Origin: Pelagibacteraceae bacterium AG-349-L23 | Lineage (GTDB): Bacteria; Pseudomonadota; Alphaproteobacteria; Pelagibacterales; Pelagibacteraceae | Direction of reading: 5' to 3' | Assembly (NCBI GenBank): GCA_003281045.1 | Contig: QCDD01000001.1 | Location: 1-62,207, forward strand | Length of the DNA: 62,207 nucleotides | Shown: piece after piece, positions 1 through 62,207 of the stretch | How positions within the stretch are numbered: position 1 is the stretch's first letter | Layout of the letters: each line of letters starts with the position of its first letter | Program-made: the position numbers and the translations under genes | The notes under the pieces: model-generated | Told to the model about the DNA's origin: nothing | Database searches by the model: none | What the model saw: the letters and a program-made list of their open reading frames with translations, nothing else

Positions 1-2
1 AA

Positions 3-638
3 CAAGAAAAAGTTGTTGTGATAAATCCAGGAATTAGCCCTGTCCAAGAATTAAATAGGACATCGTTAACTAAAGTGGAAAGCTTACTTAAAACAAAATC
101 ACCACGTTTAATTACAGTTTCAAGATTTGATAAAAGAAAAAATCATGAAAAAGTGTTAATGGCTTTAAGAAACTTAAAACAAATTTATCCAAATATTGTT
201 TACATTTGCATTGGCTACGGAGAGGAAGAACAAAATTTAAAAGATTTGGTAAATGAACTCGATTTAAGTAGGCAAGTTATGTTTTTTAAAGAAATAACTG
301 ATGACCTTAAAAATGCTTTAGTGGCAAAATCAAATATATTTGTGATGCCCTCGATAAAATATAAAAGCTCAGTTGAGGGTTTTGGTATAGCTTATATAGA
401 AGCTGCGCAATACGGAGTTCCTTCATTAGGTGGTGTTGATGGTGGTGCAGCAGATGCAATTCAAAATGATAAAACTGGATTAATTTGTGATGGAAATAAC
501 CTAGATGATATTTATTCATCATTAAATTCAATGATTGAAAACAAAAAATATTTACATTTTGGTAAAAATGCAAAAGAGTTATCATCTAAATTCGATTGGT
601 CTAATACCATCGAACAATATAAAAAAATATTAAATTAA
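3..638 (+). CDS. Glycosyltransferase family 4 (group 1), C-terminal part, cut by window start
   Basis: The reading frame is open to the left edge of the window, so the N-terminal acceptor domain lies outside. What is visible is the C-terminal Rossmann half of a GT-B glycosyltransferase: a strand ending in INPG, a SRFDKRKNHEKVLMAL segment matching the family's (G)R...KG....A pattern, and near residues 120-135 (counted from the GTG at 18) the E-G-F-G-I-A-Y-I-E-A nucleotide-sugar motif with its conserved glutamates. Such enzymes move a sugar from an activated donor onto a lipid or glycan. The donor and acceptor cannot be read from sequence. The GTG at 18 is probably internal, not the start, because homologous sequence continues upstream of it. 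Confidence 0.85.
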   Translation, partial: QEKVVVINPGISPVQELNRTSLTKVESLLKTKSPRLITVSRFDKRKNHEKVLMALRNLKQIYPNIVYICIGYGEEEQNLKDLVNELDLSRQVMFFKEITDDLKNALVAKSNIFVMPSIKYKSSVEGFGIAYIEAAQYGVPSLGGVDGGAADAIQNDKTGLICDGNNLDDIYSSLNSMIENKKYLHFGKNAKELSSKFDWSNTIEQYKKILN

Positions 639-641
639 AAT

Positions 642-809
642 TTATTTTTTTATAGTCCAGCCATTCTTTTCCAAAGCTTTAATTAAGTTTTTAAGCATCT
701 CATCTCTTGATGATTTTTGATCACCTATTTTTTCAAAGAATACTGGTTTTAATCCCCTATTCTTTTTTGATTTAAAATAGTTTTTAATTGATTGTATTTT
801 TAGTTTCAT
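642..809 (-). CDS. Small basic protein, 55 aa, unknown
   Basis: A 55-residue ORF starting ATG at 809 with a clear Shine-Dalgarno AAAGGAG five bases upstream, unusually strong for this AT-rich window. The product is lysine-rich (about a quarter Lys), has no membrane segment, and ends in a predicted amphipathic helix (SSRDEMLKNLIKALEKNGW). It lies 90 bp downstream of tctA on the same strand and converges with the glycosyltransferase, with 3 bp between the stop codons. I recognise no family. The ribosome binding site and filled spacing make it a likely real gene; conservation in related genomes would settle it. Confidence 0.55.
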   Translation of the reverse strand: MKLKIQSIKNYFKSKKNRGLKPVFFEKIGDQKSSRDEMLKNLIKALEKNGWTIKK

Positions 810-899
810 GTTTCTCCTTTAGCGTTGTGTTTAAAGTCCCAGCAAGTAGAGTTATTTCTAAATCAGGACAACTATCTATACCATAATTTACTTAAAAAA

Positions 900-2396
900 T
901 TATTTTTTTGTCAAAGTTTTATAAATATGCCAAAGAACAATAAGAATTGTTGTAACCAATATACAAACTGTAAGAGTTCTGTCCCATAGAAACTCCCAAG
1001 ATCCATTACTTAAAAGTAATGATCTTCTTAGATTTTCCTCCATCAAGCCCCCAAGAACGAACGCTAGTATTAAAGGTGGCATGGGAAAATCATAAAGTCG
1101 TAAAAATGTTGCAACAACAGCTATACCAATCATTAAATAAATGTCGAAATTATTAAATGACATCACATAAATTCCTGTAATAGAAAAAAATAAGATTAAT
1201 GGAATCAAATAATTTTTTGGTACCGCAAGAATTCTAGCGATGTAGGGAATTAATGGTAAATTTAATATTAATAATATTACCATTCCAATATACATCGACA
1301 TAATCACTGACCAAAAAATTTCAGGATTAGTCATATAAAGTCTTGGACCTGGCTGTATACCAAAGCCCAAAAGTGCACCAAGCATGACCGCTGTAGTTCC
1401 ACTACCTGGAATACCTAAAGTTAACATTGGTACAAAAGAACCAGAGCATGCTGCATTATTTGCTGTTTCAGGTGCAGACAATCCATTCACACTTCCTTTT
1501 CCAAATTTTTCTTTTTCTTCATCCTTTACTAAATTTCTTTCCATTCCATATGCTAAGAATGATGCAATAGTGGCACCTGCACCAGGTAATACTCCAATCA
1601 AGAAACCAATAACTGAGGATCTTGGAATAGTTCGATACATTTTACCTCGTTCTTCTTTATTAATTCTTATTGATCCAAGTTCTGTTAGTGAAACTTGTTT
1701 TGCTGCAGCTGTTGGATCATTTCGCTTTAATATGATTGTTAAGGCTTCGCTCATAGCAAATGTTGACATAACAACCAAAACGAAGCTTATTCCATCTGTT
1801 AAATTCATATTATCAAAAGTAAATCTTGTAATATCAGACAGAGAGTCTTGACCAACAGATGCTAACATCAAACCAAGTACAACCATCATCATCGCTTTTA
1901 AGAATTGTCCTTTAGATGAAAAAGCTGCTATTGCCGTTAACCCTAAAATCATTAATGCGAAATAATCTGGCGATCTAAAAGATAAGCTTACTTTTGATAA
2001 ACTTGGAGCCATAAACAATAAATAAATTGCTGATAGTGTTCCACCTGCAAATGAACTCCAAGCAGCGATAGCTAATGCTTTACCGGCTTTACCTTGTTGT
2101 GCCATTGGATATCCATCAAAAGAAGTTGCGACAGTTCCTGGAACTCCTGGTGCATTTAACAAAATGGAGGAGGTAGAACCACCAAATACTGCCCCATAAT
2201 AAACTCCAGCCATTAAAATCAAGCCTGTTGCAGGATCAAAACCATAAGTAATTGGTATCATTAAAGCAATTGCTGTCATGGGACCTAAACCAGGTAACAT
2301 TCCAATAATTGTTCCAAAGAAACAGCCAATCATAACCATAAAAATATTTTGAAATGATAATGCTGTAGTTAAACCAATTAATATTCCTTCTGTCAT
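900..2396 (-). CDS. tctA: Tripartite tricarboxylate transporter, large permease subunit TctA
   Basis: A 498-residue polytopic inner-membrane protein and the translocating subunit of a TTT-family secondary importer. It carries the duplicated family signature: GMLPGLGP near residue 32 followed by GGSTSSILLNAPG near 72, and the second-repeat counterpart GVLPGAGATIASF near 265. About twelve hydrophobic segments and the family-typical length of about 500 aa agree. It is translated last in tctC-tctB-tctA, overlapping tctB by 4 bp. TTT systems import carboxylates such as citrate, tartrate or aromatic acids; the substrate here cannot be inferred from sequence. Confidence 0.95.
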   Translation of the reverse strand: MTEGILIGLTTALSFQNIFMVMIGCFFGTIIGMLPGLGPMTAIALMIPITYGFDPATGLILMAGVYYGAVFGGSTSSILLNAPGVPGTVATSFDGYPMAQQGKAGKALAIAAWSSFAGGTLSAIYLLFMAPSLSKVSLSFRSPDYFALMILGLTAIAAFSSKGQFLKAMMMVVLGLMLASVGQDSLSDITRFTFDNMNLTDGISFVLVVMSTFAMSEALTIILKRNDPTAAAKQVSLTELGSIRINKEERGKMYRTIPRSSVIGFLIGVLPGAGATIASFLAYGMERNLVKDEEKEKFGKGSVNGLSAPETANNAACSGSFVPMLTLGIPGSGTTAVMLGALLGFGIQPGPRLYMTNPEIFWSVIMSMYIGMVILLILNLPLIPYIARILAVPKNYLIPLILFFSITGIYVMSFNNFDIYLMIGIAVVATFLRLYDFPMPPLILAFVLGGLMEENLRRSLLLSNGSWEFLWDRTLTVCILVTTILIVLWHIYKTLTKK

Positions 2397-2863
2397 CCCA
2401 TCACTCCAATAGATTTTAAAAAGGGATCCCTTAAATAAATTTCAAGAACTCCGTGAAGTAAATACATAAATCCAGCAACAAATGGGAATGAAAGTAAAAA
2501 CATTAAGACCCACCTTCTCTCACCTAAAAAGTAATAAGATGCAAATAAAAACAAAGATGTAGTTAAAAAGTAACCCACTTTTAAAATTGTTGCCCCATAG
2601 ATAATTGCAATAACAATTAGTAATGCCGTTTTTTTGTACTCTAATGTTTTATGTTCAACTTTTATGGTATCTGGATCTGGTAAGATTAATTTTAAACCAG
2701 AAAAAAATAAACCGGCATATCCTAAATAAATCGGAAAGGTTCTTGCATTAAATGGTGCATTCTCATCGAACGCAAAAACTTGTATTTGATAAGCTGTGTA
2801 TAAATAGAATACTGAGAAAATAAAAAAGAGCAGTGATATAATTTTTGTCGTATTTATATTCAC
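2393..2863 (-). CDS. tctB: Tripartite tricarboxylate transporter, small permease subunit TctB
   Basis: A 156-residue protein with four predicted transmembrane helices (about residues 8-27, 46-62, 79-96 and 99-145 as two closely spaced helices), the usual architecture of TctB. Its sequence is poorly conserved within the family, so the call rests on size, topology and position between the solute-binding protein and the large permease. It overlaps tctA by 4 bp, suggesting translational coupling. The FPIYLGYAGLFFSGLKL segment near 44-60 resembles the loop-helix region common in TctB. Confidence 0.85.
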   Translation of the reverse strand: MNINTTKIISLLFFIFSVFYLYTAYQIQVFAFDENAPFNARTFPIYLGYAGLFFSGLKLILPDPDTIKVEHKTLEYKKTALLIVIAIIYGATILKVGYFLTTSLFLFASYYFLGERRWVLMFLLSFPFVAGFMYLLHGVLEIYLRDPFLKSIGVMG

Positions 2864-2891
2864 TGCTCTTTTAATTAATTAATCCAGAGGA

Positions 2892-3872
2892 TTAAATAAC
2901 TCCTAGTTTCTTCATAAGAGCTGTCATTTCCTTTGTTTGAGTTTTTAAAAACTTAACAAACTTTTTGTCTGGGTTATAAATATTTACCCAAGCATTTCTT
3001 GCTCTTACTGCTTCCCATTCAGGAGTTTTTTGTACATCGCCTAACATTTTAGCAATAGCTTTTTTATCTTTGCTACTCATGCCTGGAGGACCAAAAAATC
3101 CTCTCCAGTTTACGAATTGTACATCATATCCTTGCTCTTTAAGTGTAGGTGCATCAGGTGCATCGCCAACTCTATCAGGCGCAGTTATACCAATGATTCT
3201 TACTTGGTCTCTTGCTCCCATTAATTCACCTAAACCTGTAGATATAATTTGAGTTTCTCCAGATAAAAGTCCAGCTAATGCTTTTCCACCTGCATCATAA
3301 GGAATATAAGCTACAGCATTTGGATCTGCACCAGCAGCTTGAAATGCTAAAGCACCAATTAAATGGTCCATACTTCCTCTAACAGAACCACCAGCCATTT
3401 TTATTGAACTAGGGTTTGCTTTATATGCATCAACAACATCTTTAAAGTTTTTGAAAGGTGAGTCTTTTGCAACTGCAATTGCACCATAATCACCAATTAC
3501 TCCAGCAATTGGAACAACATCTTTATAAGATAAAGTTCCACTTCCACTGACATAACCTTTGTGTCTTGTAATTGATCTCAAAACTAGTGGTGTTGATTGA
3601 ACTAAGATTGTATTTTCTGGCTTAGTATTAATCATGTAAGCTAGAGCTTTTCCACCACCACCACCTGACATATTTTCAAATGATGCGCTTTTTAAAAATC
3701 CAGCTTTTGTCAAAGCTTCTCCAGTACCTCTAGCAGTTCCATCCCAACCACCACCAGCACCACCACCAATTACAAAATGTAGTTTATCAATTGCAATTGA
3801 GTTGACTGTAGTTGTTGATAATAAAAGAGCGGCAGAGAATAAAACTGAAAAAAAAGATTTAATTAGTTTCAT
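2892..3872 (-). CDS. tctC: TTT-family solute-binding protein (TctC/Bug)
   Basis: A 326-residue periplasmic binding protein with an N-terminal signal peptide (Lys at 3-5, hydrophobic core to about residue 27). The mature protein begins with the Bug-fold strand FVIGGGAGGGWDGTARG, a glycine-rich version of the family motif that contacts the ligand carboxylate, and has a PYDAGGKALAGLLSGE region near 190, equivalent to the family's second ligand loop. It is the first gene of the tctCBA operon. The unusually glycine-rich first loop could reflect a particular ligand, but none can be named. Confidence 0.9.
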   Translation of the reverse strand: MKLIKSFFSVLFSAALLLSTTTVNSIAIDKLHFVIGGGAGGGWDGTARGTGEALTKAGFLKSASFENMSGGGGGKALAYMINTKPENTILVQSTPLVLRSITRHKGYVSGSGTLSYKDVVPIAGVIGDYGAIAVAKDSPFKNFKDVVDAYKANPSSIKMAGGSVRGSMDHLIGALAFQAAGADPNAVAYIPYDAGGKALAGLLSGETQIISTGLGELMGARDQVRIIGITAPDRVGDAPDAPTLKEQGYDVQFVNWRGFFGPPGMSSKDKKAIAKMLGDVQKTPEWEAVRARNAWVNIYNPDKKFVKFLKTQTKEMTALMKKLGVI

Positions 3873-3952
3873 TATTTCCTCTCGTTGTTATAGTTAATTA
3901 CATAGATTAAACATACTTTTAGTAATCTAGTCAACAACCAAAGATAGAGCAC

Positions 3953-5032
3953 ATGCAGAACGTGATTCCCTTTAACCGAGAAAGTTTTGGGCAATTATTA
4001 TCAAAAAAATTTTTATTAGTTATTGTAATCTCTATTCCTAGTGCGATTGTCGCTGACTTTTTTAAGGTCCCACTTGCGTGGATGATTGGTCCGATGATAA
4101 CAACCTCTTTGATTGCCCTAAAAGGTTTTCAAGTAATAATGCCAAGATTAGCCCTTAGCTCAATCTTAATTATTTTAGGATTACATATTGGAAACTATAT
4201 TGATCAAAATTTACTTAATCAGATGGTTAATTGGATTTGGACCACAATTATAATGTTTTTTTATATTGTTATTAGCATTCTAATTGTTTCTAAATATTTA
4301 CAAAAATTTTCTGATTACAAAGAAAAAACATCGATATTTTCTGCTGCCCCAGGTGCTTTAGGACCATTAATGATTTTAGCAGAATATGAAAAATCAGATT
4401 TATCTCAAGTAGCTACAGCTCATTTAATTCGATTAATAATTATAATAACTTTATTCCCTTTTATAATAGTTAGTCTTTACCCAGCTGAAGCTTTAAAATT
4501 AGAAAAATTTGATTACATGTCTCAAAACCATTGGGAATTAATTATATTAATTATTGTTTCATTAGTGTTCATATTTTTTTTTGATAAATTTAAAGTTCCA
4601 GCTGCGCTCTTATCTGGAACACTCGTTGCAAGTGGAGTTTTACAAATATCTGACATCGCGTCATACAAATTACCCGATGCATCAATAAATTTTTGTTTAT
4701 TAATTTTGGGAGCTTCTGTTGGATGTAGGTTTGCAAATAAAACATTTAAAGAAGTGGCAAATAACTCTTTTCATGGATTAGTTGCAACCATACTTTTAGT
4801 TTTATTAGGTCTGATAGCAGCATACGTTGCTACATTTTTTGTAGATAATAACATTTTATCACTGATCTTATCCTTTTGCCCCGGAGGAATTTATGAGGTA
4901 GCAGTAATAGCGATTGCTTTTGACCTTGAGCCAGATTTTGTTGCTTTTCATCATATTATAAGATTGTTATTTATACTCTTTGTCGTGCCAGTGATTTTAA
5001 GAATAATTGAAAAAACTAGGTTAAAGAATTAG
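3953..5032 (+). CDS. AbrB-family membrane protein
   Basis: A 359-residue polytopic membrane protein with two homologous halves. Each half has a PXAWMIGPM or KVPAALLSGT style segment (residues 43-52 and 214-224) followed by a glycine-containing helix, the layout of the AbrB duplication family often labelled ammonia-monooxygenase regulator. Conserved features visible are FSAAPGALGPL near 129 and the equivalent FCPGGIYEVAVIA near 310. The family is thought to be a transporter; the AbrB regulator label is historical. It is divergent from tctCBA with about 80 bp between them, so a shared promoter region and related function are possible but unproven. Confidence 0.8.
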   Translation: MQNVIPFNRESFGQLLSKKFLLVIVISIPSAIVADFFKVPLAWMIGPMITTSLIALKGFQVIMPRLALSSILIILGLHIGNYIDQNLLNQMVNWIWTTIIMFFYIVISILIVSKYLQKFSDYKEKTSIFSAAPGALGPLMILAEYEKSDLSQVATAHLIRLIIIITLFPFIIVSLYPAEALKLEKFDYMSQNHWELIILIIVSLVFIFFFDKFKVPAALLSGTLVASGVLQISDIASYKLPDASINFCLLILGASVGCRFANKTFKEVANNSFHGLVATILLVLLGLIAAYVATFFVDNNILSLILSFCPGGIYEVAVIAIAFDLEPDFVAFHHIIRLLFILFVVPVILRIIEKTRLKN

Positions 5033-5957
5033 ATAATCTTTCAAAAACTCTTTCAGCACTTAAGTTTTTTAAATCCGTAACTTCAATTGGTTTAAAATTT
5101 TCTCTTTCAATACTTACTTTGTACGCTGTTGTATGTTTGCCGAATAATGTAAGACCTTTGGCTCCTACATGAGCAGCTATGTGCGCAGGACCAGTATCAT
5201 TTGCAACAACAAATGAACTATCTTTTATCAGGGCAGTAAGTTGAGAAATATCTAGCGCTCTTCCATTATCCAGTAAAGCTAATGCATTAATATTTTTTGC
5301 TTCACTGATTTCAGTTGGTCCAGGAGCTGTGATAACTTTATATTCTTCACCATACTTACTCGATATTAAATCAATAAGTGTGTTGTAATAAGGCCATTTT
5401 TTAATTGTTAAATGAGGTGAACAGAAAGGAAATAATAAAATATATTTTGTTATTTTATAAAAATTTCTAATTTCACTAATGTCTGTAGCAGCCCAATTGA
5501 AGTCTGGTCTTAACGTATTCAATGTATTTAATCCTGATTCTTTCAATTGATATTCAAATCTTTCGAGAACCGAATTTTTATCAAATTCGCTTTTGTTTTT
5601 TCCTTCTGGTAAAGTTGTTATTGAGCTCGACCATATTTCCTTGCCTGCTTTTGGAAAAAGAATATTTTTATAAAAGTTAGTTCTAGATGAATTTTGCAAG
5701 TCAAAAACTTTAGAAAAATTATGTTTTTTTATTTCACGCATTAAAAAATATAAATATATTAAATTAAATCTTGGTAGTCTTTTGTCTAAAATAACATTAT
5801 GAATAAATGGATTTTTTTTGAATAAATCAATAAATGGTTTTGTAGTAAGAAGATGAATTTGATCATTTTTATGATTTTCAGATATGTCTTGAATAGCACC
5901 ACTAGCTTGGGATATATCTCCTAAAGATCCGTGTTTGATAATTAGTATATTAGACAT
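5016..5957 (-). CDS. Glycosyltransferase family 9 (heptosyltransferase-like)
   Basis: A 313-residue GT-B enzyme. The N-terminus ILIIKHGSLGDISQA is the GT9 opening motif, and the C-terminal motif VVANDTGPAHIAAHVGAKGLTLFG (residues about 253-276) holds the conserved D-T-G-P-x-H that binds the ADP-sugar. GT9 enzymes add heptose or related sugars to the lipopolysaccharide core on the cytoplasmic side of the inner membrane. Its end overlaps the convergent AbrB gene by 17 bp. The exact sugar cannot be assigned, and a full heptose-core pathway is not visible here. Confidence 0.85.
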   Translation of the reverse strand: MSNILIIKHGSLGDISQASGAIQDISENHKNDQIHLLTTKPFIDLFKKNPFIHNVILDKRLPRFNLIYLYFLMREIKKHNFSKVFDLQNSSRTNFYKNILFPKAGKEIWSSSITTLPEGKNKSEFDKNSVLERFEYQLKESGLNTLNTLRPDFNWAATDISEIRNFYKITKYILLFPFCSPHLTIKKWPYYNTLIDLISSKYGEEYKVITAPGPTEISEAKNINALALLDNGRALDISQLTALIKDSSFVVANDTGPAHIAAHVGAKGLTLFGKHTTAYKVSIERENFKPIEVTDLKNLSAERVFERLSNSLT

Positions 5958-5989
5958 ATTTATAACAAGATAACATAGTATTAAATTTT

Positions 5990-6379
5990 ATGAATAAAAT
6001 TATAGTAGAAGTTTCAGTTGGAGAACTTTTAGATAAAATTTCAATTTTAGAGATTAAAAAAGAAAAGATAAAAGATGCTGAAAAATTAGAATTCATTAAT
6101 AACGAACACTCTATTCTTAAAAATCAGTTAGATGAAAATATCAAATCTGATGAAAAGCTGAATAATCTTTACCAATCTCTTAAAGAAATTAACTCAAAAC
6201 TTTGGGTTATCGAGGATGATAAAAGACAATGTGAGAAAGAAAAGGATTTCGGGGAAAAATTTATTAAGCTTTCAAGAGATGTTCATTTTCTAAATGATGA
6301 TCGGGCAAAAATTAAATTAGAGATTAACAATCACACTGGATCAACTATCAAAGAAATAAAAGAATACACCAGTTATTAA
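5990..6379 (+). CDS. DUF6165 family protein
   Basis: A 129-residue soluble protein opening IIVEVSVGELLDKISILEIK, the signature of DUF6165. The rest is strongly helical and charged, probably coiled-coil (residues 20-110), with an NSKLWVIEDDKR segment matching the family's LW.iED..R core. Members usually sit beside glycosyltransferases or surface-polysaccharide genes, and here the gene is divergent from a GT9 gene with 32 bp between starts. The biochemical function is unknown. Confidence 0.75.
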   Translation: MNKIIVEVSVGELLDKISILEIKKEKIKDAEKLEFINNEHSILKNQLDENIKSDEKLNNLYQSLKEINSKLWVIEDDKRQCEKEKDFGEKFIKLSRDVHFLNDDRAKIKLEINNHTGSTIKEIKEYTSY

Positions 6380-6386
6380 ATCATTA

Positions 6387-7538
6387 ATGGGACTTCATTT
6401 TTCAAAAGAGGAATTTAGAGTTAGAAAATCGAAAGTTTTAGACTCTATGAAAGATCAAAACATTGATGCTTTGTTAATGTTTAGACAAGAGTCTATGTAT
6501 TGGTTAACTGGTTATGACACATTTGGATATGTTTTTTTTCAAACATTAATTTTAGATAAAAAAGGAAACACAATATTACTGACTAGAGCTCCAGATTTAA
6601 GACAGGCACAAAATACATCTAATATTAAAGATATAAGAATTTGGGTTGATAAAGATGGATCAAACCCAACCGATGATCTTAAAGTTATTTTGGATGAGCT
6701 AAATCTTAAAGGAAAAAAATTAGGAATTGAATATGATGCTTATGGATTGACTGGAAAAAATACATTGAAGCTCAATAAGTCTTTAGAGAATTATTGTTCT
6801 GTTGAAGATAAATCAGACTTAATAACAAAGTTAAGAGTAGTGAAATCCAAAGAGGAAATTGTTTATGTAAAAAAAGCTGCAGAACTGGCTGATCAAGCTT
6901 TGGATGAAGTTTGGAAATATGCCACAGCGGGTGTGAATGAGTCTAAGATTTTAGCTGAAATGAATAAAGTTATATTTGAAGGAGGCGGAGATTATCCTGC
7001 AAATGAATTTATTATTGGTTCAGGAAAAAATGCTCTTCTTTGCCGTTATCAATCAGAGAAACAGACTTTAAATGCTCAAGATCAATTAACTATAGAATGG
7101 GCTGGTACTTATAGACATTACCATTCAGCAATGTTTAGAACAATTCCTATAGGTAAAGCAAATCCTAAACATCATAAAATGCATGAGGCGTGTGTTGAAG
7201 CGTTAAGGAATTGTGAAAATAAATTAAAACCTGGAAATAAAATTGGAGAGGTTTTTGATATTCACGCAAAAACTTTTGATGATCTTGGTTTTAATAAAGC
7301 AAGAATGAATGCATGTGGATATTCTTTAGGTACTACTTTTGCTCCAAATTGGATGGATTGGCCAATGTTATATACCGGAAATCCATATGTGATTGAGCCT
7401 GGAAATGTTTTTTTTATGCATATGATATTAATGGACTCGGAAAATCAATTAGCAATGAACCTGGGTGAAACTTATTTAGTCACTGAGCAAGGTAACGAAA
7501 GACTTGGTAAACAAAAAATTGATTTAGTTGTACTTTAA
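6387..7538 (+). CDS. M24-fold hydrolase, creatinase/ectoine-hydrolase type (non-metallopeptidase)
   Basis: A 383-residue protein with the creatinase N-domain (1-150) and the pita-bread catalytic domain (155-383). The five metal ligands of true M24 aminopeptidases are not retained: the first Asp is Glu237 (IEWAG), the second is Ala248 (YHSAMFRT), and the metal His is Tyr312 (GYSLG). Loss of these ligands is the pattern of creatinase and ectoine hydrolase (DoeA), which hydrolyse C-N bonds of small molecules without metal. It is probably annotated elsewhere as Xaa-Pro peptidase, which I doubt. It converges on a polar amino-acid ABC importer, overlapping by 4 bp. The substrate could be ectoine, creatine or a related compound (inference). 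Confidence 0.8.
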   Translation: MGLHFSKEEFRVRKSKVLDSMKDQNIDALLMFRQESMYWLTGYDTFGYVFFQTLILDKKGNTILLTRAPDLRQAQNTSNIKDIRIWVDKDGSNPTDDLKVILDELNLKGKKLGIEYDAYGLTGKNTLKLNKSLENYCSVEDKSDLITKLRVVKSKEEIVYVKKAAELADQALDEVWKYATAGVNESKILAEMNKVIFEGGGDYPANEFIIGSGKNALLCRYQSEKQTLNAQDQLTIEWAGTYRHYHSAMFRTIPIGKANPKHHKMHEACVEALRNCENKLKPGNKIGEVFDIHAKTFDDLGFNKARMNACGYSLGTTFAPNWMDWPMLYTGNPYVIEPGNVFFMHMILMDSENQLAMNLGETYLVTEQGNERLGKQKIDLVVL

Positions 7539-8209
7539 TTAAAGCTGTATTTCTTTTCTAAAAACTTAATCACATTGTGGATTATAAAGGTCATAAATAG
7601 ATAAATACCACCAGCAACAATAAATACTTCAATTGGTTTAAAAGTTGTTGAAATTATATATTTTGCAACACCTGTAAGATCCATTATGGTGACAGTACTT
7701 GCTAAAGAAGTTCCTTTCATCATTAGAATAATTTCATTTCCATAAGCTGGTAAAGATTGTCTAATAGCGATCGGAATTTGAATTTTATAAAAGATTACTT
7801 TATTTGAGATACCCAAACTCTTACCTGCCTCTATTATTCCAGGTTTAATGGTTTGAAATGCTGATCTCAATATCTCTGAAGTGTAAGCACCCGTGTTAAG
7901 AGCAAAAGCAATTATTGCACACCAATATGGTTCTTTTAAAATTACCCATAAAACTGTCGATCTTAAATATTCAATCTGACCTAATCCAAAATAAATAATG
8001 AATATCTGTACTAAAAGTGGTGTACCTCTAAAAACATACGAATATCCATAAGCAAATCTATTGATAAATATATTTTTATTTAATCTTAAAATTGCAAAAA
8101 ATAAGCCAATGAATAATCCAATTATTAAAGAAACTGAGAGAAGTTTCAAAGTTATTACAGCAGCACTTAGTAACTTTGGGAGACTATTAATCATTAATTC
8201 AAGATCCAT
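7535..8209 (-). CDS. Polar amino-acid ABC transporter permease 2 (HisM/ArtM-like)
   Basis: A 224-residue inner-membrane permease of the polar amino-acid uptake family, with about five helices. The EAA loop is at about residues 125-155 (GIIEAGKSLGISNKVIFYK then IQIPIAIRQSLP), the contact point for an ABC ATPase. FRGTPLLVQIFIIYFGLG (60-77) is the family's conserved FRGTPLLVQ motif. It starts one base from the end of the first permease gene (ATG overlapping its stop) and is the last gene of the SBP-permease-permease operon. No ATPase gene follows; the next gene is convergent. Confidence 0.9.
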   Translation of the reverse strand: MDLELMINSLPKLLSAAVITLKLLSVSLIIGLFIGLFFAILRLNKNIFINRFAYGYSYVFRGTPLLVQIFIIYFGLGQIEYLRSTVLWVILKEPYWCAIIAFALNTGAYTSEILRSAFQTIKPGIIEAGKSLGISNKVIFYKIQIPIAIRQSLPAYGNEIILMMKGTSLASTVTIMDLTGVAKYIISTTFKPIEVFIVAGGIYLFMTFIIHNVIKFLEKKYSFN

Positions 8210-8901
8210 TAGTACCCCCTACTATATTTAACTTCTAATCTGTTAATTAATTTCATGCTCACAAAAGTAAGTAGTAAATACAAAACTGCAGCAAATGAAT
8301 AAAAGAACAATGGATCTCTTGTTGATCCAGCAGCAATATAAGATTGTCTCATGATTTCAACTAAACCTGTAACTGAAATTAGAGAAGTGTCTTTTAGAGT
8401 TATCTGCCAAACATTACTTAGATTTGGAATAGCTAATCTTAATGTTTGAGGTAAAATAATTTTAAAAAATTTTCCAAATTTGTTTAAACCTAATACATTT
8501 GCAGCTTCGAACTGGCCTTTATCAATTGATTGAATTGCTCCCCTAAAAACTTCAGTTGAATAAGCACCAGAAATTATTCCAATTGCAAATGCCCCTGTGA
8601 TAAATGCGTTTATTTCAATATACTCATTATAACCAAATATTGATGCAACAAACATAACTGCACCAGTTCCACCAAAAAAGAATAGGTAAATTACTAATAA
8701 TTCTGGAACACCTCTTATTATAGTTGTGTAGGAATTAGCTATGAAATTTAAAAACTTATTTTTAGATAATTTTAATGGAGTAAAGATTAACGCAAAAAGA
8801 AAACCTATAAACATTGCTGTTATTGAAACAGCTATTGTCATCAGGGTTGCGTAAAATAATTCATCGCCCCAACCAGTATCTCCGAATGCTAGAAGTTCCA
8901 T
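8209..8901 (-). CDS. Polar amino-acid ABC transporter permease 1 (HisQ/ArtQ-like)
   Basis: A 230-residue permease with the same fold as its downstream partner. It has IIRGVPELLVIYLFFFGG (63-80), matching the FRGxPxLxxL signature, and the EAA loop QFEAANVLGLNKFGKFFK with ILPQTLRLAIPN (about 130-160). Two different permease subunits of this type normally form a heterodimer with a cytoplasmic ATPase. The gene begins just 3 bp after a strong intercistronic hairpin that separates it from the binding-protein gene, and no Shine-Dalgarno sequence is visible outside that hairpin. Confidence 0.9.
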   Translation of the reverse strand: MELLAFGDTGWGDELFYATLMTIAVSITAMFIGFLFALIFTPLKLSKNKFLNFIANSYTTIIRGVPELLVIYLFFFGGTGAVMFVASIFGYNEYIEINAFITGAFAIGIISGAYSTEVFRGAIQSIDKGQFEAANVLGLNKFGKFFKIILPQTLRLAIPNLSNVWQITLKDTSLISVTGLVEIMRQSYIAAGSTRDPLFFYSFAAVLYLLLTFVSMKLINRLEVKYSRGY

Positions 8902-8903
8902 AT

Positions 8904-8937
8904 AGATTGGCGACTATACATTATAGTCGCCAAATCT
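8904..8937 (-). other. Intercistronic hairpin between binding protein and permease genes
   Basis: Perfect inverted repeat GGCGACTATA / TATAGTCGCC with a 3-base loop, extended on both sides by AGATT/AATCT with one bulged A. It begins about 9 bp after the stop of the binding-protein gene and ends 3 bp before the permease ATG. There is no U-tract on the minus-strand transcript, so it is not a standard terminator. Such stems after binding-protein genes usually protect the upstream mRNA and give excess binding protein. Confidence 0.7.
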
Positions 8938-8945
8938 AAAATTAA

Positions 8946-9776
8946 TTACATAGAGGCATCAAAACCAAACCATTTAGTAGCTATTCTACTAATGTCTCCG
9001 TTTTTTCTAGCCTTCTCGATTGCTTTGTTAAATGCTTTTAATAATTCAGTGTCGTCTTTTCTAATTCCAACTCCAACACCATTACCAAATGCTCCACCTG
9101 AAAAGGTTGGACCTACAAGAACAACTGGTTTACCAGATTTTTCAGCATAATCTGTAAAAGCAACTGCAGCTGCTAATGCAACATCGCATCTTCCTGATGC
9201 TAAATCTAAGTTGACTTCATCTTGAGTTTTGTAAGTTCTTAGATTTATTTTTCCAACATCACCAGATTCTAAAAAGTTTTGGTGAATAGTTGCTGTTTGT
9301 GTACAAACAGTTTTACCAGCAAGTGCACCTGTTAAAGTCTTTAAAGTTTTTTTAACACCTGAACCCCCTAAAGTAAGATTGATTCCCTCTGGAGTATTCA
9401 TACCTTCAAGGTCAGAACCTTTCATAACTGCTAAAGATGCAACTTCATCTGCATAACCTTGTGAAAAGCTAATAGCTTTTTGTCTTTCTGCAGTAATAGA
9501 CATACCTGCCATAATTGCATCAAATTTTCTCATAATTAAAGCTGGTATCATTCCATCCCAATCTTGTTCAACAATCTCACATTGTTGTCCAATATATCTG
9601 CAAAGTGTGTAAGCTAATTCGACTTCAAATCCGATTAATTTACCTGATGCATCTTTAGAATTCCATGGAGGATAAGCACCTTCTGTTCCAATTTTAATTT
9701 TATCAGCATTAACATTTCCAATAATTAACAATGAAAATAAAACTGAAAAAATAGTTTTTTTAAATATATTCATCAT
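8946..9776 (-). CDS. Polar amino-acid ABC transporter substrate-binding protein (family 3)
   Basis: A 276-residue periplasmic protein with a signal peptide (residues 1-25, cleavage near NVNA-DK). The mature start IKIGTEGAYPPWN and FEVELAYTLCRYIGQQCEIV are the family-3 hallmarks, as is the DGMIPALIMRKFDAIMAGMSIT segment that forms the alpha-amino-acid site. The closest types by eye are the lysine/arginine/ornithine, histidine and octopine binding proteins. It is the first gene of an SBP-permease-permease operon that lies 57 bp downstream of the polyamine gene on the same strand. The substrate is uncertain; basic amino acids, opine-like compounds or ectoine are all within the family's range. 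Confidence 0.9.
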   Translation of the reverse strand: MMNIFKKTIFSVLFSLLIIGNVNADKIKIGTEGAYPPWNSKDASGKLIGFEVELAYTLCRYIGQQCEIVEQDWDGMIPALIMRKFDAIMAGMSITAERQKAISFSQGYADEVASLAVMKGSDLEGMNTPEGINLTLGGSGVKKTLKTLTGALAGKTVCTQTATIHQNFLESGDVGKINLRTYKTQDEVNLDLASGRCDVALAAAVAFTDYAEKSGKPVVLVGPTFSGGAFGNGVGVGIRKDDTELLKAFNKAIEKARKNGDISRIATKWFGFDASM

Positions 9777-9833
9777 TCTCTCCTTTAATAAAAAAATATT
9801 ATTTCACAAATCATAGACTTTAAAAAGAAAAAA

Positions 9834-10874
9834 CTAATGATTTATTGAGGACGAGAAATTCCAAGAACAATCAAAACTGGGTACATAAACCCTAGATAAT
9901 TTGGTATTTCCAAAATGATGATGAAAAACGTTCATCCAATTTTCAACTTGAAGAGGTTTTTTATCTTGGCTGCCAACTTGTGCTGTAATCACACCCTTTG
10001 GTTTTAATATTCTTACTAAAGAGTCCATATTTTTTGCAGCCAAATCTATACAAAACTGATCATCATTTAAATCTACAAAGATATGATCGTATGTATCATC
10101 TTTTACTGATTTAATACTATGAAACGCATCTCCCCAAACACATTTAACTGAATTTTTCTCTGTAGCTCTTTTTCCAATGTCGCCTAAATGTTTATTACAA
10201 ACTTCAACTACCTCAGGATCAAGCTCATACCAATCGATAAAATTAAATTTTTTGGATATGCATTCTCTGGCAACACCCCCATCGCCACCACCAATGATTG
10301 CAGCTCTTTCATTGTTTTTATTTAACTTTAAACCTGCACCCACAAATGTTGAGCTATACAAATGTTCATCAGATTCAGCTACTTGAATTTCACCATCAAT
10401 AAACAATGATTTTCCAAATTGCTCTAACTCTAAAATTTCGATGTGTTGACCCACCTTTGATTTAAAATCTTCCAAAACTTCATTTACAACATATGATTTT
10501 TGTAAACCTGGTGAGCTGTAAATATCGTGATATAGAGATCTCGTATCTCTATTAAACTCTTTTTTGACAATTCTTTTATGCTTAAATTCTTTTTTAACAA
10601 TATCAATCGCTACTGAAGGACTGATTTTTCCACAAGTAAAGAAGTCAAAACTTATAATTCCTTTTTCAGGAAATGTATGAAAACTGATATGACTTTCAGC
10701 TAACAATGCAAGAATTGTAAAGCCCTGCGGTTCAAACTTATATTTTGATATATTTAAGATTGTAACTTTAGCTACTTTAGCAATCTCTTTGATAACTCTT
10801 TCATAAACCGATGGATCATATTCTTTATCGGTACCAATAATATCTAAAGTAATGTGCTCCCCTACTTTTATCAT
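9834..10874 (-). CDS. speDE: Fused S-adenosylmethionine decarboxylase-spermidine synthase
   Basis: A 346-residue two-domain enzyme. Residues 1-115 are a prokaryotic AdoMet decarboxylase: the self-cleavage site is Glu60-Ser61 in AESHISFHTFPE, with His66 and Cys81 (FFTCGK) at the spacing of the catalytic Ser/His/Cys of the bacterial enzyme, so Ser61 should become the pyruvoyl group. Residues 120-346 are a spermidine synthase with the nucleotide motif GGGDGGVARE (195-204), the acidic loop YELDPEVVEV and a VDLNDD catalytic-Asp region. Together they would turn AdoMet and putrescine into spermidine plus methylthioadenosine. The gene begins 1 bp after the aldolase gene in the mtnP-mtnA-aldolase operon, whose enzymes process that by-product. 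Confidence 0.93.
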   Translation of the reverse strand: MIKVGEHITLDIIGTDKEYDPSVYERVIKEIAKVAKVTILNISKYKFEPQGFTILALLAESHISFHTFPEKGIISFDFFTCGKISPSVAIDIVKKEFKHKRIVKKEFNRDTRSLYHDIYSSPGLQKSYVVNEVLEDFKSKVGQHIEILELEQFGKSLFIDGEIQVAESDEHLYSSTFVGAGLKLNKNNERAAIIGGGDGGVARECISKKFNFIDWYELDPEVVEVCNKHLGDIGKRATEKNSVKCVWGDAFHSIKSVKDDTYDHIFVDLNDDQFCIDLAAKNMDSLVRILKPKGVITAQVGSQDKKPLQVENWMNVFHHHFGNTKLSRVYVPSFDCSWNFSSSINH

Positions 10875-10875
10875 A

Positions 10876-11532
10876 TTACCCTTTTTTATAATCTTTAGCT
10901 TTTTCCAAAACTTTTTTCATTTCTTCAAATGAAAGAATCTTTGGCTCACCTAACTTTAGTGCAATAGTGTATTGATGACAAATATTTTCTATCTCTTGTG
11001 CTAGTTCAAATGCTTGGTCTAGATTTTTTCCAAAAGCAACCTGTCCGTGATTAGACATCAAACACGCACTTCTATATTCTAAAGCTTTAATTACATTTTG
11101 TGAAAGTTCTTTTGTCCCAAAAGTAGCGTATTCAGCACATTTAATGTCTTCTCCTCCTGCAAGAGCAATCATGTAATGAAACGGAGGTATGGATTTTCCG
11201 TGTGAAGATACAGCTGTTGCGTGTGGAGAATGTGCATGAACAATTGCTTGGGCATCTTTTTTATTAACATAAATATCTCTATGAAATCTCCATTCTGAGG
11301 AGGGTTTGTTCACTATATCGTTATTTTCTACTTCTTCACTTAAACCCATAAAAACAATATCTTCTGGCTTTAATGTTTCATATTTTTTTCCTGATGGAGT
11401 AATTAAATAACCTTGAATATTATCTTGTTCTGCTCTCAAAGATATATTTCCTGATCGTAGCGGTGAAAGATTTGTAGCGTTCAATTTTAGAGAATACTCA
11501 ATAATTTGGTTTCTTTGGTCTAAATTCTTCAT
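10876..11532 (-). CDS. Class II aldolase/MtnB-family protein (probable methylthioribulose-1-phosphate aldolase or dehydratase)
   Basis: A 218-residue zinc enzyme of the class II aldolase/adducin fold. Phosphate-site motifs are SGNISLR (27-33) and TPSGKKY (45-51); the catalytic Glu is in PSSE (Glu80); zinc ligands are His99 and His101 (HAHS) and His162 (SNHG). It overlaps mtnA by 4 bp, so its substrate is probably the MtnA product, methylthioribulose 1-phosphate. Two functions fit: MtnB dehydratase of the classic methionine salvage pathway, or the Ald2-type aldolase that releases dihydroxyacetone phosphate and methylthioacetaldehyde. No mtnC, mtnD or enolase gene is nearby, and the fuculose-aldolase-like motif set favours the aldolase; this is inference. 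Confidence 0.8.
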   Translation of the reverse strand: MKNLDQRNQIIEYSLKLNATNLSPLRSGNISLRAEQDNIQGYLITPSGKKYETLKPEDIVFMGLSEEVENNDIVNKPSSEWRFHRDIYVNKKDAQAIVHAHSPHATAVSSHGKSIPPFHYMIALAGGEDIKCAEYATFGTKELSQNVIKALEYRSACLMSNHGQVAFGKNLDQAFELAQEIENICHQYTIALKLGEPKILSFEEMKKVLEKAKDYKKG

Positions 11533-12599
11533 TTAAATAATTCTTTTAATCCTCTTTCTGATGCTTCACATATGCCTTTTTCGGTAATTAATCCTGTAAC
11601 ATATTTTGCTGGGGTCACATCAAAAGCTAAATTCATAGCTTTACTATTTTTTGGATAAATTTGTATTTTCTTTATGTTTCCTTTTTCATCTAAACCTTCC
11701 ACATGAGATAATTCCTCTGAATTTCTCTCCTCAATTGGAATATCTTTATGATCTTTTATATTCCAATCTATTGTTGAACTTGGTAGTGCAACATAAAAAG
11801 GAATTTTGTTATCGTGAGCTGCTAATGCTTTTAGATAAGTTCCAACTTTATTACAAACATCTCCATTGGCAAGAGTTCTGTCTGTTCCAACAATACACAT
11901 ATCAACCTCTCCTCTTTGCATCAAAATTCCACCTGTGTTATCTGCAATGATTGTGTTCTTAATTCCTTCTTCATTTAGTTCATAGGAAGTAAGATTTGCT
12001 CCTTGATTTCTTGGTCTAGTTTCATCTGCCCATACATGAACAGGAATTCCTTTTTTATGCGCATGATAGATTGGAGAAGTTGCGGTCCCCCAATTTATTG
12101 TTGCAAGCCAACCTGCATTACAATGAGTTAAGATATTAACTGTATCTTTTTTTTTATTATAAATTTCCTCTATTATTTTAAGACCATTTAATCCTATATT
12201 TTCACAAAATTTTATATCTTCTTCGCATATGTCTTTTGCTTCATTAACAGCTATTTCTAAAATTTTATCACTATTTAAACCTGACAATTTATTCATCATT
12301 CTATCAACAACCCATTTTAAATTTATTGCTGTAGGTCTTGAACTTATTAATTCATCTGCAGATTTTTTTAAAAATGATTGATCATTATTTTCAATAATTG
12401 CCAAAACTAGTCCAAAAGCTGCTGTAGCACCTATCAAAGGTGCTCCTCTTACTTCCATTATTTTTATAGCATTAATTGCATCTTTAACTGACTTTAGATC
12501 CTTTATGACGAATTGATGTGGTAGTTTTGTTTGATCAATAATTTTTACAACATTATTTTCAAACCAAATAGTACGATAATCTTTTCCTCCTATTCTCAT
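11529..12599 (-). CDS. mtnA: S-methyl-5-thioribose-1-phosphate isomerase MtnA
   Basis: A 356-residue enzyme of the eIF2B-like superfamily that converts methylthioribose 1-phosphate to methylthioribulose 1-phosphate. Catalytic Cys160 (ILTHCNAGWLA) and Asp240 (IVGTDRTLANGDVCNKVGTY) fall at exactly the residue numbers of the characterised bacterial enzyme, and RGAPLIGATAAFG (51-63) is the N-terminal substrate motif. These residues separate it from eIF2B and ribose-1,5-bisphosphate isomerase relatives. It overlaps mtnP upstream and the aldolase downstream by 4 bp each, indicating strict translational coupling. Confidence 0.96.
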   Translation of the reverse strand: MRIGGKDYRTIWFENNVVKIIDQTKLPHQFVIKDLKSVKDAINAIKIMEVRGAPLIGATAAFGLVLAIIENNDQSFLKKSADELISSRPTAINLKWVVDRMMNKLSGLNSDKILEIAVNEAKDICEEDIKFCENIGLNGLKIIEEIYNKKKDTVNILTHCNAGWLATINWGTATSPIYHAHKKGIPVHVWADETRPRNQGANLTSYELNEEGIKNTIIADNTGGILMQRGEVDMCIVGTDRTLANGDVCNKVGTYLKALAAHDNKIPFYVALPSSTIDWNIKDHKDIPIEERNSEELSHVEGLDEKGNIKKIQIYPKNSKAMNLAFDVTPAKYVTGLITEKGICEASERGLKELFK

Positions 12600-13468
12600 T
12601 TATTTAAAACTCTACCCGCAACTGTTTTAAGTTTATCTATAGTTTTTTTTGTTCTTTTTTCTGGAGCAGTAATAATAGCAACATCCAAACAATTGTTTGT
12701 TGGATCTTTAGGATCAATATGATTTTCAAAATTTTCTATTAAATTTTTAATCATATTTTTTGCTTTTGCAGCATTTCCTAAAAGAACTTTTATTACTTGT
12801 TGCACATCTACATTTTCATGATCTGGGTGCCAACAATCATAATCAGTTACCATTGAAACAGATGCATACCTAATCTCTGCTTCTCTTGCTAATTTAGCCT
12901 CTGGCATATTTGTCATACCAATCACATCAGCTTTCCACGATCTATAAAGATTGGATTCAGCTAAAGTTGAAAATTGCGGCCCTTCCATCACTACATAAGT
13001 TCCACCTCTTTGATACTCTATTTTTTCTTTCTCAATAGCTTCTTCACACGCATTCATCAGACCATTTGATGTTGGATGAGCCATAGAAACATGGGCAACA
13101 ATTTCGTCATCAAAAAAAGTTTTGTTTCTTGCAAAAGTTCTATCTATAAATTGATCAACAATTACAAACTTACCCGGTGGCAAGTCTTCTTTTAAAGATC
13201 CAACAGCTGATACCGAAACTATATCGGAAACACCTAATTGCTTTAATGCATCAATATTAGCTCTAAAATTTATTTTTGAAGGTGAAATAAAATGCCCCCT
13301 TCCATGTCTTGGTAAAAAATAAACCTCTTTATTTTTATATTTTGTTTTTAAAATTTGATCTGAGGGTTTTCCCCAGGGAGTTTGTAAATCAAATAACTCT
13401 CGATTTTCAAATTCCTCAACATCATATAAACCGCTTCCACCAATGATTGCTAATTTATTTATTGTCAT
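12596..13468 (-). CDS. mtnP: S-methyl-5-thioadenosine phosphorylase MtnP
   Basis: A 290-residue purine-nucleoside phosphorylase-type enzyme that splits methylthioadenosine with phosphate into adenine and methylthioribose 1-phosphate. Visible motifs are GGSGLYD (10-16), the phosphate-binding PRHGRGH (53-59), MEGPQFST with the adjacent AESNLYR, GMTNMPEAKLARE, and TDYDCWH near 208, whose first Asp reads adenine over hypoxanthine in the MTAP subgroup. It is the first gene of the mtnP-mtnA-aldolase-speDE operon. Only 42 bp separate it from the divergent apt gene, so the two could be controlled together. Confidence 0.95.
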   Translation of the reverse strand: MTINKLAIIGGSGLYDVEEFENRELFDLQTPWGKPSDQILKTKYKNKEVYFLPRHGRGHFISPSKINFRANIDALKQLGVSDIVSVSAVGSLKEDLPPGKFVIVDQFIDRTFARNKTFFDDEIVAHVSMAHPTSNGLMNACEEAIEKEKIEYQRGGTYVVMEGPQFSTLAESNLYRSWKADVIGMTNMPEAKLAREAEIRYASVSMVTDYDCWHPDHENVDVQQVIKVLLGNAAKAKNMIKNLIENFENHIDPKDPTNNCLDVAIITAPEKRTKKTIDKLKTVAGRVLNK

Positions 13469-13510
13469 GTTAAAATATTTTAATTAATTATTAATATATA
13501 ATTTACTCTT

Positions 13511-14038
13511 ATGAATTTAAAAGATTTTATTAGATCAATTCCAGATTATCCAAAAAAAGGGATATTATTTCGAGATATAACAACATTAATCAAAAATGAA
13601 AAAGCATTTTCTGAAACAATAAATCAGATAGTTGATAGGAGCAAAAAAGTAAAATTTGATAAAATTGCAGCTATTGAGTCAAGAGGCTTTGTCTTTGCCT
13701 CTGCTGTTTCATACATATTAAAAAAACCCTTTGTGATGCTTAGAAAGAAAAATAAATTACCAGCTGATGTTCACTCAATAGATTTTGAACTCGAATATGG
13801 AACAGCAACCATAGAAGTTCATAAGGATTCAATTGATGAAAATGACAATGTGTTAATTATTGATGATTTAATTGCAACTGGAGGGACCGCAGAAGCTGCA
13901 GCTAGGCTAGTTGAAATTTCAAAAGGAAGAGTTGCCGCTTTTATTTTTGTTATTAATTTGTTTGATCTCAATGGTACGGACAAATTATTAAAAAAAGGTT
14001 ACAAAGTTGAAAACTTAATTGATTTTCCAGGTCATTAA
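13511..14038 (+). CDS. apt: Adenine phosphoribosyltransferase
   Basis: A 175-residue type I phosphoribosyltransferase. The PRPP-binding loop is VLIIDDLIATGGTAEAA (about 115-131), the flexible-loop region includes VMLRKKNKLP, and IESRGFVFASAVS (54-66) is the adenine-side hood motif of Apt. It makes AMP from adenine and PRPP. It is divergently placed 42 bp from mtnP, the enzyme that frees adenine, so it closes the adenine half of the methylthioadenosine cycle. The downstream methyltransferase begins 3 bp after its stop. Confidence 0.95.
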   Translation: MNLKDFIRSIPDYPKKGILFRDITTLIKNEKAFSETINQIVDRSKKVKFDKIAAIESRGFVFASAVSYILKKPFVMLRKKNKLPADVHSIDFELEYGTATIEVHKDSIDENDNVLIIDDLIATGGTAEAAARLVEISKGRVAAFIFVINLFDLNGTDKLLKKGYKVENLIDFPGH

Positions 14039-14041
14039 AAA

Positions 14042-14719
14042 ATGGAAAAATTAAATAAAATTTCAAAATTATTTAATAAGATTTATTACAATCTTTTTGT
14101 CGAAAATTTTAAAGGTAAACTTAATTATAATTTTCCACAAAATTATTATCGTTGGGATCTAATTGAATATTTGATTAACAAATATGGTTATTCTGATTAC
14201 TTAGAAATAGGTTGTGATAAAGATCAGTTATTTTCAAAAATTAAGATACAAAATAAAGTTGGTGTAGACCCAAGTAGTGGTGGGAATGTGAGAAAAACAA
14301 GTGATGAATTTTTTAAGGAAAATAAGAATAGATTTGACATCGTTTTTATCGATGGCCTTCATGTTTATGATCAAGTAAAAAAAGATATTCTAAATTCAAT
14401 AAATTGTTTAAAAGAAAATGGTATTGTCTTAGTACATGATTGTATGCCCGATAGTTTAAGTAAACAAGCCGTTCCTAGATATAGAATGATATGGAATGGT
14501 GATGTTTGGAAAGCAATAGTTGACTTGAGACAAAGAGAAGATTTAGAAATTTTTACATGTGAAATGGATCAAGGTATAGGAATAATTAAAAAAGAAAAAA
14601 ATACCTCGATCTTAGAAATTAAAAAACCTGCGAGAAATCTAAAATTTAAAGATTACTATGCAAATTACAAAAAATTTCTAAGAGTAATAAGTCTAGAAGA
14701 ATTAAAAAAGAAATATTAA
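14042..14719 (+). CDS. Class I SAM-dependent methyltransferase (Methyltransf_24 type)
   Basis: A 225-residue protein with SAM motif I YLEIGCDKDQLF (about 53-64), VGVDPS ending the second strand, and FDIVFIDGLHVYDQVKKDI followed by GIVLVHDCMPDS, typical of the Methyltransf_24 group found in surface-polysaccharide and secondary-metabolite clusters. It is cotranscribed with apt (3 bp gap) but sits next to sugar epimerase and glycosyltransferase genes, so sugar or surface-glycan methylation is the more likely role. The substrate is unknown. Its end overlaps the convergent epimerase by 4 bp. Confidence 0.8.
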   Translation: MEKLNKISKLFNKIYYNLFVENFKGKLNYNFPQNYYRWDLIEYLINKYGYSDYLEIGCDKDQLFSKIKIQNKVGVDPSSGGNVRKTSDEFFKENKNRFDIVFIDGLHVYDQVKKDILNSINCLKENGIVLVHDCMPDSLSKQAVPRYRMIWNGDVWKAIVDLRQREDLEIFTCEMDQGIGIIKKEKNTSILEIKKPARNLKFKDYYANYKKFLRVISLEELKKKY

Positions 14720-15729
14720 ATTTCTTTGTTTTTCCAAGTATCTGGAGTTAAATCATTATCAATTTCAATAGTTAAACGATAATTGAAATCTTTGGTTCCT
14801 CTTTTTTTTATATAATCGTAAGTTTTTTTAACACCATCACTTAAACTTACTTTTGTCTCGTAATTTAATAATTTTCTTGCTTTATCAGCAGAACAAGTAG
14901 CATGCTTCACCTCTCTTGGCCTGTCTTCTTTATAAACTGCCTCAAGGTTTGAACCAGTTATGTTAGAGCAAATTTCAACCACTTTATTTACAGTCACAAA
15001 TTCTTCATCAGGTCCTATGTTGATTACTTGTTTATTTAAATTTTTTTGATCTAACATGGGAACTAAGCAGCTTAAACAATCATCAATATATGAAAAGCAT
15101 CGTTTTTGTTCCCCATCACCATAAACTATTGGGGGTTTTCCCTGTAACATTCTATTCAAAAATATAGAGACTACATTTCTATATGGATCAGTGTAAATTT
15201 GTCCTGGTCCTATAATATTATGGGGAACAGCAATTACCCACTCTATATTGTTTAAATCACAAAGATTCTTTAATACATCTTCTGCTGCAACTTTAGAAAT
15301 ACCATAGGGATCAACTGGTTTGGGTATCATATCTTCTGTAAAGGGTGTTTGTTGATCTCCATATCTCGCCATTGAGGAACAAAAAATAATTCTTTTTACT
15401 TTCTCATTAACTGCTGCAGAAAAAATTGAGACTGAAGCAAGGTAATTATTTTTTGTAATTTCATAAGGTGAAAATACTGACAAACCTTCATGAGCTGTTG
15501 CTGCACAATGATATACAACATCAATATTCTTCATTATTTTTTTTATTTTTGAAAAATCACTACAATCTAATTTATGAAACTCTATATTTTTGGGAATATT
15601 ATCTTCATAACCACCAATCATATTATCCACACCAACAATTTTATGTCCAAGACCTAATAATTTTTTTGATAAATGTGAACCTAAAAAACCTGCTATACCA
15701 GTAATTAAAATATTATATTTATTTGCCAT
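14716..15729 (-). CDS. NAD-dependent sugar epimerase/dehydratase (extended SDR)
   Basis: A 337-residue extended short-chain dehydrogenase. The N-terminal NAD motif is ITGIAGFLGSHL (9-20), followed by VDNMIGG, HCAATAHE (75-82) and the catalytic YGISK (Tyr and Lys around 141-145) with its serine in FCSSMARYG. Acts on an NDP-sugar, probably as a UDP-glucose/galactose 4-epimerase or related enzyme. The THxE-like AHE and the MARYG stretch differ from textbook GalE, so the exact sugar is open. It follows a family 2 glycosyltransferase on the same strand, 23 bp away, suggesting a small surface-sugar operon. Confidence 0.85.
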   Translation of the reverse strand: MANKYNILITGIAGFLGSHLSKKLLGLGHKIVGVDNMIGGYEDNIPKNIEFHKLDCSDFSKIKKIMKNIDVVYHCAATAHEGLSVFSPYEITKNNYLASVSIFSAAVNEKVKRIIFCSSMARYGDQQTPFTEDMIPKPVDPYGISKVAAEDVLKNLCDLNNIEWVIAVPHNIIGPGQIYTDPYRNVVSIFLNRMLQGKPPIVYGDGEQKRCFSYIDDCLSCLVPMLDQKNLNKQVINIGPDEEFVTVNKVVEICSNITGSNLEAVYKEDRPREVKHATCSADKARKLLNYETKVSLSDGVKKTYDYIKKRGTKDFNYRLTIEIDNDLTPDTWKNKEI

Positions 15730-15752
15730 TATTAATTTAAATTATTATACAT

Positions 15753-16595
15753 TTAAAATTTTGGTCTATACCATGATTTTTTTAATAAAACAGAATTAAT
15801 AATACCTGATAATCTGTGTTTATAAATTTCACTTTTAAACTTTTGAAATGTTATCAAAAAAATTATGAATTTTATCAAAGATGAAGTTAATTTTGGTAGA
15901 ATTTTTATCATTGCAGTTAGGTATCCGTAATGTTTTTTATGAAAATAAAATGTTGACCACATCCAGTGCCAATTTCTAGAAAGCTCCATGGGTTTCTCAA
16001 TTTCTGAATTATGTGATGTGCCACCTAAATGGCTTACTTTGATTGTGGGATCTATAAATATTTTTGAATTATTTTTTTTTAATCTTCTACATAAATCTAT
16101 TTCTTCAAAATAAAGGAAAAAATTATCATCAAAAAAATTAATTTGTTTAAGATTTTTCATATTCAAAAACATTGCAAAACCTTTGACATTATCTACCTCT
16201 TTAATTTCTTTATCCTCATTAATATTAAAATTATTGTATTTTTCGTTTTGAGATATGGGGGCGATAATTCCAAAATCCCCTAAATTATTGATGCTTAAAA
16301 AAAATTTATTTACTGCATCATTATTTAAAGTCACATCAGGGTTTACTATTAAAGCATAACTAGTTTCAACCTTTGATAAACCTAGATTATTTCCTGCTCC
16401 ATAACCTAAATTTTCTTTTGACAAAATACATTCTACATTTTGATATTTAGATTGAATTTCCTCCTTTAATTTTTCATCATTTGAATTTTCAATAACGATG
16501 ATTTTAATACTTTTTTCAATTGACTCTATACAACTGAAAATTTTATCCCCACTATGAAATGATGTAATTATGACAGTTAAATCGAAAGTTTTCAT
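15753..16595 (-). CDS. Glycosyltransferase family 2
   Basis: A 280-residue GT-A fold transferase. The N-terminal strand TVIITSFHSGDKIFSCIESI, the nucleotide motif NPDVTLN near 85-91 (NPD in place of DxD, as in rhamnosyltransferase-like members) and the catalytic-loop YFEEIDLCRRLKKN near 165-178 support the call. The C-terminal 60 residues hold one or two hydrophobic stretches that may anchor it at the membrane. It probably builds a cell-surface glycan together with the following epimerase. Confidence 0.85.
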   Translation of the reverse strand: MKTFDLTVIITSFHSGDKIFSCIESIEKSIKIIVIENSNDEKLKEEIQSKYQNVECILSKENLGYGAGNNLGLSKVETSYALIVNPDVTLNNDAVNKFFLSINNLGDFGIIAPISQNEKYNNFNINEDKEIKEVDNVKGFAMFLNMKNLKQINFFDDNFFLYFEEIDLCRRLKKNNSKIFIDPTIKVSHLGGTSHNSEIEKPMELSRNWHWMWSTFYFHKKHYGYLTAMIKILPKLTSSLIKFIIFLITFQKFKSEIYKHRLSGIINSVLLKKSWYRPKF

Positions 16596-16607
16596 ATAAA
16601 ATTAATT

Positions 16608-16684
16608 TGGTAGCGGGAAGTGGGATCGAACCACTGACCTCGGGCTTATGAGTCCCGCGCTCTAACCAACTGAGCTACCCCGCC
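16608..16684 (-). tRNA. tRNA with CAT anticodon (elongator Met most likely)
   Basis: The minus strand folds into a complete cloverleaf of 77 nt with an encoded CCA end. The acceptor stem pairs GGCGGGG with TCCCGCT (G-U at both ends), the D arm contains AGCTCAGTTGGTTAGAGC, the anticodon loop is CTCATAA in a GCGGG(A)/GCCCG-type stem, and the T arm has GTGG-TTCGATC-CCAC. The CAT anticodon fits elongator tRNA-Met, initiator tRNA-Met or lysidine-modified tRNA-Ile2. The absence of the initiator's GGG/CCC triplets and the GGCGGGG acceptor favour elongator Met; Ile2 is not fully excluded. Confidence 0.93.
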
Positions 16685-16777
16685 TTTTGATGAGATTTAT
16701 AATAGTTTAATAATTTGATTCAATATTTATTAATTAAGTAAAAGTTATAAATTTAGAGAAAATTGAGTAATATTTTC

Positions 16778-16984
16778 TTAGAAAATGATTAGACCAAATA
16801 AAATCAACCCTGTTGAAGCCGCTGCTGAAAAATACAATTTTTTTCTGCTTTCATTTTTTTTATTAACTGCAATTCTATTTAAAAGAACGTTTATGTTGCT
16901 ACTTTTTGATTGAGTTGATGGTGGATCTTTTTCAAGGTATCTAGCTATAAGCTTTTCTTTGACGTTAATACCTGAATTTTTCAT
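16778..16984 (-). CDS. Small tail-anchored membrane protein, 68 aa, unknown
   Basis: A 68-residue protein with a charged soluble N-terminus (1-50) and one C-terminal transmembrane helix (about 50-68, LYFSAAASTGLILFGLIIF) ending at the terminus, so it is a tail-anchored type. It follows another tail-anchored small gene on the same strand with about 40 bp between them. No family is recognised. Paired helical protein-plus-anchor genes like these are common among small SAR11 ORFs, but no function is known. Confidence 0.55.
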   Translation of the reverse strand: MKNSGINVKEKLIARYLEKDPPSTQSKSSNINVLLNRIAVNKKNESRKKLYFSAAASTGLILFGLIIF

Positions 16985-17024
16985 ACCATTATTTAATCAC
17001 GTAAAATTGATTTTTGCAAATTTG

Positions 17025-17246
17025 TTAGAAAGAAAGATAAATTCCAAAGGCTCCCATACCAATTATCAGCAAAGATAAAATGAAAATATTTTTTTTGAGT
17101 TCCTTCGCTTCTGTTTCCTCTAGCTTTGACTTTAGAATGTTTATATCAACTCTCTTCTTTAATGTTTTTAAAGGCTTTTCAGCAACATCAACATCATTTG
17201 GGGTCTCGATGTCAGCATGTGTCTCTGCAAAGCCTTTATTATTCAT
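17025..17246 (-). CDS. Small tail-anchored membrane protein, 73 aa, unknown
   Basis: A 73-residue protein with an acidic N-terminus (Glu, Asp and Thr rich, 1-25), a basic helical middle with coiled-coil potential (27-52) and a C-terminal hydrophobic helix (about 53-73). Like its downstream neighbour it looks tail-anchored with the bulk in the cytoplasm. It is divergent from the winged-helix regulator gene, sharing an intergenic region that holds two copies of a 15-bp repeat. No family is recognised. Confidence 0.55.
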   Translation of the reverse strand: MNNKGFAETHADIETPNDVDVAEKPLKTLKKRVDINILKSKLEETEAKELKKNIFILSLLIIGMGAFGIYLSF

Positions 17247-17291
17247 GGTAGGATTACTACATCAAAATGTCCGCCGAACAATTTTCCTGAA

Positions 17292-17343
17292 GTTCAATTT
17301 GGGTCACTATTAGATTGACATGTGTTCAATTTGGGTCAATATT
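17292..17343 (+). promoter_or_regulatory. Candidate promoter with two operator-like direct repeats
   Basis: The 15-bp sequence GTTCAATTTGGGTCA occurs twice, at 17292-17306 and 17324-17338, 32 bp apart (about three helical turns). A consensus -35 TTGACA lies at 17315-17320 with a 17-bp spacer to a -10-like AATATT at 17338-17343. One repeat is upstream of the -35 and the other fills the -35/-10 spacer, the arrangement expected of a repressor or autoregulator site. The regulator gene's likely ATG follows at 17359, implying a very short leader. Confidence 0.6.
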
Positions 17344-17358
17344 CTCAATTCAAATTTT

Positions 17359-18339
17359 ATGAGTTTAGAACAAATCGATTTCAGTAAAACTTTAACCGAC
17401 GATCAGGTTTATGAAAGTATAATGAATAACTACTCTGAATTAGCTAATGAATGGATATCTCATCAGTGGAATTGGATGAACAATGTGTACTGGGCTTTTA
17501 ATGATCACTACAAATACATGATTATAATTTCACTTATAGAAAAAACACTTCAATTTTATGATCAAATGAATATTCAGCAATCTTATGAAGAATATTATTC
17601 TAAATCATATGTTCAAATAGATAAGTTTAGTATTACTGAATTATGTGAGAAATTAGATCTACCAAAAGAAACGATAAGAAGAAAAGTTTTAGAACTTGAA
17701 AAAGAAGGTGTTATTAAAAGAGATAAAAAAAAAATTGTTATTGACAGTAAAGCATTTACTTTTGTTAAACCTCAAAATCAAATAAAACTTTCATCAAAAT
17801 ATATCTTATTAGTGGCTGAAGCTTTATATAGAGATAAGCACTTTTCAAAAAAAGTTGATGTCAAGTTAATTGAAAGTTTAATCAAAAAAAAATTTACATT
17901 ATGTTGGCGGTGGTTTTATCGAATGCAAATACCATTAATAATTGGATATCATAAATTCATGCAAGATCTAAGCACATTTCATGTTTGGGGAACTATTTGT
18001 ATGAATCAATCATTGAATGTAACCAAAAATTTAAAAAATATAGAAACAAAAAAATTACCATTAGATCATGGTACTGCGAGCAAAATACTGATTGATAATG
18101 TTGGCTCAACTTCAGGTATAAGTGCAATGTCTATTTCAGACATGACATTAATACCTAGAGCAACAGTAATAAGAAAATGCAAATACTTAATGAAAAATGA
18201 TTTGATAAAACTTAATGAGAAAAAACAATATACTTTATCCTCATTCAATTTTAAGAAAATTTTACCTTACCAAACTGAAGCTTTTAAGTTTAAAGCTAAA
18301 TTTATACGTAAAGTTCTAAATCTTCTTGTAATTTCATAA
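17359..18339 (+). CDS. Unknown protein with two winged-helix-like DNA-binding regions (probable regulator)
   Basis: A 326-residue protein from the ATG at 17359. I choose this start over the in-frame ATG at 17320 because the latter lies inside the promoter and operator-like repeats. Residues about 88-127 (SITELCEKLDLPKETIRRKV then LELEKEGVIKR) form a MarR/GntR-like winged helix; residues about 245-295 (MSISDMTLIPRATVIRKCKY then LMKNDLIKL) look like a second one. The N-terminal 80 residues and the middle 130-230 are aromatic-rich and unassigned. It may recognise the repeats in its own promoter. I do not recognise a named family, and a replication or partition role cannot be excluded. Confidence 0.7.
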   Translation: MSLEQIDFSKTLTDDQVYESIMNNYSELANEWISHQWNWMNNVYWAFNDHYKYMIIISLIEKTLQFYDQMNIQQSYEEYYSKSYVQIDKFSITELCEKLDLPKETIRRKVLELEKEGVIKRDKKKIVIDSKAFTFVKPQNQIKLSSKYILLVAEALYRDKHFSKKVDVKLIESLIKKKFTLCWRWFYRMQIPLIIGYHKFMQDLSTFHVWGTICMNQSLNVTKNLKNIETKKLPLDHGTASKILIDNVGSTSGISAMSISDMTLIPRATVIRKCKYLMKNDLIKLNEKKQYTLSSFNFKKILPYQTEAFKFKAKFIRKVLNLLVIS

Positions 18340-18383
18340 ATCTTAAATAAATTATAAACGTTATACTATTATACAGAGGGGTC

Positions 18384-19235
18384 ATGGAGATAGTAACAAA
18401 AATAGCACCTATCATACTCGCATTAATAATGTTGGGTTTAGGTTTGGGATTAAAAATTGATGATTTTACGAGAATATTAAAAACTCCAAAGGATTTTTTT
18501 GTAGGTTTTTTTTCTCAATTAATTATTCTTCCATTAGTTGCTTACTTATTAATTATTATTTTAAAAGTACCACCTGAAATAGCAATGGGAGTTATGATTA
18601 TCGCTGCTGCACCAGGTGGAGTTACATCTAATATATTAACAAAATTTGCTAATGGAGATGTTGCTTTATCTATTTCTTTAACAGCTGTAATCAGTTTAAT
18701 TTCTATTATTACTGTTCCTCTTATAATTTTTACATCTGCTGATTTATTTGGAATTACTGATATTTCTCAAAATATTTCAATGACTGGTATAGCGCTAAAA
18801 ATGTTTTTGGTTGTAACTGTTCCGGTGATCTTAGGAATGATTATAAGAAAATTTGCTGAAAATTTTGTAAATTCGAAAATTCAAATATTTGAAAAACTCA
18901 ACATAATATTATTTGTTATTTTTTTTATAGCTGCATTTTATGAAGAAAGAGAAAGTTTCATAGATTTTCTAATGCAAGCAGGTTTCATTACTTTTATTCT
19001 AAATATAACAATGATGATTGTGGCTTATTACCTTGGTAAAACTTTTGGCTCAGGAATAAAACAACAAAAATGTATTGCTTTAGAATGTGGATTACAAAAT
19101 GGTACTTTAGCAATATTTGTTTCGACACAAATATTCGGCACAGATATAGTCTACATAACTCCAACAGCTGCATATGCTTTGATTATGTATATCACTGGTT
19201 TTATATTTGTTTTTCTTTTAAAAAATAAAATTTAA
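18384..19235 (+). CDS. BASS-family sodium-dependent transporter
   Basis: A 283-residue polytopic protein of the bile acid:sodium symporter family, with about nine helices. Family features are MLGLGLGLKIDDFTRIL (17-33), AAAPGGVTSNILTKFANGD (about 75-93), whose unwound helix crosses the sodium site, and ECGLQNGTLAIFVSTQIFG (about 232-250), the second crossover motif. It imports organic anions or related small acids; known family substrates include pyruvate, pantoate and bile acids, and the one here is unknown. The ribosome site GAGGGGTC directly before the ATG is shared with the small secreted gene at 37237. Confidence 0.9.
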   Translation: MEIVTKIAPIILALIMLGLGLGLKIDDFTRILKTPKDFFVGFFSQLIILPLVAYLLIIILKVPPEIAMGVMIIAAAPGGVTSNILTKFANGDVALSISLTAVISLISIITVPLIIFTSADLFGITDISQNISMTGIALKMFLVVTVPVILGMIIRKFAENFVNSKIQIFEKLNIILFVIFFIAAFYEERESFIDFLMQAGFITFILNITMMIVAYYLGKTFGSGIKQQKCIALECGLQNGTLAIFVSTQIFGTDIVYITPTAAYALIMYITGFIFVFLLKNKI

Positions 19236-21676
19236 TTTGTCTTAAAATTGGTCTGTTTTATTGGTTTATTAATCAATTCAATTTCGTATTTCCTTTTCTC
19301 AACCTCGATAAATAATTTACTATCTCTCAATTTTTCATTGGAAAAATCGTTATTGATATAACCAAAAGTCAGGTTTTTCTTAAAGTTAAAAGAGTAATTT
19401 CCTGAGGTTGATCTACCTATTATCTTATCTTCTAAATAAATAGGCTCATCATGAAGTAATAGTGGTTCTCCAGGTTTACTATCTTTTAATGTAAACATAG
19501 CAAATCTTGTTTTGATCTTCTCATTATTAATTTTTTCAAGAGCTGACTTACCAATAAAATCTACATTTTTTTTATTACTGATTGTAAAAGATAAACCTGC
19601 TTGATATTGATTTTCCTCAGGTGAAATATCGTGTCCCCAATGTAGAAAGCCACTCTCCATTCGCATAATATCCATTGCATGCATGCCGCAATTTGAAAGA
19701 TTATAATCTTTTCCTTTTTCAATAATTAATTCATAAATTTTTTTGGCATCTTTAGCTTCAACGTAAAGTTCATAACCTAATTCTCCAACATAAGACAATC
19801 TTTGTGCCCAAATTTTAGTATCTGCGATTGAAATAAATTTTGCTGTTCCGAATTTGAAATTTTCATTATCAAAATTATCTTTACTTAATGAGCTGATAAG
19901 ATTTCTACTCTTAGGCCCAAATAATCCAAAAACACAATAATCATCAGTAACATCTATCAATTTAATATCTTTATTTAAATGTTTCTTAATGTGGTGTTTG
20001 TCTCTTTCTCTTGTTGCAGCAGAACTAATTATTCTAAAATGGTTTTCATCAATCGCCACTATAGTTAAATCAGTTTCAATACCGCCATCTGAATTTAACA
20101 TATGAGTATAGGTACATTTACCAACATCTTTCTTAATATTTGCAGTACAAATTCTTTGCAATTCTTGATGGGCTTTATCAGATTTAATTTCAAACTTTGA
20201 AAAAGGAGTTAGATCAAATAAACCAACATTTTTTATTGTATTACTTGTTTCATACTCAGCTGAGGGATACCAGCTTTGATAGTTATAACTATATTCATAC
20301 GCTGCTTTTTCACCATCTAGTGCAAACCACATTGGTCTTTCATATCCACCCGACACACCAAAGCATGCTCCAAAACTTTTCAAATTATCATGATGTGGAA
20401 GTTTTTTTATATCTCGAGAAGTTTTATGCTGTTTAAAAGGCCAGTGCATTCCATACAAATCTCCTAATGACTCTGTAATTCTTTTTTTGATAAAACCTAA
20501 CTCTGAATGAAACTTTTGAAATCTTTTTATATCATAACTAAAAATATCTTCATTAATATGGCCGGTCATCAACCACTCCGCTGTAACTTTACCAACACCA
20601 CCACCACTGCCAATTCCAATACTATTTAAGCCACAACATACAAAAAAATTCTTAACCTCAGGTACTTCTCCTAATAAAGTGTTAGTATCAGGAGTAAAAG
20701 ACTCCGGGCCTGAAAAAAATTTTCTTATTCCAGCAGTTTCTAAAATTGGAAATCTTTTGATTGCTGAAGCTAAATAAGGTTCAAAATGTTCAAAATTTTC
20801 TTGAAACTCACCAAATGAAAAATCTTCTGGAACTTTATTGGTTTTATTCCAAGCAGGAATTGAATTTCCTTCAAAAATTCCAACGAGTATTTTTCCTGCA
20901 TCTTCTTTTATATATGTTCGATTATCAAAATCTCTTACTACCGGTAAGGTTTTAGATAAATTTTCAATAGGTTCAGTAATAATATAGAAATGTTCTGCGG
21001 GGTATAATGGAATACTGACACCAGCTTTTTCTCCTATTTGCCTCGACCACATACCTGAGGCTAAAACAATATATTCACACTCAATTTTTTGACCTTTGAC
21101 TTTAACTCCAGAAATTTTTCCATCTTTTGTTAAAATTTCCTCTACAGGTGATTTTTCAAAAATTTGGGCACCTTCCATTCTTGCTGCTTTAGCCAACATA
21201 TGTGTAACACCTGAGGGATCAGCGGCACCATCGCCTGGCATTAAAATTCCCCCTATAACTTCATCAGTATTGATTATGGGATAATCTTTTTTAATTTTAT
21301 CTTTATCTAAAATTCTTACATCAACATCGTAAAGTTGTGCTGTCGTCGCTTGTCTTTGAAGTTCTTGCCATCTGCCTTTATGTTGAGCGATTGATAGGGC
21401 TCCGTTTAATCTTAACCCTGCAGAATGATCAACTTTTTTTTCAAGCTCTTTATATAAATCTAAAGTATATTTTCTAATTTTTGTAACTGCTGCAGTTGGA
21501 CCTAATTGACTTACCAAGCCTGCTGCATGCCAAGTTGTGCCTGACGTTAATTGATCTCTTTCTAAAAGGATTGTGTCTTTCCAACCAAATTTAGCTAAAT
21601 GATAAGCAACAGAGCAACCTACTACCCCACCTCCTATCACAACAACTTTTGTGCTACTTGGAAGTTTTTTTTCCAT
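19232..21676 (-). CDS. FAD-dependent dehydrogenase fused to GcvT domain (dimethylglycine/sarcosine dehydrogenase family), copy A
   Basis: An 814-residue two-part enzyme. Residues 8-400 are a DAO-type FAD domain with the dinucleotide motif VVVIGGGVVGCSVAYHLAK and the SGTTWHAAGL motif, whose His50 corresponds to the covalent FAD attachment site of dimethylglycine and sarcosine dehydrogenases. Residues about 430-810 are GcvT-like tetrahydrofolate-binding domains (FGLFGPKSRNLIS, ELGYELYVE, GMHAMDIMRMESGFLHWGHD). The family oxidatively demethylates N-methyl compounds, passing the methyl to folate and electrons to ETF. It is next to alanine dehydrogenase and a class III aminotransferase. Its substrate could be dimethylglycine, sarcosine or another N-methyl amine. 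Confidence 0.85.
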   Translation of the reverse strand: MEKKLPSSTKVVVIGGGVVGCSVAYHLAKFGWKDTILLERDQLTSGTTWHAAGLVSQLGPTAAVTKIRKYTLDLYKELEKKVDHSAGLRLNGALSIAQHKGRWQELQRQATTAQLYDVDVRILDKDKIKKDYPIINTDEVIGGILMPGDGAADPSGVTHMLAKAARMEGAQIFEKSPVEEILTKDGKISGVKVKGQKIECEYIVLASGMWSRQIGEKAGVSIPLYPAEHFYIITEPIENLSKTLPVVRDFDNRTYIKEDAGKILVGIFEGNSIPAWNKTNKVPEDFSFGEFQENFEHFEPYLASAIKRFPILETAGIRKFFSGPESFTPDTNTLLGEVPEVKNFFVCCGLNSIGIGSGGGVGKVTAEWLMTGHINEDIFSYDIKRFQKFHSELGFIKKRITESLGDLYGMHWPFKQHKTSRDIKKLPHHDNLKSFGACFGVSGGYERPMWFALDGEKAAYEYSYNYQSWYPSAEYETSNTIKNVGLFDLTPFSKFEIKSDKAHQELQRICTANIKKDVGKCTYTHMLNSDGGIETDLTIVAIDENHFRIISSAATRERDKHHIKKHLNKDIKLIDVTDDYCVFGLFGPKSRNLISSLSKDNFDNENFKFGTAKFISIADTKIWAQRLSYVGELGYELYVEAKDAKKIYELIIEKGKDYNLSNCGMHAMDIMRMESGFLHWGHDISPEENQYQAGLSFTISNKKNVDFIGKSALEKINNEKIKTRFAMFTLKDSKPGEPLLLHDEPIYLEDKIIGRSTSGNYSFNFKKNLTFGYINNDFSNEKLRDSKLFIEVEKRKYEIELINKPIKQTNFKTN

Positions 21677-21680
21677 CTAA

Positions 21681-22799
21681 TTAGTTATTGATTGCATCTC
21701 CTGGATTAACATATTCATGTCCAAAAACATCTGCAACCGCTTTATAAGTCACATGACCCTTGTGAACATTTAATCCTGCTAAAAAGTTTTTATCTTCACC
21801 AAGAGCTTTTTGATAACCTTTGTTAGCTAATTTTACCAAATATGGAAGTGTTGCTTTATTTAATGCAATAGTCGAAGTTCTTGGAACTCCACCTGGCATA
21901 TTGGCTACACAATAATGAACGACATTATCCACTATAAAAGTTGGATCATTAAATGTTGTGGGTTTACTTGTTTCTACACATCCGCCTTGATCAATAGCAA
22001 CATCAACAATTACAGAACCTCTTTTCATTAATTTGAGCATATCTTTGGTAACTAATTTTGGTGCCTCTGCTCCAGGGATTAAAACTCCTCCCACTATTAA
22101 GTCCGCCTCAGCTACTAACTTTTTTAAATCTATTTTATCACTTTGTTCTGGAATGATTTTATCTCCAAACATTTCAACTAATTGTTTTAATCTTGCTTCT
22201 GATTTATCAACAACATGAACTTTTGCCTTCATACCAGTTGCTATAGTTGCAGCATTTTCACCTACAACTCCTCCACCTAAAATTAAAACATTAGCAGGCT
22301 CACCGCCTGGAGCTCCTCCTAATAAAACTCCCCTGCCTTTTTGATTTTTTTCTAAACAATGTGCTCCTGCTTGAACTGACATACGTCCAGCTACAGCACT
22401 CATGGGTGCTAACAAAGGAAGTCGTCCATTATCATCTGTAATAGTTTCGTAAGCAATATTAATACTTTTTGATTTTACCAAACCCTCAGTTAATTCTTTT
22501 GCAGCAGCCAAATGTAAATAGGTATAAACAATTTGATTTTCCCTAATCATTTCAACCTCAACTTTTTGAGGCTCTTTAACTTTAACAATTATCTCAGCGT
22601 CATTAAAAATATCGGAAGCTTTTTCTATAATTTTGGCCCCGGCATCTTTGTACTGATCATTATCGAAACCTGCTTCAAAACCTCCATTATTTTCAACTAA
22701 AACTTCATGACCCTCTGAAACGAGAGTTTTTACACTATCCGGTGTCAAGCCAATTCTATTTTCTTGAGGTTTTATTTCTTTAGGTACGCCAATTCTCAT
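21681..22799 (-). CDS. ald: Alanine dehydrogenase
   Basis: A 372-residue NAD-dependent enzyme interconverting alanine and pyruvate plus ammonium. The start MRIGVPKEIKPQENRIGLTP is the family N-terminus; Lys74/Lys75-region residues (VKVKEPQ), YTYLHLAA with the catalytic His near 96, the Rossmann motif VLILGGGVVGENAA (about 167-180) and DVAIDQGGC with its Asp near 270 are all present. It lies 9 bp downstream of the pyruvate-type aminotransferase. In taurine catabolism, alanine formed by such an aminotransferase is returned to pyruvate by this enzyme, releasing ammonium for assimilation. Confidence 0.95.
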   Translation of the reverse strand: MRIGVPKEIKPQENRIGLTPDSVKTLVSEGHEVLVENNGGFEAGFDNDQYKDAGAKIIEKASDIFNDAEIIVKVKEPQKVEVEMIRENQIVYTYLHLAAAKELTEGLVKSKSINIAYETITDDNGRLPLLAPMSAVAGRMSVQAGAHCLEKNQKGRGVLLGGAPGGEPANVLILGGGVVGENAATIATGMKAKVHVVDKSEARLKQLVEMFGDKIIPEQSDKIDLKKLVAEADLIVGGVLIPGAEAPKLVTKDMLKLMKRGSVIVDVAIDQGGCVETSKPTTFNDPTFIVDNVVHYCVANMPGGVPRTSTIALNKATLPYLVKLANKGYQKALGEDKNFLAGLNVHKGHVTYKAVADVFGHEYVNPGDAINN

Positions 22800-22808
22800 T
22801 AACGAAAT

Positions 22809-24155
22809 TTAATTCTTTTTACTCTTTGCGTAATTAGTAATTCCAGTTCTTAGTTTTTCTATGATTTCATCAATGTGTTTTTTTTCACAAATAAACATTG
22901 GTGCTATAATTAAGCAATCACCAGTAGCTTTGAAATTAACTCCTGCATCGTAACAATGTTTGAAAGTAGCTAAACCTGCTTTACCAGGTCTGCCATCAGT
23001 TTTAATGTCTATCCCACCCATCATTCCATAACCTCTTATGTTATCTACTACATCAATATCTTTAAGAGAAAATAGACCTTCTTGGAAGTAAGGAGCAAGT
23101 TCTTTTGCTCTATTAAAAATATCTTCTTTTTCAAAAATATCTTGAACAGCTAATGCTGCAGCTACTGATACAGGAATTCCTGAGTATGTATAACCATGAA
23201 ATAATTCTATTGCACCTTTTGGAGAATTATCCATCACTGCATCATAAATTTCTTCTTTACATGCAACTACACCAAAAGGGACTATTCCATTGGTTGTTGC
23301 TTTTGCCATTGTCATTATGTCAGGTGTTACACCAAATTCTTGAGCTCCAAAAGCTGAACCAGTTCTTCCCCAACCCGTAATAACTTCGTCAAAAATTAAT
23401 AATATTTTATGTTTGTCACAAAGTTCTCTTAGTCTTTGTAAATATCCAACTGGTGGCACTAATGTTCCTGTTGAACCTGCAATAGGTTCTACAATACAAG
23501 CTGCAATATTTTCAGAACCAAAATTAGTACAAATTCTCTCTAAATCATTTGCAATCTCAGCTCCTGTTTCAGGTTGACCTGAAATAAATTTATGTTCATC
23601 TAAATGTGTATGTCTCATATGAACAACACCTGGCATCAATACACTTGCATACGCTTTAACGTTATTGATCATACCACCTACTGATGTGGCTCCAATATTC
23701 ATTCCATGATAAGCACGTTCTCTTCCAACAAATCTAAATCTTTGTCCCTCGCCTCTTGCTTTATGGTAAGCGATACTAATCTTAATTGCAGTTTCTACTG
23801 CAGTCGATCCACATATCGTATAAAAAATTTTATTTAAGTTTCCAGGTGTGTGTTTTGAAATTCTTGTTGCCAATTCAAATGAACCACCAAAACCTTGTTG
23901 AAACGGCTGACAATAATCCAGAGTATTTAATTGATTTGTAATTGCCTCGATAATTTTTTTTCTTCCATGTCCTAAAGGATTGCAAAATAATCCTGAGCTG
24001 GCATCAATTTGTGTTTTGCCATGATGATTTTTTAAATAAACACCTTTTGCCTCAACAATTAATTTTGGATTTTCTTTAAAATCCTTATTGGATGTAAATG
24101 GCATCCAATGTTCATTAAGTGAATTAGGTACTGATGTTCTTTTTTCTGAGCTCAT
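22809..24155 (-). CDS. Class III omega-amino acid:pyruvate aminotransferase (candidate taurine:pyruvate aminotransferase)
   Basis: A 448-residue fold-type I PLP enzyme. The opening NEHWMPFTSNKDFKENP is the signature of the omega-amino acid:pyruvate subgroup; GSTAVETAIK (116-125) binds the phosphate, Asp256 in FDEVITGWGRTG contacts the PLP nitrogen, and Lys285 in AKATTNG is the Schiff-base lysine. The subgroup accepts beta-alanine, taurine, hypotaurine and similar amines with pyruvate as acceptor. Position with alanine dehydrogenase on one side and divergent tauABC on the other makes taurine or another C2 aminosulfonate the best guess (inference). Confidence 0.88.
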   Translation of the reverse strand: MSSEKRTSVPNSLNEHWMPFTSNKDFKENPKLIVEAKGVYLKNHHGKTQIDASSGLFCNPLGHGRKKIIEAITNQLNTLDYCQPFQQGFGGSFELATRISKHTPGNLNKIFYTICGSTAVETAIKISIAYHKARGEGQRFRFVGRERAYHGMNIGATSVGGMINNVKAYASVLMPGVVHMRHTHLDEHKFISGQPETGAEIANDLERICTNFGSENIAACIVEPIAGSTGTLVPPVGYLQRLRELCDKHKILLIFDEVITGWGRTGSAFGAQEFGVTPDIMTMAKATTNGIVPFGVVACKEEIYDAVMDNSPKGAIELFHGYTYSGIPVSVAAALAVQDIFEKEDIFNRAKELAPYFQEGLFSLKDIDVVDNIRGYGMMGGIDIKTDGRPGKAGLATFKHCYDAGVNFKATGDCLIIAPMFICEKKHIDEIIEKLRTGITNYAKSKKN

Positions 24156-24226
24156 AATTAAATTTTAAAATACTTAATAAATGAATCCTTAGACTAATTA
24201 ACTTAAATTAACCACCAAAATAATGT

Positions 24227-24260
24227 CACAACTCAAAGTTGTGTAACGATAATGATCATT
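24227..24260. promoter_or_regulatory. Palindromes in the divergent aminotransferase-tauA intergenic region
   Basis: Two symmetric elements lie about 70 bp upstream of tauA: CACAAC-TCAAA-GTTGTG at 24227-24243 (perfect 6-bp arms) and the 10-bp palindrome AATGATCATT at 24251-24260. They sit centrally in the 175-bp region between two divergent operons, where an operator for a shared regulator would be expected. No regulator gene is adjacent, and the binding protein is unknown. CACAAC/GTTGTG could alternatively form a small RNA hairpin. Confidence 0.4.
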
Positions 24261-24330
24261 TTTTTGTTTTACATATAGGTCAAATTAATCTTAAAATTGA
24301 AACATATAAATAAACAAGGAAGAGGCATAA

Positions 24331-25272
24331 ATGAAAAAAATAATAAGTTTTATTCTTGGATGTTTTGTAGCTCTTAATCTTTCAATATCTGTTGCTAATT
24401 CAGCAGCAAATGAAGTTAGAGTTGCTTACTTCTTAGAGTGGCCAAGTCCAAATCTAGAGGACATGATGAAGAAAAACTTCGCAAAAGCTCTAGGGGTTCC
24501 AGTAAAGTGGACTAACTTTACTAATGGTGGTGCTATGACTGATGCAATGTTAGCAGGAGATATTGATATTTCTTATTCTCAGGGTCTAGTTCCATTTATT
24601 AACGCTGTAAAATCTAAAGCACCTATCAAATTAGTTGATATTGCTATGGAATACGGAATGGGCGGAACAACTTGTGTTACATCTAATGCATCTGGAATTA
24701 CAAAAGCCAACGCAACTGAGTTAGAAGGTAAAAAAGTTGCTGTTCCACTTGGAACAATGGCGGAATATGTTTTTGATGAGAGTATGAAAGTTGTTGGAGC
24801 AGATAGAAAAAAAATGGATATCATTCAAATGGACCCTGAAGAAGGTGCTGCTGCTTTAGTAAGCGGTGATGTTGTAATGGCATGTTTATTTGGTGGTAAT
24901 TCTATTAAAGCTGCTGTTGCAGTTGGATCTAGATTACTAACAGTTCAAGAAGCTAGAGATGCAGGTATCCTAGGGATTGATATTACTTCTGTAACTACAA
25001 AGTTTATGAAGGAAAACCCAGGGATGTTAAGAACTTTCATCGAAGTAACTCATGAAGCGAATGCAAGATATAGAGCTGGAAAAAGCGATATGAATGCAAT
25101 GTCAAAAGCTTCAGAAATGAAAATTCCTGACATGAAAGAAACTTTAAGTGGTTTCAAATTTCTAACTCCAGAGGAAACAAAAAGTTCAATGGAAAGTGGA
25201 AATCTTGATGCATTCCTAAAAGGAATGGGAACACCAAGAGGAAACGTAGATACAAGTTTCTTACCTTTATAA
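24331..25272 (+). CDS. tauA: Taurine-type ABC transporter substrate-binding protein TauA
   Basis: A 313-residue periplasmic protein with a signal peptide (1-25, cleavage near SANS-AA). The mature chain has the NMT1/TauA fold: VRVAYFLEWPSPN at its start, FTNGGAMTDAMLAGDIDISYSQG (about 54-76) forming the ligand cleft, and GKKVAVPLGTMAEYVFDE (about 132-149), the sulfonate-site region of TauA. RBS AGGAAGAGG precedes the ATG. It is followed by a terminator-like hairpin before tauB, giving the usual excess of binding protein. Taurine is the best-supported ligand class; related amino- or hydroxysulfonates remain possible. Confidence 0.88.
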   Translation: MKKIISFILGCFVALNLSISVANSAANEVRVAYFLEWPSPNLEDMMKKNFAKALGVPVKWTNFTNGGAMTDAMLAGDIDISYSQGLVPFINAVKSKAPIKLVDIAMEYGMGGTTCVTSNASGITKANATELEGKKVAVPLGTMAEYVFDESMKVVGADRKKMDIIQMDPEEGAAALVSGDVVMACLFGGNSIKAAVAVGSRLLTVQEARDAGILGIDITSVTTKFMKENPGMLRTFIEVTHEANARYRAGKSDMNAMSKASEMKIPDMKETLSGFKFLTPEETKSSMESGNLDAFLKGMGTPRGNVDTSFLPL

Positions 25273-25293
25273 TCTAAAGGTAATTAAAATTTA

Positions 25294-25334
25294 AATAGGC
25301 GCCAATTTTTTATTAAATTGGTGCCTATTTTTTT
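25294..25334 (+). terminator. Rho-independent terminator/attenuator between tauA and tauB
   Basis: A 15-bp stem AATAGGCGCCAATTT paired with AAATTGGTGCCTATT (one G-U pair) and a 6-base loop is followed directly by a run of seven T. It starts 22 bp after the tauA stop and ends 28 bp before tauB. This is the strongest intrinsic terminator in the window. Because tauB and tauC need expression too, it probably works as a partial terminator. Confidence 0.9.
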
Positions 25335-25362
25335 ACTATAAATTCTAATATAAAGTGGACAA

Positions 25363-26160
25363 ATGAGTGATCTAGTTTCTCAAAATCTTAATATGATTTT
25401 TAAAACTCCAAAAGGAGAAACTGTTCACGCTTTAAAAGATTTAAATTTTACTCTTAAAAAAGGAGAACTGTTAACAGTTCTCGGACCATCAGGTTGTGGA
25501 AAAACAACTTTATTAAATATTACCGCAGGATTTATTCGACCAACTTCCGGAAGTATTACTTTAAATAGTAAAGAGATTGATGGACCTGGTGTTGAGAGAG
25601 GTATGGTTTTTCAGCAAGGTGCTTTGTTTGAATGGTTAACAGTTGCTGAAAATGTCAACTTTGGATTAAGAATGAAAAAAAAAGATCCAATTGAAACTCA
25701 AAAAAAAGTTGATGAATGGTTAGAAATAGTTGGCTTAAAAGGTTTTGGTAATACCCCAACCTATCAACTTTCAGGAGGTATGCAGCAAAGAGTTGCTCTT
25801 GCAAGATGTTTGATTAATGATCCTGATCTAATTTTAATGGATGAACCTTTAGGAGCTCTTGATGCATTAACAAGAGAAAAAATGCAGTCTCTAGTTTTAA
25901 AAATTTGGAAAGAGACAGGAAAAACAATTATTTTAATTACCCACTCAGTTGAAGAAGCTCTGTTACTTGGTGAGAGATTATATGTGATGGCACCTCGACC
26001 TGGGCGAATTCATAAAGAATATAATCTTCCATTTGCTTCAATGGGACTGAAAGAAGATCTAAGAGAGATTAAAAAGAACAAAGATTTTTCAGCGAAACGT
26101 GAAGAAATATTAGAGATGATTTGGAATATGGAAGAAGAAATCATGGGGAAAGAAAATTAA
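25363..26160 (+). CDS. tauB: Taurine-type ABC transporter ATP-binding protein TauB
   Basis: A 265-residue ABC ATPase of the nitrate/taurine/sulfonate group. Walker A is GPSGCGKTT (41-49), the Q-loop is FQQGALFEWLTVAENV, the signature is LSGGMQQR (136-143), Walker B is LILMDEP (157-163), and the switch His is in LITHSVEEA. It energises TauC in the cytoplasmic membrane. Its stop codon is directly followed by the ATG of tauC with no intervening base. The about 40-residue C-terminal tail after PGRIHKEY is typical of this subgroup. Confidence 0.93.
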   Translation: MSDLVSQNLNMIFKTPKGETVHALKDLNFTLKKGELLTVLGPSGCGKTTLLNITAGFIRPTSGSITLNSKEIDGPGVERGMVFQQGALFEWLTVAENVNFGLRMKKKDPIETQKKVDEWLEIVGLKGFGNTPTYQLSGGMQQRVALARCLINDPDLILMDEPLGALDALTREKMQSLVLKIWKETGKTIILITHSVEEALLLGERLYVMAPRPGRIHKEYNLPFASMGLKEDLREIKKNKDFSAKREEILEMIWNMEEEIMGKEN

Positions 26161-28086
26161 ATGTTAACTCAAATCGTCACCTTTTTAATTTTTTTTGCAG
26201 TGATTGGCTGTATTCTTTATGGAAGAAGATTAATCAAAACTGAAAAGGTCGATGCTGTTTTTGGAAATCCTGAAAGAGCACGAGGTGGTACTCACTGGAT
26301 TATAGTCGGAAGTAGCTTTCTCTTATTGGTATGGCTTTACTATTCTTGGGATATTGCAAAAGGTTTTTACCCAAAATCAGCTAATGAACTTTGCCAAGTA
26401 GCAAAAGTTAACGACTCTTTATTAGGTTTAAAATATCAATTTCCAATAGAGGAAAGAGAATTCAAAAGTACTGCTCAAATTAAAAAAGAAAATAAAAATC
26501 TCAAAGCAACTTTAAATGAAATTAAGTTTTCTGAAGATCTAAACTTGCAACAAAAAACAGAGCTTACTGAGTTTATAAACAAAACTATTCAACTAATTCC
26601 TTTATTAACCAATGAAGATTTAATTGAAAATGAGACGAAATTTAAAATAGATGACATTACTGGTAAAATTAACTTATTAACTGAAAACTTTAAAAAACCT
26701 GAATATCCTTTTGAAACAGAACAAGAAGCTAATGAGAGACTTAAAGCAGTAAGTGAGCAAGGAGATTGGGGAATTATAAAAGTTCAATCTGGAACGGGAT
26801 CCATAGAAAATACTATCGAGGTTCCTTTAGTTCCAGAGACTAAAAGAGGTTTGAAATTTGATGCTGCTGCAAAAGAATTACAAATTATTAGTGATGAATT
26901 CTTTAAGTTAAGAAATCATAATCCACAATTTAAAGATAAAATAAAAGAACTCAAAGATGAAATAAAGGCTTATCGAAAAAATTTAGATGATACTCAAGAA
27001 GTAGCTTCAACTTACGCCAAAGACATTGTTAAAATTGCACGACGAATAGAATTTGCAAGTATATATCCACCCAATGCATTAAATGAAATGCAAAATGCAA
27101 TTATCAATTTTGATGTTGCCCAAAAAGAAGCTCAAGGTGGATTGAGGTTTGTTGATATATTTTTATTCCCAGCTGGTACTATTGTTGCAAGTGGGCCAAG
27201 CTGTTCAGAACAAGGATCTGGTAGATGGTTACCTAAGCCGTCAGATACATTTGATAAATTTATGCTTATGCTTAAACCGAGTGTAGGTTACAAAGAAATT
27301 CCTCTTCTCTGGATAGAACTGGTTGATGTAAGTAAAATGATTGGTTTCATTTTACCAGATTGGATTGCTGATATTCTACCTGGTGAATACCCAGTTCACA
27401 CTCAAGATGGAATTGTTAAACAAAATTTTAAAGGCCAAGTTTTAAAATTAGTAACAGGAGACTTTAAGTTATTTAAAGTGCCAGTGCCTTATGGTCATAT
27501 TTGGGATTCTTTTTTAAGGGTATTTTTAGGATTAGTGTTTGGAATATTAATTGGTGTGCCACTTGGATTATTTATGGGATTAAATAGATTTGCTAAAGGT
27601 TTCTTTGATCCGTTAATTGAGCTTTATAGACCTGTTCCCCCTCTAGCTTGGGCTCCTTTGATTATTTCAGTCTTAGGAATTGATAATACCGGGAAAGTTT
27701 TCTTATTATTTATGGTCTCATTATCAATCATGATTATTTCTGCAAGAGCTGGTGCCTCTGGCACCCAGTTGTCAAAAATCCATGCAGCTCACTCACTTGG
27801 TGCATCCAAAAAACAAATATTGAGATATGTAATTTTTCCAAATTCTTTACCAGAAATACTTACTGGAATAAGAGTTGCTGTCGGTATGTGTTGGGGAACT
27901 TTAGTTGCAGCTGAGTTTTTAGCTGGAACAACCGGTATAGGATTTGTTGAAAACGTTGCAAAAAAATATTTTCAATACGAAGTTATTTGGATCACTATAT
28001 TTATCATGGGAATGCTAGGTTTATTATTTGATGTCACTTTGAGAAAAATAATAGACAAAACAATTCCATGGCGTGGAAAAGGCTAA
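26161..28086 (+). CDS. tauC: Taurine-type ABC permease TauC with a large extra N-terminal domain
   Basis: A 641-residue protein, more than twice the about 250-280 aa usual for TauC. Residues 1-20 and about 45-65 are hydrophobic helices. Residues about 70-330 are soluble and strongly helical with many charged residues (coiled-coil potential), unlike any permease region I know. Residues about 430-641 are a normal permease domain: GVPLGLFMGLNRFAKGFFDP, PVPPLAWAPLIISVLGI, the EAA loop AAHSLGASKKQILRYVIFPN and a final helix. The fused domain may hold the binding protein or sense substrate. It starts immediately after tauB and overlaps the dehydrogenase gene by 14 bp. A fusion by assembly error is unlikely as the frame is open throughout. 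Confidence 0.88.
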   Translation: MLTQIVTFLIFFAVIGCILYGRRLIKTEKVDAVFGNPERARGGTHWIIVGSSFLLLVWLYYSWDIAKGFYPKSANELCQVAKVNDSLLGLKYQFPIEEREFKSTAQIKKENKNLKATLNEIKFSEDLNLQQKTELTEFINKTIQLIPLLTNEDLIENETKFKIDDITGKINLLTENFKKPEYPFETEQEANERLKAVSEQGDWGIIKVQSGTGSIENTIEVPLVPETKRGLKFDAAAKELQIISDEFFKLRNHNPQFKDKIKELKDEIKAYRKNLDDTQEVASTYAKDIVKIARRIEFASIYPPNALNEMQNAIINFDVAQKEAQGGLRFVDIFLFPAGTIVASGPSCSEQGSGRWLPKPSDTFDKFMLMLKPSVGYKEIPLLWIELVDVSKMIGFILPDWIADILPGEYPVHTQDGIVKQNFKGQVLKLVTGDFKLFKVPVPYGHIWDSFLRVFLGLVFGILIGVPLGLFMGLNRFAKGFFDPLIELYRPVPPLAWAPLIISVLGIDNTGKVFLLFMVSLSIMIISARAGASGTQLSKIHAAHSLGASKKQILRYVIFPNSLPEILTGIRVAVGMCWGTLVAAEFLAGTTGIGFVENVAKKYFQYEVIWITIFIMGMLGLLFDVTLRKIIDKTIPWRGKG

Positions 28087-29092
28087 TTTGAAAACAGAAA
28101 ATCTTAAAAAAGAAGTTATTAAAATTTTTGAAAATCACGGATTAAGCAATCCTCATGCTGTTATTTCAGCAAATGCTTTAATAAATGCCGAGTTAGTTGG
28201 TGCTTATGGTCATGGTCTTTCTAGATTAAGAATGTATTGTGAAAGAATATCTAAAAAAGTTATTAATCCAAAACCTAAAATAAAAGTTAAAAAGATATCT
28301 CAATCGATTGTTCACATTGATGCTGATAATAGTATTGGCTTCGTTGCAGCAGATCTCGCAATTAGAAAAGCAATCGAATGTGCCAAAAAAACAGGTATCG
28401 GTTTGGTGGCAGTAAAAAATAGTGGTCACTATGGATTATCTGGTTACTACGCTGAGCAAGCAGTTAAAAAAAATTTAATCACAATGATTTATACTAACGC
28501 TCCACCTGCAATAGCTCCTTATGGTGCAAAAAAAAGTTTGTTTGGAACAAATCCTATTTGTTTTGGTTCCCCAACTGGAGCAAGGGTACCATTTATATTG
28601 GATACAGCTATTGCAAAAATTAATAGAGGAAAAATTAGATTTGCAGCTAGAAATAATCAAAAAATACCAAAAGGTGTTGCATTAGATAAATTTGGTAAAC
28701 CAACGACAGATGCAAAAAAAGCACTTTATGGAGTTCAGTTACCTATTGCAGGTTTTAGAGGTTCAGGTTTAGCATGGATGGTAGATATTCTAAGTGGTGT
28801 TTTAACTGGCGGAAATCATGCAGGTAAAGTGAAGGATCCTTTTGACGATTTTTCAGGTCCGCAAAATATTGGACATTTGTTTATCACATTTAAAACAAAC
28901 TTATTTGTCAAAAATTATACTTCAAGAATTAAGAATAATATTAAAACAATTAAAAGATTGCCTAAAATTAAAGGTGTAAAAGAAATAATGTATCCTGGTC
29001 AAAATAAAGATAAAAGGTTTAGAATGAACTTAAAAAAAGAAATTAAATTGTCAAAAATTATTCAAAAAGATTTAGTAGATTTAAAAAACTAA
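28073..29092 (+). CDS. Ldh_2/malate-lactate-type dehydrogenase (candidate sulfolactate dehydrogenase)
   Basis: A 339-residue NAD(P)-dependent 2-hydroxyacid dehydrogenase of the Ldh_2 family (not the Rossmann-type lactate dehydrogenases). Motifs include AYGHGLSRLRMYCERI (44-59), VAVKNSGHYGLSGYYAEQA (about 109-127) with the conserved Ser-x-His, and APYGAKKSLFGTNPICFG (about 143-160). The GTG at 28073 is the called start; a TTG at 28088, just after the tauC stop, is an alternative. Family members include L-sulfolactate dehydrogenase ComC, ureidoglycolate, malate and Delta1-piperideine-2-carboxylate enzymes. Its place between tauC and a Pta-like gene makes a sulfonate substrate plausible but unproven. 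Confidence 0.85.
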   Translation: MEKANLKTENLKKEVIKIFENHGLSNPHAVISANALINAELVGAYGHGLSRLRMYCERISKKVINPKPKIKVKKISQSIVHIDADNSIGFVAADLAIRKAIECAKKTGIGLVAVKNSGHYGLSGYYAEQAVKKNLITMIYTNAPPAIAPYGAKKSLFGTNPICFGSPTGARVPFILDTAIAKINRGKIRFAARNNQKIPKGVALDKFGKPTTDAKKALYGVQLPIAGFRGSGLAWMVDILSGVLTGGNHAGKVKDPFDDFSGPQNIGHLFITFKTNLFVKNYTSRIKNNIKTIKRLPKIKGVKEIMYPGQNKDKRFRMNLKKEIKLSKIIQKDLVDLKN

Positions 29093-29093
29093 C

Positions 29094-30005
29094 ATGCTTT
29101 CCAATAAAGAAATTATTTGTCCTGATAACTTACTTAATGTTGCTCATAAAAAGAAAGGTGTTAAAGCAGGAATTGTTAATGCCGGAAAACCTTTGCCCAT
29201 GCAATCAGTGCAAGATGCTGTTAAAGAAAATCTAATTGAGCCAATTTTTATTGGTGATGAAAAAGAAATTAAAAAATGTGCCCAGGATCTGAAATGGGAT
29301 ATCTCAAATTATGAGATAATTCATGAGCCTGTTGAAAATAACACAGCAACGATTGCTGCAAAACTGGCAAGTGAACAAAAAATCAAAATTATTGTTAAAG
29401 GGCATATTCATACTGACGTTTTAATGAAAGAAGTTTTGAAAAGAGAATACAATTTACTTGGAAAAACGAGATTAAGCCATATTTGGCATATGACTTTAGG
29501 AAAAGAAGATAAACCATTAATAATTACTGATGGAGCATTGAATGTTTTACCTAATGTGAAAACAAAACTACATATTCTTAAAAATGTAATTAATTTTTCA
29601 AATAGAATTGGTATTGAAAGACCTAAGGTAGCAATATTATCTGCTACTGAGGAAGTTTTAGATAGTGTGCCAAGTTCTAAAGAAGCTGAGGAATTGACTA
29701 ACTTAGCCAAAAAAGAAAATTTGAACGCAGATGTTTTTGGTCCGCTGGCATTTGATAATAGTATTTCAAAAAAATCTGCAGCTATCAAAGGAATACAAAA
29801 TAGTGTGGCTGGTATGGCTGATGTATTGCTGGTCCCAAGTGTTGAAACAGGAAATGGATTAGTAAAAATGCTTATATATTTTTGTGGAGCGTGTGCAGCA
29901 GGTGTGGTTGTTGGAGGTAAAGTTCCAGTCGTAATAACCAGTCGTTCTGATGAAGCTCCCACAAGATTAGCCTCCATTGCTGCAGCAGTTGTTGCTTTAG
30001 ATTAA
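29094..30005 (+). CDS. pta: Phosphate acetyl/butyryltransferase family enzyme (Pta-like)
   Basis: A 303-residue enzyme of the PTA/PTB family, which moves acyl groups between CoA and phosphate. Visible features: a glycine-rich strand AGIVNAGKPLPMQS, ATEEVLDSVPSSKEAEEL (about 183-200), and the C-terminal VPSVETGNGLVKMLIYFCGA followed by a GGKVPVVITSRSDEAPTRLASIA stretch whose Ser-Arg-x-Asp forms the active site. In classical C2-sulfonate degradation, Xsc releases acetyl phosphate that Pta converts to acetyl-CoA; that role fits the neighbours, although xsc is not in the window. It begins 1 bp after the dehydrogenase stop. Confidence 0.85.
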   Translation: MLSNKEIICPDNLLNVAHKKKGVKAGIVNAGKPLPMQSVQDAVKENLIEPIFIGDEKEIKKCAQDLKWDISNYEIIHEPVENNTATIAAKLASEQKIKIIVKGHIHTDVLMKEVLKREYNLLGKTRLSHIWHMTLGKEDKPLIITDGALNVLPNVKTKLHILKNVINFSNRIGIERPKVAILSATEEVLDSVPSSKEAEELTNLAKKENLNADVFGPLAFDNSISKKSAAIKGIQNSVAGMADVLLVPSVETGNGLVKMLIYFCGACAAGVVVGGKVPVVITSRSDEAPTRLASIAAAVVALD

Positions 30006-30058
30006 TTGTTTCGTTGAAAAAAAATCTATAATGCTTTAAACGTACTATCTAAAATATT

Positions 30059-31345
30059 ATGGCTATTAAATACCTAAAAAAATCACCAAAAACTCCCTCC
30101 ACTGACGATAGTAAGACAAACGAAATTGTTAAAGGGTTGTTAAAAGAAATAGAAATTTCAAAAGAAGAAGCTTGTATTAATCTTACAAAAAAATTTGATA
30201 AGTATGATGGTGAAATAGTCGTTTCAAAAGAAAGAATTGAACAGATAGATAAAGAATTAGATCAAAAAACGAAGGACGATATTCAATTTTCTCATGAAAG
30301 AGTAAAAAAATTTGCTGAGGCACAATTAAAAAATTACGGCCAAGATTTTGAGGTTGAACTATCGCCAGGTCTTTATGCAGGTCAAAAATTAATTCCTGTA
30401 AATACAGCCGGTTGTTATATACCAGGTGGAAGATATGCCCATATAGCCTCAGCTGTGATGAGTGTTACAACTGCAAAAGTTGCAGGAGTAAAAAATATAA
30501 TTGCTTGCAGTCCACCCAAGAAAGGTGTGGGTGCACATCCAGCAATTATTTATACAGCTAATTTGTGTGGTGCAGATGTCATTTTAAATTTAGGGGGCGT
30601 TCCAGGGATTGCTGCAATGACAAATGGTTTATTTAAAAATCCCCCAGCAGATATTTTAGTAGGTCCAGGAAATCAGTTTGTAGCAGAAGCCAAAAGAATT
30701 TTATTTGGTAAAGTTGGTATTGATTTATTCGCGGGACCAACTGAAATTGCTGTGATAGCTGATGACGAAGCTGATGCAGAGATGGTTGCAGTAGATTTGG
30801 TAGGACAGGCAGAACATGGATATAATTCTCCCGCTTGGTTATACACGACGAGTCAAAGAGTTGCTGAAGAAGTCATGAAAAGGGTTCCAGAATTAATTGC
30901 TGAATTACCAGAGTTACCTAGAAAAAGCGCTGAAGCTGCTTGGAGAGATTATGGTGAAGTGATATTATGTGACACTGACGAGGAGATGGCGACCATTAGT
31001 GATGAATACGCTCCTGAACATTTAGAAGTTCAAACAAAAAATCTTGATTGGTTCCATAAAAGACTAAAAAATTATGGATCATTATTTATTGGTGAAGAAA
31101 CTACAGTTGCCTATGGAGATAAATGTTCTGGAACAAACCATATTTTACCGACAAAAGGAGCTGGACGTTACACTGGTGGATTATTTGTTGGTAAATTTAT
31201 TAAGACTTTGAGTTTTCAAAGAATGACTAAAGAATCTACAAAATCTGTTGGTGCTGCATGCGCTAGGATATCAAGATACGAAGGTATGGAGGCTCATGCT
31301 AGGACTGGTGATGTGAGACTTAGAAAATATGGTTTTTCGAATTAA
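30059..31345 (+). CDS. hisD: Histidinol dehydrogenase-family enzyme, probable sulfopropanediol dehydrogenase (HpsN-like)
   Basis: A 428-residue zinc NAD-dependent dehydrogenase of the HisD family. Zinc and catalytic residues are visible: Gln and His in GQAEHG, Glu-His in YAPEHLEV, Asp in YGDKCSGTNHILPT, and the C-terminal His in EAHARTGDVRLR. The stretch KGAGRYTGGLFVGKFIKT differs from biosynthetic HisD, where this place is less glycine- and arginine-rich, and resembles the HpsN-type branch that oxidises dihydroxypropanesulfonate to sulfolactate. It follows tauABC, an Ldh_2 dehydrogenase and Pta, not other his genes. A biosynthetic role cannot be excluded without a tree. Confidence 0.8.
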   Translation: MAIKYLKKSPKTPSTDDSKTNEIVKGLLKEIEISKEEACINLTKKFDKYDGEIVVSKERIEQIDKELDQKTKDDIQFSHERVKKFAEAQLKNYGQDFEVELSPGLYAGQKLIPVNTAGCYIPGGRYAHIASAVMSVTTAKVAGVKNIIACSPPKKGVGAHPAIIYTANLCGADVILNLGGVPGIAAMTNGLFKNPPADILVGPGNQFVAEAKRILFGKVGIDLFAGPTEIAVIADDEADAEMVAVDLVGQAEHGYNSPAWLYTTSQRVAEEVMKRVPELIAELPELPRKSAEAAWRDYGEVILCDTDEEMATISDEYAPEHLEVQTKNLDWFHKRLKNYGSLFIGEETTVAYGDKCSGTNHILPTKGAGRYTGGLFVGKFIKTLSFQRMTKESTKSVGAACARISRYEGMEAHARTGDVRLRKYGFSN

Positions 31346-31348
31346 TAT

Positions 31349-32026
31349 TTAATCTAGAATCTCTTCGCCACTTTCTTTTTTTTCTTTATTACTTTTATTG
31401 ATAGTCTCTTTATTTTTCTTAATGTTTATTAAATCAGCAAAAGTATGGTTAACATCTCTATGGCCAGCTTCATCATCTCTGATAACTCTTACTACATCTT
31501 TTAAAGTAGCATGTAGTGGTAAATTCCAATAATTGATTGCAATTTCTGGAGCTGGTTGATCTGGAATGGTTCCAGCTTCAAGCTCATTTAAATATTCTGT
31601 GTAACTTATCACTGCCTCTTCCTCAAAATAACCCACAATCCTATGCGCAGTTCTTTGAGAAACTATATAAATTATTGCATATGTGATTATAAATATAAAC
31701 TGAGCAATCATAATTATGAATCTTTCTATTGCAGTTGGTTTAGCTATATGAACAAAAGTCATTAAATGCATTCTTTCATTCTCAGCTTCCTCTAAAAGAG
31801 TTTTGATCCACCCTTTATCGTCTTCAATTTTTCTTAATGATTTTAAATGAATAAGCATCCCAGCAACCATACCTGGTACAGCTGCTACTGTTTCAAGAAC
31901 AACAGCTCTATGGCCATATCTTTTTTTGAAAAAAGTATCAGCCAAAAATCTCAAAAACTTTGTAAATGACAAAGCGACTTTGTCACTAAAGTTTTTAGGT
32001 TTAAAATGCTTATTTAAGTCGTTCAT
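31349..32026 (-). CDS. aox: Alternative oxidase (ubiquinol oxidase, di-iron)
   Basis: A 225-residue cyanide-insensitive quinol oxidase that takes electrons from ubiquinol straight to oxygen without proton pumping. All di-iron motifs are present: Glu45 in LETVAAVPGM, Glu84 and His87 in AENERMHLMT, Glu135-137 in FEEEAVISYTEYL, and Glu186 and His189 in RDDEAGHRD. Two membrane-associated helices lie near 44-62 and 102-122. The last 25 residues are a lysine- and glutamate-rich tail. It is convergent with the HisD-like gene (3 bp between stops) and has no cotranscribed partner. Family identity is near certain. Confidence 0.96.
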   Translation of the reverse strand: MNDLNKHFKPKNFSDKVALSFTKFLRFLADTFFKKRYGHRAVVLETVAAVPGMVAGMLIHLKSLRKIEDDKGWIKTLLEEAENERMHLMTFVHIAKPTAIERFIIMIAQFIFIITYAIIYIVSQRTAHRIVGYFEEEAVISYTEYLNELEAGTIPDQPAPEIAINYWNLPLHATLKDVVRVIRDDEAGHRDVNHTFADLINIKKNKETINKSNKEKKESGEEILD

Positions 32027-32127
32027 ATATAATTTATCTAAACACTGTTAAATAAATTACTATGTGCCAAATTTGTCTTGGTTAATTTAAAATCTCAATA
32101 AAACTAGGGATTTTGTTTATAAAAAAT

Positions 32128-33939
32128 TTAAAAATTCATTTTATAAAAAGCATTACCACCTAAACTCAATGTATTTTGGCTAGAGAGTAAGCCATAATAA
32201 GAGACACCTATTTTGCTATTTTCGTAAATGTATTTTTCATAATTCATGCTAACTGACAATGAGATTTCTCTTTTTAAATCATTATCTTGTTTATATGTTG
32301 CTGTTGTACCGCTAATTGAATATGTCTGTTCATCATCTCCAATTGCACTTCTAAGATCTAAAGCCCAATTTAAATTTAGTTTTTCTTCCTTATCATCTCT
32401 GATCAGATAATCATCTGAAAGATAGATTGATAGGTTTCCAACTACTCTATTTCTCCAAGAATAAAATTTACTCTCATCATATGTTGGTGTTACTGATATA
32501 CTTGATGTAAATCCAATATCTGGAATAATATTTAAATTATTTTTTTTTGCTCCTATTTGGATATCATAAGTTTGAAAATTACTATTAGAGTCTACTTTTC
32601 CCGATGACTCTGTGTTAGTTAAAACTTCTCTCTTTCCGTCCTTTAATGTAATTCCACCAGTAACAAAGGTATCTAAATTAAAAAATTTATCATTATCAGG
32701 AATATGAATACCTCCAGAGATATTTTGATAGGTAATCCTATAGTCTTTTGCAAAATCCTGTACTCCGCCTTCAAACATCATTATAAAATTAGAATTATCT
32801 AATGGATAAATTAAATTTGCTCCAAAATTAATTAAATTATATTCCATCGCTAAACTGTTTGAATCTTCATTTCTATTCAGGATAGTTGAATATAGTTCGC
32901 CCCAGCCCCCCTCGTGATTAAATAAATTTGAATTTTCGTATCTATTAATAAAATTTCTTAAATTAATTGATTTATAGCTAAGTATCTCATCTATAGTTTC
33001 ACTTCCACCTTGACCTACCGATCCTGCTGAACCTTTAACAACTTGATTGCCATCTAAATCTTCTAAGGTTAAATCTCCTGAAGTATCATAATAATAAGCT
33101 CTACCAACACCATGATTGAATCTTAATTTATTTCCACTCGTTCCATTTGCAGCTTTAATTTTACCAACTACTATTCCGGCATCTTTTAAGGTTACAGTGT
33201 TATTATTTCCTTTAAGTTGGATTGCCTTGTTAGATACTGACTTATTATTTTTAATTGAACCACTATTAGTAAGTGTTGAACTTGCTCCAAGCACTATAGT
33301 TGAATCATTTCCTGCATTATAAATTTCACCTCCAGAATTATTAGTAATGTTTGTACCAGTTGTAGTGGTATCAGAGTCTGCAAGTATTATTGCACTACTT
33401 GAGTCACCTGTTTCAGTCGAAAAAATCTCACCACTATTTACTATAGTTGTATTGTCTGCGCCTGTGGATGCGCTTCCAAGAATAGTATTGCCATCAGATT
33501 TAATTATACCACCACTATTATTTGTAATTGATACTCCATCAGAATTAAACAAACTAATTGCTTTAGAGACATTTGTTGAAATAGTTCCAGAGTTATTTAT
33601 TTCAAACTCACCTCCCTCTGTTGATATAGTGTTTGCTGCAGTTGATGTAACAGATGAGCCTGAGTGTATTGTAAGTATTGTGCCTGCAGTTTCACTATCA
33701 GTATTTTTTATTGCCTTTTGACCAGTTCTTTCAACACTACCATTGTTTGTAATTGTGATATGGACATCATCTGCTGTTACTACTTGTTGATTTTCGTTAA
33801 GACTTGAAATTGTTTTATCGGCGCCAACGTTTTCAGCATTTGAGTTAACAATTTGTAAAAATAAAAACAGATTCAATAATAGTATTGAAATAAATAATTC
33901 TATCTTTAGAGAATATATCTGACTTAATCTAGTGAGCAT
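32128..33939 (-). CDS. Type V autotransporter-like protein with repeat passenger
   Basis: A 603-residue exported protein. Residues about 13-36 are a hydrophobic signal sequence. Residues about 50-270 hold at least six imperfect repeats of 20-28 residues built on I-T-N-N-S-G-G (for example VSITNNSGGIIKSDG and TNITNNSGGEIYNAG), the pattern of a beta-helix passenger. Residues about 320-603 alternate polar and hydrophobic residues and end in Tyr-Lys-Met-Asn-Phe, as expected of an outer-membrane beta-barrel with a C-terminal aromatic residue recognised by the BAM complex. Passengers of this sort act as adhesins or surface layers. The cargo function is unknown. It is a large gene for a streamlined genome. 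Confidence 0.78.
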   Translation of the reverse strand: MLTRLSQIYSLKIELFISILLLNLFLFLQIVNSNAENVGADKTISSLNENQQVVTADDVHITITNNGSVERTGQKAIKNTDSETAGTILTIHSGSSVTSTAANTISTEGGEFEINNSGTISTNVSKAISLFNSDGVSITNNSGGIIKSDGNTILGSASTGADNTTIVNSGEIFSTETGDSSSAIILADSDTTTTGTNITNNSGGEIYNAGNDSTIVLGASSTLTNSGSIKNNKSVSNKAIQLKGNNNTVTLKDAGIVVGKIKAANGTSGNKLRFNHGVGRAYYYDTSGDLTLEDLDGNQVVKGSAGSVGQGGSETIDEILSYKSINLRNFINRYENSNLFNHEGGWGELYSTILNRNEDSNSLAMEYNLINFGANLIYPLDNSNFIMMFEGGVQDFAKDYRITYQNISGGIHIPDNDKFFNLDTFVTGGITLKDGKREVLTNTESSGKVDSNSNFQTYDIQIGAKKNNLNIIPDIGFTSSISVTPTYDESKFYSWRNRVVGNLSIYLSDDYLIRDDKEEKLNLNWALDLRSAIGDDEQTYSISGTTATYKQDNDLKREISLSVSMNYEKYIYENSKIGVSYYGLLSSQNTLSLGGNAFYKMNF

Positions 33940-33948
33940 AAATAAAAA

Positions 33949-34563
33949 TTATTTAAAATTTAATATATCTCCAAGAATGTAAAATATTATTAAAGACATG
34001 AACAAAATAATGAAAATATTTATATATTTCCATACTTTTTTATTATTAAAATACCTGGAAAAATATTGGGATAGATACCCAATGGAGAAAAAAAATAAAA
34101 AGGACGCTATAGTTGCCCCTATTCCAAATAAGTATTTCTCTATAATTAAAAAATTTTTAGAAAAATTACCTAAAAAAAATACAGTATCTGAATAAACATG
34201 TGGATTTAAAAAAGTAAACCCTAGTGTTTTAAATATTACATTTTTTTTTTCAATAAAGTTAGAATTTTGATCTATCGTTACTTGAGTATCAAAAAATTTT
34301 ATTTTTGAATAAATAAAGTGAATTAGAAAAATAATTAATAAAATATTAAGTAATAATTCAATTGTTGGGTTAAAATATTGGGTAAAATAATGAAAAAGAA
34401 ATATTCCTAAAAATATTAAAATAAAATCAGATATAGAACAAATTAAACAAACCAAGAATACATGTTGTTTTTTTAAACCTTGTTCTATGACAAAAATATT
34501 TTGAGCACCAATTGCTAATATTAAACTTAATCCTGTTAAAAAACCTAATAAAGCAAATTCCAT
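33949..34563 (-). CDS. LysE-family amino-acid exporter
   Basis: A 204-residue inner-membrane protein with six predicted helices. The N-terminal half shows the LysE signature GFLTGLSLILAIGAQNIFVIEQGLKK with GAQN, followed by FLVCLICSISDFILIFLG, and FTFLNPHVYSDTVFFLG (about 113-129) containing the family's NPH motif. These residues match the LysE/ArgO branch more than RhtB. It would export basic amino acids such as lysine or arginine; the substrate is not proven. It lies 9 bp upstream of the autotransporter gene on the same strand. Confidence 0.85.
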   Translation of the reverse strand: MEFALLGFLTGLSLILAIGAQNIFVIEQGLKKQHVFLVCLICSISDFILIFLGIFLFHYFTQYFNPTIELLLNILLIIFLIHFIYSKIKFFDTQVTIDQNSNFIEKKNVIFKTLGFTFLNPHVYSDTVFFLGNFSKNFLIIEKYLFGIGATIASFLFFFSIGYLSQYFSRYFNNKKVWKYINIFIILFMSLIIFYILGDILNFK

Positions 34564-34622
34564 AAATTATATATTCGAATTTTTTGAACTTACTTTAAAT
34601 CTTTAGAAAATAAAAATAATTA

Positions 34623-35084
34623 TCAAGTTTCAGGGATAAATAATAAACACAGCCCATTATTACAAAATCTTTTACCAGTTGAGCTTGGACCATCATCAAA
34701 AACATGTCCATGATGAACACCACACTTAGCACAATGATATTCGATCCTTTTCATGCCAAATGAATAATCTACTTTTGTTTTAAAGGCCCCTGGTAAAGCT
34801 TCACTAAATGATGGCCAGCCAGTGCCACTATCAAATTTAGCCTCTGAGGAAAATAATTTGTTTCCACAATTCGCACAATGATAAAAGCCTTTTCTTTTTT
34901 CTTGTAGAAGTTCGCTGGTAAATGGCCTTTCAGTGCCTTCATTAAACATAATTTCTTTTTGTTTACTGGTAAGGTTCTGATTGATTATTTTTTTAGTTTC
35001 TGAAAGTACAAACTTATATGGATATAAAATCCATGATAAACAGGATACACCAATAATTTTTAATAGATTTCTTCTATTGATCAT
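34623..35084 (-). CDS. msrB: Peptide-methionine (R)-S-oxide reductase MsrB with Tat-like signal
   Basis: From the ATG at 35084 the product is 153 residues (a TTG at 35099 would add five). It opens MINRRNLLKIIGVSC, which fits a twin-arginine signal followed by a hydrophobic stretch to about residue 28, so the enzyme is probably periplasmic. The MsrB domain has both zinc CxxC pairs (CANCGN, CAKCGVHHGH), GTGWPSF, and FDDGPSSTGKRFCNNGLCL, in which the RFC cysteine is the catalytic residue. It repairs oxidised methionine in proteins. The twin-arginine signal on MsrB is uncommon but known in exported forms. Confidence 0.9.
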   Translation of the reverse strand: MINRRNLLKIIGVSCLSWILYPYKFVLSETKKIINQNLTSKQKEIMFNEGTERPFTSELLQEKRKGFYHCANCGNKLFSSEAKFDSGTGWPSFSEALPGAFKTKVDYSFGMKRIEYHCAKCGVHHGHVFDDGPSSTGKRFCNNGLCLLFIPET

Positions 35085-35115
35085 TAAAACATGCCCCAAA
35101 ATAATTTAATAAAAA

Positions 35116-35526
35116 TTATTCAGGATTTGCCGTTAATGTTTTAATTTCTAAAATATTTTCGTTGGGGTCTTTAACAAAGAATGTTTCTTGCTCATACTTC
35201 GTGCCTTTAAATCTTAAGTAAGGCTCATCATAGTATTTTGCACCTTTATCTTTTAATCTTTGTTTTAAAGTATCGAAATCTTTTCTAGATAAATGAACAC
35301 CAAAGTGAGGTACTGAAACATTACCCATGTCGACATCGTGTCTTTCATTATCTAATTTATGTTCACTTGCATGAAGTGTTAATTCATTTCCCCAAAAATC
35401 AACATCAGCCCACTCTTGAGCAGAATTATCTAATCTGCAGCCTAATGTTTCGCTGTAAAATTTTTTTGCTGTCTCTAAATCACCGCATGGTATTGCTAAA
35501 TGAAAGCAGTTAGTGTTTTTGTACAT
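35116..35526 (-). CDS. VOC superfamily protein (glyoxalase/dioxygenase-like)
   Basis: A 136-residue two-repeat VOC-fold protein. It starts NCFHLAIPCGDLETAKKFYS, where His is the usual first metal ligand, and ends DPNENILEIKTL, where Glu is the usual last ligand; a central HFGVHLSRKDFDTLKQRL supplies a further His. Catalytic function cannot be deduced from the fold alone. It is followed by msrB 17 bp downstream (from 35099) on the same strand. Metal-dependent thiol or quinone chemistry would fit the redox neighbourhood, but that is conjecture. Confidence 0.75.
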   Translation of the reverse strand: MYKNTNCFHLAIPCGDLETAKKFYSETLGCRLDNSAQEWADVDFWGNELTLHASEHKLDNERHDVDMGNVSVPHFGVHLSRKDFDTLKQRLKDKGAKYYDEPYLRFKGTKYEQETFFVKDPNENILEIKTLTANPE

Positions 35527-35598
35527 AATTTCTCCTTTAAATACTTAACAAAATAACTATATAAGCATTAATTTTTTAAATCAAGTTGGCAAATAATA

Positions 35599-36180
35599 AT
35601 GAATGATTTTTTACAATCTATAATAGACAGAGACCCTGCGGCAAAATCAAAGTTAAGTTTGATTCTTACCTACCCGGGGGTAAAAGCTATTTTTTTTCAT
35701 AAAATTGCAAACTTTTTTGCAATCGCTAAATTTGATTTATTTGCAAGAATCATTTCTCAATTTTCAAGATTCTTAACTGGTATAGAGATTCATCCAAAAG
35801 CAAAAATAGGAAAAAATTTATTCATCGATCATGGTATGGGTGTTGTTATTGGTGAAACCTCCGAGATAGGAGATAACGTCACGATCTATCACAACGTTAC
35901 CCTTGGTGGGATTGCTCCAAGTATTAATGCAAATGATCAAAGAAACATTAAGAGACACCCAACATTAGAGGACAACGTCGTTGTTGGATCTGGTGCTCAA
36001 ATTTTAGGACCAGTTGTAATTGGAAAAAATTCTTTAATAGGTGCTAATGCAGTGGTTACAAAAAATGTTCCTGAGAAATCCATCATGGTTGGAATACCAG
36101 CCACAAGAGTTGGAGATGCCACAAAAGGATTTCAACCTTATGCGGTTACTGATAAAGATAAAGACAATGACACAAATTAA
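35599..36180 (+). CDS. cysE: Serine O-acetyltransferase
   Basis: A 193-residue hexapeptide-repeat acetyltransferase making O-acetylserine from serine and acetyl-CoA. The left-handed beta-helix begins near residue 65 ([31 protein letters not shown]), includes the catalytic His-Asp region FIDHGMGV and IYHNVTLGG, and ends with [21 protein letters not shown]. It lacks most of the about 90-residue N-terminal domain of enterobacterial CysE, as short forms do. Its end overlaps cysK by 14 bp, so the two cysteine-forming steps are translated together. Confidence 0.94.
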
Positions 36181-37168
36181 AAATAACTTTCTTGAATCGA
36201 TTGGAAATACTCCTTTAATTAAATTAAAAGCAGCTTCTGAAATCACAGGATGTCATATATTTGGTAAAGCGGAATATCTTAATCCTGGTGGATCGGTTAA
36301 AGATAGGGCTGCTCTTGCTTTAATTAAAGATGCACAAGAAAAAAAATTAATTTCAGAGGGTGGAATTGTAGTTGAAGGCACTGCTGGTAATACTGGAATT
36401 GGTTTATGTCTTTTAGGAAATTCTTTAGGTTATAAAACAATTATTGTAATGAATGATAATCAAACACAAGAAAAAAAAGATACTTTAAAAAACATTGGTG
36501 CAGATCTTAGGTTGGTACCACCCAAACCATATAAAGATGATGGCAATTATGTAAAAGTTGCAGGTCGTCTTGCTGAAGAATTAAAAAGTACAAATAACAA
36601 TGGTGTAGTTTGGGCAAATCAATTTGATAACACTGCTAATGCAAAAGGTCACTATGAAACCACAGGACCAGAAATCTGGGAACAAACTGATGGTAAGGTT
36701 GATGGTTTTGTTTGTGCTTCTGGGACAGGTGGAACCATAGGTGGTGTAAGTAAATTTTTAAAAGAAAAAAATAAAGATGTTAAAATTTATTTATCTGATC
36801 CGACAGGTTCTGCTCTTTATAATTATATTACAAATGGTGAATTAAAAGCTGAAGGAGGATCAATTACTGAGGGAATTGGTTCAAGTCGAGTAACTAAAAA
36901 TTTTGCTGAAGCAAAAATTGATGGTGCTTATTCAATTAGTGATGAAGAGTCTTTACCAATACTTTATGATTTAATTCAAAATGAGGGTTTAAGTTTAGGA
37001 ACCAGTTGTGGTGTAAATATTGCAGGTGCAATAAGGCTTGGAAAAGAACTTGGCCCAGGAAAAACTATTGTAACTATTCTTTGTGATAAGTCCGATAAAT
37101 ACAACTCAAAGATGTTTAACAAATCTTTTTTAAGGGAAAAAAACCTCCCAATACCTAGTTGGTTATAA
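36167..37168 (+). CDS. cysK: Cysteine synthase
   Basis: A 333-residue PLP enzyme joining O-acetylserine with sulfide. From the ATG at 36167: [16 protein letters not shown] start, Schiff-base lysine in [11 protein letters not shown] (about residue 43), phosphate-binding [10 protein letters not shown], and the C-terminal [12 protein letters not shown] place the start here rather than at an in-frame ATG at 36041 because homology begins at [16 protein letters not shown]. It overlaps cysE by 14 bp. Organisms of this lineage lack sulfate reduction, so the sulfide must come from organic sulfur (inference). Confidence 0.94.
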
Positions 37169-37184
37169 TACCGCATATCAGCCA

Positions 37185-37207
37185 TGTAACAAAACAGTTA
37201 CATTTTT
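37185..37207 (+). terminator. Rho-independent terminator after cysK
   Basis: The inverted repeat TGTAAC-AAAACA-GTTACA is followed by five T. It starts 17 bp past the cysK stop and ends before the first gene of the nine-gene small-protein operon, separating the two transcription units. The stem is only six base pairs, so termination may be partial. Confidence 0.6.
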
Positions 37208-37236
37208 AGAATAATATTAATTAACATCGAGGGGTC

Positions 37237-37611
37237 ATGAATAAATATATAGCAGTAATACTATCCTTATTAATTTTTACTTCTGCACATGCAGGTATGA
37301 GTAAAGATGACAAATCTAAAGCTTGGGATTGTATTGGAATTTATATGGCAAATTACTTTTTACCATCTGGTGAAAAATTTGAATATGGCATGAAAGAAAA
37401 ATCTATTTCAACAGTAAAAGTTTTAAAAACGTATGCTCTTGAAATTGGTATTCCAGAAAAAGAGTGGGATGAAGGAGTAAATAAAGCAGTTGATAAGCAT
37501 TATGGTTCTAAATACGATAAAGCTAAAACTGAAAAATGTCATACATTTGTTGAAGCTTTAGTTCCGAATGGAGCTGAAAGAGTTAAAAAAGTAGTTCAGA
37601 CTTTGTATTAA
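37237..37611 (+). CDS. Secreted small protein, 124 aa, unknown
   Basis: A 124-residue protein with a signal peptide (1-19, cleavage after SAHA). The mature domain is helical and has two Cys (CIG and CHTF, near residues 31 and 109) that could form a disulfide in the periplasm, plus WDCIGIYMANYFLPSGEKFEYG near 30. Its ribosome site GAGGGGTC directly precedes ATG, as for the BASS gene. First of nine codirectional small genes. No family is recognised. Confidence 0.7.
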   Translation: MNKYIAVILSLLIFTSAHAGMSKDDKSKAWDCIGIYMANYFLPSGEKFEYGMKEKSISTVKVLKTYALEIGIPEKEWDEGVNKAVDKHYGSKYDKAKTEKCHTFVEALVPNGAERVKKVVQTLY

Positions 37612-37627
37612 CTTAAAAGGAGAAAAA

Positions 37628-37918
37628 ATGGAAAAAGAAATGTTAGTATTCCTTAAACTTAAGGAGGGTAAATTAGAAACTTTCATGGGATGGATGCAAT
37701 CAGATGAAGGAATGGGTGTTAGAAAAAGCGTTGCTTATCCAGAAAAAACTGTTGGAGCCATGATTCCAGATAAAAGTGGGATGTTATTTAAAGTGAATGT
37801 TCATAATGAAGCTGGAATGAAAGAATTTGTAACTGGGAACAATCCTACCGCGAAGGCTATTTACGCAGAATGTGTAGAGAGCGCTAAATTATATGAACTA
37901 TCTGAAGTAAATTTATAA
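37628..37918 (+). CDS. Small protein, 96 aa, unknown (ferredoxin-fold-like)
   Basis: A 96-residue protein with a strong ribosome site (AAAAGGAGAAAAATG). The order of elements beta-alpha-beta-beta-alpha-beta (LVFLKLKEGKLETFMGWMQ, then VGAMIPDKSGMLFKVNVH, then a helix of charged residues, then AKLYELSEV) suggests an alpha-beta sandwich of the dimeric barrel kind. It has a single Cys in CVESAK. I recognise no family. Second gene of the nine-gene operon, 16 bp after the first. Confidence 0.65.
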   Translation: MEKEMLVFLKLKEGKLETFMGWMQSDEGMGVRKSVAYPEKTVGAMIPDKSGMLFKVNVHNEAGMKEFVTGNNPTAKAIYAECVESAKLYELSEVNL

Positions 37919-37927
37919 GGAGTATAA

Positions 37928-38134
37928 ATGAAAAAAATAATGTTAACGCTTTGTTTGGTCTTATTTGTTAGCTCAGCATATGCAGGTTCATGTCCGATGT
38001 TAGCTAAAAATATTGATGAAAAAATTAAAAAAGCTCAAGAACTTAAAGATCAAGGTATGGATGCCCATAATAATGGTGATCATGCTAAGTCTGAAAAACT
38101 TTTAAATGAAGCTCTTGCTTTATTTAAAAGCTAA
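37928..38134 (+). CDS. Secreted small helical protein, 68 aa, unknown
   Basis: A 68-residue protein with a signal peptide (1-19, cleavage near SAYA-GS), one Cys in SCPML just after it, and an amphipathic helix-turn-helix remainder (EKIKKAQELKDQGMDAHNNG then SEKLLNEALALFK), which looks like a single tetratricopeptide-like hairpin. RBS ATAAGGAG precedes the ATG. The cysteine right after the signal is not a lipobox. Third gene of the operon. Confidence 0.65.
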   Translation: MKKIMLTLCLVLFVSSAYAGSCPMLAKNIDEKIKKAQELKDQGMDAHNNGDHAKSEKLLNEALALFKS

Positions 38135-38149
38135 ACACAAAGGAGAAAA

Positions 38150-38440
38150 ATGAAAAACTATATGGTAACTCACACTTTCAAATCTAAAGAAATGAAAGAT
38201 AAATTTAGCGAAACAGTAGCCTCAATGAAAATGGAGGATATTATTAAATCAATGACCAGTGATAAAGCTGCGTGTCAAATGACTTGGAATACGCCAGCTG
38301 ATACGATGCAAATGTTTTGCTGGTGGAAAGGAAATAGTGAGGAAGATATAATTAACCAACTAGGTCAAATGAATGACTTCTTTGAGCCTCACAAATTTAC
38401 TGAGTGCACTGACCAGGTAATGGATTATAACGCAAAATAG
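38150..38440 (+). CDS. Small protein, 96 aa, unknown
   Basis: A 96-residue protein with a strong ribosome site (AAAGGAGAAAAATG). It has three Cys (CQMTW, FCWW, ECTD) and the aromatic MFCWWKGN segment near 61-68. Element order is beta-helix-beta-beta-helix, again like a small ferredoxin-type fold. The MKNYMVTHTFKSKEMKDKF start resembles the second gene's start only loosely. No family is recognised. Fourth gene of the operon. Confidence 0.65.
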   Translation: MKNYMVTHTFKSKEMKDKFSETVASMKMEDIIKSMTSDKAACQMTWNTPADTMQMFCWWKGNSEEDIINQLGQMNDFFEPHKFTECTDQVMDYNAK

Positions 38441-38449
38441 GGATAAATA

Positions 38450-38764
38450 ATGAAAGCAATTTACACAAGAACCATCGGAGTTTATGACGAAAAACTTGGT
38501 GAGGCTATGGAAATTTCTAAAGGTTTAGCTGAAGTAAGAAAAAAACATTATCCTGATCATGAAGTTTATTTTTCTTTTCAAATTGGTGGAAACCCAAGAA
38601 CAGTTAGAGAAACTCTTATTGGAGAACAATTTACAGACAAAGCATTTGAAAATGATCAAAACATGTCTGCTGATCCTAAATTTATTGAACTTCAAAAAAA
38701 AATGAAGGGTGTTTTTAAAGAAGGTACAATACAAGATGAAATGAGAATGGTATTCAACGATTAA
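38450..38764 (+). CDS. Small protein, 104 aa, unknown
   Basis: A 104-residue protein that begins MKAIYTRTIGVYDEKLGEAM and shows the beta-alpha-beta-beta-alpha pattern of small dimeric alpha-beta barrels (GEAMEISKGLAEVRKK, then EVYFSFQIGGNPRTV, then helical KFIELQKKMKGVFKEG). Such folds include monooxygenase-like and stress-response proteins, but no catalytic motif is apparent. Preceded by GGGATAA 5 bp from the ATG. Fifth gene of the operon. Confidence 0.65.
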   Translation: MKAIYTRTIGVYDEKLGEAMEISKGLAEVRKKHYPDHEVYFSFQIGGNPRTVRETLIGEQFTDKAFENDQNMSADPKFIELQKKMKGVFKEGTIQDEMRMVFND

Positions 38765-38777
38765 GGAGGAGTTTAGG

Positions 38778-39098
38778 ATGTCGATGTTAGAGAAATATAC
38801 CAATGCAATTGATAAAAAAGATGAGTCAACTATGAATGAGCTTTTGCATGATGACTTTAAATTCACAATGCACAAATCAGGAAACACCATAGGTAAAGCT
38901 GATGTTATAAAGTGGGCAATGAGCGGTGATATAAACCAAGATAAAGCCAGAGTAGTCTATGAAAATGATGAAATTGGAGTTCACCATTCAATAGTTACAT
39001 TTAATGACGGAAATGTTGAGGCGGTAATGGCAGTTTATAAATACAAAGATGGAAAAATTATAAGTTTAGAGACTGGCGCCACTCCAATGCCAAAATAG
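38778..39098 (+). CDS. NTF2/SnoaL-like small protein, 106 aa
   Basis: A 106-residue protein matching the NTF2-like cone fold: an N-terminal helix MLEKYTNAIDKKDESTMNEL, the LLHDDFKFTMHKSG strand that is typical of SnoaL-like proteins, and three C-terminal strands (VVYENDEIGVHHSIVTFN, EAVMAVYKYKDGKI). RBS AAGGAGGAG. These folds act as isomerases, hydrolases or ligand-binding proteins. It is the sixth gene of the operon. Its stop is followed immediately by the GTG of the next gene. Confidence 0.7.
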   Translation: MSMLEKYTNAIDKKDESTMNELLHDDFKFTMHKSGNTIGKADVIKWAMSGDINQDKARVVYENDEIGVHHSIVTFNDGNVEAVMAVYKYKDGKIISLETGATPMPK

Positions 39099-39317
39099 GT
39101 GAGTCAATTACTCTTTATTTGTATAGCTATAACTGCACTTGATATTTTTTTAATCATCTATGCGTTGACTATCCCACTTTATCCAAAAAAATGGCGAAAA
39201 GAGGTAAATAAAAAATACAAAAATGAGACAGCTACTGGAGTAACAATAATTTTTGTAACGATGGCAGCTTGTTTTTTATGGGTAATTTATTTTTATTTCT
39301 TAATTTTTGATTTATAA
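39099..39317 (+). CDS. Two-helix membrane protein, 72 aa, unknown
   Basis: A 72-residue protein starting GTG directly after the NTF2-like stop codon, with no gap. Two transmembrane helices (about 3-25 and 47-70) flank a basic loop with KKWRKEVNKKYKNE, so both ends probably face the periplasm and the loop the cytoplasm. No family is recognised. Seventh gene of the operon. Confidence 0.55.
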   Translation: MSQLLFICIAITALDIFLIIYALTIPLYPKKWRKEVNKKYKNETATGVTIIFVTMAACFLWVIYFYFLIFDL

Positions 39318-39323
39318 TTTTCT

Positions 39324-39545
39324 ATGTTTCCAAAAAAATATTCAAAATTAATATTCATATTTTTTATGGGTCTTGGCATGAGCTTGATCATGACACTTAT
39401 AATTACATATATCAATACTGGTTATGATGAACTTTATTATAAGAGATTTTTTAAAGCTTGGTCAGTAAGCTTACCTGTCGCATTAGTTGCCACAACAATT
39501 GTAGCTCCTATAGTTGAAAAATTTGTAGATAAAATTACCAAATAA
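39324..39545 (+). CDS. DUF2798-like two-helix membrane protein
   Basis: A 73-residue protein with two helices (about 10-30 and 46-66). The mix FIFFMGLGMSLIMTLIITYINTG and FFKAWSVSLPVALVATTIVAPIVEKFV resembles DUF2798, whose members have this short two-helix layout with an AW.....P.A...vaP pattern. The function of the family is unknown. Eighth gene of the operon, 6 bp after the previous stop, with no obvious Shine-Dalgarno sequence. Confidence 0.6.
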   Translation: MFPKKYSKLIFIFFMGLGMSLIMTLIITYINTGYDELYYKRFFKAWSVSLPVALVATTIVAPIVEKFVDKITK

Positions 39546-39561
39546 TAATACTCTTTATATT

Positions 39562-39897
39562 GTGAGTAATATAATTGCCTACATAGTTCTTATAATTGCA
39601 GTAATTTTGGGGACTGCAGCAAATGGTTTTGCCAAAGGAGCTAATGGTTTTACATTATTATTACCAAGCTTATTAACAGCAATAACAATAGTTGCTTGTA
39701 TGTTTACATTATCAATTGTTATGAAAACTATTCCTGTGGGTATCACTTACGCCTCATTTGCAGGTCTATGTATTATCGCCACAACTATTGTTGGGGTATA
39801 TAAATTTAATCAAATGCCAGACATTTACACTATTGTAGGTTTAACTTTAATCATTTCAGGAGTGTTAATAGTTAATCTTATTGGTAAAACTAATTAG
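39562..39897 (+). CDS. SMR-family small multidrug/quaternary-amine transporter
   Basis: A 111-residue four-helix protein of the small multidrug resistance family, starting GTG at 39562. Family marks are ILGTAANGFAKGANGFT (about 16-32) in the place of the E14-containing helix, IPVGITYASFAGLCIIATTIVG (about 52-73), and ISGVLIVNLI at the end. The usual conserved Glu of EmrE helix 1 is not visible: this helix reads IVLIIAVILGTAANGF, so transport coupling may differ. SMR members export cationic compounds or guanidinium. Ninth gene of the operon; overlaps the convergent phosphatase gene by 8 bp. Confidence 0.75.
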   Translation: MSNIIAYIVLIIAVILGTAANGFAKGANGFTLLLPSLLTAITIVACMFTLSIVMKTIPVGITYASFAGLCIIATTIVGVYKFNQMPDIYTIVGLTLIISGVLIVNLIGKTN

Positions 39898-40696
39898 TTA
39901 TTGGTCTGAGCATTTTTAATATTTTATTGTGAATATTATTATTAACTGAAGCAACAATATTTCCACCTTTAACTGCATCAGTATTTTTCCATGTACTAAC
40001 AACTCCACCAGCTGCTTTTATAATTGGTATTAAAGGGTGAATATCCCAAATTTTATTTCCACATTGAATAACTACATCAACTTTACCTTCTGCAAAATGT
40101 GAGTAGCTAAGAGCATCTGCACAAGGAAATTGCATTAGTTTTAAAATTTTGGGAATCTTTTTTTGTTTGTTTAAAGATAGCATGCCATGAAAAGCTGCGG
40201 ACATTTTTATATTTTTGAATAAGATTTTTTTATTAACTTTTATTTTTCTTTTTTTTCTTTGATCCACAACATATGCAACTTTATCTGACGCGTTATAATA
40301 ATATTTTTTAAGAACAGGATAATTTGCCAGTCCAATTACAGGGTTCCCTTTATAATTCAAAGAAATTAAGTTACTCCAAGTAGGATTACCAATTACATAA
40401 GATCTGGTTCCATCGATTGGATCAATAACCCAAGTAAAATCACTTTTAGTTTTCTTTTTGCCAAACTCCTCACCTATGACTTGGTGATTAGGAAACTTTT
40501 TTGCTATCTCTTTTCTAATAAATTTTTCAAAAGCTTTATCTGAGGTTGTAACAGGATCGAATCCCTTGCCTCTTAATTTGTTAGAGACTTTAAAAGTTCT
40601 ATTGAGCTTAGAGTAATAAAACTTAGTAAGTTTTTTAGCTAAGCTATCAACAAACTTAGAATACCTTTTAAAATCTGATGAATTTAATTTTGACAC
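39890..40696 (-). CDS. hisN: Inositol-monophosphatase-family phosphatase (HisN-like histidinol phosphatase)
   Basis: A 268-residue magnesium-dependent phosphatase of the IMPase superfamily. Metal-binding motifs are IGEEFG (residues about 75-80), DPIDGTRSYVIGNPTW (about 92-107) and the C-terminal WDIHPLIPIIKAAGGV with its Asp. DPIDGTRSY and a short length fit the HisN-type histidinol-phosphate phosphatase better than inositol phosphatase, but 3'(2'),5'-bisphosphatase and other roles are possible. The gene is divergent from the BBOX-like gene and is not in a his operon. Confidence 0.8.
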   Translation of the reverse strand: MSKLNSSDFKRYSKFVDSLAKKLTKFYYSKLNRTFKVSNKLRGKGFDPVTTSDKAFEKFIRKEIAKKFPNHQVIGEEFGKKKTKSDFTWVIDPIDGTRSYVIGNPTWSNLISLNYKGNPVIGLANYPVLKKYYYNASDKVAYVVDQRKKRKIKVNKKILFKNIKMSAAFHGMLSLNKQKKIPKILKLMQFPCADALSYSHFAEGKVDVVIQCGNKIWDIHPLIPIIKAAGGVVSTWKNTDAVKGGNIVASVNNNIHNKILKMLRPITN

Positions 40697-40762
40697 AGGG
40701 GACTATTACTATTTAATTTATATTGATTAAAGTAAAATTTTAAATAATTCTCTTAATATTGT

Positions 40763-41863
40763 ATGAAAATAGAATTAACCGATAACAAAGTGTTTTTTGA
40801 AAAACAGGGTGTAAAAAAAGAAATCCACCCTTTCTGGCTAAGAGAACGAGTGAATAGCGAGAACTTTTTAGACCAAAAAACTCAACAAAGATTATTTGAT
40901 CCAACAATGCTTAAAAATAGCTCAGAAATTTCAAAAGTGAATATTTCAGATAAATTTCTTGAGGTAAGTTTTAAAGATGGTGCATACGCAAAACTAGTTA
41001 TCGAAAATATACTTAAAGAATTTGAAAAAGATAATGAATTATACTTTATCAATAAAATTTCATGGAAATCAGACTTTCAAAATAACAATATTTATAAATT
41101 TAATAAAAACTTTTTTGAGGAAAAAATGATGTATGAGTCTTTACTAGACTTTTACAAATATGGATTTGTTATATTTGAAAATGTTCCTACCCAAGATAAC
41201 TTTATTGTCAATTTCGCTAATTCAATTGGAAGTATTAGACGAACTAATTTCGGTGAGTTTTTTAATGTCAAATCAAAACCAAATCCAAATGATCTTGCCT
41301 ATACTTCATTGCCTTTAGCACCACATACTGACAATCCTTATAGAAAACCAGTACCTTGTATACAATTGCTGCATTGCATCGAAAATGAAGTTGGTGGTGG
41401 CTTATCAACATTAGTTGATGGTCTTGCTGTAACGGAAGAATTAAAAAAAGAACATCCTAGTTTTTTCCAAATTTTGACTGAAATAAAAGTCAGATTTCAA
41501 TTTGTCGATGATAATGTTGTTTTAGAGGACTGGGCAAAAATGATCCAACTTGATGAAAATGGAAGACTTAAACAAGTCAGATTTAGTCCTCGATTAGATT
41601 TTGTGCCCTTAATGGATAAGGAAAAATTAGAGTTATATTACGCAGCTAGAAACAAAATATCAGAAATGTACAACTCAGAAAAATTCAGAATTGAATTTAA
41701 ATTAAAACCTGGTGATCTATTAATGATGGACAACTATAGACTTCTTCATGGCAGAACCGAATATAATGCTAATGAAGGTAATCGATTTTTACAAGGTTGC
41801 TATATAGATTATGATAGCACTGAGGGAAAACTCAAACACTTGAAAAGAAAATTCAATATATAA
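40763..41863 (+). CDS. Gamma-butyrobetaine dioxygenase-like Fe(II)/2-oxoglutarate oxygenase
   Basis: A 366-residue enzyme. Residues 1-90 are the N-terminal DUF971-like domain with IHPFWLRERV (22-31), typical of the gamma-butyrobetaine/trimethyllysine hydroxylases. The TauD/TfdA-type catalytic domain has the iron facial triad His-x-Asp in APHTDNPY (about 190-197) and His in LLHGRTEYN (about 330-338), where the nearby Arg binds 2-oxoglutarate. It could hydroxylate gamma-butyrobetaine to carnitine or a related betaine. No carnitine-operon genes are adjacent, so the physiological substrate is uncertain. Confidence 0.85.
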   Translation: MKIELTDNKVFFEKQGVKKEIHPFWLRERVNSENFLDQKTQQRLFDPTMLKNSSEISKVNISDKFLEVSFKDGAYAKLVIENILKEFEKDNELYFINKISWKSDFQNNNIYKFNKNFFEEKMMYESLLDFYKYGFVIFENVPTQDNFIVNFANSIGSIRRTNFGEFFNVKSKPNPNDLAYTSLPLAPHTDNPYRKPVPCIQLLHCIENEVGGGLSTLVDGLAVTEELKKEHPSFFQILTEIKVRFQFVDDNVVLEDWAKMIQLDENGRLKQVRFSPRLDFVPLMDKEKLELYYAARNKISEMYNSEKFRIEFKLKPGDLLMMDNYRLLHGRTEYNANEGNRFLQGCYIDYDSTEGKLKHLKRKFNI

Positions 41864-41864
41864 A

Positions 41865-42044
41865 TTATTTGTTAAAGCAATTGTTTACTAATATTGCCAT
41901 TAATATCCAAATTACAAATGTTTCCCCATGACTAAATGTGTAATCAGCTCCAGCAAAACCTGCCGCAATATTAATAGCGTAAATAATTATCGTAGAGACA
42001 ATTAAGCTTACAAGTAAGTTAATTAATCCTTTTACATATTTCAT
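41865..42044 (-). CDS. Small two-helix membrane protein, 59 aa, unknown
   Basis: A 59-residue ORF from ATG at 42044 to TAA at 41865. Two hydrophobic helices (about 7-30 and 42-54) flank an FAGADYTFSHGET loop. The codon use matches neighbouring genes, but there is no clear Shine-Dalgarno sequence. Its stop lies 1 bp past the convergent dioxygenase stop. Likely real but unproven; it occupies the left third of the 41.9-42.4 kb gap. Confidence 0.5.
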   Translation of the reverse strand: MKYVKGLINLLVSLIVSTIIIYAINIAAGFAGADYTFSHGETFVIWILMAILVNNCFNK

Positions 42045-42138
42045 AATGAAACAATATAGATATTAAAACTCAATGCAATTTTTAATTTTCTATTTTTAAG
42101 TGAAGTTTTTTTAAGATGTGGGAAGACTAATAAATAGT

Positions 42139-42199
42139 TAGGTTGTATTCAAGAAATATATTTAATTAATTTGCAAATAAATATCTTGAATACAACCTA
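42139..42199. repeat. 16-bp perfect inverted repeat with a 29-base spacer
   Basis: TAGGTTGTATTCAAGA at 42139-42154 is matched by its reverse complement at 42184-42199. Inside the spacer TATTT and AAATA can also pair, so the element would form one long stem-loop of about 60 nt. It precedes the mini-ORF and structured segment at 42221-42405. It may be the 5' stem of that RNA, or a bidirectional terminator for the flanking transcripts; it lacks a U-tract. Confidence 0.65.
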
Positions 42200-42235
42200 G
42201 CTGAAATTTAACTTCTAATTAAGGAGGTAGTTTTA

Positions 42236-42262
42236 ATGAATCAAATGCCACCTGACACTTAG
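42236..42262 (+). CDS. Mini-ORF (8 codons) with a perfect Shine-Dalgarno sequence
   Basis: ATG at 42236 follows AAGGAGGTA (42221-42229) with a seven-base spacing, the best Shine-Dalgarno match in the window. It encodes Met-Asn-Gln-Met-Pro-Pro-Asp-Thr and stops at TAG. Pro-Pro-Asp is among the strongest polyproline stall motifs (EF-P-dependent), which makes a translation-sensing leader possible. GCCACCT inside the ORF can pair with AGGAGGT, hiding the ribosome site. Translation is inferred, not shown. Confidence 0.4.
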   Translation: MNQMPPDT

Positions 42263-42382
42263 CTGGGTAGCTTTATATTTCATAAAAACGAAAACAAAAA
42301 ACTTAAAGTCCATTCGGACTTAAATGCCATCAAGGCGACTTAAGGGAGCTCTTTTGGCTGGAGAGCAAAGGGGCGACCCCTT

Positions 42383-42405
42383 AAGTAAATTGAATTTACT
42401 TTTTT
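42383..42405 (+). terminator. Rho-independent terminator of the candidate RNA
   Basis: Perfect symmetric sequence AAGTAAATT-G-AATTTACTT (effective loop TTGAA) followed by four more T on the plus strand. On the minus strand there is no U-run, so it serves rightward transcription, although the stop codon of the convergent methyltransferase (42396-42398) lies inside its right arm. This supports a plus-strand transcript ending here. Confidence 0.6.
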
Positions 42406-43103
42406 AAAATTCGGCAAATTAATTTATCTCTAAAATTTAGTCTTTTGTTATATTTTCTGCTGATTTCGTTTATTCCTTTTAAAATATCTGTACTACTTAA
42501 ATTCAATAATGTTGAAATGTATCGATTTTTAATCATTTCCACATATTTCTCTCTCGATATCTTTACTCTGAAAGAAAACGTCTTCGAAACACTCCCAGGA
42601 TATAAACCATTTATATATCTCAGTATCTTTTGATCTCTTTTAAGCGATTTACTTAATTTTTTTTTCATTTTTGAAAAAGTTGGAATTTCATTTTTAGATG
42701 TGGCCAAGGTAAATATTGCTATCCGACCACCAAAATTAAGGCTATTTATACATAGCAAAAGTAGTTTTTTTATATCTTTAAGTGGTAAAAAATGAATTGT
42801 TTGTTTTAGTAAAATTAAATCAAATTTTTTTCTATTCTTTTTTAAGTAACTTATTGCATCTGTTTTATTAAAAATAATTCTTTTATCTCGATCTTTATGT
42901 TGCTCAATATCAACACCTATTGGCTTATAAGCCAATCTAAGCTTAGATGTTAGATTTCCTAATATCTTACCTCTGCCACATCCAATATCTAAAATTTCAG
43001 AATTCTTATTGAGTTTAGTTTCTTTAATTAAGAATTTGTTAAATGATTTAATATAACTAGTTGATGAAAGCCAAGTTTTATTGTCCCAATTCTTTAATGA
43101 CAC
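42396..43103 (-). CDS. Class I SAM-dependent methyltransferase
   Basis: A 235-residue methyltransferase with SAM motif I ILDIGCGRGKILGNL (about 39-53), an acidic second-strand end in VDIEQHKDR, and FDLILLKQTIHFLPLKDIKKLL as the post-II/III region. The C-terminal 90 residues are basic and helical and hold no recognised substrate domain. The SAM core resembles the ubiquinone/Trm-type group broadly. It overlaps the DUF4396 gene by 10 bp and is likely cotranscribed with the cupredoxin gene. Substrate unknown. Confidence 0.8.
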   Translation of the reverse strand: MSLKNWDNKTWLSSTSYIKSFNKFLIKETKLNKNSEILDIGCGRGKILGNLTSKLRLAYKPIGVDIEQHKDRDKRIIFNKTDAISYLKKNRKKFDLILLKQTIHFLPLKDIKKLLLLCINSLNFGGRIAIFTLATSKNEIPTFSKMKKKLSKSLKRDQKILRYINGLYPGSVSKTFSFRVKISREKYVEMIKNRYISTLLNLSSTDILKGINEISRKYNKRLNFRDKLICRILKK

Positions 43104-43540
43104 GCAATATTAAATTTTTTTAATCGCCAATAATTATAGGGCCAAGGAGTTAAAAAACCAGCTAAGAGCATAATTGGCACAACCCACCATGTTAATATTG
43201 CACCACCAGTTAAAAAATAATCAGTTAAGTTCATAGCAACTTCCATACTTATCATTGATATAAAACTCATTCCAATTGCAGTTTTAAAAGCTTTAGAAAA
43301 ATCAAAACTTTGTCTCATTAATATAATTGTTTCCAAAATGATACTTGTAATCAAACCATTAATGATTGCTAAAATCATAATTCCTAAAACAGGAAATGGA
43401 ATTTTTGTTAGCTGAAAAAATAAAATTGTACCTAAGTCACCGATTGCACAACCCAATAAACACCAAGCGGTATTTTTAGCACTTCTTTTCCAAGTATGTT
43501 TGCATGACCAATGAAAATTAGCCTTCGCAGTTGTGTCCAT
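43094..43540 (-). CDS. DUF4396 membrane protein
   Basis: A 148-residue protein with a short N-terminal segment containing WSCKHTWKRS and four predicted helices (about 24-42, 47-70, 84-104 and 112-134). WCLLGCAIGDLGTI, SIILETIILMRQ and FLTPWPYNYWRLKKF match DUF4396, a membrane family of unknown function often next to copper or heme genes. Conserved Cys and His residues in the first 35 positions could bind a metal. It is 4 bp downstream of the cupredoxin gene, so a copper link is plausible. Confidence 0.78.
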   Translation of the reverse strand: MDTTAKANFHWSCKHTWKRSAKNTAWCLLGCAIGDLGTILFFQLTKIPFPVLGIMILAIINGLITSIILETIILMRQSFDFSKAFKTAIGMSFISMISMEVAMNLTDYFLTGGAILTWWVVPIMLLAGFLTPWPYNYWRLKKFNIACH

Positions 43541-43544
43541 TAAG

Positions 43545-44048
43545 TTAATTTATATCAACTTTAGCAATCATTCCAACTTGATAATGGCCAGGAACATTGC
43601 AAGCTACTTCAATGTTAACTGCATTATCAAATTTCCAAATGATTTCACCCTTTTGTTTTGGTTCAAGTAAAACACTATTGCTATGTGAATGGGCCATAGC
43701 TTTATCCATTTTTGCCATTTTTTTCATTTTTTCTTTATCAATGGAATCAGCTAAAAGAATTTCATTTTCAACCATTTTCATCATTTCTGGTTGATGTTTC
43801 ATGTGCATCATTTTATTTGCAATATTAAATTCATGAACAAGCATACCTGCATTTTCAACTTCAAATTTTATTGTTTCGCCTGATTTAATTTGAAATGAAC
43901 TTGGTTCATAATAGTTGTCATACATTACAACTTTAATTGTTCTTGAAATTTCGCTCTCTTTACCTTTTGTGCCAATTTTCATGTTTTTATCTGCGTAGGC
44001 AAATGTATTGAAAAATAAAGTTATTAATAAAATTTTAATTAATTTCAT
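43545..44048 (-). CDS. Exported cupredoxin-like copper protein
   Basis: A 167-residue periplasmic protein with a signal peptide (1-19, cleavage after FAYA). The mature domain is a cupredoxin: the type 1 copper ligands are His72 (VHEFNI), Cys150 and His155 (CNVPGHYQVGM) and Met160, the standard H-C-H-M set. A methionine- and histidine-rich insert (HMKHQPEMMKMVE at about 82-94 and MAKMDKAMAHSH at about 111-122) could add copper sites. It is the first gene of a probable operon with DUF4396 and a methyltransferase. Electron transfer versus copper delivery cannot be decided from sequence. Confidence 0.88.
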   Translation of the reverse strand: MKLIKILLITLFFNTFAYADKNMKIGTKGKESEISRTIKVVMYDNYYEPSSFQIKSGETIKFEVENAGMLVHEFNIANKMMHMKHQPEMMKMVENEILLADSIDKEKMKKMAKMDKAMAHSHSNSVLLEPKQKGEIIWKFDNAVNIEVACNVPGHYQVGMIAKVDIN

Positions 44049-44117
44049 ATTTAAAAAATAATATTTTAAAATGTTTTAACAATGGGTCAATTTGTACTAT
44101 TATGTTATTGTACTAAA

Positions 44118-44798
44118 ATGATTTTCAAACAATTATTCGATACAAAATCTTCGACATATACTTATTTAATTTCATCTGGAGAAGGTAGAGAAGCATTGCT
44201 TATAGATCCCGTAATAGAAAATGTTAGTGAATATATAAATTTGCTTAAAAAATTAGATTTAAAATTAGTAAAAGTAATTGATACTCATATTCACGCTGAT
44301 CATGTAACAGGAGCATCTAAGCTAAAAGATATTACTAAATGCTCTACTATTATGGGTGCACACACTCCTGCAGATGCCGTTGAAATTAAAGTAAAAGATG
44401 ATGAATATATTAATCTAGATAATCTGAAAATTAGAGCGATGTATACTCCTGGACATACTTCAGATAGTTATAGCTTTTTAATGGATAATTATCTTTTTTC
44501 AGGTGACACTCTTCTAATTAACGGGACTGGTCGAACGGACTTTCAAAATGGTAGTTCAAAAGATGCTTATAATTCAATTTTTAACAAACTTTTAAAATTA
44601 CCTGAGGAAACTCTTTTGTACCCTGCTCATGATTATAAAGGTGAAAAAGTAAGCACGATTGGAAAAGAAAAAAAACAAAATCCAAGATTACAAGTAAGCA
44701 GTGTTGATGAATATATTGAAATCATGAACAATCTTAATTTAAAAAAACCTGCTCAAATTGATTACAATGTTTCTAAAAATATTAATTTAGGTGTTTAA
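44118..44798 (+). CDS. Persulfide dioxygenase-type metallo-beta-lactamase-fold hydrolase (ETHE1-like)
   Basis: From the ATG at 44118 (an upstream ATG at 44082 adds twelve unlikely residues) the protein has 226 residues. It has the MBL zinc/iron motif THIHADHVTGA (about 55-65), the ETHE1 features GHTSDSYSF, SGDTLLINGTGRTDFQNGS and YPAHDYKGEKVSTIGKEK. These give a non-heme iron persulfide dioxygenase that oxidises glutathione persulfide to sulfite. It is divergent from the cupredoxin gene. It fits sulfide or thiol detoxification in an organism using organic sulfur. Confidence 0.9.
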   Translation: MIFKQLFDTKSSTYTYLISSGEGREALLIDPVIENVSEYINLLKKLDLKLVKVIDTHIHADHVTGASKLKDITKCSTIMGAHTPADAVEIKVKDDEYINLDNLKIRAMYTPGHTSDSYSFLMDNYLFSGDTLLINGTGRTDFQNGSSKDAYNSIFNKLLKLPEETLLYPAHDYKGEKVSTIGKEKKQNPRLQVSSVDEYIEIMNNLNLKKPAQIDYNVSKNINLGV

Positions 44799-44799
44799 A

Positions 44800-45168
44800 T
44801 TAAATAGAAGATCTTAAAGCTTTGTAGATTAGTTCTTTAGAAGTCTCTCCAAGACTTCGATAAACTTCTTTATTGTCTTTAAAAATTAAAAGTGTGGTTT
44901 GATATTGCACATTAAAGAAATTAGCAATTTCCTTGTTAGTGACATCAAATGAAAAATATTCAATATTTTTAAAATCGTTTTTTGCTTTTTGCAAAACTTT
45001 CATTTGACTAGCGCATGACATACAATACTTAATCCAGGAACTCACCACTACAACCTTACCTTCAGATTGTGCTTTATCAAATAATTCTTTTTTAAAAGTT
45101 GTTTCTTTTTCCATAGCATTGACATTGAATGCAAATAAAAGAAAACAAATAGTTAAAATTTTTTTCAT
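44800..45168 (-). CDS. Exported thioredoxin-like protein
   Basis: A 122-residue protein with a signal peptide (1-18, cleavage near FNVNA). The active-site motif is WIKYCMSCASQM, a CxxC (CMSC) placed after a beta-strand as in thioredoxin folds, and TTLLIFKDNKEVYRS is the cis-Pro-equivalent strand region (here Thr-Thr in place of the cis-Pro). The missing cis-Pro is unusual for the fold. It is probably a periplasmic thiol-disulfide or copper-thiol protein. It follows azlD by 6 bp, at the end of the azlCD/iron transporter run. Confidence 0.72.
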   Translation of the reverse strand: MKKILTICFLLFAFNVNAMEKETTFKKELFDKAQSEGKVVVVSSWIKYCMSCASQMKVLQKAKNDFKNIEYFSFDVTNKEIANFFNVQYQTTLLIFKDNKEVYRSLGETSKELIYKALRSSI

Positions 45169-45174
45169 AAATGC

Positions 45175-45489
45175 TTATACAACAAATATTAAAAACCAAT
45201 AAGAAGCTAATCCTGAAAATATTGTCGCAATTATACTTCTAGAGAAAATACCAATAACCATAGCAATTATTGCAGCTAATATCTTTGGATTATCATCTAT
45301 TTCGAATAAGCCTTTGTCATTAATAAAAATTGCCGGAAAAATTATTGCAGGAAATATTGCTGATGGCACAAATGATAGTATCTCTCTAATTCTATCATTG
45401 AACATTTCCTTTTTAATTAAAGCTATCATGGAAAATCTTGTTAGATACGTAATCAATCCACAATATAAAATTAATGCCCAGTTGCTCAT
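45175..45489 (-). CDS. azlD: AzlD-family branched-chain amino-acid exporter small subunit
   Basis: A 104-residue protein with four predicted helices and the AzlD pattern YLTRFSMIAL near 16-25 (the family's TRxxPF-type segment, here TRFSM) and VPSAIFPAIIFPAIFI near 41-56. It overlaps azlC by 4 bp. With AzlC it forms an exporter of branched-chain amino acids or their analogues, and the small subunit is required for activity in characterised systems. Confidence 0.83.
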   Translation of the reverse strand: MSNWALILYCGLITYLTRFSMIALIKKEMFNDRIREILSFVPSAIFPAIIFPAIFINDKGLFEIDDNPKILAAIIAMVIGIFSRSIIATIFSGLASYWFLIFVV

Positions 45490-46178
45490 ACTTTTCTATT
45501 TTTCGATGTTAAAATCATTGCAGTGAATAACCCTGCTAAAGCAGCAACTATGACGTATGCTTTAAAAGGGATATAATTATATCCAAATGTAGCAACCAAC
45601 CCTGAAATAATTATTACAATCACATTTATAAATTTTCTAAAGTCATTAACTAATAAGGCTAAAAAAGTTAAAGGAACCGCAAAACTTAGACCAAGTTTTT
45701 CTGGGATTGCTGCTCCAAGTATAATTCCTAAGAATGTTGTTGATTGCCATATCACCCAACAAGTAGCTCCCCCACCTACTAAATGAAAATATCTATTATT
45801 ATTTTTATTCTTTTTTAAATATTCATTTGAAATTGCAAATGCTTGATCGATTAAAAAGTATGAAATAATAATTTTCCAAATTAATTTTAAATCCGATAGA
45901 TGTTCAGATACGACTGCACCATAAAGTAAATGTCTTGAATTAACAGCCCCAACAGAACTTATTATTACTAAAGATGAAGCTCCTCCTGAAAATAATTGCA
46001 ATAATACTATTTGCGAAGCGCCACCAAAAATTATTAAAGACATTGCCATTGTTTCAATTGGAGTAAATCCAATATCAATAGCCAATACGCCAAATATCAA
46101 ACCAAATGGGACCACTGGTATCATAAGTGGGCTTACGTCAATAATTCCCTTTAAAAAAACTTTAAAGCTACTTTTCAT
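45486..46178 (-). CDS. azlC: AzlC-family branched-chain amino-acid exporter large subunit
   Basis: A 230-residue membrane protein of the AzlC/LIV-E family. Signature elements: PLMIPVVPFGLIFGVLAIDIGFTPIETMAMS (about 17-47), the FGGASQIVLLQLFSGGA motif near 51-67, and NSRHLLYGAVVSEHL near 81-95. About eight helices are predicted. It lies 19 bp downstream of the iron transporter ATPase gene on the same strand and may be transcribed with it. Substrate is inferred from the family only. Confidence 0.87.
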   Translation of the reverse strand: MKSSFKVFLKGIIDVSPLMIPVVPFGLIFGVLAIDIGFTPIETMAMSLIIFGGASQIVLLQLFSGGASSLVIISSVGAVNSRHLLYGAVVSEHLSDLKLIWKIIISYFLIDQAFAISNEYLKKNKNNNRYFHLVGGGATCWVIWQSTTFLGIILGAAIPEKLGLSFAVPLTFLALLVNDFRKFINVIVIIISGLVATFGYNYIPFKAYVIVAALAGLFTAMILTSKNRKV

Positions 46179-46196
46179 TTTCTAAAAGGTTTTTTA

Positions 46197-47258
46197 TTAG
46201 AAGCAAACTATATGATCAATATGAATTGGTCTTTTGATACCAAATTTTTCATCAACTTCATGTTGATGTATATGGTGTGAGTGAACAAATACTGGAATTA
46301 AAGTGTTGCTTGAAGTTTTTAGCGTATAAATAAAATTAGTGCCTCTAAATTTTCGATCAACTACCTCAAGCTTTAAATTACTTGAATCATCATGTTCTAA
46401 GTCCTCTGGCTGGAGTAATAATTTTACATCAGACCCCTCTGGGTATTCTTTTATAAAGTTACCCTCAATAGTGCCTAAATCCAAATTTTCTAAAGTATTT
46501 TTTCCAGTTACTTTTGCTGGAATTAAAATTCCTCTATTTAAAAAATTAACTACCTCAACAGAATTTGGGAAATGATAAACTTTATAAGGATCATCAAATT
46601 GTTTCAATTCTTGATTTAAAATTATTCCGCATTTAGACCCTAGATAAAATGCCTCATAAGAGTCATGAGTAACTATAATTGTTGTGATTTTTAATTTGTT
46701 TAGAATTTTTTTTAATCTTACTTGAATTTCTTCTTTAAAACTTTGGTCTACATTTGATAGTGGTTCATCAAGCAGCAATAAGTCTGGCTGCATTATCAAT
46801 GATCTTGCTAATGAGGCTCTTTGAGCTTCACCAGCGCTAATTTCATGCGGATATTTATTTAATATTTTAGAAATATCTAATAATTCTACTATTTCATCTA
46901 AACTAATTTTTTTATCTTTTTTTTCTTTATTTCTTTCAGATCCAAGTAAAATATTTTTTTCAACAATATAATGTGGAAATAAGCTATTGTCTTGAAAAGC
47001 AAGCGATATGTTTCTATCTTCTGGTTCTAAATTTATTTCTTCAGAAGATAATGTTTTTCCATTTAAAATAATCGAACCTTTTTTGATTTTTTCAAGGCCT
47101 GCAATTGTTCTTAATATTGTAGTTTTACCAATACCTGAAGGACCTAAAAGACATATTACATCGCCCTGGTTTTCAATCGAGAAAGTAACATTCCTAACTT
47201 TAGTTTTGTTATTTATATTAAAGTCAACATTTTTAACTTCAAAAAAATTCTTATTCAT
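46197..47258 (-). CDS. fbpC: Iron(III) ABC transporter ATP-binding protein
   Basis: A 353-residue ATPase of the Fe3+/polyamine-type ABC family. Walker A is LLGPSGIGKTTILR (about 36-49), the Q-loop is AFQDNSLFPHYIVEKNI, the signature is ISAGEAQRASLARSL, Walker B is LLLLDEPLSNVD and the switch is VTHDSYEAF. The signature reads SAGEA where LSGGE or LSGGQ is usual, a small departure that still fits the fold. The C-terminal about 110 residues form the TOBE-like regulatory domain. It overlaps the permease gene by 8 bp. Confidence 0.88.
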   Translation of the reverse strand: MNKNFFEVKNVDFNINNKTKVRNVTFSIENQGDVICLLGPSGIGKTTILRTIAGLEKIKKGSIILNGKTLSSEEINLEPEDRNISLAFQDNSLFPHYIVEKNILLGSERNKEKKDKKISLDEIVELLDISKILNKYPHEISAGEAQRASLARSLIMQPDLLLLDEPLSNVDQSFKEEIQVRLKKILNKLKITTIIVTHDSYEAFYLGSKCGIILNQELKQFDDPYKVYHFPNSVEVVNFLNRGILIPAKVTGKNTLENLDLGTIEGNFIKEYPEGSDVKLLLQPEDLEHDDSSNLKLEVVDRKFRGTNFIYTLKTSSNTLIPVFVHSHHIHQHEVDEKFGIKRPIHIDHIVCF

Positions 47259-48870
47259 TGTTGTCTCTCAAAATATATTTAGATGTAACAATTATGAAAA
47301 AAGTTGCAATCAAAATTAAAAATAGAGAAGGAACTGCAGCAGCCTCAAGCAAATCCTCTGATGCAGAAATATAGGCTGTAGTTGCAAAAGTTTCAAAATT
47401 AAAAGGTCTTAAAATAAGAGTTATTGGTAGTTCTCTTATTATTTCTAAAGATACTAATATTCCAACAAATAACAAAGAATTTCTTAGAAAAGGAATATGG
47501 ATATTCATAAAAGTTTTTCTTTTTGAATAACCAAGTAGATACGAACTTTCGTCAACTGAAATATTAATTTTTTCATAACCTGATTTAATTCCATTATATG
47601 CAAGTGAATAAAATCGAACAAAATATACAAGTACCAATCCAAGAATTGATCCTATAAAAACTTTTTTGATAGAAACAAAACCTAAATTTTTAACTAAGTT
47701 ATTATCAAACCATGCAACAAAAGTTATGAACGCAACAGCTAAAATTACTCCTGGTATAGCATAACCTGAAATAGATAATGTGGATAAAATATTTAACGTT
47801 TTATTTTTATTCACTCTATTTCCATAATTCGAAATTAAACCAAAAATTATCAACATTAGACTCGATAAAGTTACCAAATAAAGAGTATTGATTAATAAAT
47901 CTAAAGCATTCAAATCAAACAAATTTTCAGGAAATTTAATTGTCCAATACATCATTTGACTAAGAGGAAATAAAAAACTTAAAAAGAAAATTAGGAAACA
48001 AAATGAAAATGCTAAAAAACCCTTTTTACCTAAAAGTTGTATTTTTTCTTTTTGTTTAAATCCTGCCTTGGTATTGAAATGATATTTGGCGTTTTTTCTG
48101 GATAAATTTTCTAAAATAAATAGTGCAAAAATAAATAATAATAAAAAAAATGATAATCGATTTGCAAATGCTAAATCATCAAAGGCAATCCATGAATTAT
48201 AAATGCCCGTTGTTAATGTATTAATTGAAAAGAAATCTACAGCACCAAATTCAGCGAGTGTTTCCATTGCAACTAGCGATAAGCCAGCAACTATTGCAGG
48301 CCTTGCTGCTGGAAGAATGATTGAATAAAGTGCTTTAAACTTTGTAAACCCTAGGTTTTTTCCCAAATCAATTATATTTTGTGATTGATATAAAAAAGAT
48401 GCCCTTGCTAGAATATATACGTAGGCATAAAGCGAAAAAGAAATTGATAAGACCGCTCCTAATAAGCCATCAAACTTTGGAATACTTTGATTATAATTGC
48501 CTTCACCAAATAAATTTTTTAAAATTGTGTAAGCTGTGCCATAATTTTCAAAAAAAGCTGTCAAAGAATATGCGTAAATATAAGGCGGTACAGCAAAAGA
48601 TAATATTAGTGCCCATTTAAAAAAATTACTGAATGGGAAATTGAAAAATGAAACAAGGTAAGCAGATCCCGTCCCTATTAAAAAAGTTAGAATTAAAACA
48701 CTTACCAATAAAATTAATGAGTTGGAAATATACTCCATTAAAAAAGTATCCTTTAATACTTGATAGTAATTGGATGTGCTTTCAAAAAAACTAGAAAAGA
48801 CGGTTAAAATTGGAATAATTACAAATAATGAAATTATAAAAGAAGATATATACCAAAAATTTATTCTCAT
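47251..48870 (-). CDS. fbpB: Iron(III) ABC transporter permease, fused double-domain
   Basis: A 539-residue permease with two copies of the binding-protein-dependent transport domain, as in FbpB/SfuB. About 12 helices. Each half has an EAA loop: DLGKNLGFTKFKALYSIILPA (about 170-190) in the first, and DESSYLLGYSKRKTFMNIHIPF (about 435-456) in the second. It would form the channel for iron released by FbpA. Its ribosome site (AAGGCGG, ten bases upstream of ATG) follows a hairpin and small gene in the same operon. Confidence 0.9.
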   Translation of the reverse strand: MRINFWYISSFIISLFVIIPILTVFSSFFESTSNYYQVLKDTFLMEYISNSLILLVSVLILTFLIGTGSAYLVSFFNFPFSNFFKWALILSFAVPPYIYAYSLTAFFENYGTAYTILKNLFGEGNYNQSIPKFDGLLGAVLSISFSLYAYVYILARASFLYQSQNIIDLGKNLGFTKFKALYSIILPAARPAIVAGLSLVAMETLAEFGAVDFFSINTLTTGIYNSWIAFDDLAFANRLSFFLLLFIFALFILENLSRKNAKYHFNTKAGFKQKEKIQLLGKKGFLAFSFCFLIFFLSFLFPLSQMMYWTIKFPENLFDLNALDLLINTLYLVTLSSLMLIIFGLISNYGNRVNKNKTLNILSTLSISGYAIPGVILAVAFITFVAWFDNNLVKNLGFVSIKKVFIGSILGLVLVYFVRFYSLAYNGIKSGYEKINISVDESSYLLGYSKRKTFMNIHIPFLRNSLLFVGILVSLEIIRELPITLILRPFNFETFATTAYISASEDLLEAAAVPSLFLILIATFFIIVTSKYILRDNNE

Positions 48871-48915
48871 AATTTATAATCCGCCTTATAAACATGAAAA
48901 AGTATTATGCTCACG

Positions 48916-48945
48916 GCCTTAGTAAGGAGACAACTTGACTAAGGC
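48916..48945. other. Intercistronic hairpin between small Cys gene and iron permease gene
   Basis: Perfect 8-bp inverted repeat GCCTTAGT / ACTAAGGC with a 14-base loop. It lies between the stop of the small Cys-rich ORF (48965) and the permease start (48870). There is no U-run on the minus strand. It is therefore more likely to affect mRNA processing or stability than termination, giving more binding protein than permease, similar to the stem at 8904-8937. Confidence 0.55.
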
Positions 48946-48964
48946 GCATGAACACCCAGAAAAA

Positions 48965-49135
48965 TCAAAAATCAAATACTTTTAGGATATGCGGAACCTC
49001 CTCAGTTTTAATTTCTGAAAGCTTTCTGTTATTTACTCTTTTGTTGATTTTTTCACACTCCAAACTGCATGGGGAACATGCTTTGGAAGACTTATTTAAA
49101 TCAACTTCAGAAATAAATTTCTTTTTTTCTTCCAT
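48965..49135 (-). CDS. Small Cys-rich protein in iron operon, 56 aa, unknown
   Basis: A 56-residue ORF whose ATG (49135) is 3 bp past the stop of the iron-binding protein gene, so likely cotranscribed. It contains CSPCSLEC (about residues 20-27), two CxxC-like spacings that could bind a metal or Fe-S cluster, and an EEVPHILKVFDF tail. It has no signal peptide or membrane helix, so would be cytoplasmic. The family is not recognised. A plus-strand ORF of similar size overlaps it, but the minus frame fits the operon better. Confidence 0.55.
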   Translation of the reverse strand: MEEKKKFISEVDLNKSSKACSPCSLECEKINKRVNNRKLSEIKTEEVPHILKVFDF

Positions 49136-49138
49136 TGG

Positions 49139-50167
49139 TTATTTCCAACCAGCGGCTGTCATTACTTCTACTGCAGCAGCTTGATTTTTTCCATAAGAAG
49201 CTAATTTAGTTTTCATATCTTGTTTGAAATCTAATCCTAAATTATTGACTACTAATGGACTTGGTGAAACACCATCAATCATTGGAAACTCAAAAGTATT
49301 ATTTGTAAAATGCTCTTGAGACTCTGGAGTTAATAAAAACTCTACAAGTTTAACAGCATTAGCTTTATTAGGTGCACCTTTTACTAAAGCAGCACAACTA
49401 ACATTCATGTGCGTTCCTCTATCATTCTGATTAGGAAAGAAAGCTTTAACTTTTTTTGCAGCTTCCTGTTGCTCTGCACCTTTTTTACCAGATAACATTA
49501 AAGCTAAGTAGTAAGTATTAGCTACCGCAATGTCAGCTTCACCTGCTGCAACTGCCATAATTTGTGCTCTATCATTACCTGTTGGTGTTCTTGCCATATT
49601 TGCAACAACTCCTTCAGCCCATGCTGCTGTTGCAGCTTTTCCATTATTTTTAATTAAAGACGCTACAAGAGATTTATTATAAATGTTACTAGATTTTCTT
49701 ATTACTAATCTACCTTTCCACTTTGGATCAGCTAAACCTTCATAAGTCATTCCAGATAATTCAGCACCAGTTACTCTCTCTGGTGAGTAATAAATTATTC
49801 TTGCTCTTTTTGCGATTCCAACCCACTTGTTTGTTCTAAAGCTTTTTGGAACAGCATCTTTAATTGCTGCAGATGTTAAACCACCTTGCAGTGCACCTTT
49901 TGCATCCATTGCACCACATCTACCTGCATCTGCAGTGATGTATAAGTCAGCAGATGAGTCTGCACCTTCGCTAATGATTCTTTTTTCTAAAGCACCTGAT
50001 TTTCCGTTTATCAAATTAACTTTAATCCCAGTCATATTTGTAAACTTAGAATAAAGCTCAGAGTCCGCTTTATAATGTCTTGCATTGAAAACATTAACCT
50101 CGTCTGCAATTGCAAATGATGATGCAATTACTGAAAAGATTAACGTTATAATTGATATCTTCCTCAT
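49139..50167 (-). CDS. fbpA: Iron(III) ABC transporter substrate-binding protein (FbpA/FutA type)
   Basis: A 342-residue periplasmic protein with a signal peptide (1-21, cleavage after FAIA). The mature chain opens VNVFNARHYKADSELYSKF, the FutA/FbpA-like start, and has the ferric-site tyrosines in VANTYYLALML (about 216-226). It is of the class that binds bare iron(III) rather than siderophore complexes. The gene is first in the fbpA-Cys-rich-fbpB-fbpC run and sits directly downstream of strong Fur-like boxes. It shares strand with the upstream LysR gene. Confidence 0.92.
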   Translation of the reverse strand: MRKISIITLIFSVIASSFAIADEVNVFNARHYKADSELYSKFTNMTGIKVNLINGKSGALEKRIISEGADSSADLYITADAGRCGAMDAKGALQGGLTSAAIKDAVPKSFRTNKWVGIAKRARIIYYSPERVTGAELSGMTYEGLADPKWKGRLVIRKSSNIYNKSLVASLIKNNGKAATAAWAEGVVANMARTPTGNDRAQIMAVAAGEADIAVANTYYLALMLSGKKGAEQQEAAKKVKAFFPNQNDRGTHMNVSCAALVKGAPNKANAVKLVEFLLTPESQEHFTNNTFEFPMIDGVSPSPLVVNNLGLDFKQDMKTKLASYGKNQAAAVEVMTAAGWK

Positions 50168-50205
50168 TTATTCTCCGTTATTCTTAGTTATTCCGCATGA
50201 TTTAA

Positions 50206-50242
50206 TGAGAATGAGAATTATTCTCATTGAGAATGATTATCA
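50206..50242. promoter_or_regulatory. Tandem Fur-type iron boxes upstream of fbpA
   Basis: A perfect 9-1-9 palindrome AATGAGAAT-T-ATTCTCATT spans 50210-50228; a second 7-1-7 site TGAGAAT-G-ATTATCA (one mismatch) spans 50228-50242; and a further TGAGAAT copy lies at 50206-50212. Overlapping TGAGAAT units are typical of cooperative Fur operators. It is 39 bp upstream of the iron-binding protein ATG, so iron repression of the operon is expected. Other alphaproteobacterial iron regulators such as RirA or Irr use different motifs. Confidence 0.85.
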
Positions 50243-50265
50243 ATCGCAATAGTGTCGCAGTCGAT

Positions 50266-51159
50266 TTATTGGGATTTCCAGTCGCCTATTTTGCTAAATA
50301 AGAAATTTCTAAAAGCTGTCACTCTAGCAGTGTTTTTTAGAGATTGTGGATACACAAAGTGTGCTTCCGTAATTGGTCCCTCTGATTTTGGAAGAACTTT
50401 AATTATATTTCTTGAATTACTGACAAGATATTCTGGTAATGCTGCTAAACCAACACCAGCTTCTACTGCTAAAAGCAGTCCCATTACGCTATTTACCTTC
50501 ATAATCGGCTTTCGCTTTTTACCATCATGCATTCCTAATTTTAGCGCCCAATCTGGATTATAAACTGGTGATGGTGCCCCTTTGCCAAAAGATATAAATT
50601 TATGTTTATTTAAATCACCGAGTGTCTTAGGCATACCATGTTTCTCCAAGTACTTATTTGAACCATATATAAAGTACTTAAGATCAATCAACTTTTTTTG
50701 GATATAATTTAGTTGTTTTGGTCTTCTCATAAAAATACCGATATCAGCTTGTCTGGTACTCAAATCTAACTCTTTGTCCTCAAAAATAAGCTCTATTTCT
50801 ACCTCAGGGTTTAGACGCATAAATTCTTCAATTCTTGGAGTTAACCAATGTGTACCGAAACTTCTAACTGTTGTGATTGTTAATTTGCCAGTAGGTTTAT
50901 TTTTCTGATCTCCTAGAGATGTTTCCACTTCTTTTAATTTGCTAATTACTTCATGAGCAGTTTTAAAAACGTACTCTCCATTTTCTGTAAGTGTTAGACC
51001 TCTTGCATGTCTTTCAAATAACTGGACTTTTAGATCTTGTTCTAAGGATTGAATTTGTCTACTAATTGCAGATTGACTGAGGTTTAAATTAACAGTGGCA
51101 TTGGTAAAACTTCCTGCCTCCGCAACTGCATGAAATATTTTAAGTTTATCCCAATCCAT
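50266..51159 (-). CDS. LysR-family transcriptional regulator
   Basis: A 297-residue regulator. The N-terminal winged helix MDWDKLKIFHAVAEAGSFTN to LSQSAISRQIQSLEQDL (1-45) is the LysR DNA-binding domain, and residues 90-297 form the two-lobe inducer-binding domain. It resembles the aminoethylphosphonate/glycine-cleavage-like LysR group only broadly. It overlaps the reductase start by one base (same strand) and lies 100 bp upstream of fbpA, so it may regulate either, but no LysR T-N11-A half-site was pinned down. Confidence 0.88.
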   Translation of the reverse strand: MDWDKLKIFHAVAEAGSFTNATVNLNLSQSAISRQIQSLEQDLKVQLFERHARGLTLTENGEYVFKTAHEVISKLKEVETSLGDQKNKPTGKLTITTVRSFGTHWLTPRIEEFMRLNPEVEIELIFEDKELDLSTRQADIGIFMRRPKQLNYIQKKLIDLKYFIYGSNKYLEKHGMPKTLGDLNKHKFISFGKGAPSPVYNPDWALKLGMHDGKKRKPIMKVNSVMGLLLAVEAGVGLAALPEYLVSNSRNIIKVLPKSEGPITEAHFVYPQSLKNTARVTAFRNFLFSKIGDWKSQ

Positions 51160-52160
51160 TATTTATTTAAATCAACTAAAACCCTTCCAGTAATTTCACC
51201 CTTTAATATTTTAGGATAAGTTTCAATTAACTCCTCCAAACTTACTGTTTGAACAGATTTTTCTAACAAATTAAAATCAATTAGTTTTGTGGCTTCACCC
51301 CAAATAAATCCTCTTCTTCTAATACTACAATTTGCAGAGTCTATTCCCCAAAGTTTTATTCCTCGTAACATGAATGGAATAACATTAGTGTTAAGCTCAT
51401 TTGTGCTAGCATTTCCACAAACTGTAATAATTCCATTTGAGTTAGTTTGAACTATTGCATTTGCTAAAATTTTTCCACCGACTGTATCAACTACTCCATC
51501 CCATAAACCTTTATCTATAAGCTTAGGGTCTTTATCAAATTCACTACGATTTATAACATTTTTAGCACCTAACGATTTAAGATAATCTGCTTTTGAGTCT
51601 TTGCCTGATACAGCTGTTACATTGTATCCCATTTTATTTAGTATCATTACCGCAATACTTCCTACTCCTCCTGATGCTCCAGTAACTAAAACATCATTTA
51701 CTTTTGCACCAAGTAATATTTCTTCTCTTGCTTTAATTGCAAATGCAGCCATTAAAGAAGTAAAGCCTGCAGTTCCTAAAATCATTGCTTGTTTACTAGT
51801 TAAGTCATCTGGTTTCTTAACTAAAAAATCACCATTGACTTTTGCCATTTGCGAGTAACCACCATAAAAGATTTCTCCAACTCTAAACCCAGTTAAAATT
51901 ACTTGATCACCTGACTTAAACTTTGAATTTTCACTATCAACAACAGTTCCTGAAAAATCAATTCCAGGGATGTGAGGAAATTCTTTTACTAATCTTCCAC
52001 CATTTTTTAAAATCATTCCATCTTTAAAATTTAGATCTGAATAATCTACTTTGATGGTGACATCACCATGTTTTAAAAAACTTTTGTCAACTGATTTTAC
52101 TTCTCTTGTAAAGTTGTCACCTTCTTGATTTAAAACTAATGCTTTAAATTGATCTGACAC
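51159..52160 (-). CDS. acuI: YhdH/AcuI-family NADPH-dependent acrylyl-CoA reductase-like oxidoreductase
   Basis: A 333-residue zinc-independent medium-chain dehydrogenase. The opening QFKALVLNQEGDNFTREV, SDLNFKDGMIL (about 41-51), FPHIPGIDFSGTV, and the NADPH motif VTGASGGVGSIAV (about 157-169) match the YhdH/YhfP/AcuI subfamily. AcuI reduces toxic acrylyl-CoA formed during DMSP breakdown, a process relevant to marine bacteria; no dmd gene is in the window. It is cotranscribed with folE upstream (2 bp gap) and LysR downstream. Confidence 0.85.
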   Translation of the reverse strand: MSDQFKALVLNQEGDNFTREVKSVDKSFLKHGDVTIKVDYSDLNFKDGMILKNGGRLVKEFPHIPGIDFSGTVVDSENSKFKSGDQVILTGFRVGEIFYGGYSQMAKVNGDFLVKKPDDLTSKQAMILGTAGFTSLMAAFAIKAREEILLGAKVNDVLVTGASGGVGSIAVMILNKMGYNVTAVSGKDSKADYLKSLGAKNVINRSEFDKDPKLIDKGLWDGVVDTVGGKILANAIVQTNSNGIITVCGNASTNELNTNVIPFMLRGIKLWGIDSANCSIRRRGFIWGEATKLIDFNLLEKSVQTVSLEELIETYPKILKGEITGRVLVDLNK

Positions 52161-52162
52161 TT

Positions 52163-52777
52163 TTAATCTTTTGAATTGCTAATTAACCTTAAATATCTAT
52201 TTTGATAACTTAGGTCTTCTTTGAATTGACCTAAATAATAATTTGTAACTGTTGTTGCTTGTTCTTTTTTAATTCCTCTCATCGTCATGCACTGATGAGT
52301 TGAGTCTATTGTCACTGCTACTCCTTTGGCATCCAGTGCCCCCATTAGTGTATTCGCAATTTGCATAGTTAATCTTTCCTGAGTTTGCAATCTTTTTGAG
52401 AAAACCTCAACAACTCTTGCCAATTTACTTAACCCAACAACTCTTTCATTGGGAATGTAAGCCACATGAGCTTTACCTATAATAGGTGCCATGTGATGCT
52501 CACAATGACTTTGAACAGAAATATTCTTTTGAATAACCATGTCATCATACCCATCGACATCACCAAATGTTTTATCTAAAACCTGGATAGGATCTTCTTT
52601 ATAGCCTTTGAAATACTCTTTGAATGCTTTAACCACTCTTTTTGGTGTTTCCAATAATCCTTCTCGACTTGGATCCTCACCCATCCAAGCTAAAATAGTT
52701 TTAAAAGCTTCTTCAGCTTCCTTATCAGAAATCTTTTTAGAATTTTGATTATTATCTATATCTTTAACTAATTTCAT
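52163..52777 (-). CDS. folE: GTP cyclohydrolase I
   Basis: A 204-residue homodecameric zinc enzyme that converts GTP to dihydroneopterin triphosphate, the first step of folate synthesis. Zinc and active-site residues are in QSHCEHHMAPI (about 92-102), VGLSKLARVV near 117, and the HQCMTMRG motif near 163-170. It is relevant to the large folate-dependent demethylation capacity in this window. Its ATG is 76 bp from the divergent hisI gene. Confidence 0.95.
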   Translation of the reverse strand: MKLVKDIDNNQNSKKISDKEAEEAFKTILAWMGEDPSREGLLETPKRVVKAFKEYFKGYKEDPIQVLDKTFGDVDGYDDMVIQKNISVQSHCEHHMAPIIGKAHVAYIPNERVVGLSKLARVVEVFSKRLQTQERLTMQIANTLMGALDAKGVAVTIDSTHQCMTMRGIKKEQATTVTNYYLGQFKEDLSYQNRYLRLISNSKD

Positions 52778-52853
52778 GGTGGGTTTTATACCTATAAATG
52801 CGTATTTTTAAAATATTTAATATATCGAGATATGTGCTACATAATCACCGAAT

Positions 52854-53321
52854 ATGTTCAAAAAAAGAGAAAATGTGCTGGAAATTGAAGAAGGGAATCT
52901 ACTTTCTCCTAAATTTGATAATGATGGATTAATTCCTGTTATTACAATGTGTTCTCAAACAAAAGAAATTTTAATGCATGGTTATATGAATGTTGAAGCG
53001 TTAAAAAAAACTATCGAAACAAAAGAGGCTCATTATTACAGCAGATCAAGAAAAGCTATTTGGCATAAAGGTAAAACAAGTGGTTTTGTTCAAAAAGTAA
53101 CTGAAATCAAAATTGACGATGATCAAGATTCTGTTTGGTTAACTGTTGATATTGGTGATGGCGCTAGCTGTCATGTTGGTTATCGATCTTGTTTTTATAG
53201 ATCTATTCCACTTGGACCAATTGAAAATGGAAGAGAAGTACAGATGAAATTTACAGAAAAAGAAAAAAAATTTGACCCTGAAAAAGTTTATAAGGGCCAA
53301 CCTAATCCAACTAAAATTTAA
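52854..53321 (+). CDS. hisI: Phosphoribosyl-AMP cyclohydrolase
   Basis: A 155-residue enzyme of histidine synthesis that opens the purine ring of phosphoribosyl-AMP. The SRSRKAIWHKGKTSG motif (about 62-76) and the metal-binding VDIGDGASCHVGYRSCFYR (about 99-117) with two Cys are definitive. It is monofunctional, with no HisE domain. It stands alone here, separated from the HisD- and HisN-like genes, so histidine genes are dispersed. A small oxygenase gene starts 7 bp after its stop. Confidence 0.94.
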   Translation: MFKKRENVLEIEEGNLLSPKFDNDGLIPVITMCSQTKEILMHGYMNVEALKKTIETKEAHYYSRSRKAIWHKGKTSGFVQKVTEIKIDDDQDSVWLTVDIGDGASCHVGYRSCFYRSIPLGPIENGREVQMKFTEKEKKFDPEKVYKGQPNPTKI

Positions 53322-53328
53322 TATCACC

Positions 53329-53937
53329 ATGAGAGTATTTAATCCTTTTGGTCCTAAGATTGCTATAACTAAAATTCCAAAAAAAATAATAAATAAAATA
53401 AATAAAGAAGTGGATTTAATTGTAAATAATAAATCTAGATCAAAAAAAAGTGATTATTCTAAAGAACTTGTTGGTCAAGTAAAACAAGAGATAAGATTAT
53501 CAAATAAATTTGTAAATAAACATATTCTGAAATTCATTAAATCAAATGTGAAAAAATATATCAAGCAATGTACCAACAAGAATGTAAAAAAGATGAATTT
53601 AAAAAGTTTTTGGGTAGTAAGGCAATATAAGAATGAATATAACCCTGTTCATTTTCATAATGGCAATATCTCAGGAGTTGGCTATTTAAAGATACCAAAA
53701 AATATTACTAAAGGGACAAAAAGACTTAAAACAAACGGGACTATAGATTTTATACATGGTTCAAAATCTTTTTTAAGTAATAGTTTACATAATCACAATC
53801 CTAAAGTTGGTGATATGATTATATTTCCAAATTATTTAATGCATACTGCTTATCCTTTTAAAAGAGAGGGTGAAAGAAGATCTTTTTCATTTAATTTAGA
53901 TATTGATAAAAAAACATTTAATGTTTTCTATGGATAA
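53329..53937 (+). CDS. Putative 2-oxoglutarate/Fe(II) oxygenase (TIGR02466-like)
   Basis: From the ATG at 53329, 203 residues (an upstream in-frame ATG would run into hisI). The core NPVHFHNGNISGVGYLKIP (about 108-126) provides a His-rich iron motif, and GDMIIFPNYLMHTAYPF (about 164-180) provides the distal His, followed by RRSFSFNLDI with the 2-oxoglutarate Arg. The family is named as putative 2OG-Fe(II) oxygenase and has no established substrate. The gene overlaps the downstream DUF2237 gene by 8 bp. Confidence 0.75.
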   Translation: MRVFNPFGPKIAITKIPKKIINKINKEVDLIVNNKSRSKKSDYSKELVGQVKQEIRLSNKFVNKHILKFIKSNVKKYIKQCTNKNVKKMNLKSFWVVRQYKNEYNPVHFHNGNISGVGYLKIPKNITKGTKRLKTNGTIDFIHGSKSFLSNSLHNHNPKVGDMIIFPNYLMHTAYPFKREGERRSFSFNLDIDKKTFNVFYG

Positions 53938-54304
53938 AATTCAAAAAAATGTTCTTGGTGAAAAGTTAGAGGAATGTTCTCTAGATCCTTTAACAGGTTG
54001 GTATCGAGACGGCTGTTGTAATACTGATGAAAATGATCATGGTTTACACACAGTTTGTGCAAAAGTTACAACGGAATTTTTAGAGTGGTGTAAAGAAGCT
54101 GGGAATGATTTAATCACCCCACATCCCGAATTTGGATTTCCCGGCTTAAAAGATGGTGATGGATGGTGTGTTTGTGCTACTTGGTATGCTCGTGCAATAG
54201 AAGCTGGTAAAGGTTGTCCAATATTTTTAAAGAGCACTCATGAAAACACACTTAAAATTTTACCAATCGAAACTTTAAAAAAATTTGCAATAGATCTATC
54301 TTAA
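53930..54304 (+). CDS. DUF2237 family protein
   Basis: From the ATG at 53930, 124 residues. The family pattern is clear: NVLGEKLEECSLDPLTGWYRDGCCNT near the start, GLHTVCAKVTTEFLEWCKEAGNDL in the middle and GDGWCVCATWYARAI near 84-98. It is cysteine-rich (nine Cys by eye) and may bind a metal. The function of DUF2237 is unknown. It converges on the ETF-QO gene with no gap. Confidence 0.9.
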   Translation: MDKIQKNVLGEKLEECSLDPLTGWYRDGCCNTDENDHGLHTVCAKVTTEFLEWCKEAGNDLITPHPEFGFPGLKDGDGWCVCATWYARAIEAGKGCPIFLKSTHENTLKILPIETLKKFAIDLS

Positions 54305-55930
54305 TTACATATTACCATACTTAGGTCCACCACCACCTTCTGGGGTAACCCAAGTAATATTTTGTGATGGCTCTTTAATATCGCAAGTTTTGCAATGAAT
54401 ACAATTTTGAGAATTAATTACAAACTTTTGGACATTATTTTCATTTTGAACCTCATAAACTCCAACTGGACAATATCTTTGGGCAGGTTCATCAAATTTT
54501 TCTAACGTATAACTAATTGGCAAATTTGGATCTTTCAATTTCAAATGCACCGGTTGATTATCAGCGTGATTTGTACCGGTTAAATATACCGAGCTTGTTT
54601 TATCAAAAGTGATGATATTATCAGGTTTTGGGTATTCAATTTTAGGCATTTCATTTGCTGGCTTAAGTGTTTCGTGGTCAGCATGTTTATGTTTTAAAGT
54701 AAAAGGCATTCTACCTCTAAATAAAATTTGATCTATTCCTGTAAAAATAATACCCAAAATGAGACCCCAGCTAAAACTTGGTTTGACATTTCTAGCCTTA
54801 TAAAGCTCATCATAAACCCAGCTATTTTTGAACTTATCCTCAAAGATCGACAAATCTTTTTTCAATTTAAAATGTTCATCAATAGTTTCAGCAGCTATCA
54901 TTCCACTTTTCATGGCTGTATGCGAACCTTTTATCTTAGGCATATTAAGCGTACCCGCATCACATCCAACTAGTAATGCTCCAGGCATAAACATTTTCGG
55001 TAAACTTTGAAAACCACCTTCAATTAAAGCTCTTGCCCCATAAGAAATTCTTTTTCCACCTTCAATAATTTTTCTGATTGCTGGATGAGTTTTAAATCTT
55101 TGAAATTCATCAAAAGGAGATAAGTGAGGATTTTTATAATCTAATCCAATAACATAACCTAAAAAAACTTGTTTATTTTCAGCATGGTAAATAAAACTTC
55201 CACCATAAGTATTTTTATCTAATGGCCAACCAGCCGTATGCATGACCATTCCCTCTTCATAATTTTTTTCATCTATTTCCCAAATTTCTTTAAAACCAAT
55301 TCCATATTGTTGAGGATCTTTTCCTTTATCTAATTCAAACTTATTAATTAATTGTTTACCCAAATGACCTCTACAACCTTCTGCAAAAACAGTTACTTTA
55401 CCAATAAGATCAATACCAGGCTCATAACTATCTTTTTTATTTCCCTCTTTATCTAAACCCATATCTTGAGTTGCAACTCCTTTAACAGAGCCGTCATCGT
55501 TATATAATATTTCACTTGCCGGAAATCCTGGAAAAATTTCAACACCTAGTGCTTCAGCTTGTTCTGCAAGCCAGCGGCATAAGTTCGCAAGGCTTATAAT
55601 ATAATTTTTATGATTTTTTTGAACTGCTGGAAGCAACCAAGTTGGCCAGCTTAATGATTTATTCTTTCCTAAAAATAAAAATTTTTCTTTAGTGACTTTA
55701 GTTTTAATAGGTGCATCTAGTTCTTTCCAACCAGGAATTAGTTCATCTAAAGCTCTTGTTTCAAAAACATTTCCACTTAATATATGTGCACCTATTTCAG
55801 ATGCTTTCTCTAACAAACAAATATTTAATTCTGAATTTAGTTGTTTTAATTTAATAGCTGTAGCGAGTCCTGATGGACCCCCACCTACAATAACTACATC
55901 ATATTCCATTGTCTCTCTGGACATACTCAA
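54305..55930 (-). CDS. Electron transfer flavoprotein-ubiquinone oxidoreductase
   Basis: A 541-residue membrane-associated enzyme that passes electrons from reduced ETF to ubiquinone. The N-terminal FAD motif is DVVIVGGGPSGLATAIKL; GCDAGTLNMPKIKGSHTAMKSG is the UQ-domain conserved segment; the single 4Fe-4S cluster is held by Cys residues in QRYCPVGVYEV and CIHCKTCDIKEPSQN near the C-terminus. The final WVTPEGGGGPKYGNM is diagnostic. It lies just downstream of etfBA on the same strand (16 bp), together linking the demethylating dehydrogenases to the respiratory chain. Confidence 0.96.
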   Translation of the reverse strand: MSMSRETMEYDVVIVGGGPSGLATAIKLKQLNSELNICLLEKASEIGAHILSGNVFETRALDELIPGWKELDAPIKTKVTKEKFLFLGKNKSLSWPTWLLPAVQKNHKNYIISLANLCRWLAEQAEALGVEIFPGFPASEILYNDDGSVKGVATQDMGLDKEGNKKDSYEPGIDLIGKVTVFAEGCRGHLGKQLINKFELDKGKDPQQYGIGFKEIWEIDEKNYEEGMVMHTAGWPLDKNTYGGSFIYHAENKQVFLGYVIGLDYKNPHLSPFDEFQRFKTHPAIRKIIEGGKRISYGARALIEGGFQSLPKMFMPGALLVGCDAGTLNMPKIKGSHTAMKSGMIAAETIDEHFKLKKDLSIFEDKFKNSWVYDELYKARNVKPSFSWGLILGIIFTGIDQILFRGRMPFTLKHKHADHETLKPANEMPKIEYPKPDNIITFDKTSSVYLTGTNHADNQPVHLKLKDPNLPISYTLEKFDEPAQRYCPVGVYEVQNENNVQKFVINSQNCIHCKTCDIKEPSQNITWVTPEGGGGPKYGNM

Positions 55931-55946
55931 TTTTTTACAGATTATA

Positions 55947-56900
55947 TTATTTTTGTATAGTGTTTAATTTGTTCAATTCCTCTAAGAGCTGAGGAACTGC
56001 TTCAAAAAGATCAGCTTCAAGTCCATAATCTGCGACACTAAAAATTGGCGCTTCACCATCTTTATTGATCGCCACGATCACTTTACTTTCCTTCATGCCA
56101 GCTAAATGTTGTATAGCACCTGAGATACCAACAGCGATATACAAATCAGGAACAACAACTTTTCCAGTTTGACCAACCTGATGATCATTACTTATATATC
56201 CTGCATCAACTGCGGCTCTTGAGGCTCCGATAGCTGCATTTAATTTATCAGCTAAAGAAGTAATTAATTTAAAGTTATCACCACTCTGCATTCCTCTTCC
56301 ACCAGAAACAACAACTCTTGCTGTACCAAGTTCAGGTCTGTCTGATTTGACTTCTTCTCTTTTGATAAATTTTGTTTTTGCAAATTCTTCACCAGGATCT
56401 GCTTTTTCTATAGGAGCTGATCCACCTGAGCTTTCACATGAATCAAAAGATGTAGGTCTAATGGTTACACATTTTTTTGCATCTTTACTTTTAACAGTAG
56501 CAAAAGCGTTTCCTGCATAAATTGGTCTTAAAAAGGTATCAGGCGCAATAACTTTGATGATATCACTTATTTGAGATGTATCTAAAGCAGCAGCAATTCT
56601 TGGCATTAAATTTTTGCCAAAGGTATTAGCTGAACTGACAATATGTGAATAATTTTCAGCTAATTTTACAATTATGGGCGCAAAATTTTCAGCAACAAAG
56701 TTTTCATAGTGAGCAGCTTCAACTTGAATAACCTTTTTGATTAATGGTAATTCTGAAAGTGCTTTTGCAGCTTCATCACAATTATGTCCAATAATAACTG
56801 CATGTACGTCACTATCAATTTGAGAAGCTGCTGTACTTGCATTAAGTGTAAATGGCTTTAATTCTTTGTTGTTATGTTCTGCAATTAATAAAACCGACAT
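55947..56900 (-). CDS. etfA: Electron transfer flavoprotein alpha subunit
   Basis: A 317-residue subunit that holds FAD. The C-terminal motif set VVSGGRGMQSGDNFKLI (about 199-215), GASRAAVDAGYISNDHQVGQTGK and YIAVGISGAIQHLAGMKES (about 260-278) form the FAD pocket. Paired with etfB by a 1-bp overlap, ATG in the stop codon. It accepts electrons from acyl-CoA and dimethylglycine/sarcosine-type dehydrogenases. The DMGDH-like gene lies directly upstream of the pair. Confidence 0.96.
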   Translation of the reverse strand: MSVLLIAEHNNKELKPFTLNASTAASQIDSDVHAVIIGHNCDEAAKALSELPLIKKVIQVEAAHYENFVAENFAPIIVKLAENYSHIVSSANTFGKNLMPRIAAALDTSQISDIIKVIAPDTFLRPIYAGNAFATVKSKDAKKCVTIRPTSFDSCESSGGSAPIEKADPGEEFAKTKFIKREEVKSDRPELGTARVVVSGGRGMQSGDNFKLITSLADKLNAAIGASRAAVDAGYISNDHQVGQTGKVVVPDLYIAVGISGAIQHLAGMKESKVIVAINKDGEAPIFSVADYGLEADLFEAVPQLLEELNKLNTIQK

Positions 56901-57649
56901 TATATTACCTTAGCTTCATTTTTTAATTTTTGAACCAACTCAGCAACACTTGAGACTTTTATTCCAGCTTTTCTCTTAGGTGGCTCTTCAACTTTAATTT
57001 GCTCGATTCTAGGAGTTATATCTACCCCTAAATCTGACGCATTTAATTGCTCAATAGGTTTTTTCTTTGCTTTCATTATATTTGGTAATGAGGCATACCT
57101 TGGTTCGTTTAATCTTAAGTCACAAGTTACTATTGCTGGAACATTAATTTCAATTGTTTCTAAACCTTCATCTATCTCTCTAGTAACTTCTAATTTACCA
57201 TCTTTAATTTCAATTTTTGATGCAAAAGTTGCTTGTGGCCAATTTAAAAGTGCGCTTAACATTTGACCTGTTTGATTACAATCGTCATCTATTGCTTGCT
57301 TACCCATAAAAACTAAATCTGGTTTTTCTTTCTCAACAATTTTTTGTAACAATTTTGAAACAGCGAGCGGTTCAATTATACCATCAGTCTTAACAAGTAT
57401 TCCTCTATCTGCCCCAACTGCTAAAGCTTTACGAACAGTTTCTTGAGCTTTCTCTTCGCCGATACTTACTGCAACAACTTCTGTGGCTTTACCAGCTTCT
57501 TTAATTTTTACGGCTTCTTCGATAGCATTATCATCAGGAGGATTGGTAGACATTTTAACATTGTCAGTTACTACTCCTGTGTTGTCTTCTTTAACTCTGA
57601 TTTGAACGTTGTAATCAATTACTCTTTTTACTGCGACTAAAATTTTCAT
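56900..57649 (-). CDS. etfB: Electron transfer flavoprotein beta subunit
   Basis: A 249-residue subunit with the AMP site. Start [40 protein letters not shown] near 115-135; and [21 protein letters not shown] near 176-196, the recognition-loop segment that docks with dehydrogenases. It overlaps etfA and the upstream GcvT-fused dehydrogenase by one base each, so all three are translated in a row. Confidence 0.96.
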
Positions 57650-60081
57650 TAAGCTCTCAATAATTTATTTTCAGCGTCATAAGGACTTTCATCTAATATT
57701 GTAGCTTCATACATCTTGCCTAAAATATCAACCTTTAGTTTCTCCCCTACATTAGCCAAGTCTGGTTTCACCATTGCTAATGCAATTGACTTATCTAATC
57801 TAAATCCATATTCACCACCTGTCGCTCTTCCAACAACTTTGTCATCTTTATAAATTGGATTATTGCCTAGTACATCTGAGTCAGTTGTATTATGAACTTC
57901 GAGAGTAACTAATTTATTATCAAAACCTTTTTCTCTCCACTTGTTTAAAGCTTCTAAACCTATGAAATTTCCTTTGTTGGGATGTACAAACCTATCTAAA
58001 CCCGACTCATAAGGTGAATATTCTATTGATAATTCTGTTCCAACTAATTTATAAGATTTTTCAATTCTCAAACTATTCATTGCTCTTATGCCAAAGGGTT
58101 TCAGTCCTAAATCTTTTCCAACTTCCATTAATTTATCAAAAATATGATTTTGATACTCAATTGGATGATGTAATTCCCAACCCAGTTCTCCAACAAAGTT
58201 TACTCGCATTGCATTTACTGGGGCATAACCAACATTAACATTTTTAGCTGTTAACCATTTAAAGTTTTCATTTGAAAAATCATCTGTAGAAACTTTTTGC
58301 ATTAATTGTCTTGCTTTTGGTCCAGCTACAACAAGTACCCCTGTGCTATTAGTTAAATCTTCAAATATCACTGATCCATCAGTTGGCATCCACTTTTGTA
58401 TCCAATCATGATCTAGTCTTAGATTTGCACCTGCTGAAACAAGGTAATAACTGTTTTCCGCCTCTTTCATGATTGTAAATTCTGAATGAACTCCACCTTT
58501 TGTATTAAGTGCATGACATAGATTTATTCTGCCAATTTTTTTTGGAAGTTTATTTGCAACTAAATAATCTAAAAATTCCTCAGCTTTAGGACCTTTAATT
58601 CGACATTTTGCAAATGCCGTCATATCTAATAGACCAACATTTTCTTTTACATTCTGACACTCTTTCTTAATTGCATCAAACCATTTTGATCTTCTAAATG
58701 ACCAATCATCTTTTTGCTCCATACCATCCGTTGCAAAAAAATTGGGTCTCTCCCAACCAAATTTTTGACCAAACACTGCACCTAAATCTTTCATTCTTTC
58801 ATAACATGGAGACGTTCTTAACGGTCTTGCAGCTGGTCTTTCCTCATCAGGATAATGAACAATAAAAACATGGCTATAAGCTTCTTCGTTTTTTGCTTTT
58901 AAATAAGATTTGGTTGCGTAATTTCCGTAACGTCTAGGTTCAACACCAAGCATATCAATTGTGGGTTCTCCATCAACAATCCACTCTGCTAGTTGCCAAC
59001 CTGCACCACCAGCAGCTGTAATACCAAAACTATGCCCCTCATTAATCCAAAAATTTTTTAATCCCCAAGCTGGACCAACTATTGGATTGCCGTCAGGCGT
59101 ATAACAAATTGCTCCATTGTAAACTTTTTTAACTCCCACCTCACCAAAAGCAGGAACTCTGTGAATAGCGCCTTCAATATGAGGTGCCAGTCGATCTAAA
59201 TCTTCTTGAAATAATTCGTATTCAGAGTCTTTTGATGGTCCTTCAACATAACAAGCTGGAGCACCATCTTCATAAGGACCTAATATTAATCCTCCCGCTT
59301 CTTCTCTCATGTACCATCTGCTATCACTATCTCTTAAGACTCCCATCTCAGGCAATCCTGCTTTTTTTCTTTTTTGAATTTCTGGATGTGGCTCTGTCAC
59401 GATATATTGATGTTCAACAGGTATTACTGGAATGTCTAATCCAACCATTTCACCTGTTTGACGCGCAAAATTTCCTGAGCAAGAAATAACATGTTCACAT
59501 TCAATTGAACCTTTATCTGTCTCAACTACCCAGCCACTTTTTGTTTGTCTGATTGCTGTAACAGCAGTATTTCTATAAATTTCCGCTCCCCTATTTCTTG
59601 CACCTGCAGCTAAAGCTTGTGTTAAATCAGCTGGCTGAATGTATCCATCCTCAGGATGTTGAATTGCGCCAATTAAATCATCGGTATGACATAAAGGCCA
59701 AATTTCTTTTACTTGTTGTGGTGATAAAAATTTTACATCAACACCAATAGTTTTAGCAACACCAGCATACTGATGATATTCATCCATTCTATCTTTGGTA
59801 CTTGCTAAACGAATATTTGAAACAACACTAAAGCCAACATTTTTTCCAGTCTCTTCCTCTAATGTTTTATAAAGATTGACTGCATACTTATGCAATTGAC
59901 CAACTGAGTAACTCATATTAAACAGCGGAAGTAATCCTGCTGCATGCCAAGTTGATCCAGATGTAAGTTCTTTTCTTTCAACTAAAACAACATCAGACCA
60001 GCCTTTTTTTGCTAAATGATAAAGAGCACTTACTCCAACGACACCACCACCAACTACAACAACTTTAGTTTTTGATTTCAT
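57649..60081 (-). CDS. FAD-dependent dehydrogenase fused to GcvT domain (dimethylglycine/sarcosine dehydrogenase family), copy B
   Basis: An 810-residue paralog of the gene at 19232. FAD motif [20 protein letters not shown], flavin-attachment His46 in [12 protein letters not shown], then GcvT-type folate domains ([37 protein letters not shown]). It is directly coupled to etfB by a 1-bp overlap, so electrons very likely go to this ETF. Dimethylglycine or sarcosine from glycine betaine breakdown are the typical substrates; which of the two copies handles which is not visible. Confidence 0.87.
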
Positions 60082-60135
60082 TAAGCGATTCCTACTAAAT
60101 TTTTATTCATAACGAAACAAAATTGTCATTTTTAA

Positions 60136-60609
60136 TCATATGGAGTTCCCTAATGGGATTGGGCTGGAGACCATGGTTGTTAGCCAGCAATCTTTTAGTG
60201 GACCATCTGTTTCATACTTTTCAACTTGCCAGTTAAACTTATGATAAATTTTATCTTTATCTAAAAGGATCACTTCAAATTGAGCCCAATTTTCACCACT
60301 TCCAAGCTTTGTTATGGTGTGACTTAAGTGATTGATCATCATTTGATAAGAGTCTCCTTTAATCATTCTTTTGAATTTATCTAAAGGACCAGTAACTTTT
60401 TTATTGTTAGGATGAGCAAAATTCCAGGTTTGTTCAATACCACTATCCTTATAAATAAGGTCATTTTTTTGAAGTCCTGATAATTGAATTTCTATAACTA
60501 TGTCAGGTTCAATATTACTATTAGGTTTTAGTAAATCTGCTTTTGAAATTGATACTGAAGTTAAAAAAATTAAAAAAGTACTAAATATTATTTGCAGTTT
60601 TTTTGACAT
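60136..60609 (-). CDS. Exported DUF4864-like protein
   Basis: A 157-residue protein with a signal peptide (1-24, cleavage near ISKA). The mature part fits DUF4864: IVIEIQLSGLQKNDL near the start of the domain, WNFAHPNNKKVTGPLDKF near 65-82, MIKGDSYQMMINHLS, and FNWQVEKYETDGPLKDCWLT near the end, the pattern of a cystatin-like alpha-beta fold. The function is unknown. Its start overlaps the upstream oxidoreductase gene by 29 bp. Confidence 0.72.
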   Translation of the reverse strand: MSKKLQIIFSTFLIFLTSVSISKADLLKPNSNIEPDIVIEIQLSGLQKNDLIYKDSGIEQTWNFAHPNNKKVTGPLDKFKRMIKGDSYQMMINHLSHTITKLGSGENWAQFEVILLDKDKIYHKFNWQVEKYETDGPLKDCWLTTMVSSPIPLGNSI

Positions 60610-61150
60610 CTTCTAAGAATTTTTTTCTTTTTTTATCGCCAACGAAAGGTACAGCAAAGTATCTTCGATATATAACATCCGTTATGCCGCATATATTAAA
60701 TACTCCACGTCTTAGTCTTTTTGTTGGCATATTAAGAAAAAAAGTTCGAACAGCAAATTGTGGAGATCCATAAGTGCAAAATACAACTGCTTTTTTTCCT
60801 TTTAAATTTCCTAAAGGATATCCATAATTTCCAAACAATTTTTTAAATCTAAATGCCCATGGCGGTGCAAGAACTTTATCTATCCATCCTTCAACAATAG
60901 CTGGCATTCTAAAATTCCATATTGGAGCGATTAAGACTATTACATCAGAATTTTCTATTCTTTTTCTGTGATTTAATACATCCTCATTAGGTTCCTCTCC
61001 TGAGAAAACTGGATCAAATTTCTCCTTATATAAATCAACAACATCTGTAGAGTGACCGTTATTATTAACTGTTTCTACAAAGGTATCTCTTATAGATGCA
61101 TTAAAAGATTTGTCATTGTAGTGACCATAAACAATAAAAATTTTTTTCAT
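60581..61150 (-). CDS. Flavodoxin-fold NAD(P)H dehydrogenase (quinone)-type oxidoreductase
   Basis: A 189-residue FMN protein of the NQO/KefF-like group. IFIVYGHYNDKSFNASIRDTF is the flavin-phosphate loop region; IENSDVIVLIAPIWNFRMPAIVEGWIDKVL (about 68-97) holds the P-I-W-N-F-R-M-P motif of the family; KKAVVFCTYGSPQF (about 118-131) is the second flavin loop. It reduces quinones or other acceptors with NAD(P)H. It begins 1 bp after the CoA-binding gene on the same strand. Confidence 0.85.
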   Translation of the reverse strand: MKKIFIVYGHYNDKSFNASIRDTFVETVNNNGHSTDVVDLYKEKFDPVFSGEEPNEDVLNHRKRIENSDVIVLIAPIWNFRMPAIVEGWIDKVLAPPWAFRFKKLFGNYGYPLGNLKGKKAVVFCTYGSPQFAVRTFFLNMPTKRLRRGVFNICGITDVIYRRYFAVPFVGDKKRKKFLEDVKKTANNI

Positions 61151-61585
61151 TTAATCTTGTAGAACAGGGAAAGCTTGTCTCACTTTTAAAAAATGTTTCT
61201 GATATTCCATTTTAGTACATCTATTCTCGACATATTCAATTTTTTGTTGTTCAACCAATTTTTTTGCTTCCAGATTTTTGATACCAAGCTGCAACCACAA
61301 AACTTTTGCTTTAATGTTTATTGTATCTTTAGCGATATCTAAAGCTTCTTTTGAGGGTCTAAAGACATTTACTATATCCACTTTGTCTTTAATATCGGTA
61401 ATTTTACCACACACGTCTTCTCCTAAAATTTTTTGACCCTCAGCTTTAGGATTTACGGGGTAAACTTTAAAACCATATTTCTGCATATATTTCATGACAA
61501 TGGTTGATGCTTTTGTAGGATCATTGCTCACTCCAACCATTGCGATCTTTTTATATTTTGAAAGGATTTCTTTTATATCATTCAT
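61151..61585 (-). CDS. CoA-binding domain protein (YccU-like)
   Basis: A 144-residue Rossmann-fold protein. The start KYKKIAMVGVSNDPTKASTIVMKYM and YPVNPKAEGQKILGE, plus VNVFRPSKEALDIAKD, LWLQLGIKN and VENRCTKMEYQKH, match the standalone CoA-binding family. Members bind CoA or acyl-CoA in the cytoplasm, and their physiological role is not settled. It overlaps the upstream small membrane gene by 4 bp and is followed by the flavodoxin-fold gene. Confidence 0.88.
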   Translation of the reverse strand: MNDIKEILSKYKKIAMVGVSNDPTKASTIVMKYMQKYGFKVYPVNPKAEGQKILGEDVCGKITDIKDKVDIVNVFRPSKEALDIAKDTINIKAKVLWLQLGIKNLEAKKLVEQQKIEYVENRCTKMEYQKHFLKVRQAFPVLQD

Positions 61586-61767
61586 TGTTTATTTTTGATT
61601 TTTTGCTTACAGAACTCTTTAGCTTCTTCAACTGTCATGGGGGTATCTAACTTTTTGCTCCCAGCAATACATGCCTCAATTGCTTTATTTTGATTATGGC
61701 CTCTAAAGTTATAAATAATAATTATTCCAATTATTAAAAAAAAAATAAGTAAAATATTTTTTTTCAT
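61582..61767 (-). CDS. Small single-helix membrane protein, 61 aa, unknown
   Basis: A 61-residue protein with an N-terminal helix (3-20), a short basic loop, and a soluble C-terminus with two Cys (ACIAG and FCKQK, near 33 and 53) and MTVEEAKEFC. It overlaps the partial enoyl-CoA hydratase by one base upstream and the CoA-binding gene by 4 bp downstream, so it is part of the same operon. No family is recognised. Confidence 0.6.
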   Translation of the reverse strand: MKKNILLIFFLIIGIIIIYNFRGHNQNKAIEACIAGSKKLDTPMTVEEAKEFCKQKIKNKQ

Positions 61768-62207
61768 TATCTATTTTTCCATTTAGGTTTTCTTTTTTCT
61801 AAAAAAGCTGAAATCCCTTCTTTGGCATCCAAAGCCATCATATTTACTGTCATCATTTTGCTTGTATGAGCATAAGCTTTTCGAAGAGGCATCTCTAATT
61901 GTTTATAAAATGTTCGTTTACCAATTTTAATTGTTAAATTTGATTTAGATGCAATCTTTTTTGCAATTTTTAAAACCTCATTATTTAATTTAGATTTTGA
62001 AAAACAATCATTTATTAAACCAATTTCTTTTGCAAAATTTGCTTTAATTGGCTCGCCAGTAAGCAACATTTTCATCATTGGTTTTTTATTAATTTTTCTA
62101 CTTACAGCAACCATTGGTGTACTACAAAATAATCCAATATTTACTCCAGGAGTTGCAAATAATGCATCTTTAGTACTATAAGCTAGATCACAACTAGCAA
62201 CTAACTG
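61767..62207 (-). CDS. Enoyl-CoA hydratase/isomerase family protein, N-terminus cut by window end
   Basis: The frame stays open to the right edge, so only the C-terminal 146 residues are seen. CDLAYSTKDALFATPGVNIG followed by GLFCSTPMVAVSR (the first 45 visible residues) matches the ECHDC3 branch of the crotonase family, with the oxyanion-hole and active-site Gly/Ser region. The tail EGISAFLEKRKPKWKNR is the usual trimerisation helix end. Substrate unknown. An ATG at 62114 is internal, not the start. Confidence 0.85.
   Translation of the reverse strand, partial: QLVASCDLAYSTKDALFATPGVNIGLFCSTPMVAVSRKINKKPMMKMLLTGEPIKANFAKEIGLINDCFSKSKLNNEVLKIAKKIASKSNLTIKIGKRTFYKQLEMPLRKAYAHTSKMMTVNMMALDAKEGISAFLEKRKPKWKNR

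Follow-up and report, generated by a model that had tools for sequence, protein, structure and literature searches.

A conserved family of small SAR11 RNAs that couples a very short reading frame to covarying hairpins and probably acts on its own

Few cells in the sea are as abundant as those of SAR11 bacteria, whose genomes have little intergenic DNA and encode few regulators. In one SAR11 genome (912,480 bases, 72.92% complete), a 62,207-nt stretch that we analysed as a whole (hereafter the window) holds a segment at positions 42139-42405 that raises the question of what it does and whether it serves any neighbouring gene. The original prediction had described an inverted repeat, a Shine-Dalgarno sequence (SD), a very short open reading frame (mini-ORF), the heptamer GCCACCT, several stems and a T6 hairpin, all of which lie where it had placed them (Table 1), and had read them as a ribosome-sensing attenuator or a stand-alone RNA. 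Our comparison of related genomes supports this interpretation in part. The reading that we arrive at, with a probability of roughly 0.5, is that of a stand-alone structured regulatory RNA that depends on the ribosome, is at the same time a tiny mRNA and would act in trans.

Table 1. Features at the locus in coordinates of the window (A1 and A2, alignments described in the text).
Feature	Position (strand)	Details
Divergent ORF	41865..42044 (-)	59 aa, small membrane-like protein
Leftward promoter	42124..42152 (-)	-10 TAGTCT 42124-42129, 17-nt spacer, -35 TTGAAT 42147-42152; left repeat arm
Inverted-repeat arms, 16 bp	from 42139; complement from 42184	TAGGTTGTATTCAAGA
Rightward RNA promoter	42186..42214 (+)	-35 TTGAAT 42186-42191, 17 nt, -10 TAACTT 42209-42214; right repeat arm
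Shine-Dalgarno	42220..42228 (+)	TAAGGAGGT, full 9-nt match to anti-SD complement
Structured RNA	42221..42390 (+)	~170 nt, or up to 42405 should it end with the T6 hairpin
Mini-ORF	42236-42262 (+)	MNQMPPDT*, ATG AAT CAA ATG CCA CCT GAC ACT TAG
GCCACCT	42247	inside mini-ORF
Hairpin H2	42306..42321 (+)	AAGTCC/GGACTT; paired 99.4% (A1), 100% (A2); changes on both sides
Hairpin H3	42326..42336 (+)	GCC/GGC; paired 80.0% (A1), 81.3% (A2)
Hairpin H4	42338..42386 (+)	lower stem ACTTAAGGG 42338-42346 / CCCTTAAGT 42378-42386
T6 hairpin, terminator-like	42384..42405 (+)	5' arm from ~42384, overlaps H4 3' arm
Convergent downstream neighbour	42396..43103 (-)	methyltransferase-domain gene

The segment belongs to a conserved RNA family of SAR11, and conservation beyond this single locus emerged from blastn, from a sequence pattern and from covariance models alike. 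At the gathering threshold of Rfam release 15 the segment matched no family, with only a tRNA found elsewhere in the window, and the best of 18 sub-threshold matches in 41860-42440 (E<=10) were miRNA models on the inverted repeat that we assign to promoters below; ARAGORN found no tmRNA in the 62-kb window. A blastn search with 42120-42420 gave matches in 23 of 61 related genomes, a count to which the own genome and some short matches due to chance contribute. Reading of 17 loci revealed a plan common to most, i.e., an SD, an ATG, a few free codons, CCN CCN GAY ACN and a stop, followed by hairpins. A pattern made from the 5' part of this plan matched 88 of 397 genomes of the family (71 of 140 among the high-quality ones), was confined to one of 14 genera with zero matches in the control columns, and never occurred more than once in any of the 397 genomes scanned. 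Among named genomes it was found in at least 118 stretches, of which 116 are listed as Pelagibacteraceae, Candidatus Pelagibacter or Pelagibacterales and two are not. Exact matches outside the clade, in Microbacteriaceae (L069, excluded by name from the locus set) and Uhrbacteria (L167, absent from the locus rows), were taken as chance. Viral contigs had no exact pattern match, and thus no carriage by phages was found.

Covariance models extended this picture. Model R1, which was built from pattern-found sequences and is therefore not wholly independent of the pattern, matched strongly (E <= 3.6e-13) in 74 of the 115 genomes searched in the genus, all of them at least 90% complete apart from the own genome, and its match in the window spans 42219-42383 with an E of 4.6e-33, the window sequence being part of the R1 training set. 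The remaining 41 genomes gave nothing or weak matches only, so the RNA must be dispensable. Among the matches below 25 bits, the eleven regions that were read (L220-L230), nine of them from genus genomes lacking a strong match, look like chance since none has the mini-ORF plan. An order-wide draw of 198 genomes found four members in the sister genus g15, and model R2 matched all six g15 genomes tested, four of eight genomes of sister genus g12 at about E 1e-7 and, weakly, two of 13 genomes of sister genus g8 (E 0.016 and 0.035). A class-wide draw, run with stricter filters that lose weak matches, gave matches in four of 289 genomes, all SAR11 (three of the own genus and one g12), and none in the other 285. 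Ten further weak model matches (L264, L266-L269, L271-L274 and L276) were judged chance on reading. Two loci of another family of the same order, f2, are possible distant relatives: in L262 and L263 (around 1501-1650), an SD-led ORF beginning with Met or a TTG start and Asn-Pro-Pro is followed by hairpins and adjoined by a convergent gene, with MNPPA* in G039 (E 0.0026) and a longer TTG-started ORF in G045 (E 0.0015).

The mini-ORF that had been predicted held up and, judged by its codons, it is coding. The exact pattern, including the PPDT-stop core, is present in 72 of the 74 genomes with a strong R1 match. An ATG in frame is found in each of the 128 unique pattern loci, a frame that the pattern does not demand, and their peptides consist of M, two to six free residues and PPDT, within an overall range of 6-11 residues for the family. 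On a tree of 126 rows built only from sequence 3' of the stop codon, where every row has an in-frame ATG 6-21 nt 5' of the core (some with a second at 3), changes by codon position were 1,1,6 and 0,0,1 for the two prolines, 0,0,10 for Asp, 0,0,5 for Thr and 0,1,5 for the stop. The four PPDT sense codons thus show two changes at positions 1-2, both due to a Leu codon in the divergent member G324, versus 22 at position 3, a contrast that is partly built in because 121 of the 126 rows were gathered by a pattern fixing positions 1-2. At the third base, the changes seen in the core are synonymous apart from the Leu codon of G324 and, in g15, the replacement of Asp by Glu. Less biased support for coding comes from the 72/74 retention of the core, from the reading frame and from the peptides of the sister genera: the g15 members read have MSPPET* with TGA stops, the four g12 members MSPPEI* and the two g8 genomes an SD plus MFMPIPDT*. 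In addition, G324 has MLKLPDT*, and the degenerate copy in G276 has no clear SD or start and ends in LPDT*.

These outlying members also qualify the prediction that Pro-Pro-Asp acts as a stall motif. Pro-Pro-X is present in 72 of the 74 genus matches and in the g15 and g12 members read; it is lost in G324, G276 and the two g8 genomes. What persists is P-[D/E]-[T/I]-stop, a peptide end that is kept across three stop codons.

The ribosome-binding site in front of this ORF, predicted to be near-perfect, is in fact complete. The strand reads TAAGGAGG from 42220, followed by T, and AAGGAGGT has no second occurrence in the window. It is the strongest SD there, though by no wide margin, as the next-best among 117 ORFs of at least 60 aa have 8 nt (38778-39098), 7 nt (37928-38134) and, in four cases, 6 nt. 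Four of the ORFs with next-best SDs (6, 7, 6 and 8 nt) lie in a packed run of short same-strand ORFs at 37237-39098. A full-length SD would also suit an RNA that holds or titrates a ribosome, a release factor or peptidyl-tRNA(Thr) and whose 3' domain would serve as a handle for a protein to bind. The mini-ORF is comparable in length to one ribosome footprint, and Thr is encoded just before the stop in each of the 128 unique pattern loci of g1 (where the pattern demands it) and also in G324 and g15. However, the last residue is Ile in g12 and hence not absolute, and we regard such a role as very unlikely.

It had further been proposed that GCCACCT in the ORF can mask the ribosome site. Such pairing is possible, with at least four of the five GGAGG bases paired with the Pro codons in the minimum free energy fold of 47 of 57 distinct SD-to-stop segments. 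Its mean probability is only 0.35 when 30 nt more are included, exceeding 0.5 in 26 of the 57 and depending on a pairing window that is approximate. As the pairing is weak and nearly invariant, it has no independent support.

Beyond the stop codon, the prediction of a structured RNA is corroborated by compensatory changes. The RNA part folds at z = -3.24 (one of 200 shuffles as good); z is -7.96 for the full segment, but there the inverted repeat of the promoters, which this transcript probably lacks, is counted in. In alignment A1 (35 representatives picked by k-mer dissimilarity from the 128 unique loci), a 22-pair structure is paired in 93.6% of cells, and its covariation score of 0.248 compares with 0.155 in shuffles, none of 500 reaching it, and with at most 0.144 in slid controls. 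Two other measures in A1 are weaker, with 24 of 500 shuffles as high for pairs changed on both sides and 417 of 500 for further pair types. Alignment A2, whose 41 rows take in G324 and four members of g15, was fitted to the model and so leans towards it; its covariation score reaches 0.310, and both partners have changed in 13 pairs. Covariation in these alignments is clear for H2 and H4 and less so for H3, with both-side changes in one of three H3 pairs in A1 and all three in A2. H4, which has a small internal loop above its lower stem and an upper stem starting from AGCTCTTTTGG, shows both-side changes in six (A1) or seven (A2) of 14 modelled pairs. A candidate H1 flanking the stop codon, in which the codon before the two prolines would pair with CTGG, gave no consistent covariation in an ungapped scan of 65 distinct rows. 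In g15 and g12 (L250-L261), a further hairpin directly 3' of the stop codon seems, by eye, to covary. The conservation of both stems and mini-ORF across SAR11 relatives is what the original prediction had anticipated for a genuine element.

The joint conservation of ORF and hairpins bears on two other readings. The locus could be a micro-protein gene whose peptide of 6-11 residues is the active product, with hairpins that merely stabilise or terminate its mRNA; the codon-level conservation of P-[D/E]-T-stop, an SD unmatched in the window and the stand-alone position would all fit. Yet conservation and covariation of the hairpins extend over the same range, beyond the need of an mRNA tail, and the N-terminal residues of the peptide vary freely, which makes this unlikely in our view. 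Quite unlikely, too, is an ordinary base-pairing small RNA in which the ORF is incidental or minor: its own promoter, a length of about 170 nt, stem-loops and a stand-alone position are what one would expect of it, but the codon constraint on the ORF is not, and neither is the absence from A1, outside the ORF, of any long invariant unpaired stretch resembling a seed, nor that of a conserved U-rich 3' end (H4 is followed by TTTT in only seven of 125 loci).

Where would such an RNA start? The 16-bp inverted repeat predicted as part of the structured segment is present, and what did not stand is its role as RNA structure. The sequence upstream of the RNA reads GGTTGTATTCAA...TTGAATACAACC, and each arm read outward is a TTGAAT with a -10 hexamer 17 nt away, i.e., the arms form a pair of divergent promoters. 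A leftward TAnnnT lies at exactly 17 nt from the -35 in all 124 scorable unique loci, and the leftward -10 is found in 35 of 35 representatives (L004 being scored at a chance upstream match). To the right, TTGA.. followed by 16-18 nt and TA...T occurs in 122 of 128 unique loci and 31 of 35 representatives, counts from a flexible rule that has no chance control. An RNA hairpin or the end of a mobile element was rejected as explanation of the repeat because the right arm varies and the -35/-10 spacing is kept on both sides. With promoters in the two arms, transcription of the RNA should begin at the SD and leave the repeat out, and we infer a rightward start about 7 nt past the -10, near 42221.

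The probable product of the leftward promoter in the window is the 59-aa protein, for which Pfam gave no match; in other genomes, too, this membrane-like protein is frequently encoded divergently beside the RNA. The left neighbours of the RNA vary between loci, and the left promoter core is present in 125 of 128 loci, though in 48 of 122 loci with a left ORF the neighbour is not divergent. At 42117-42152 and at other loci, a C/G-containing stretch lies just past the leftward -10 in many lineages (e.g., TAGATTCYCG, by eye), also where no divergent gene follows; it could possibly mark a second short leftward transcript or growth-rate control. In 12 genomes, exact matches to the left-arm motif occur only at the RNA locus, and with one mismatch there are four matches elsewhere versus six for a reversed control. 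Such matches are thus no commoner than in the control, and no regulon was found.

The gene that the RNA might control in cis was sought on its other side. In the window, as predicted, the nearest plus-strand gene is far downstream, with a plausible same-strand start only at 44082. Throughout the genus, 123 loci have a right ORF of at least 60 aa and five more have none. The nearest right-hand gene is convergent and no more than 250 nt away in 120 of the 123, and same-strand at 453-644 nt in the other three; none of the genus loci has a same-strand ORF closer than 453 nt 3' of the RNA among its two nearest ORFs. The second pillar of the attenuator idea, a terminator that excludes the preceding stem, is true of the window, where T6 hairpin and stem share about 3-4 bases, but it is not supported as a conserved switch: a strict rule (a hairpin of at least 6 bp directly followed by T5, at most 45 nt past H4) is satisfied in four of 125 loci, three of which (L001, L002 and L161) have T5 hairpins with the window's stem type. 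A looser rule, which has no chance control, gives 40 of 125. We therefore hold a classical cis-acting leader-peptide attenuator to be most improbable, even though a mini-ORF followed by hairpins, the alternative stems of the window and the distant members G100 and G149, in which a same-strand ORF begins 74 and 25 nt past the RNA, respectively, would be in its favour. Of the two options originally proposed, it is the stand-alone RNA that remains: with no gene after it to control in nearly all loci, the RNA probably acts by itself, as a translation-linked regulator.

How might this preferred reading work? From its own promoter, the right arm of the divergent pair, a transcript would begin almost at the perfect SD, which would load a ribosome that reads the 6-11 codons ending in Pro-(Asp/Glu)-Thr-stop, 5' of the three conserved hairpins. 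The most likely place for the ribosome to slow would be either the stop codon or the Pro-Pro-acidic step. In the data of PMC4140641, PPD and PPE are among the EF-P-dependent pause sites of E. coli, and only a minority of PPX motifs pause strongly, with context deciding; EF-P is present in all seven genomes that we checked. As Pro-Pro is not universal in the family, the conserved event could equally well be termination after P-[D/E]-T. Depending on whether a ribosome is present, the pairing of SD and Pro codons would re-form or not, and the 3' hairpin domain would be stable and exposed or not. The RNA could in this way report translation status and act on a target in trans. More tentative, and one that we would not bet on, is the idea of a new bacterial class of autonomous ribosome-parking RNAs, in which the perfect SD and a very short ORF ending in P-[D/E]-T-stop capture one ribosome whose occupancy at or near termination switches the structured 3' effector domain.

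Compared with known systems, we rate the RNA as a candidate for the dual-function small RNAs that combine an RNA with an encoded peptide, as it has both a short ORF under apparent coding selection and conserved structure outside this ORF. MgtL-type leader peptides of mgtA are encoded by short ORFs with prolines and acidic residues near the start and control a downstream gene. The SAR11 ORF is likewise short with Pro and acidic residues; the difference is that in nearly all loci there is no downstream gene to control. The leader RNA rnTrpL derives from an attenuator before the trp genes. In Sinorhizobium meliloti, another alphaproteobacterium, it has a very short ORF whose peptide, peTrpL, is reported to act in trans (PMC7298713). 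Unlike rnTrpL, the SAR11 RNA has a putative promoter of its own, no downstream operon and a different peptide.

Among the open literature that we searched, we recognised no paper describing this RNA. However, its locus has been seen before: Table 1 of Meyer et al. 2009 (PMC2704228) includes the HTCC1062 intergenic region 762678-763012 (335 bp, SAR11_0785/qacH) with 76 BLAST hits at a screening threshold of 200, and assigns no RNA to it. The HTCC1062 copy of our RNA lies within, at 762690-762861 on the minus strand, and the HTCC7211 locus is 673876-674033, likewise on the minus strand; the HTCC1062 tmRNA is elsewhere according to the same table. The SAR11_0636 element of that study is, like our RNA, a SAR11 RNA proposed to be separately transcribed, but it differs in place (622388-622552) and has a three-stem junction model, with no mini-ORF mentioned in its section (PMC2704228). 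For another strain, HIMB5, Stav et al. 2019 (PMC6429828) report at least three sORFs as well as the motifs HRC-1 and HRC-2 of unknown function; this survey of a SAR11 strain may overlap with our family, for which the HIMB5 position to compare is 794989-795148, and a prior listing of the RNA there is possible. The part of Table 2 available from the Red Sea transcription start site paper (PMC5069720) holds protein genes only. The convergent neighbour in HTCC1062, SAR11_0785 (L180, 1834-2178), is a DUF952 gene in an iron-limitation study (PMC2864753), on whose list it appears as a late, 1.52-fold change.

A small folded RNA, predicted to be a strong recruiter of ribosomes, thus appears to be present as a single copy in many SAR11 bacteria. 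It is open to testing in HTCC1062 and HTCC7211, both of which are grown in culture. A peptide with only about four conserved residues raises the question of its role and of whether its conserved end serves as a sensor of termination or of the state of EF-P. With covarying structure, a codon-constrained ORF of 6-11 residues, a single copy per genome where found and nothing downstream to control, such a conserved RNA would be an uncharacterised SAR11 regulator.
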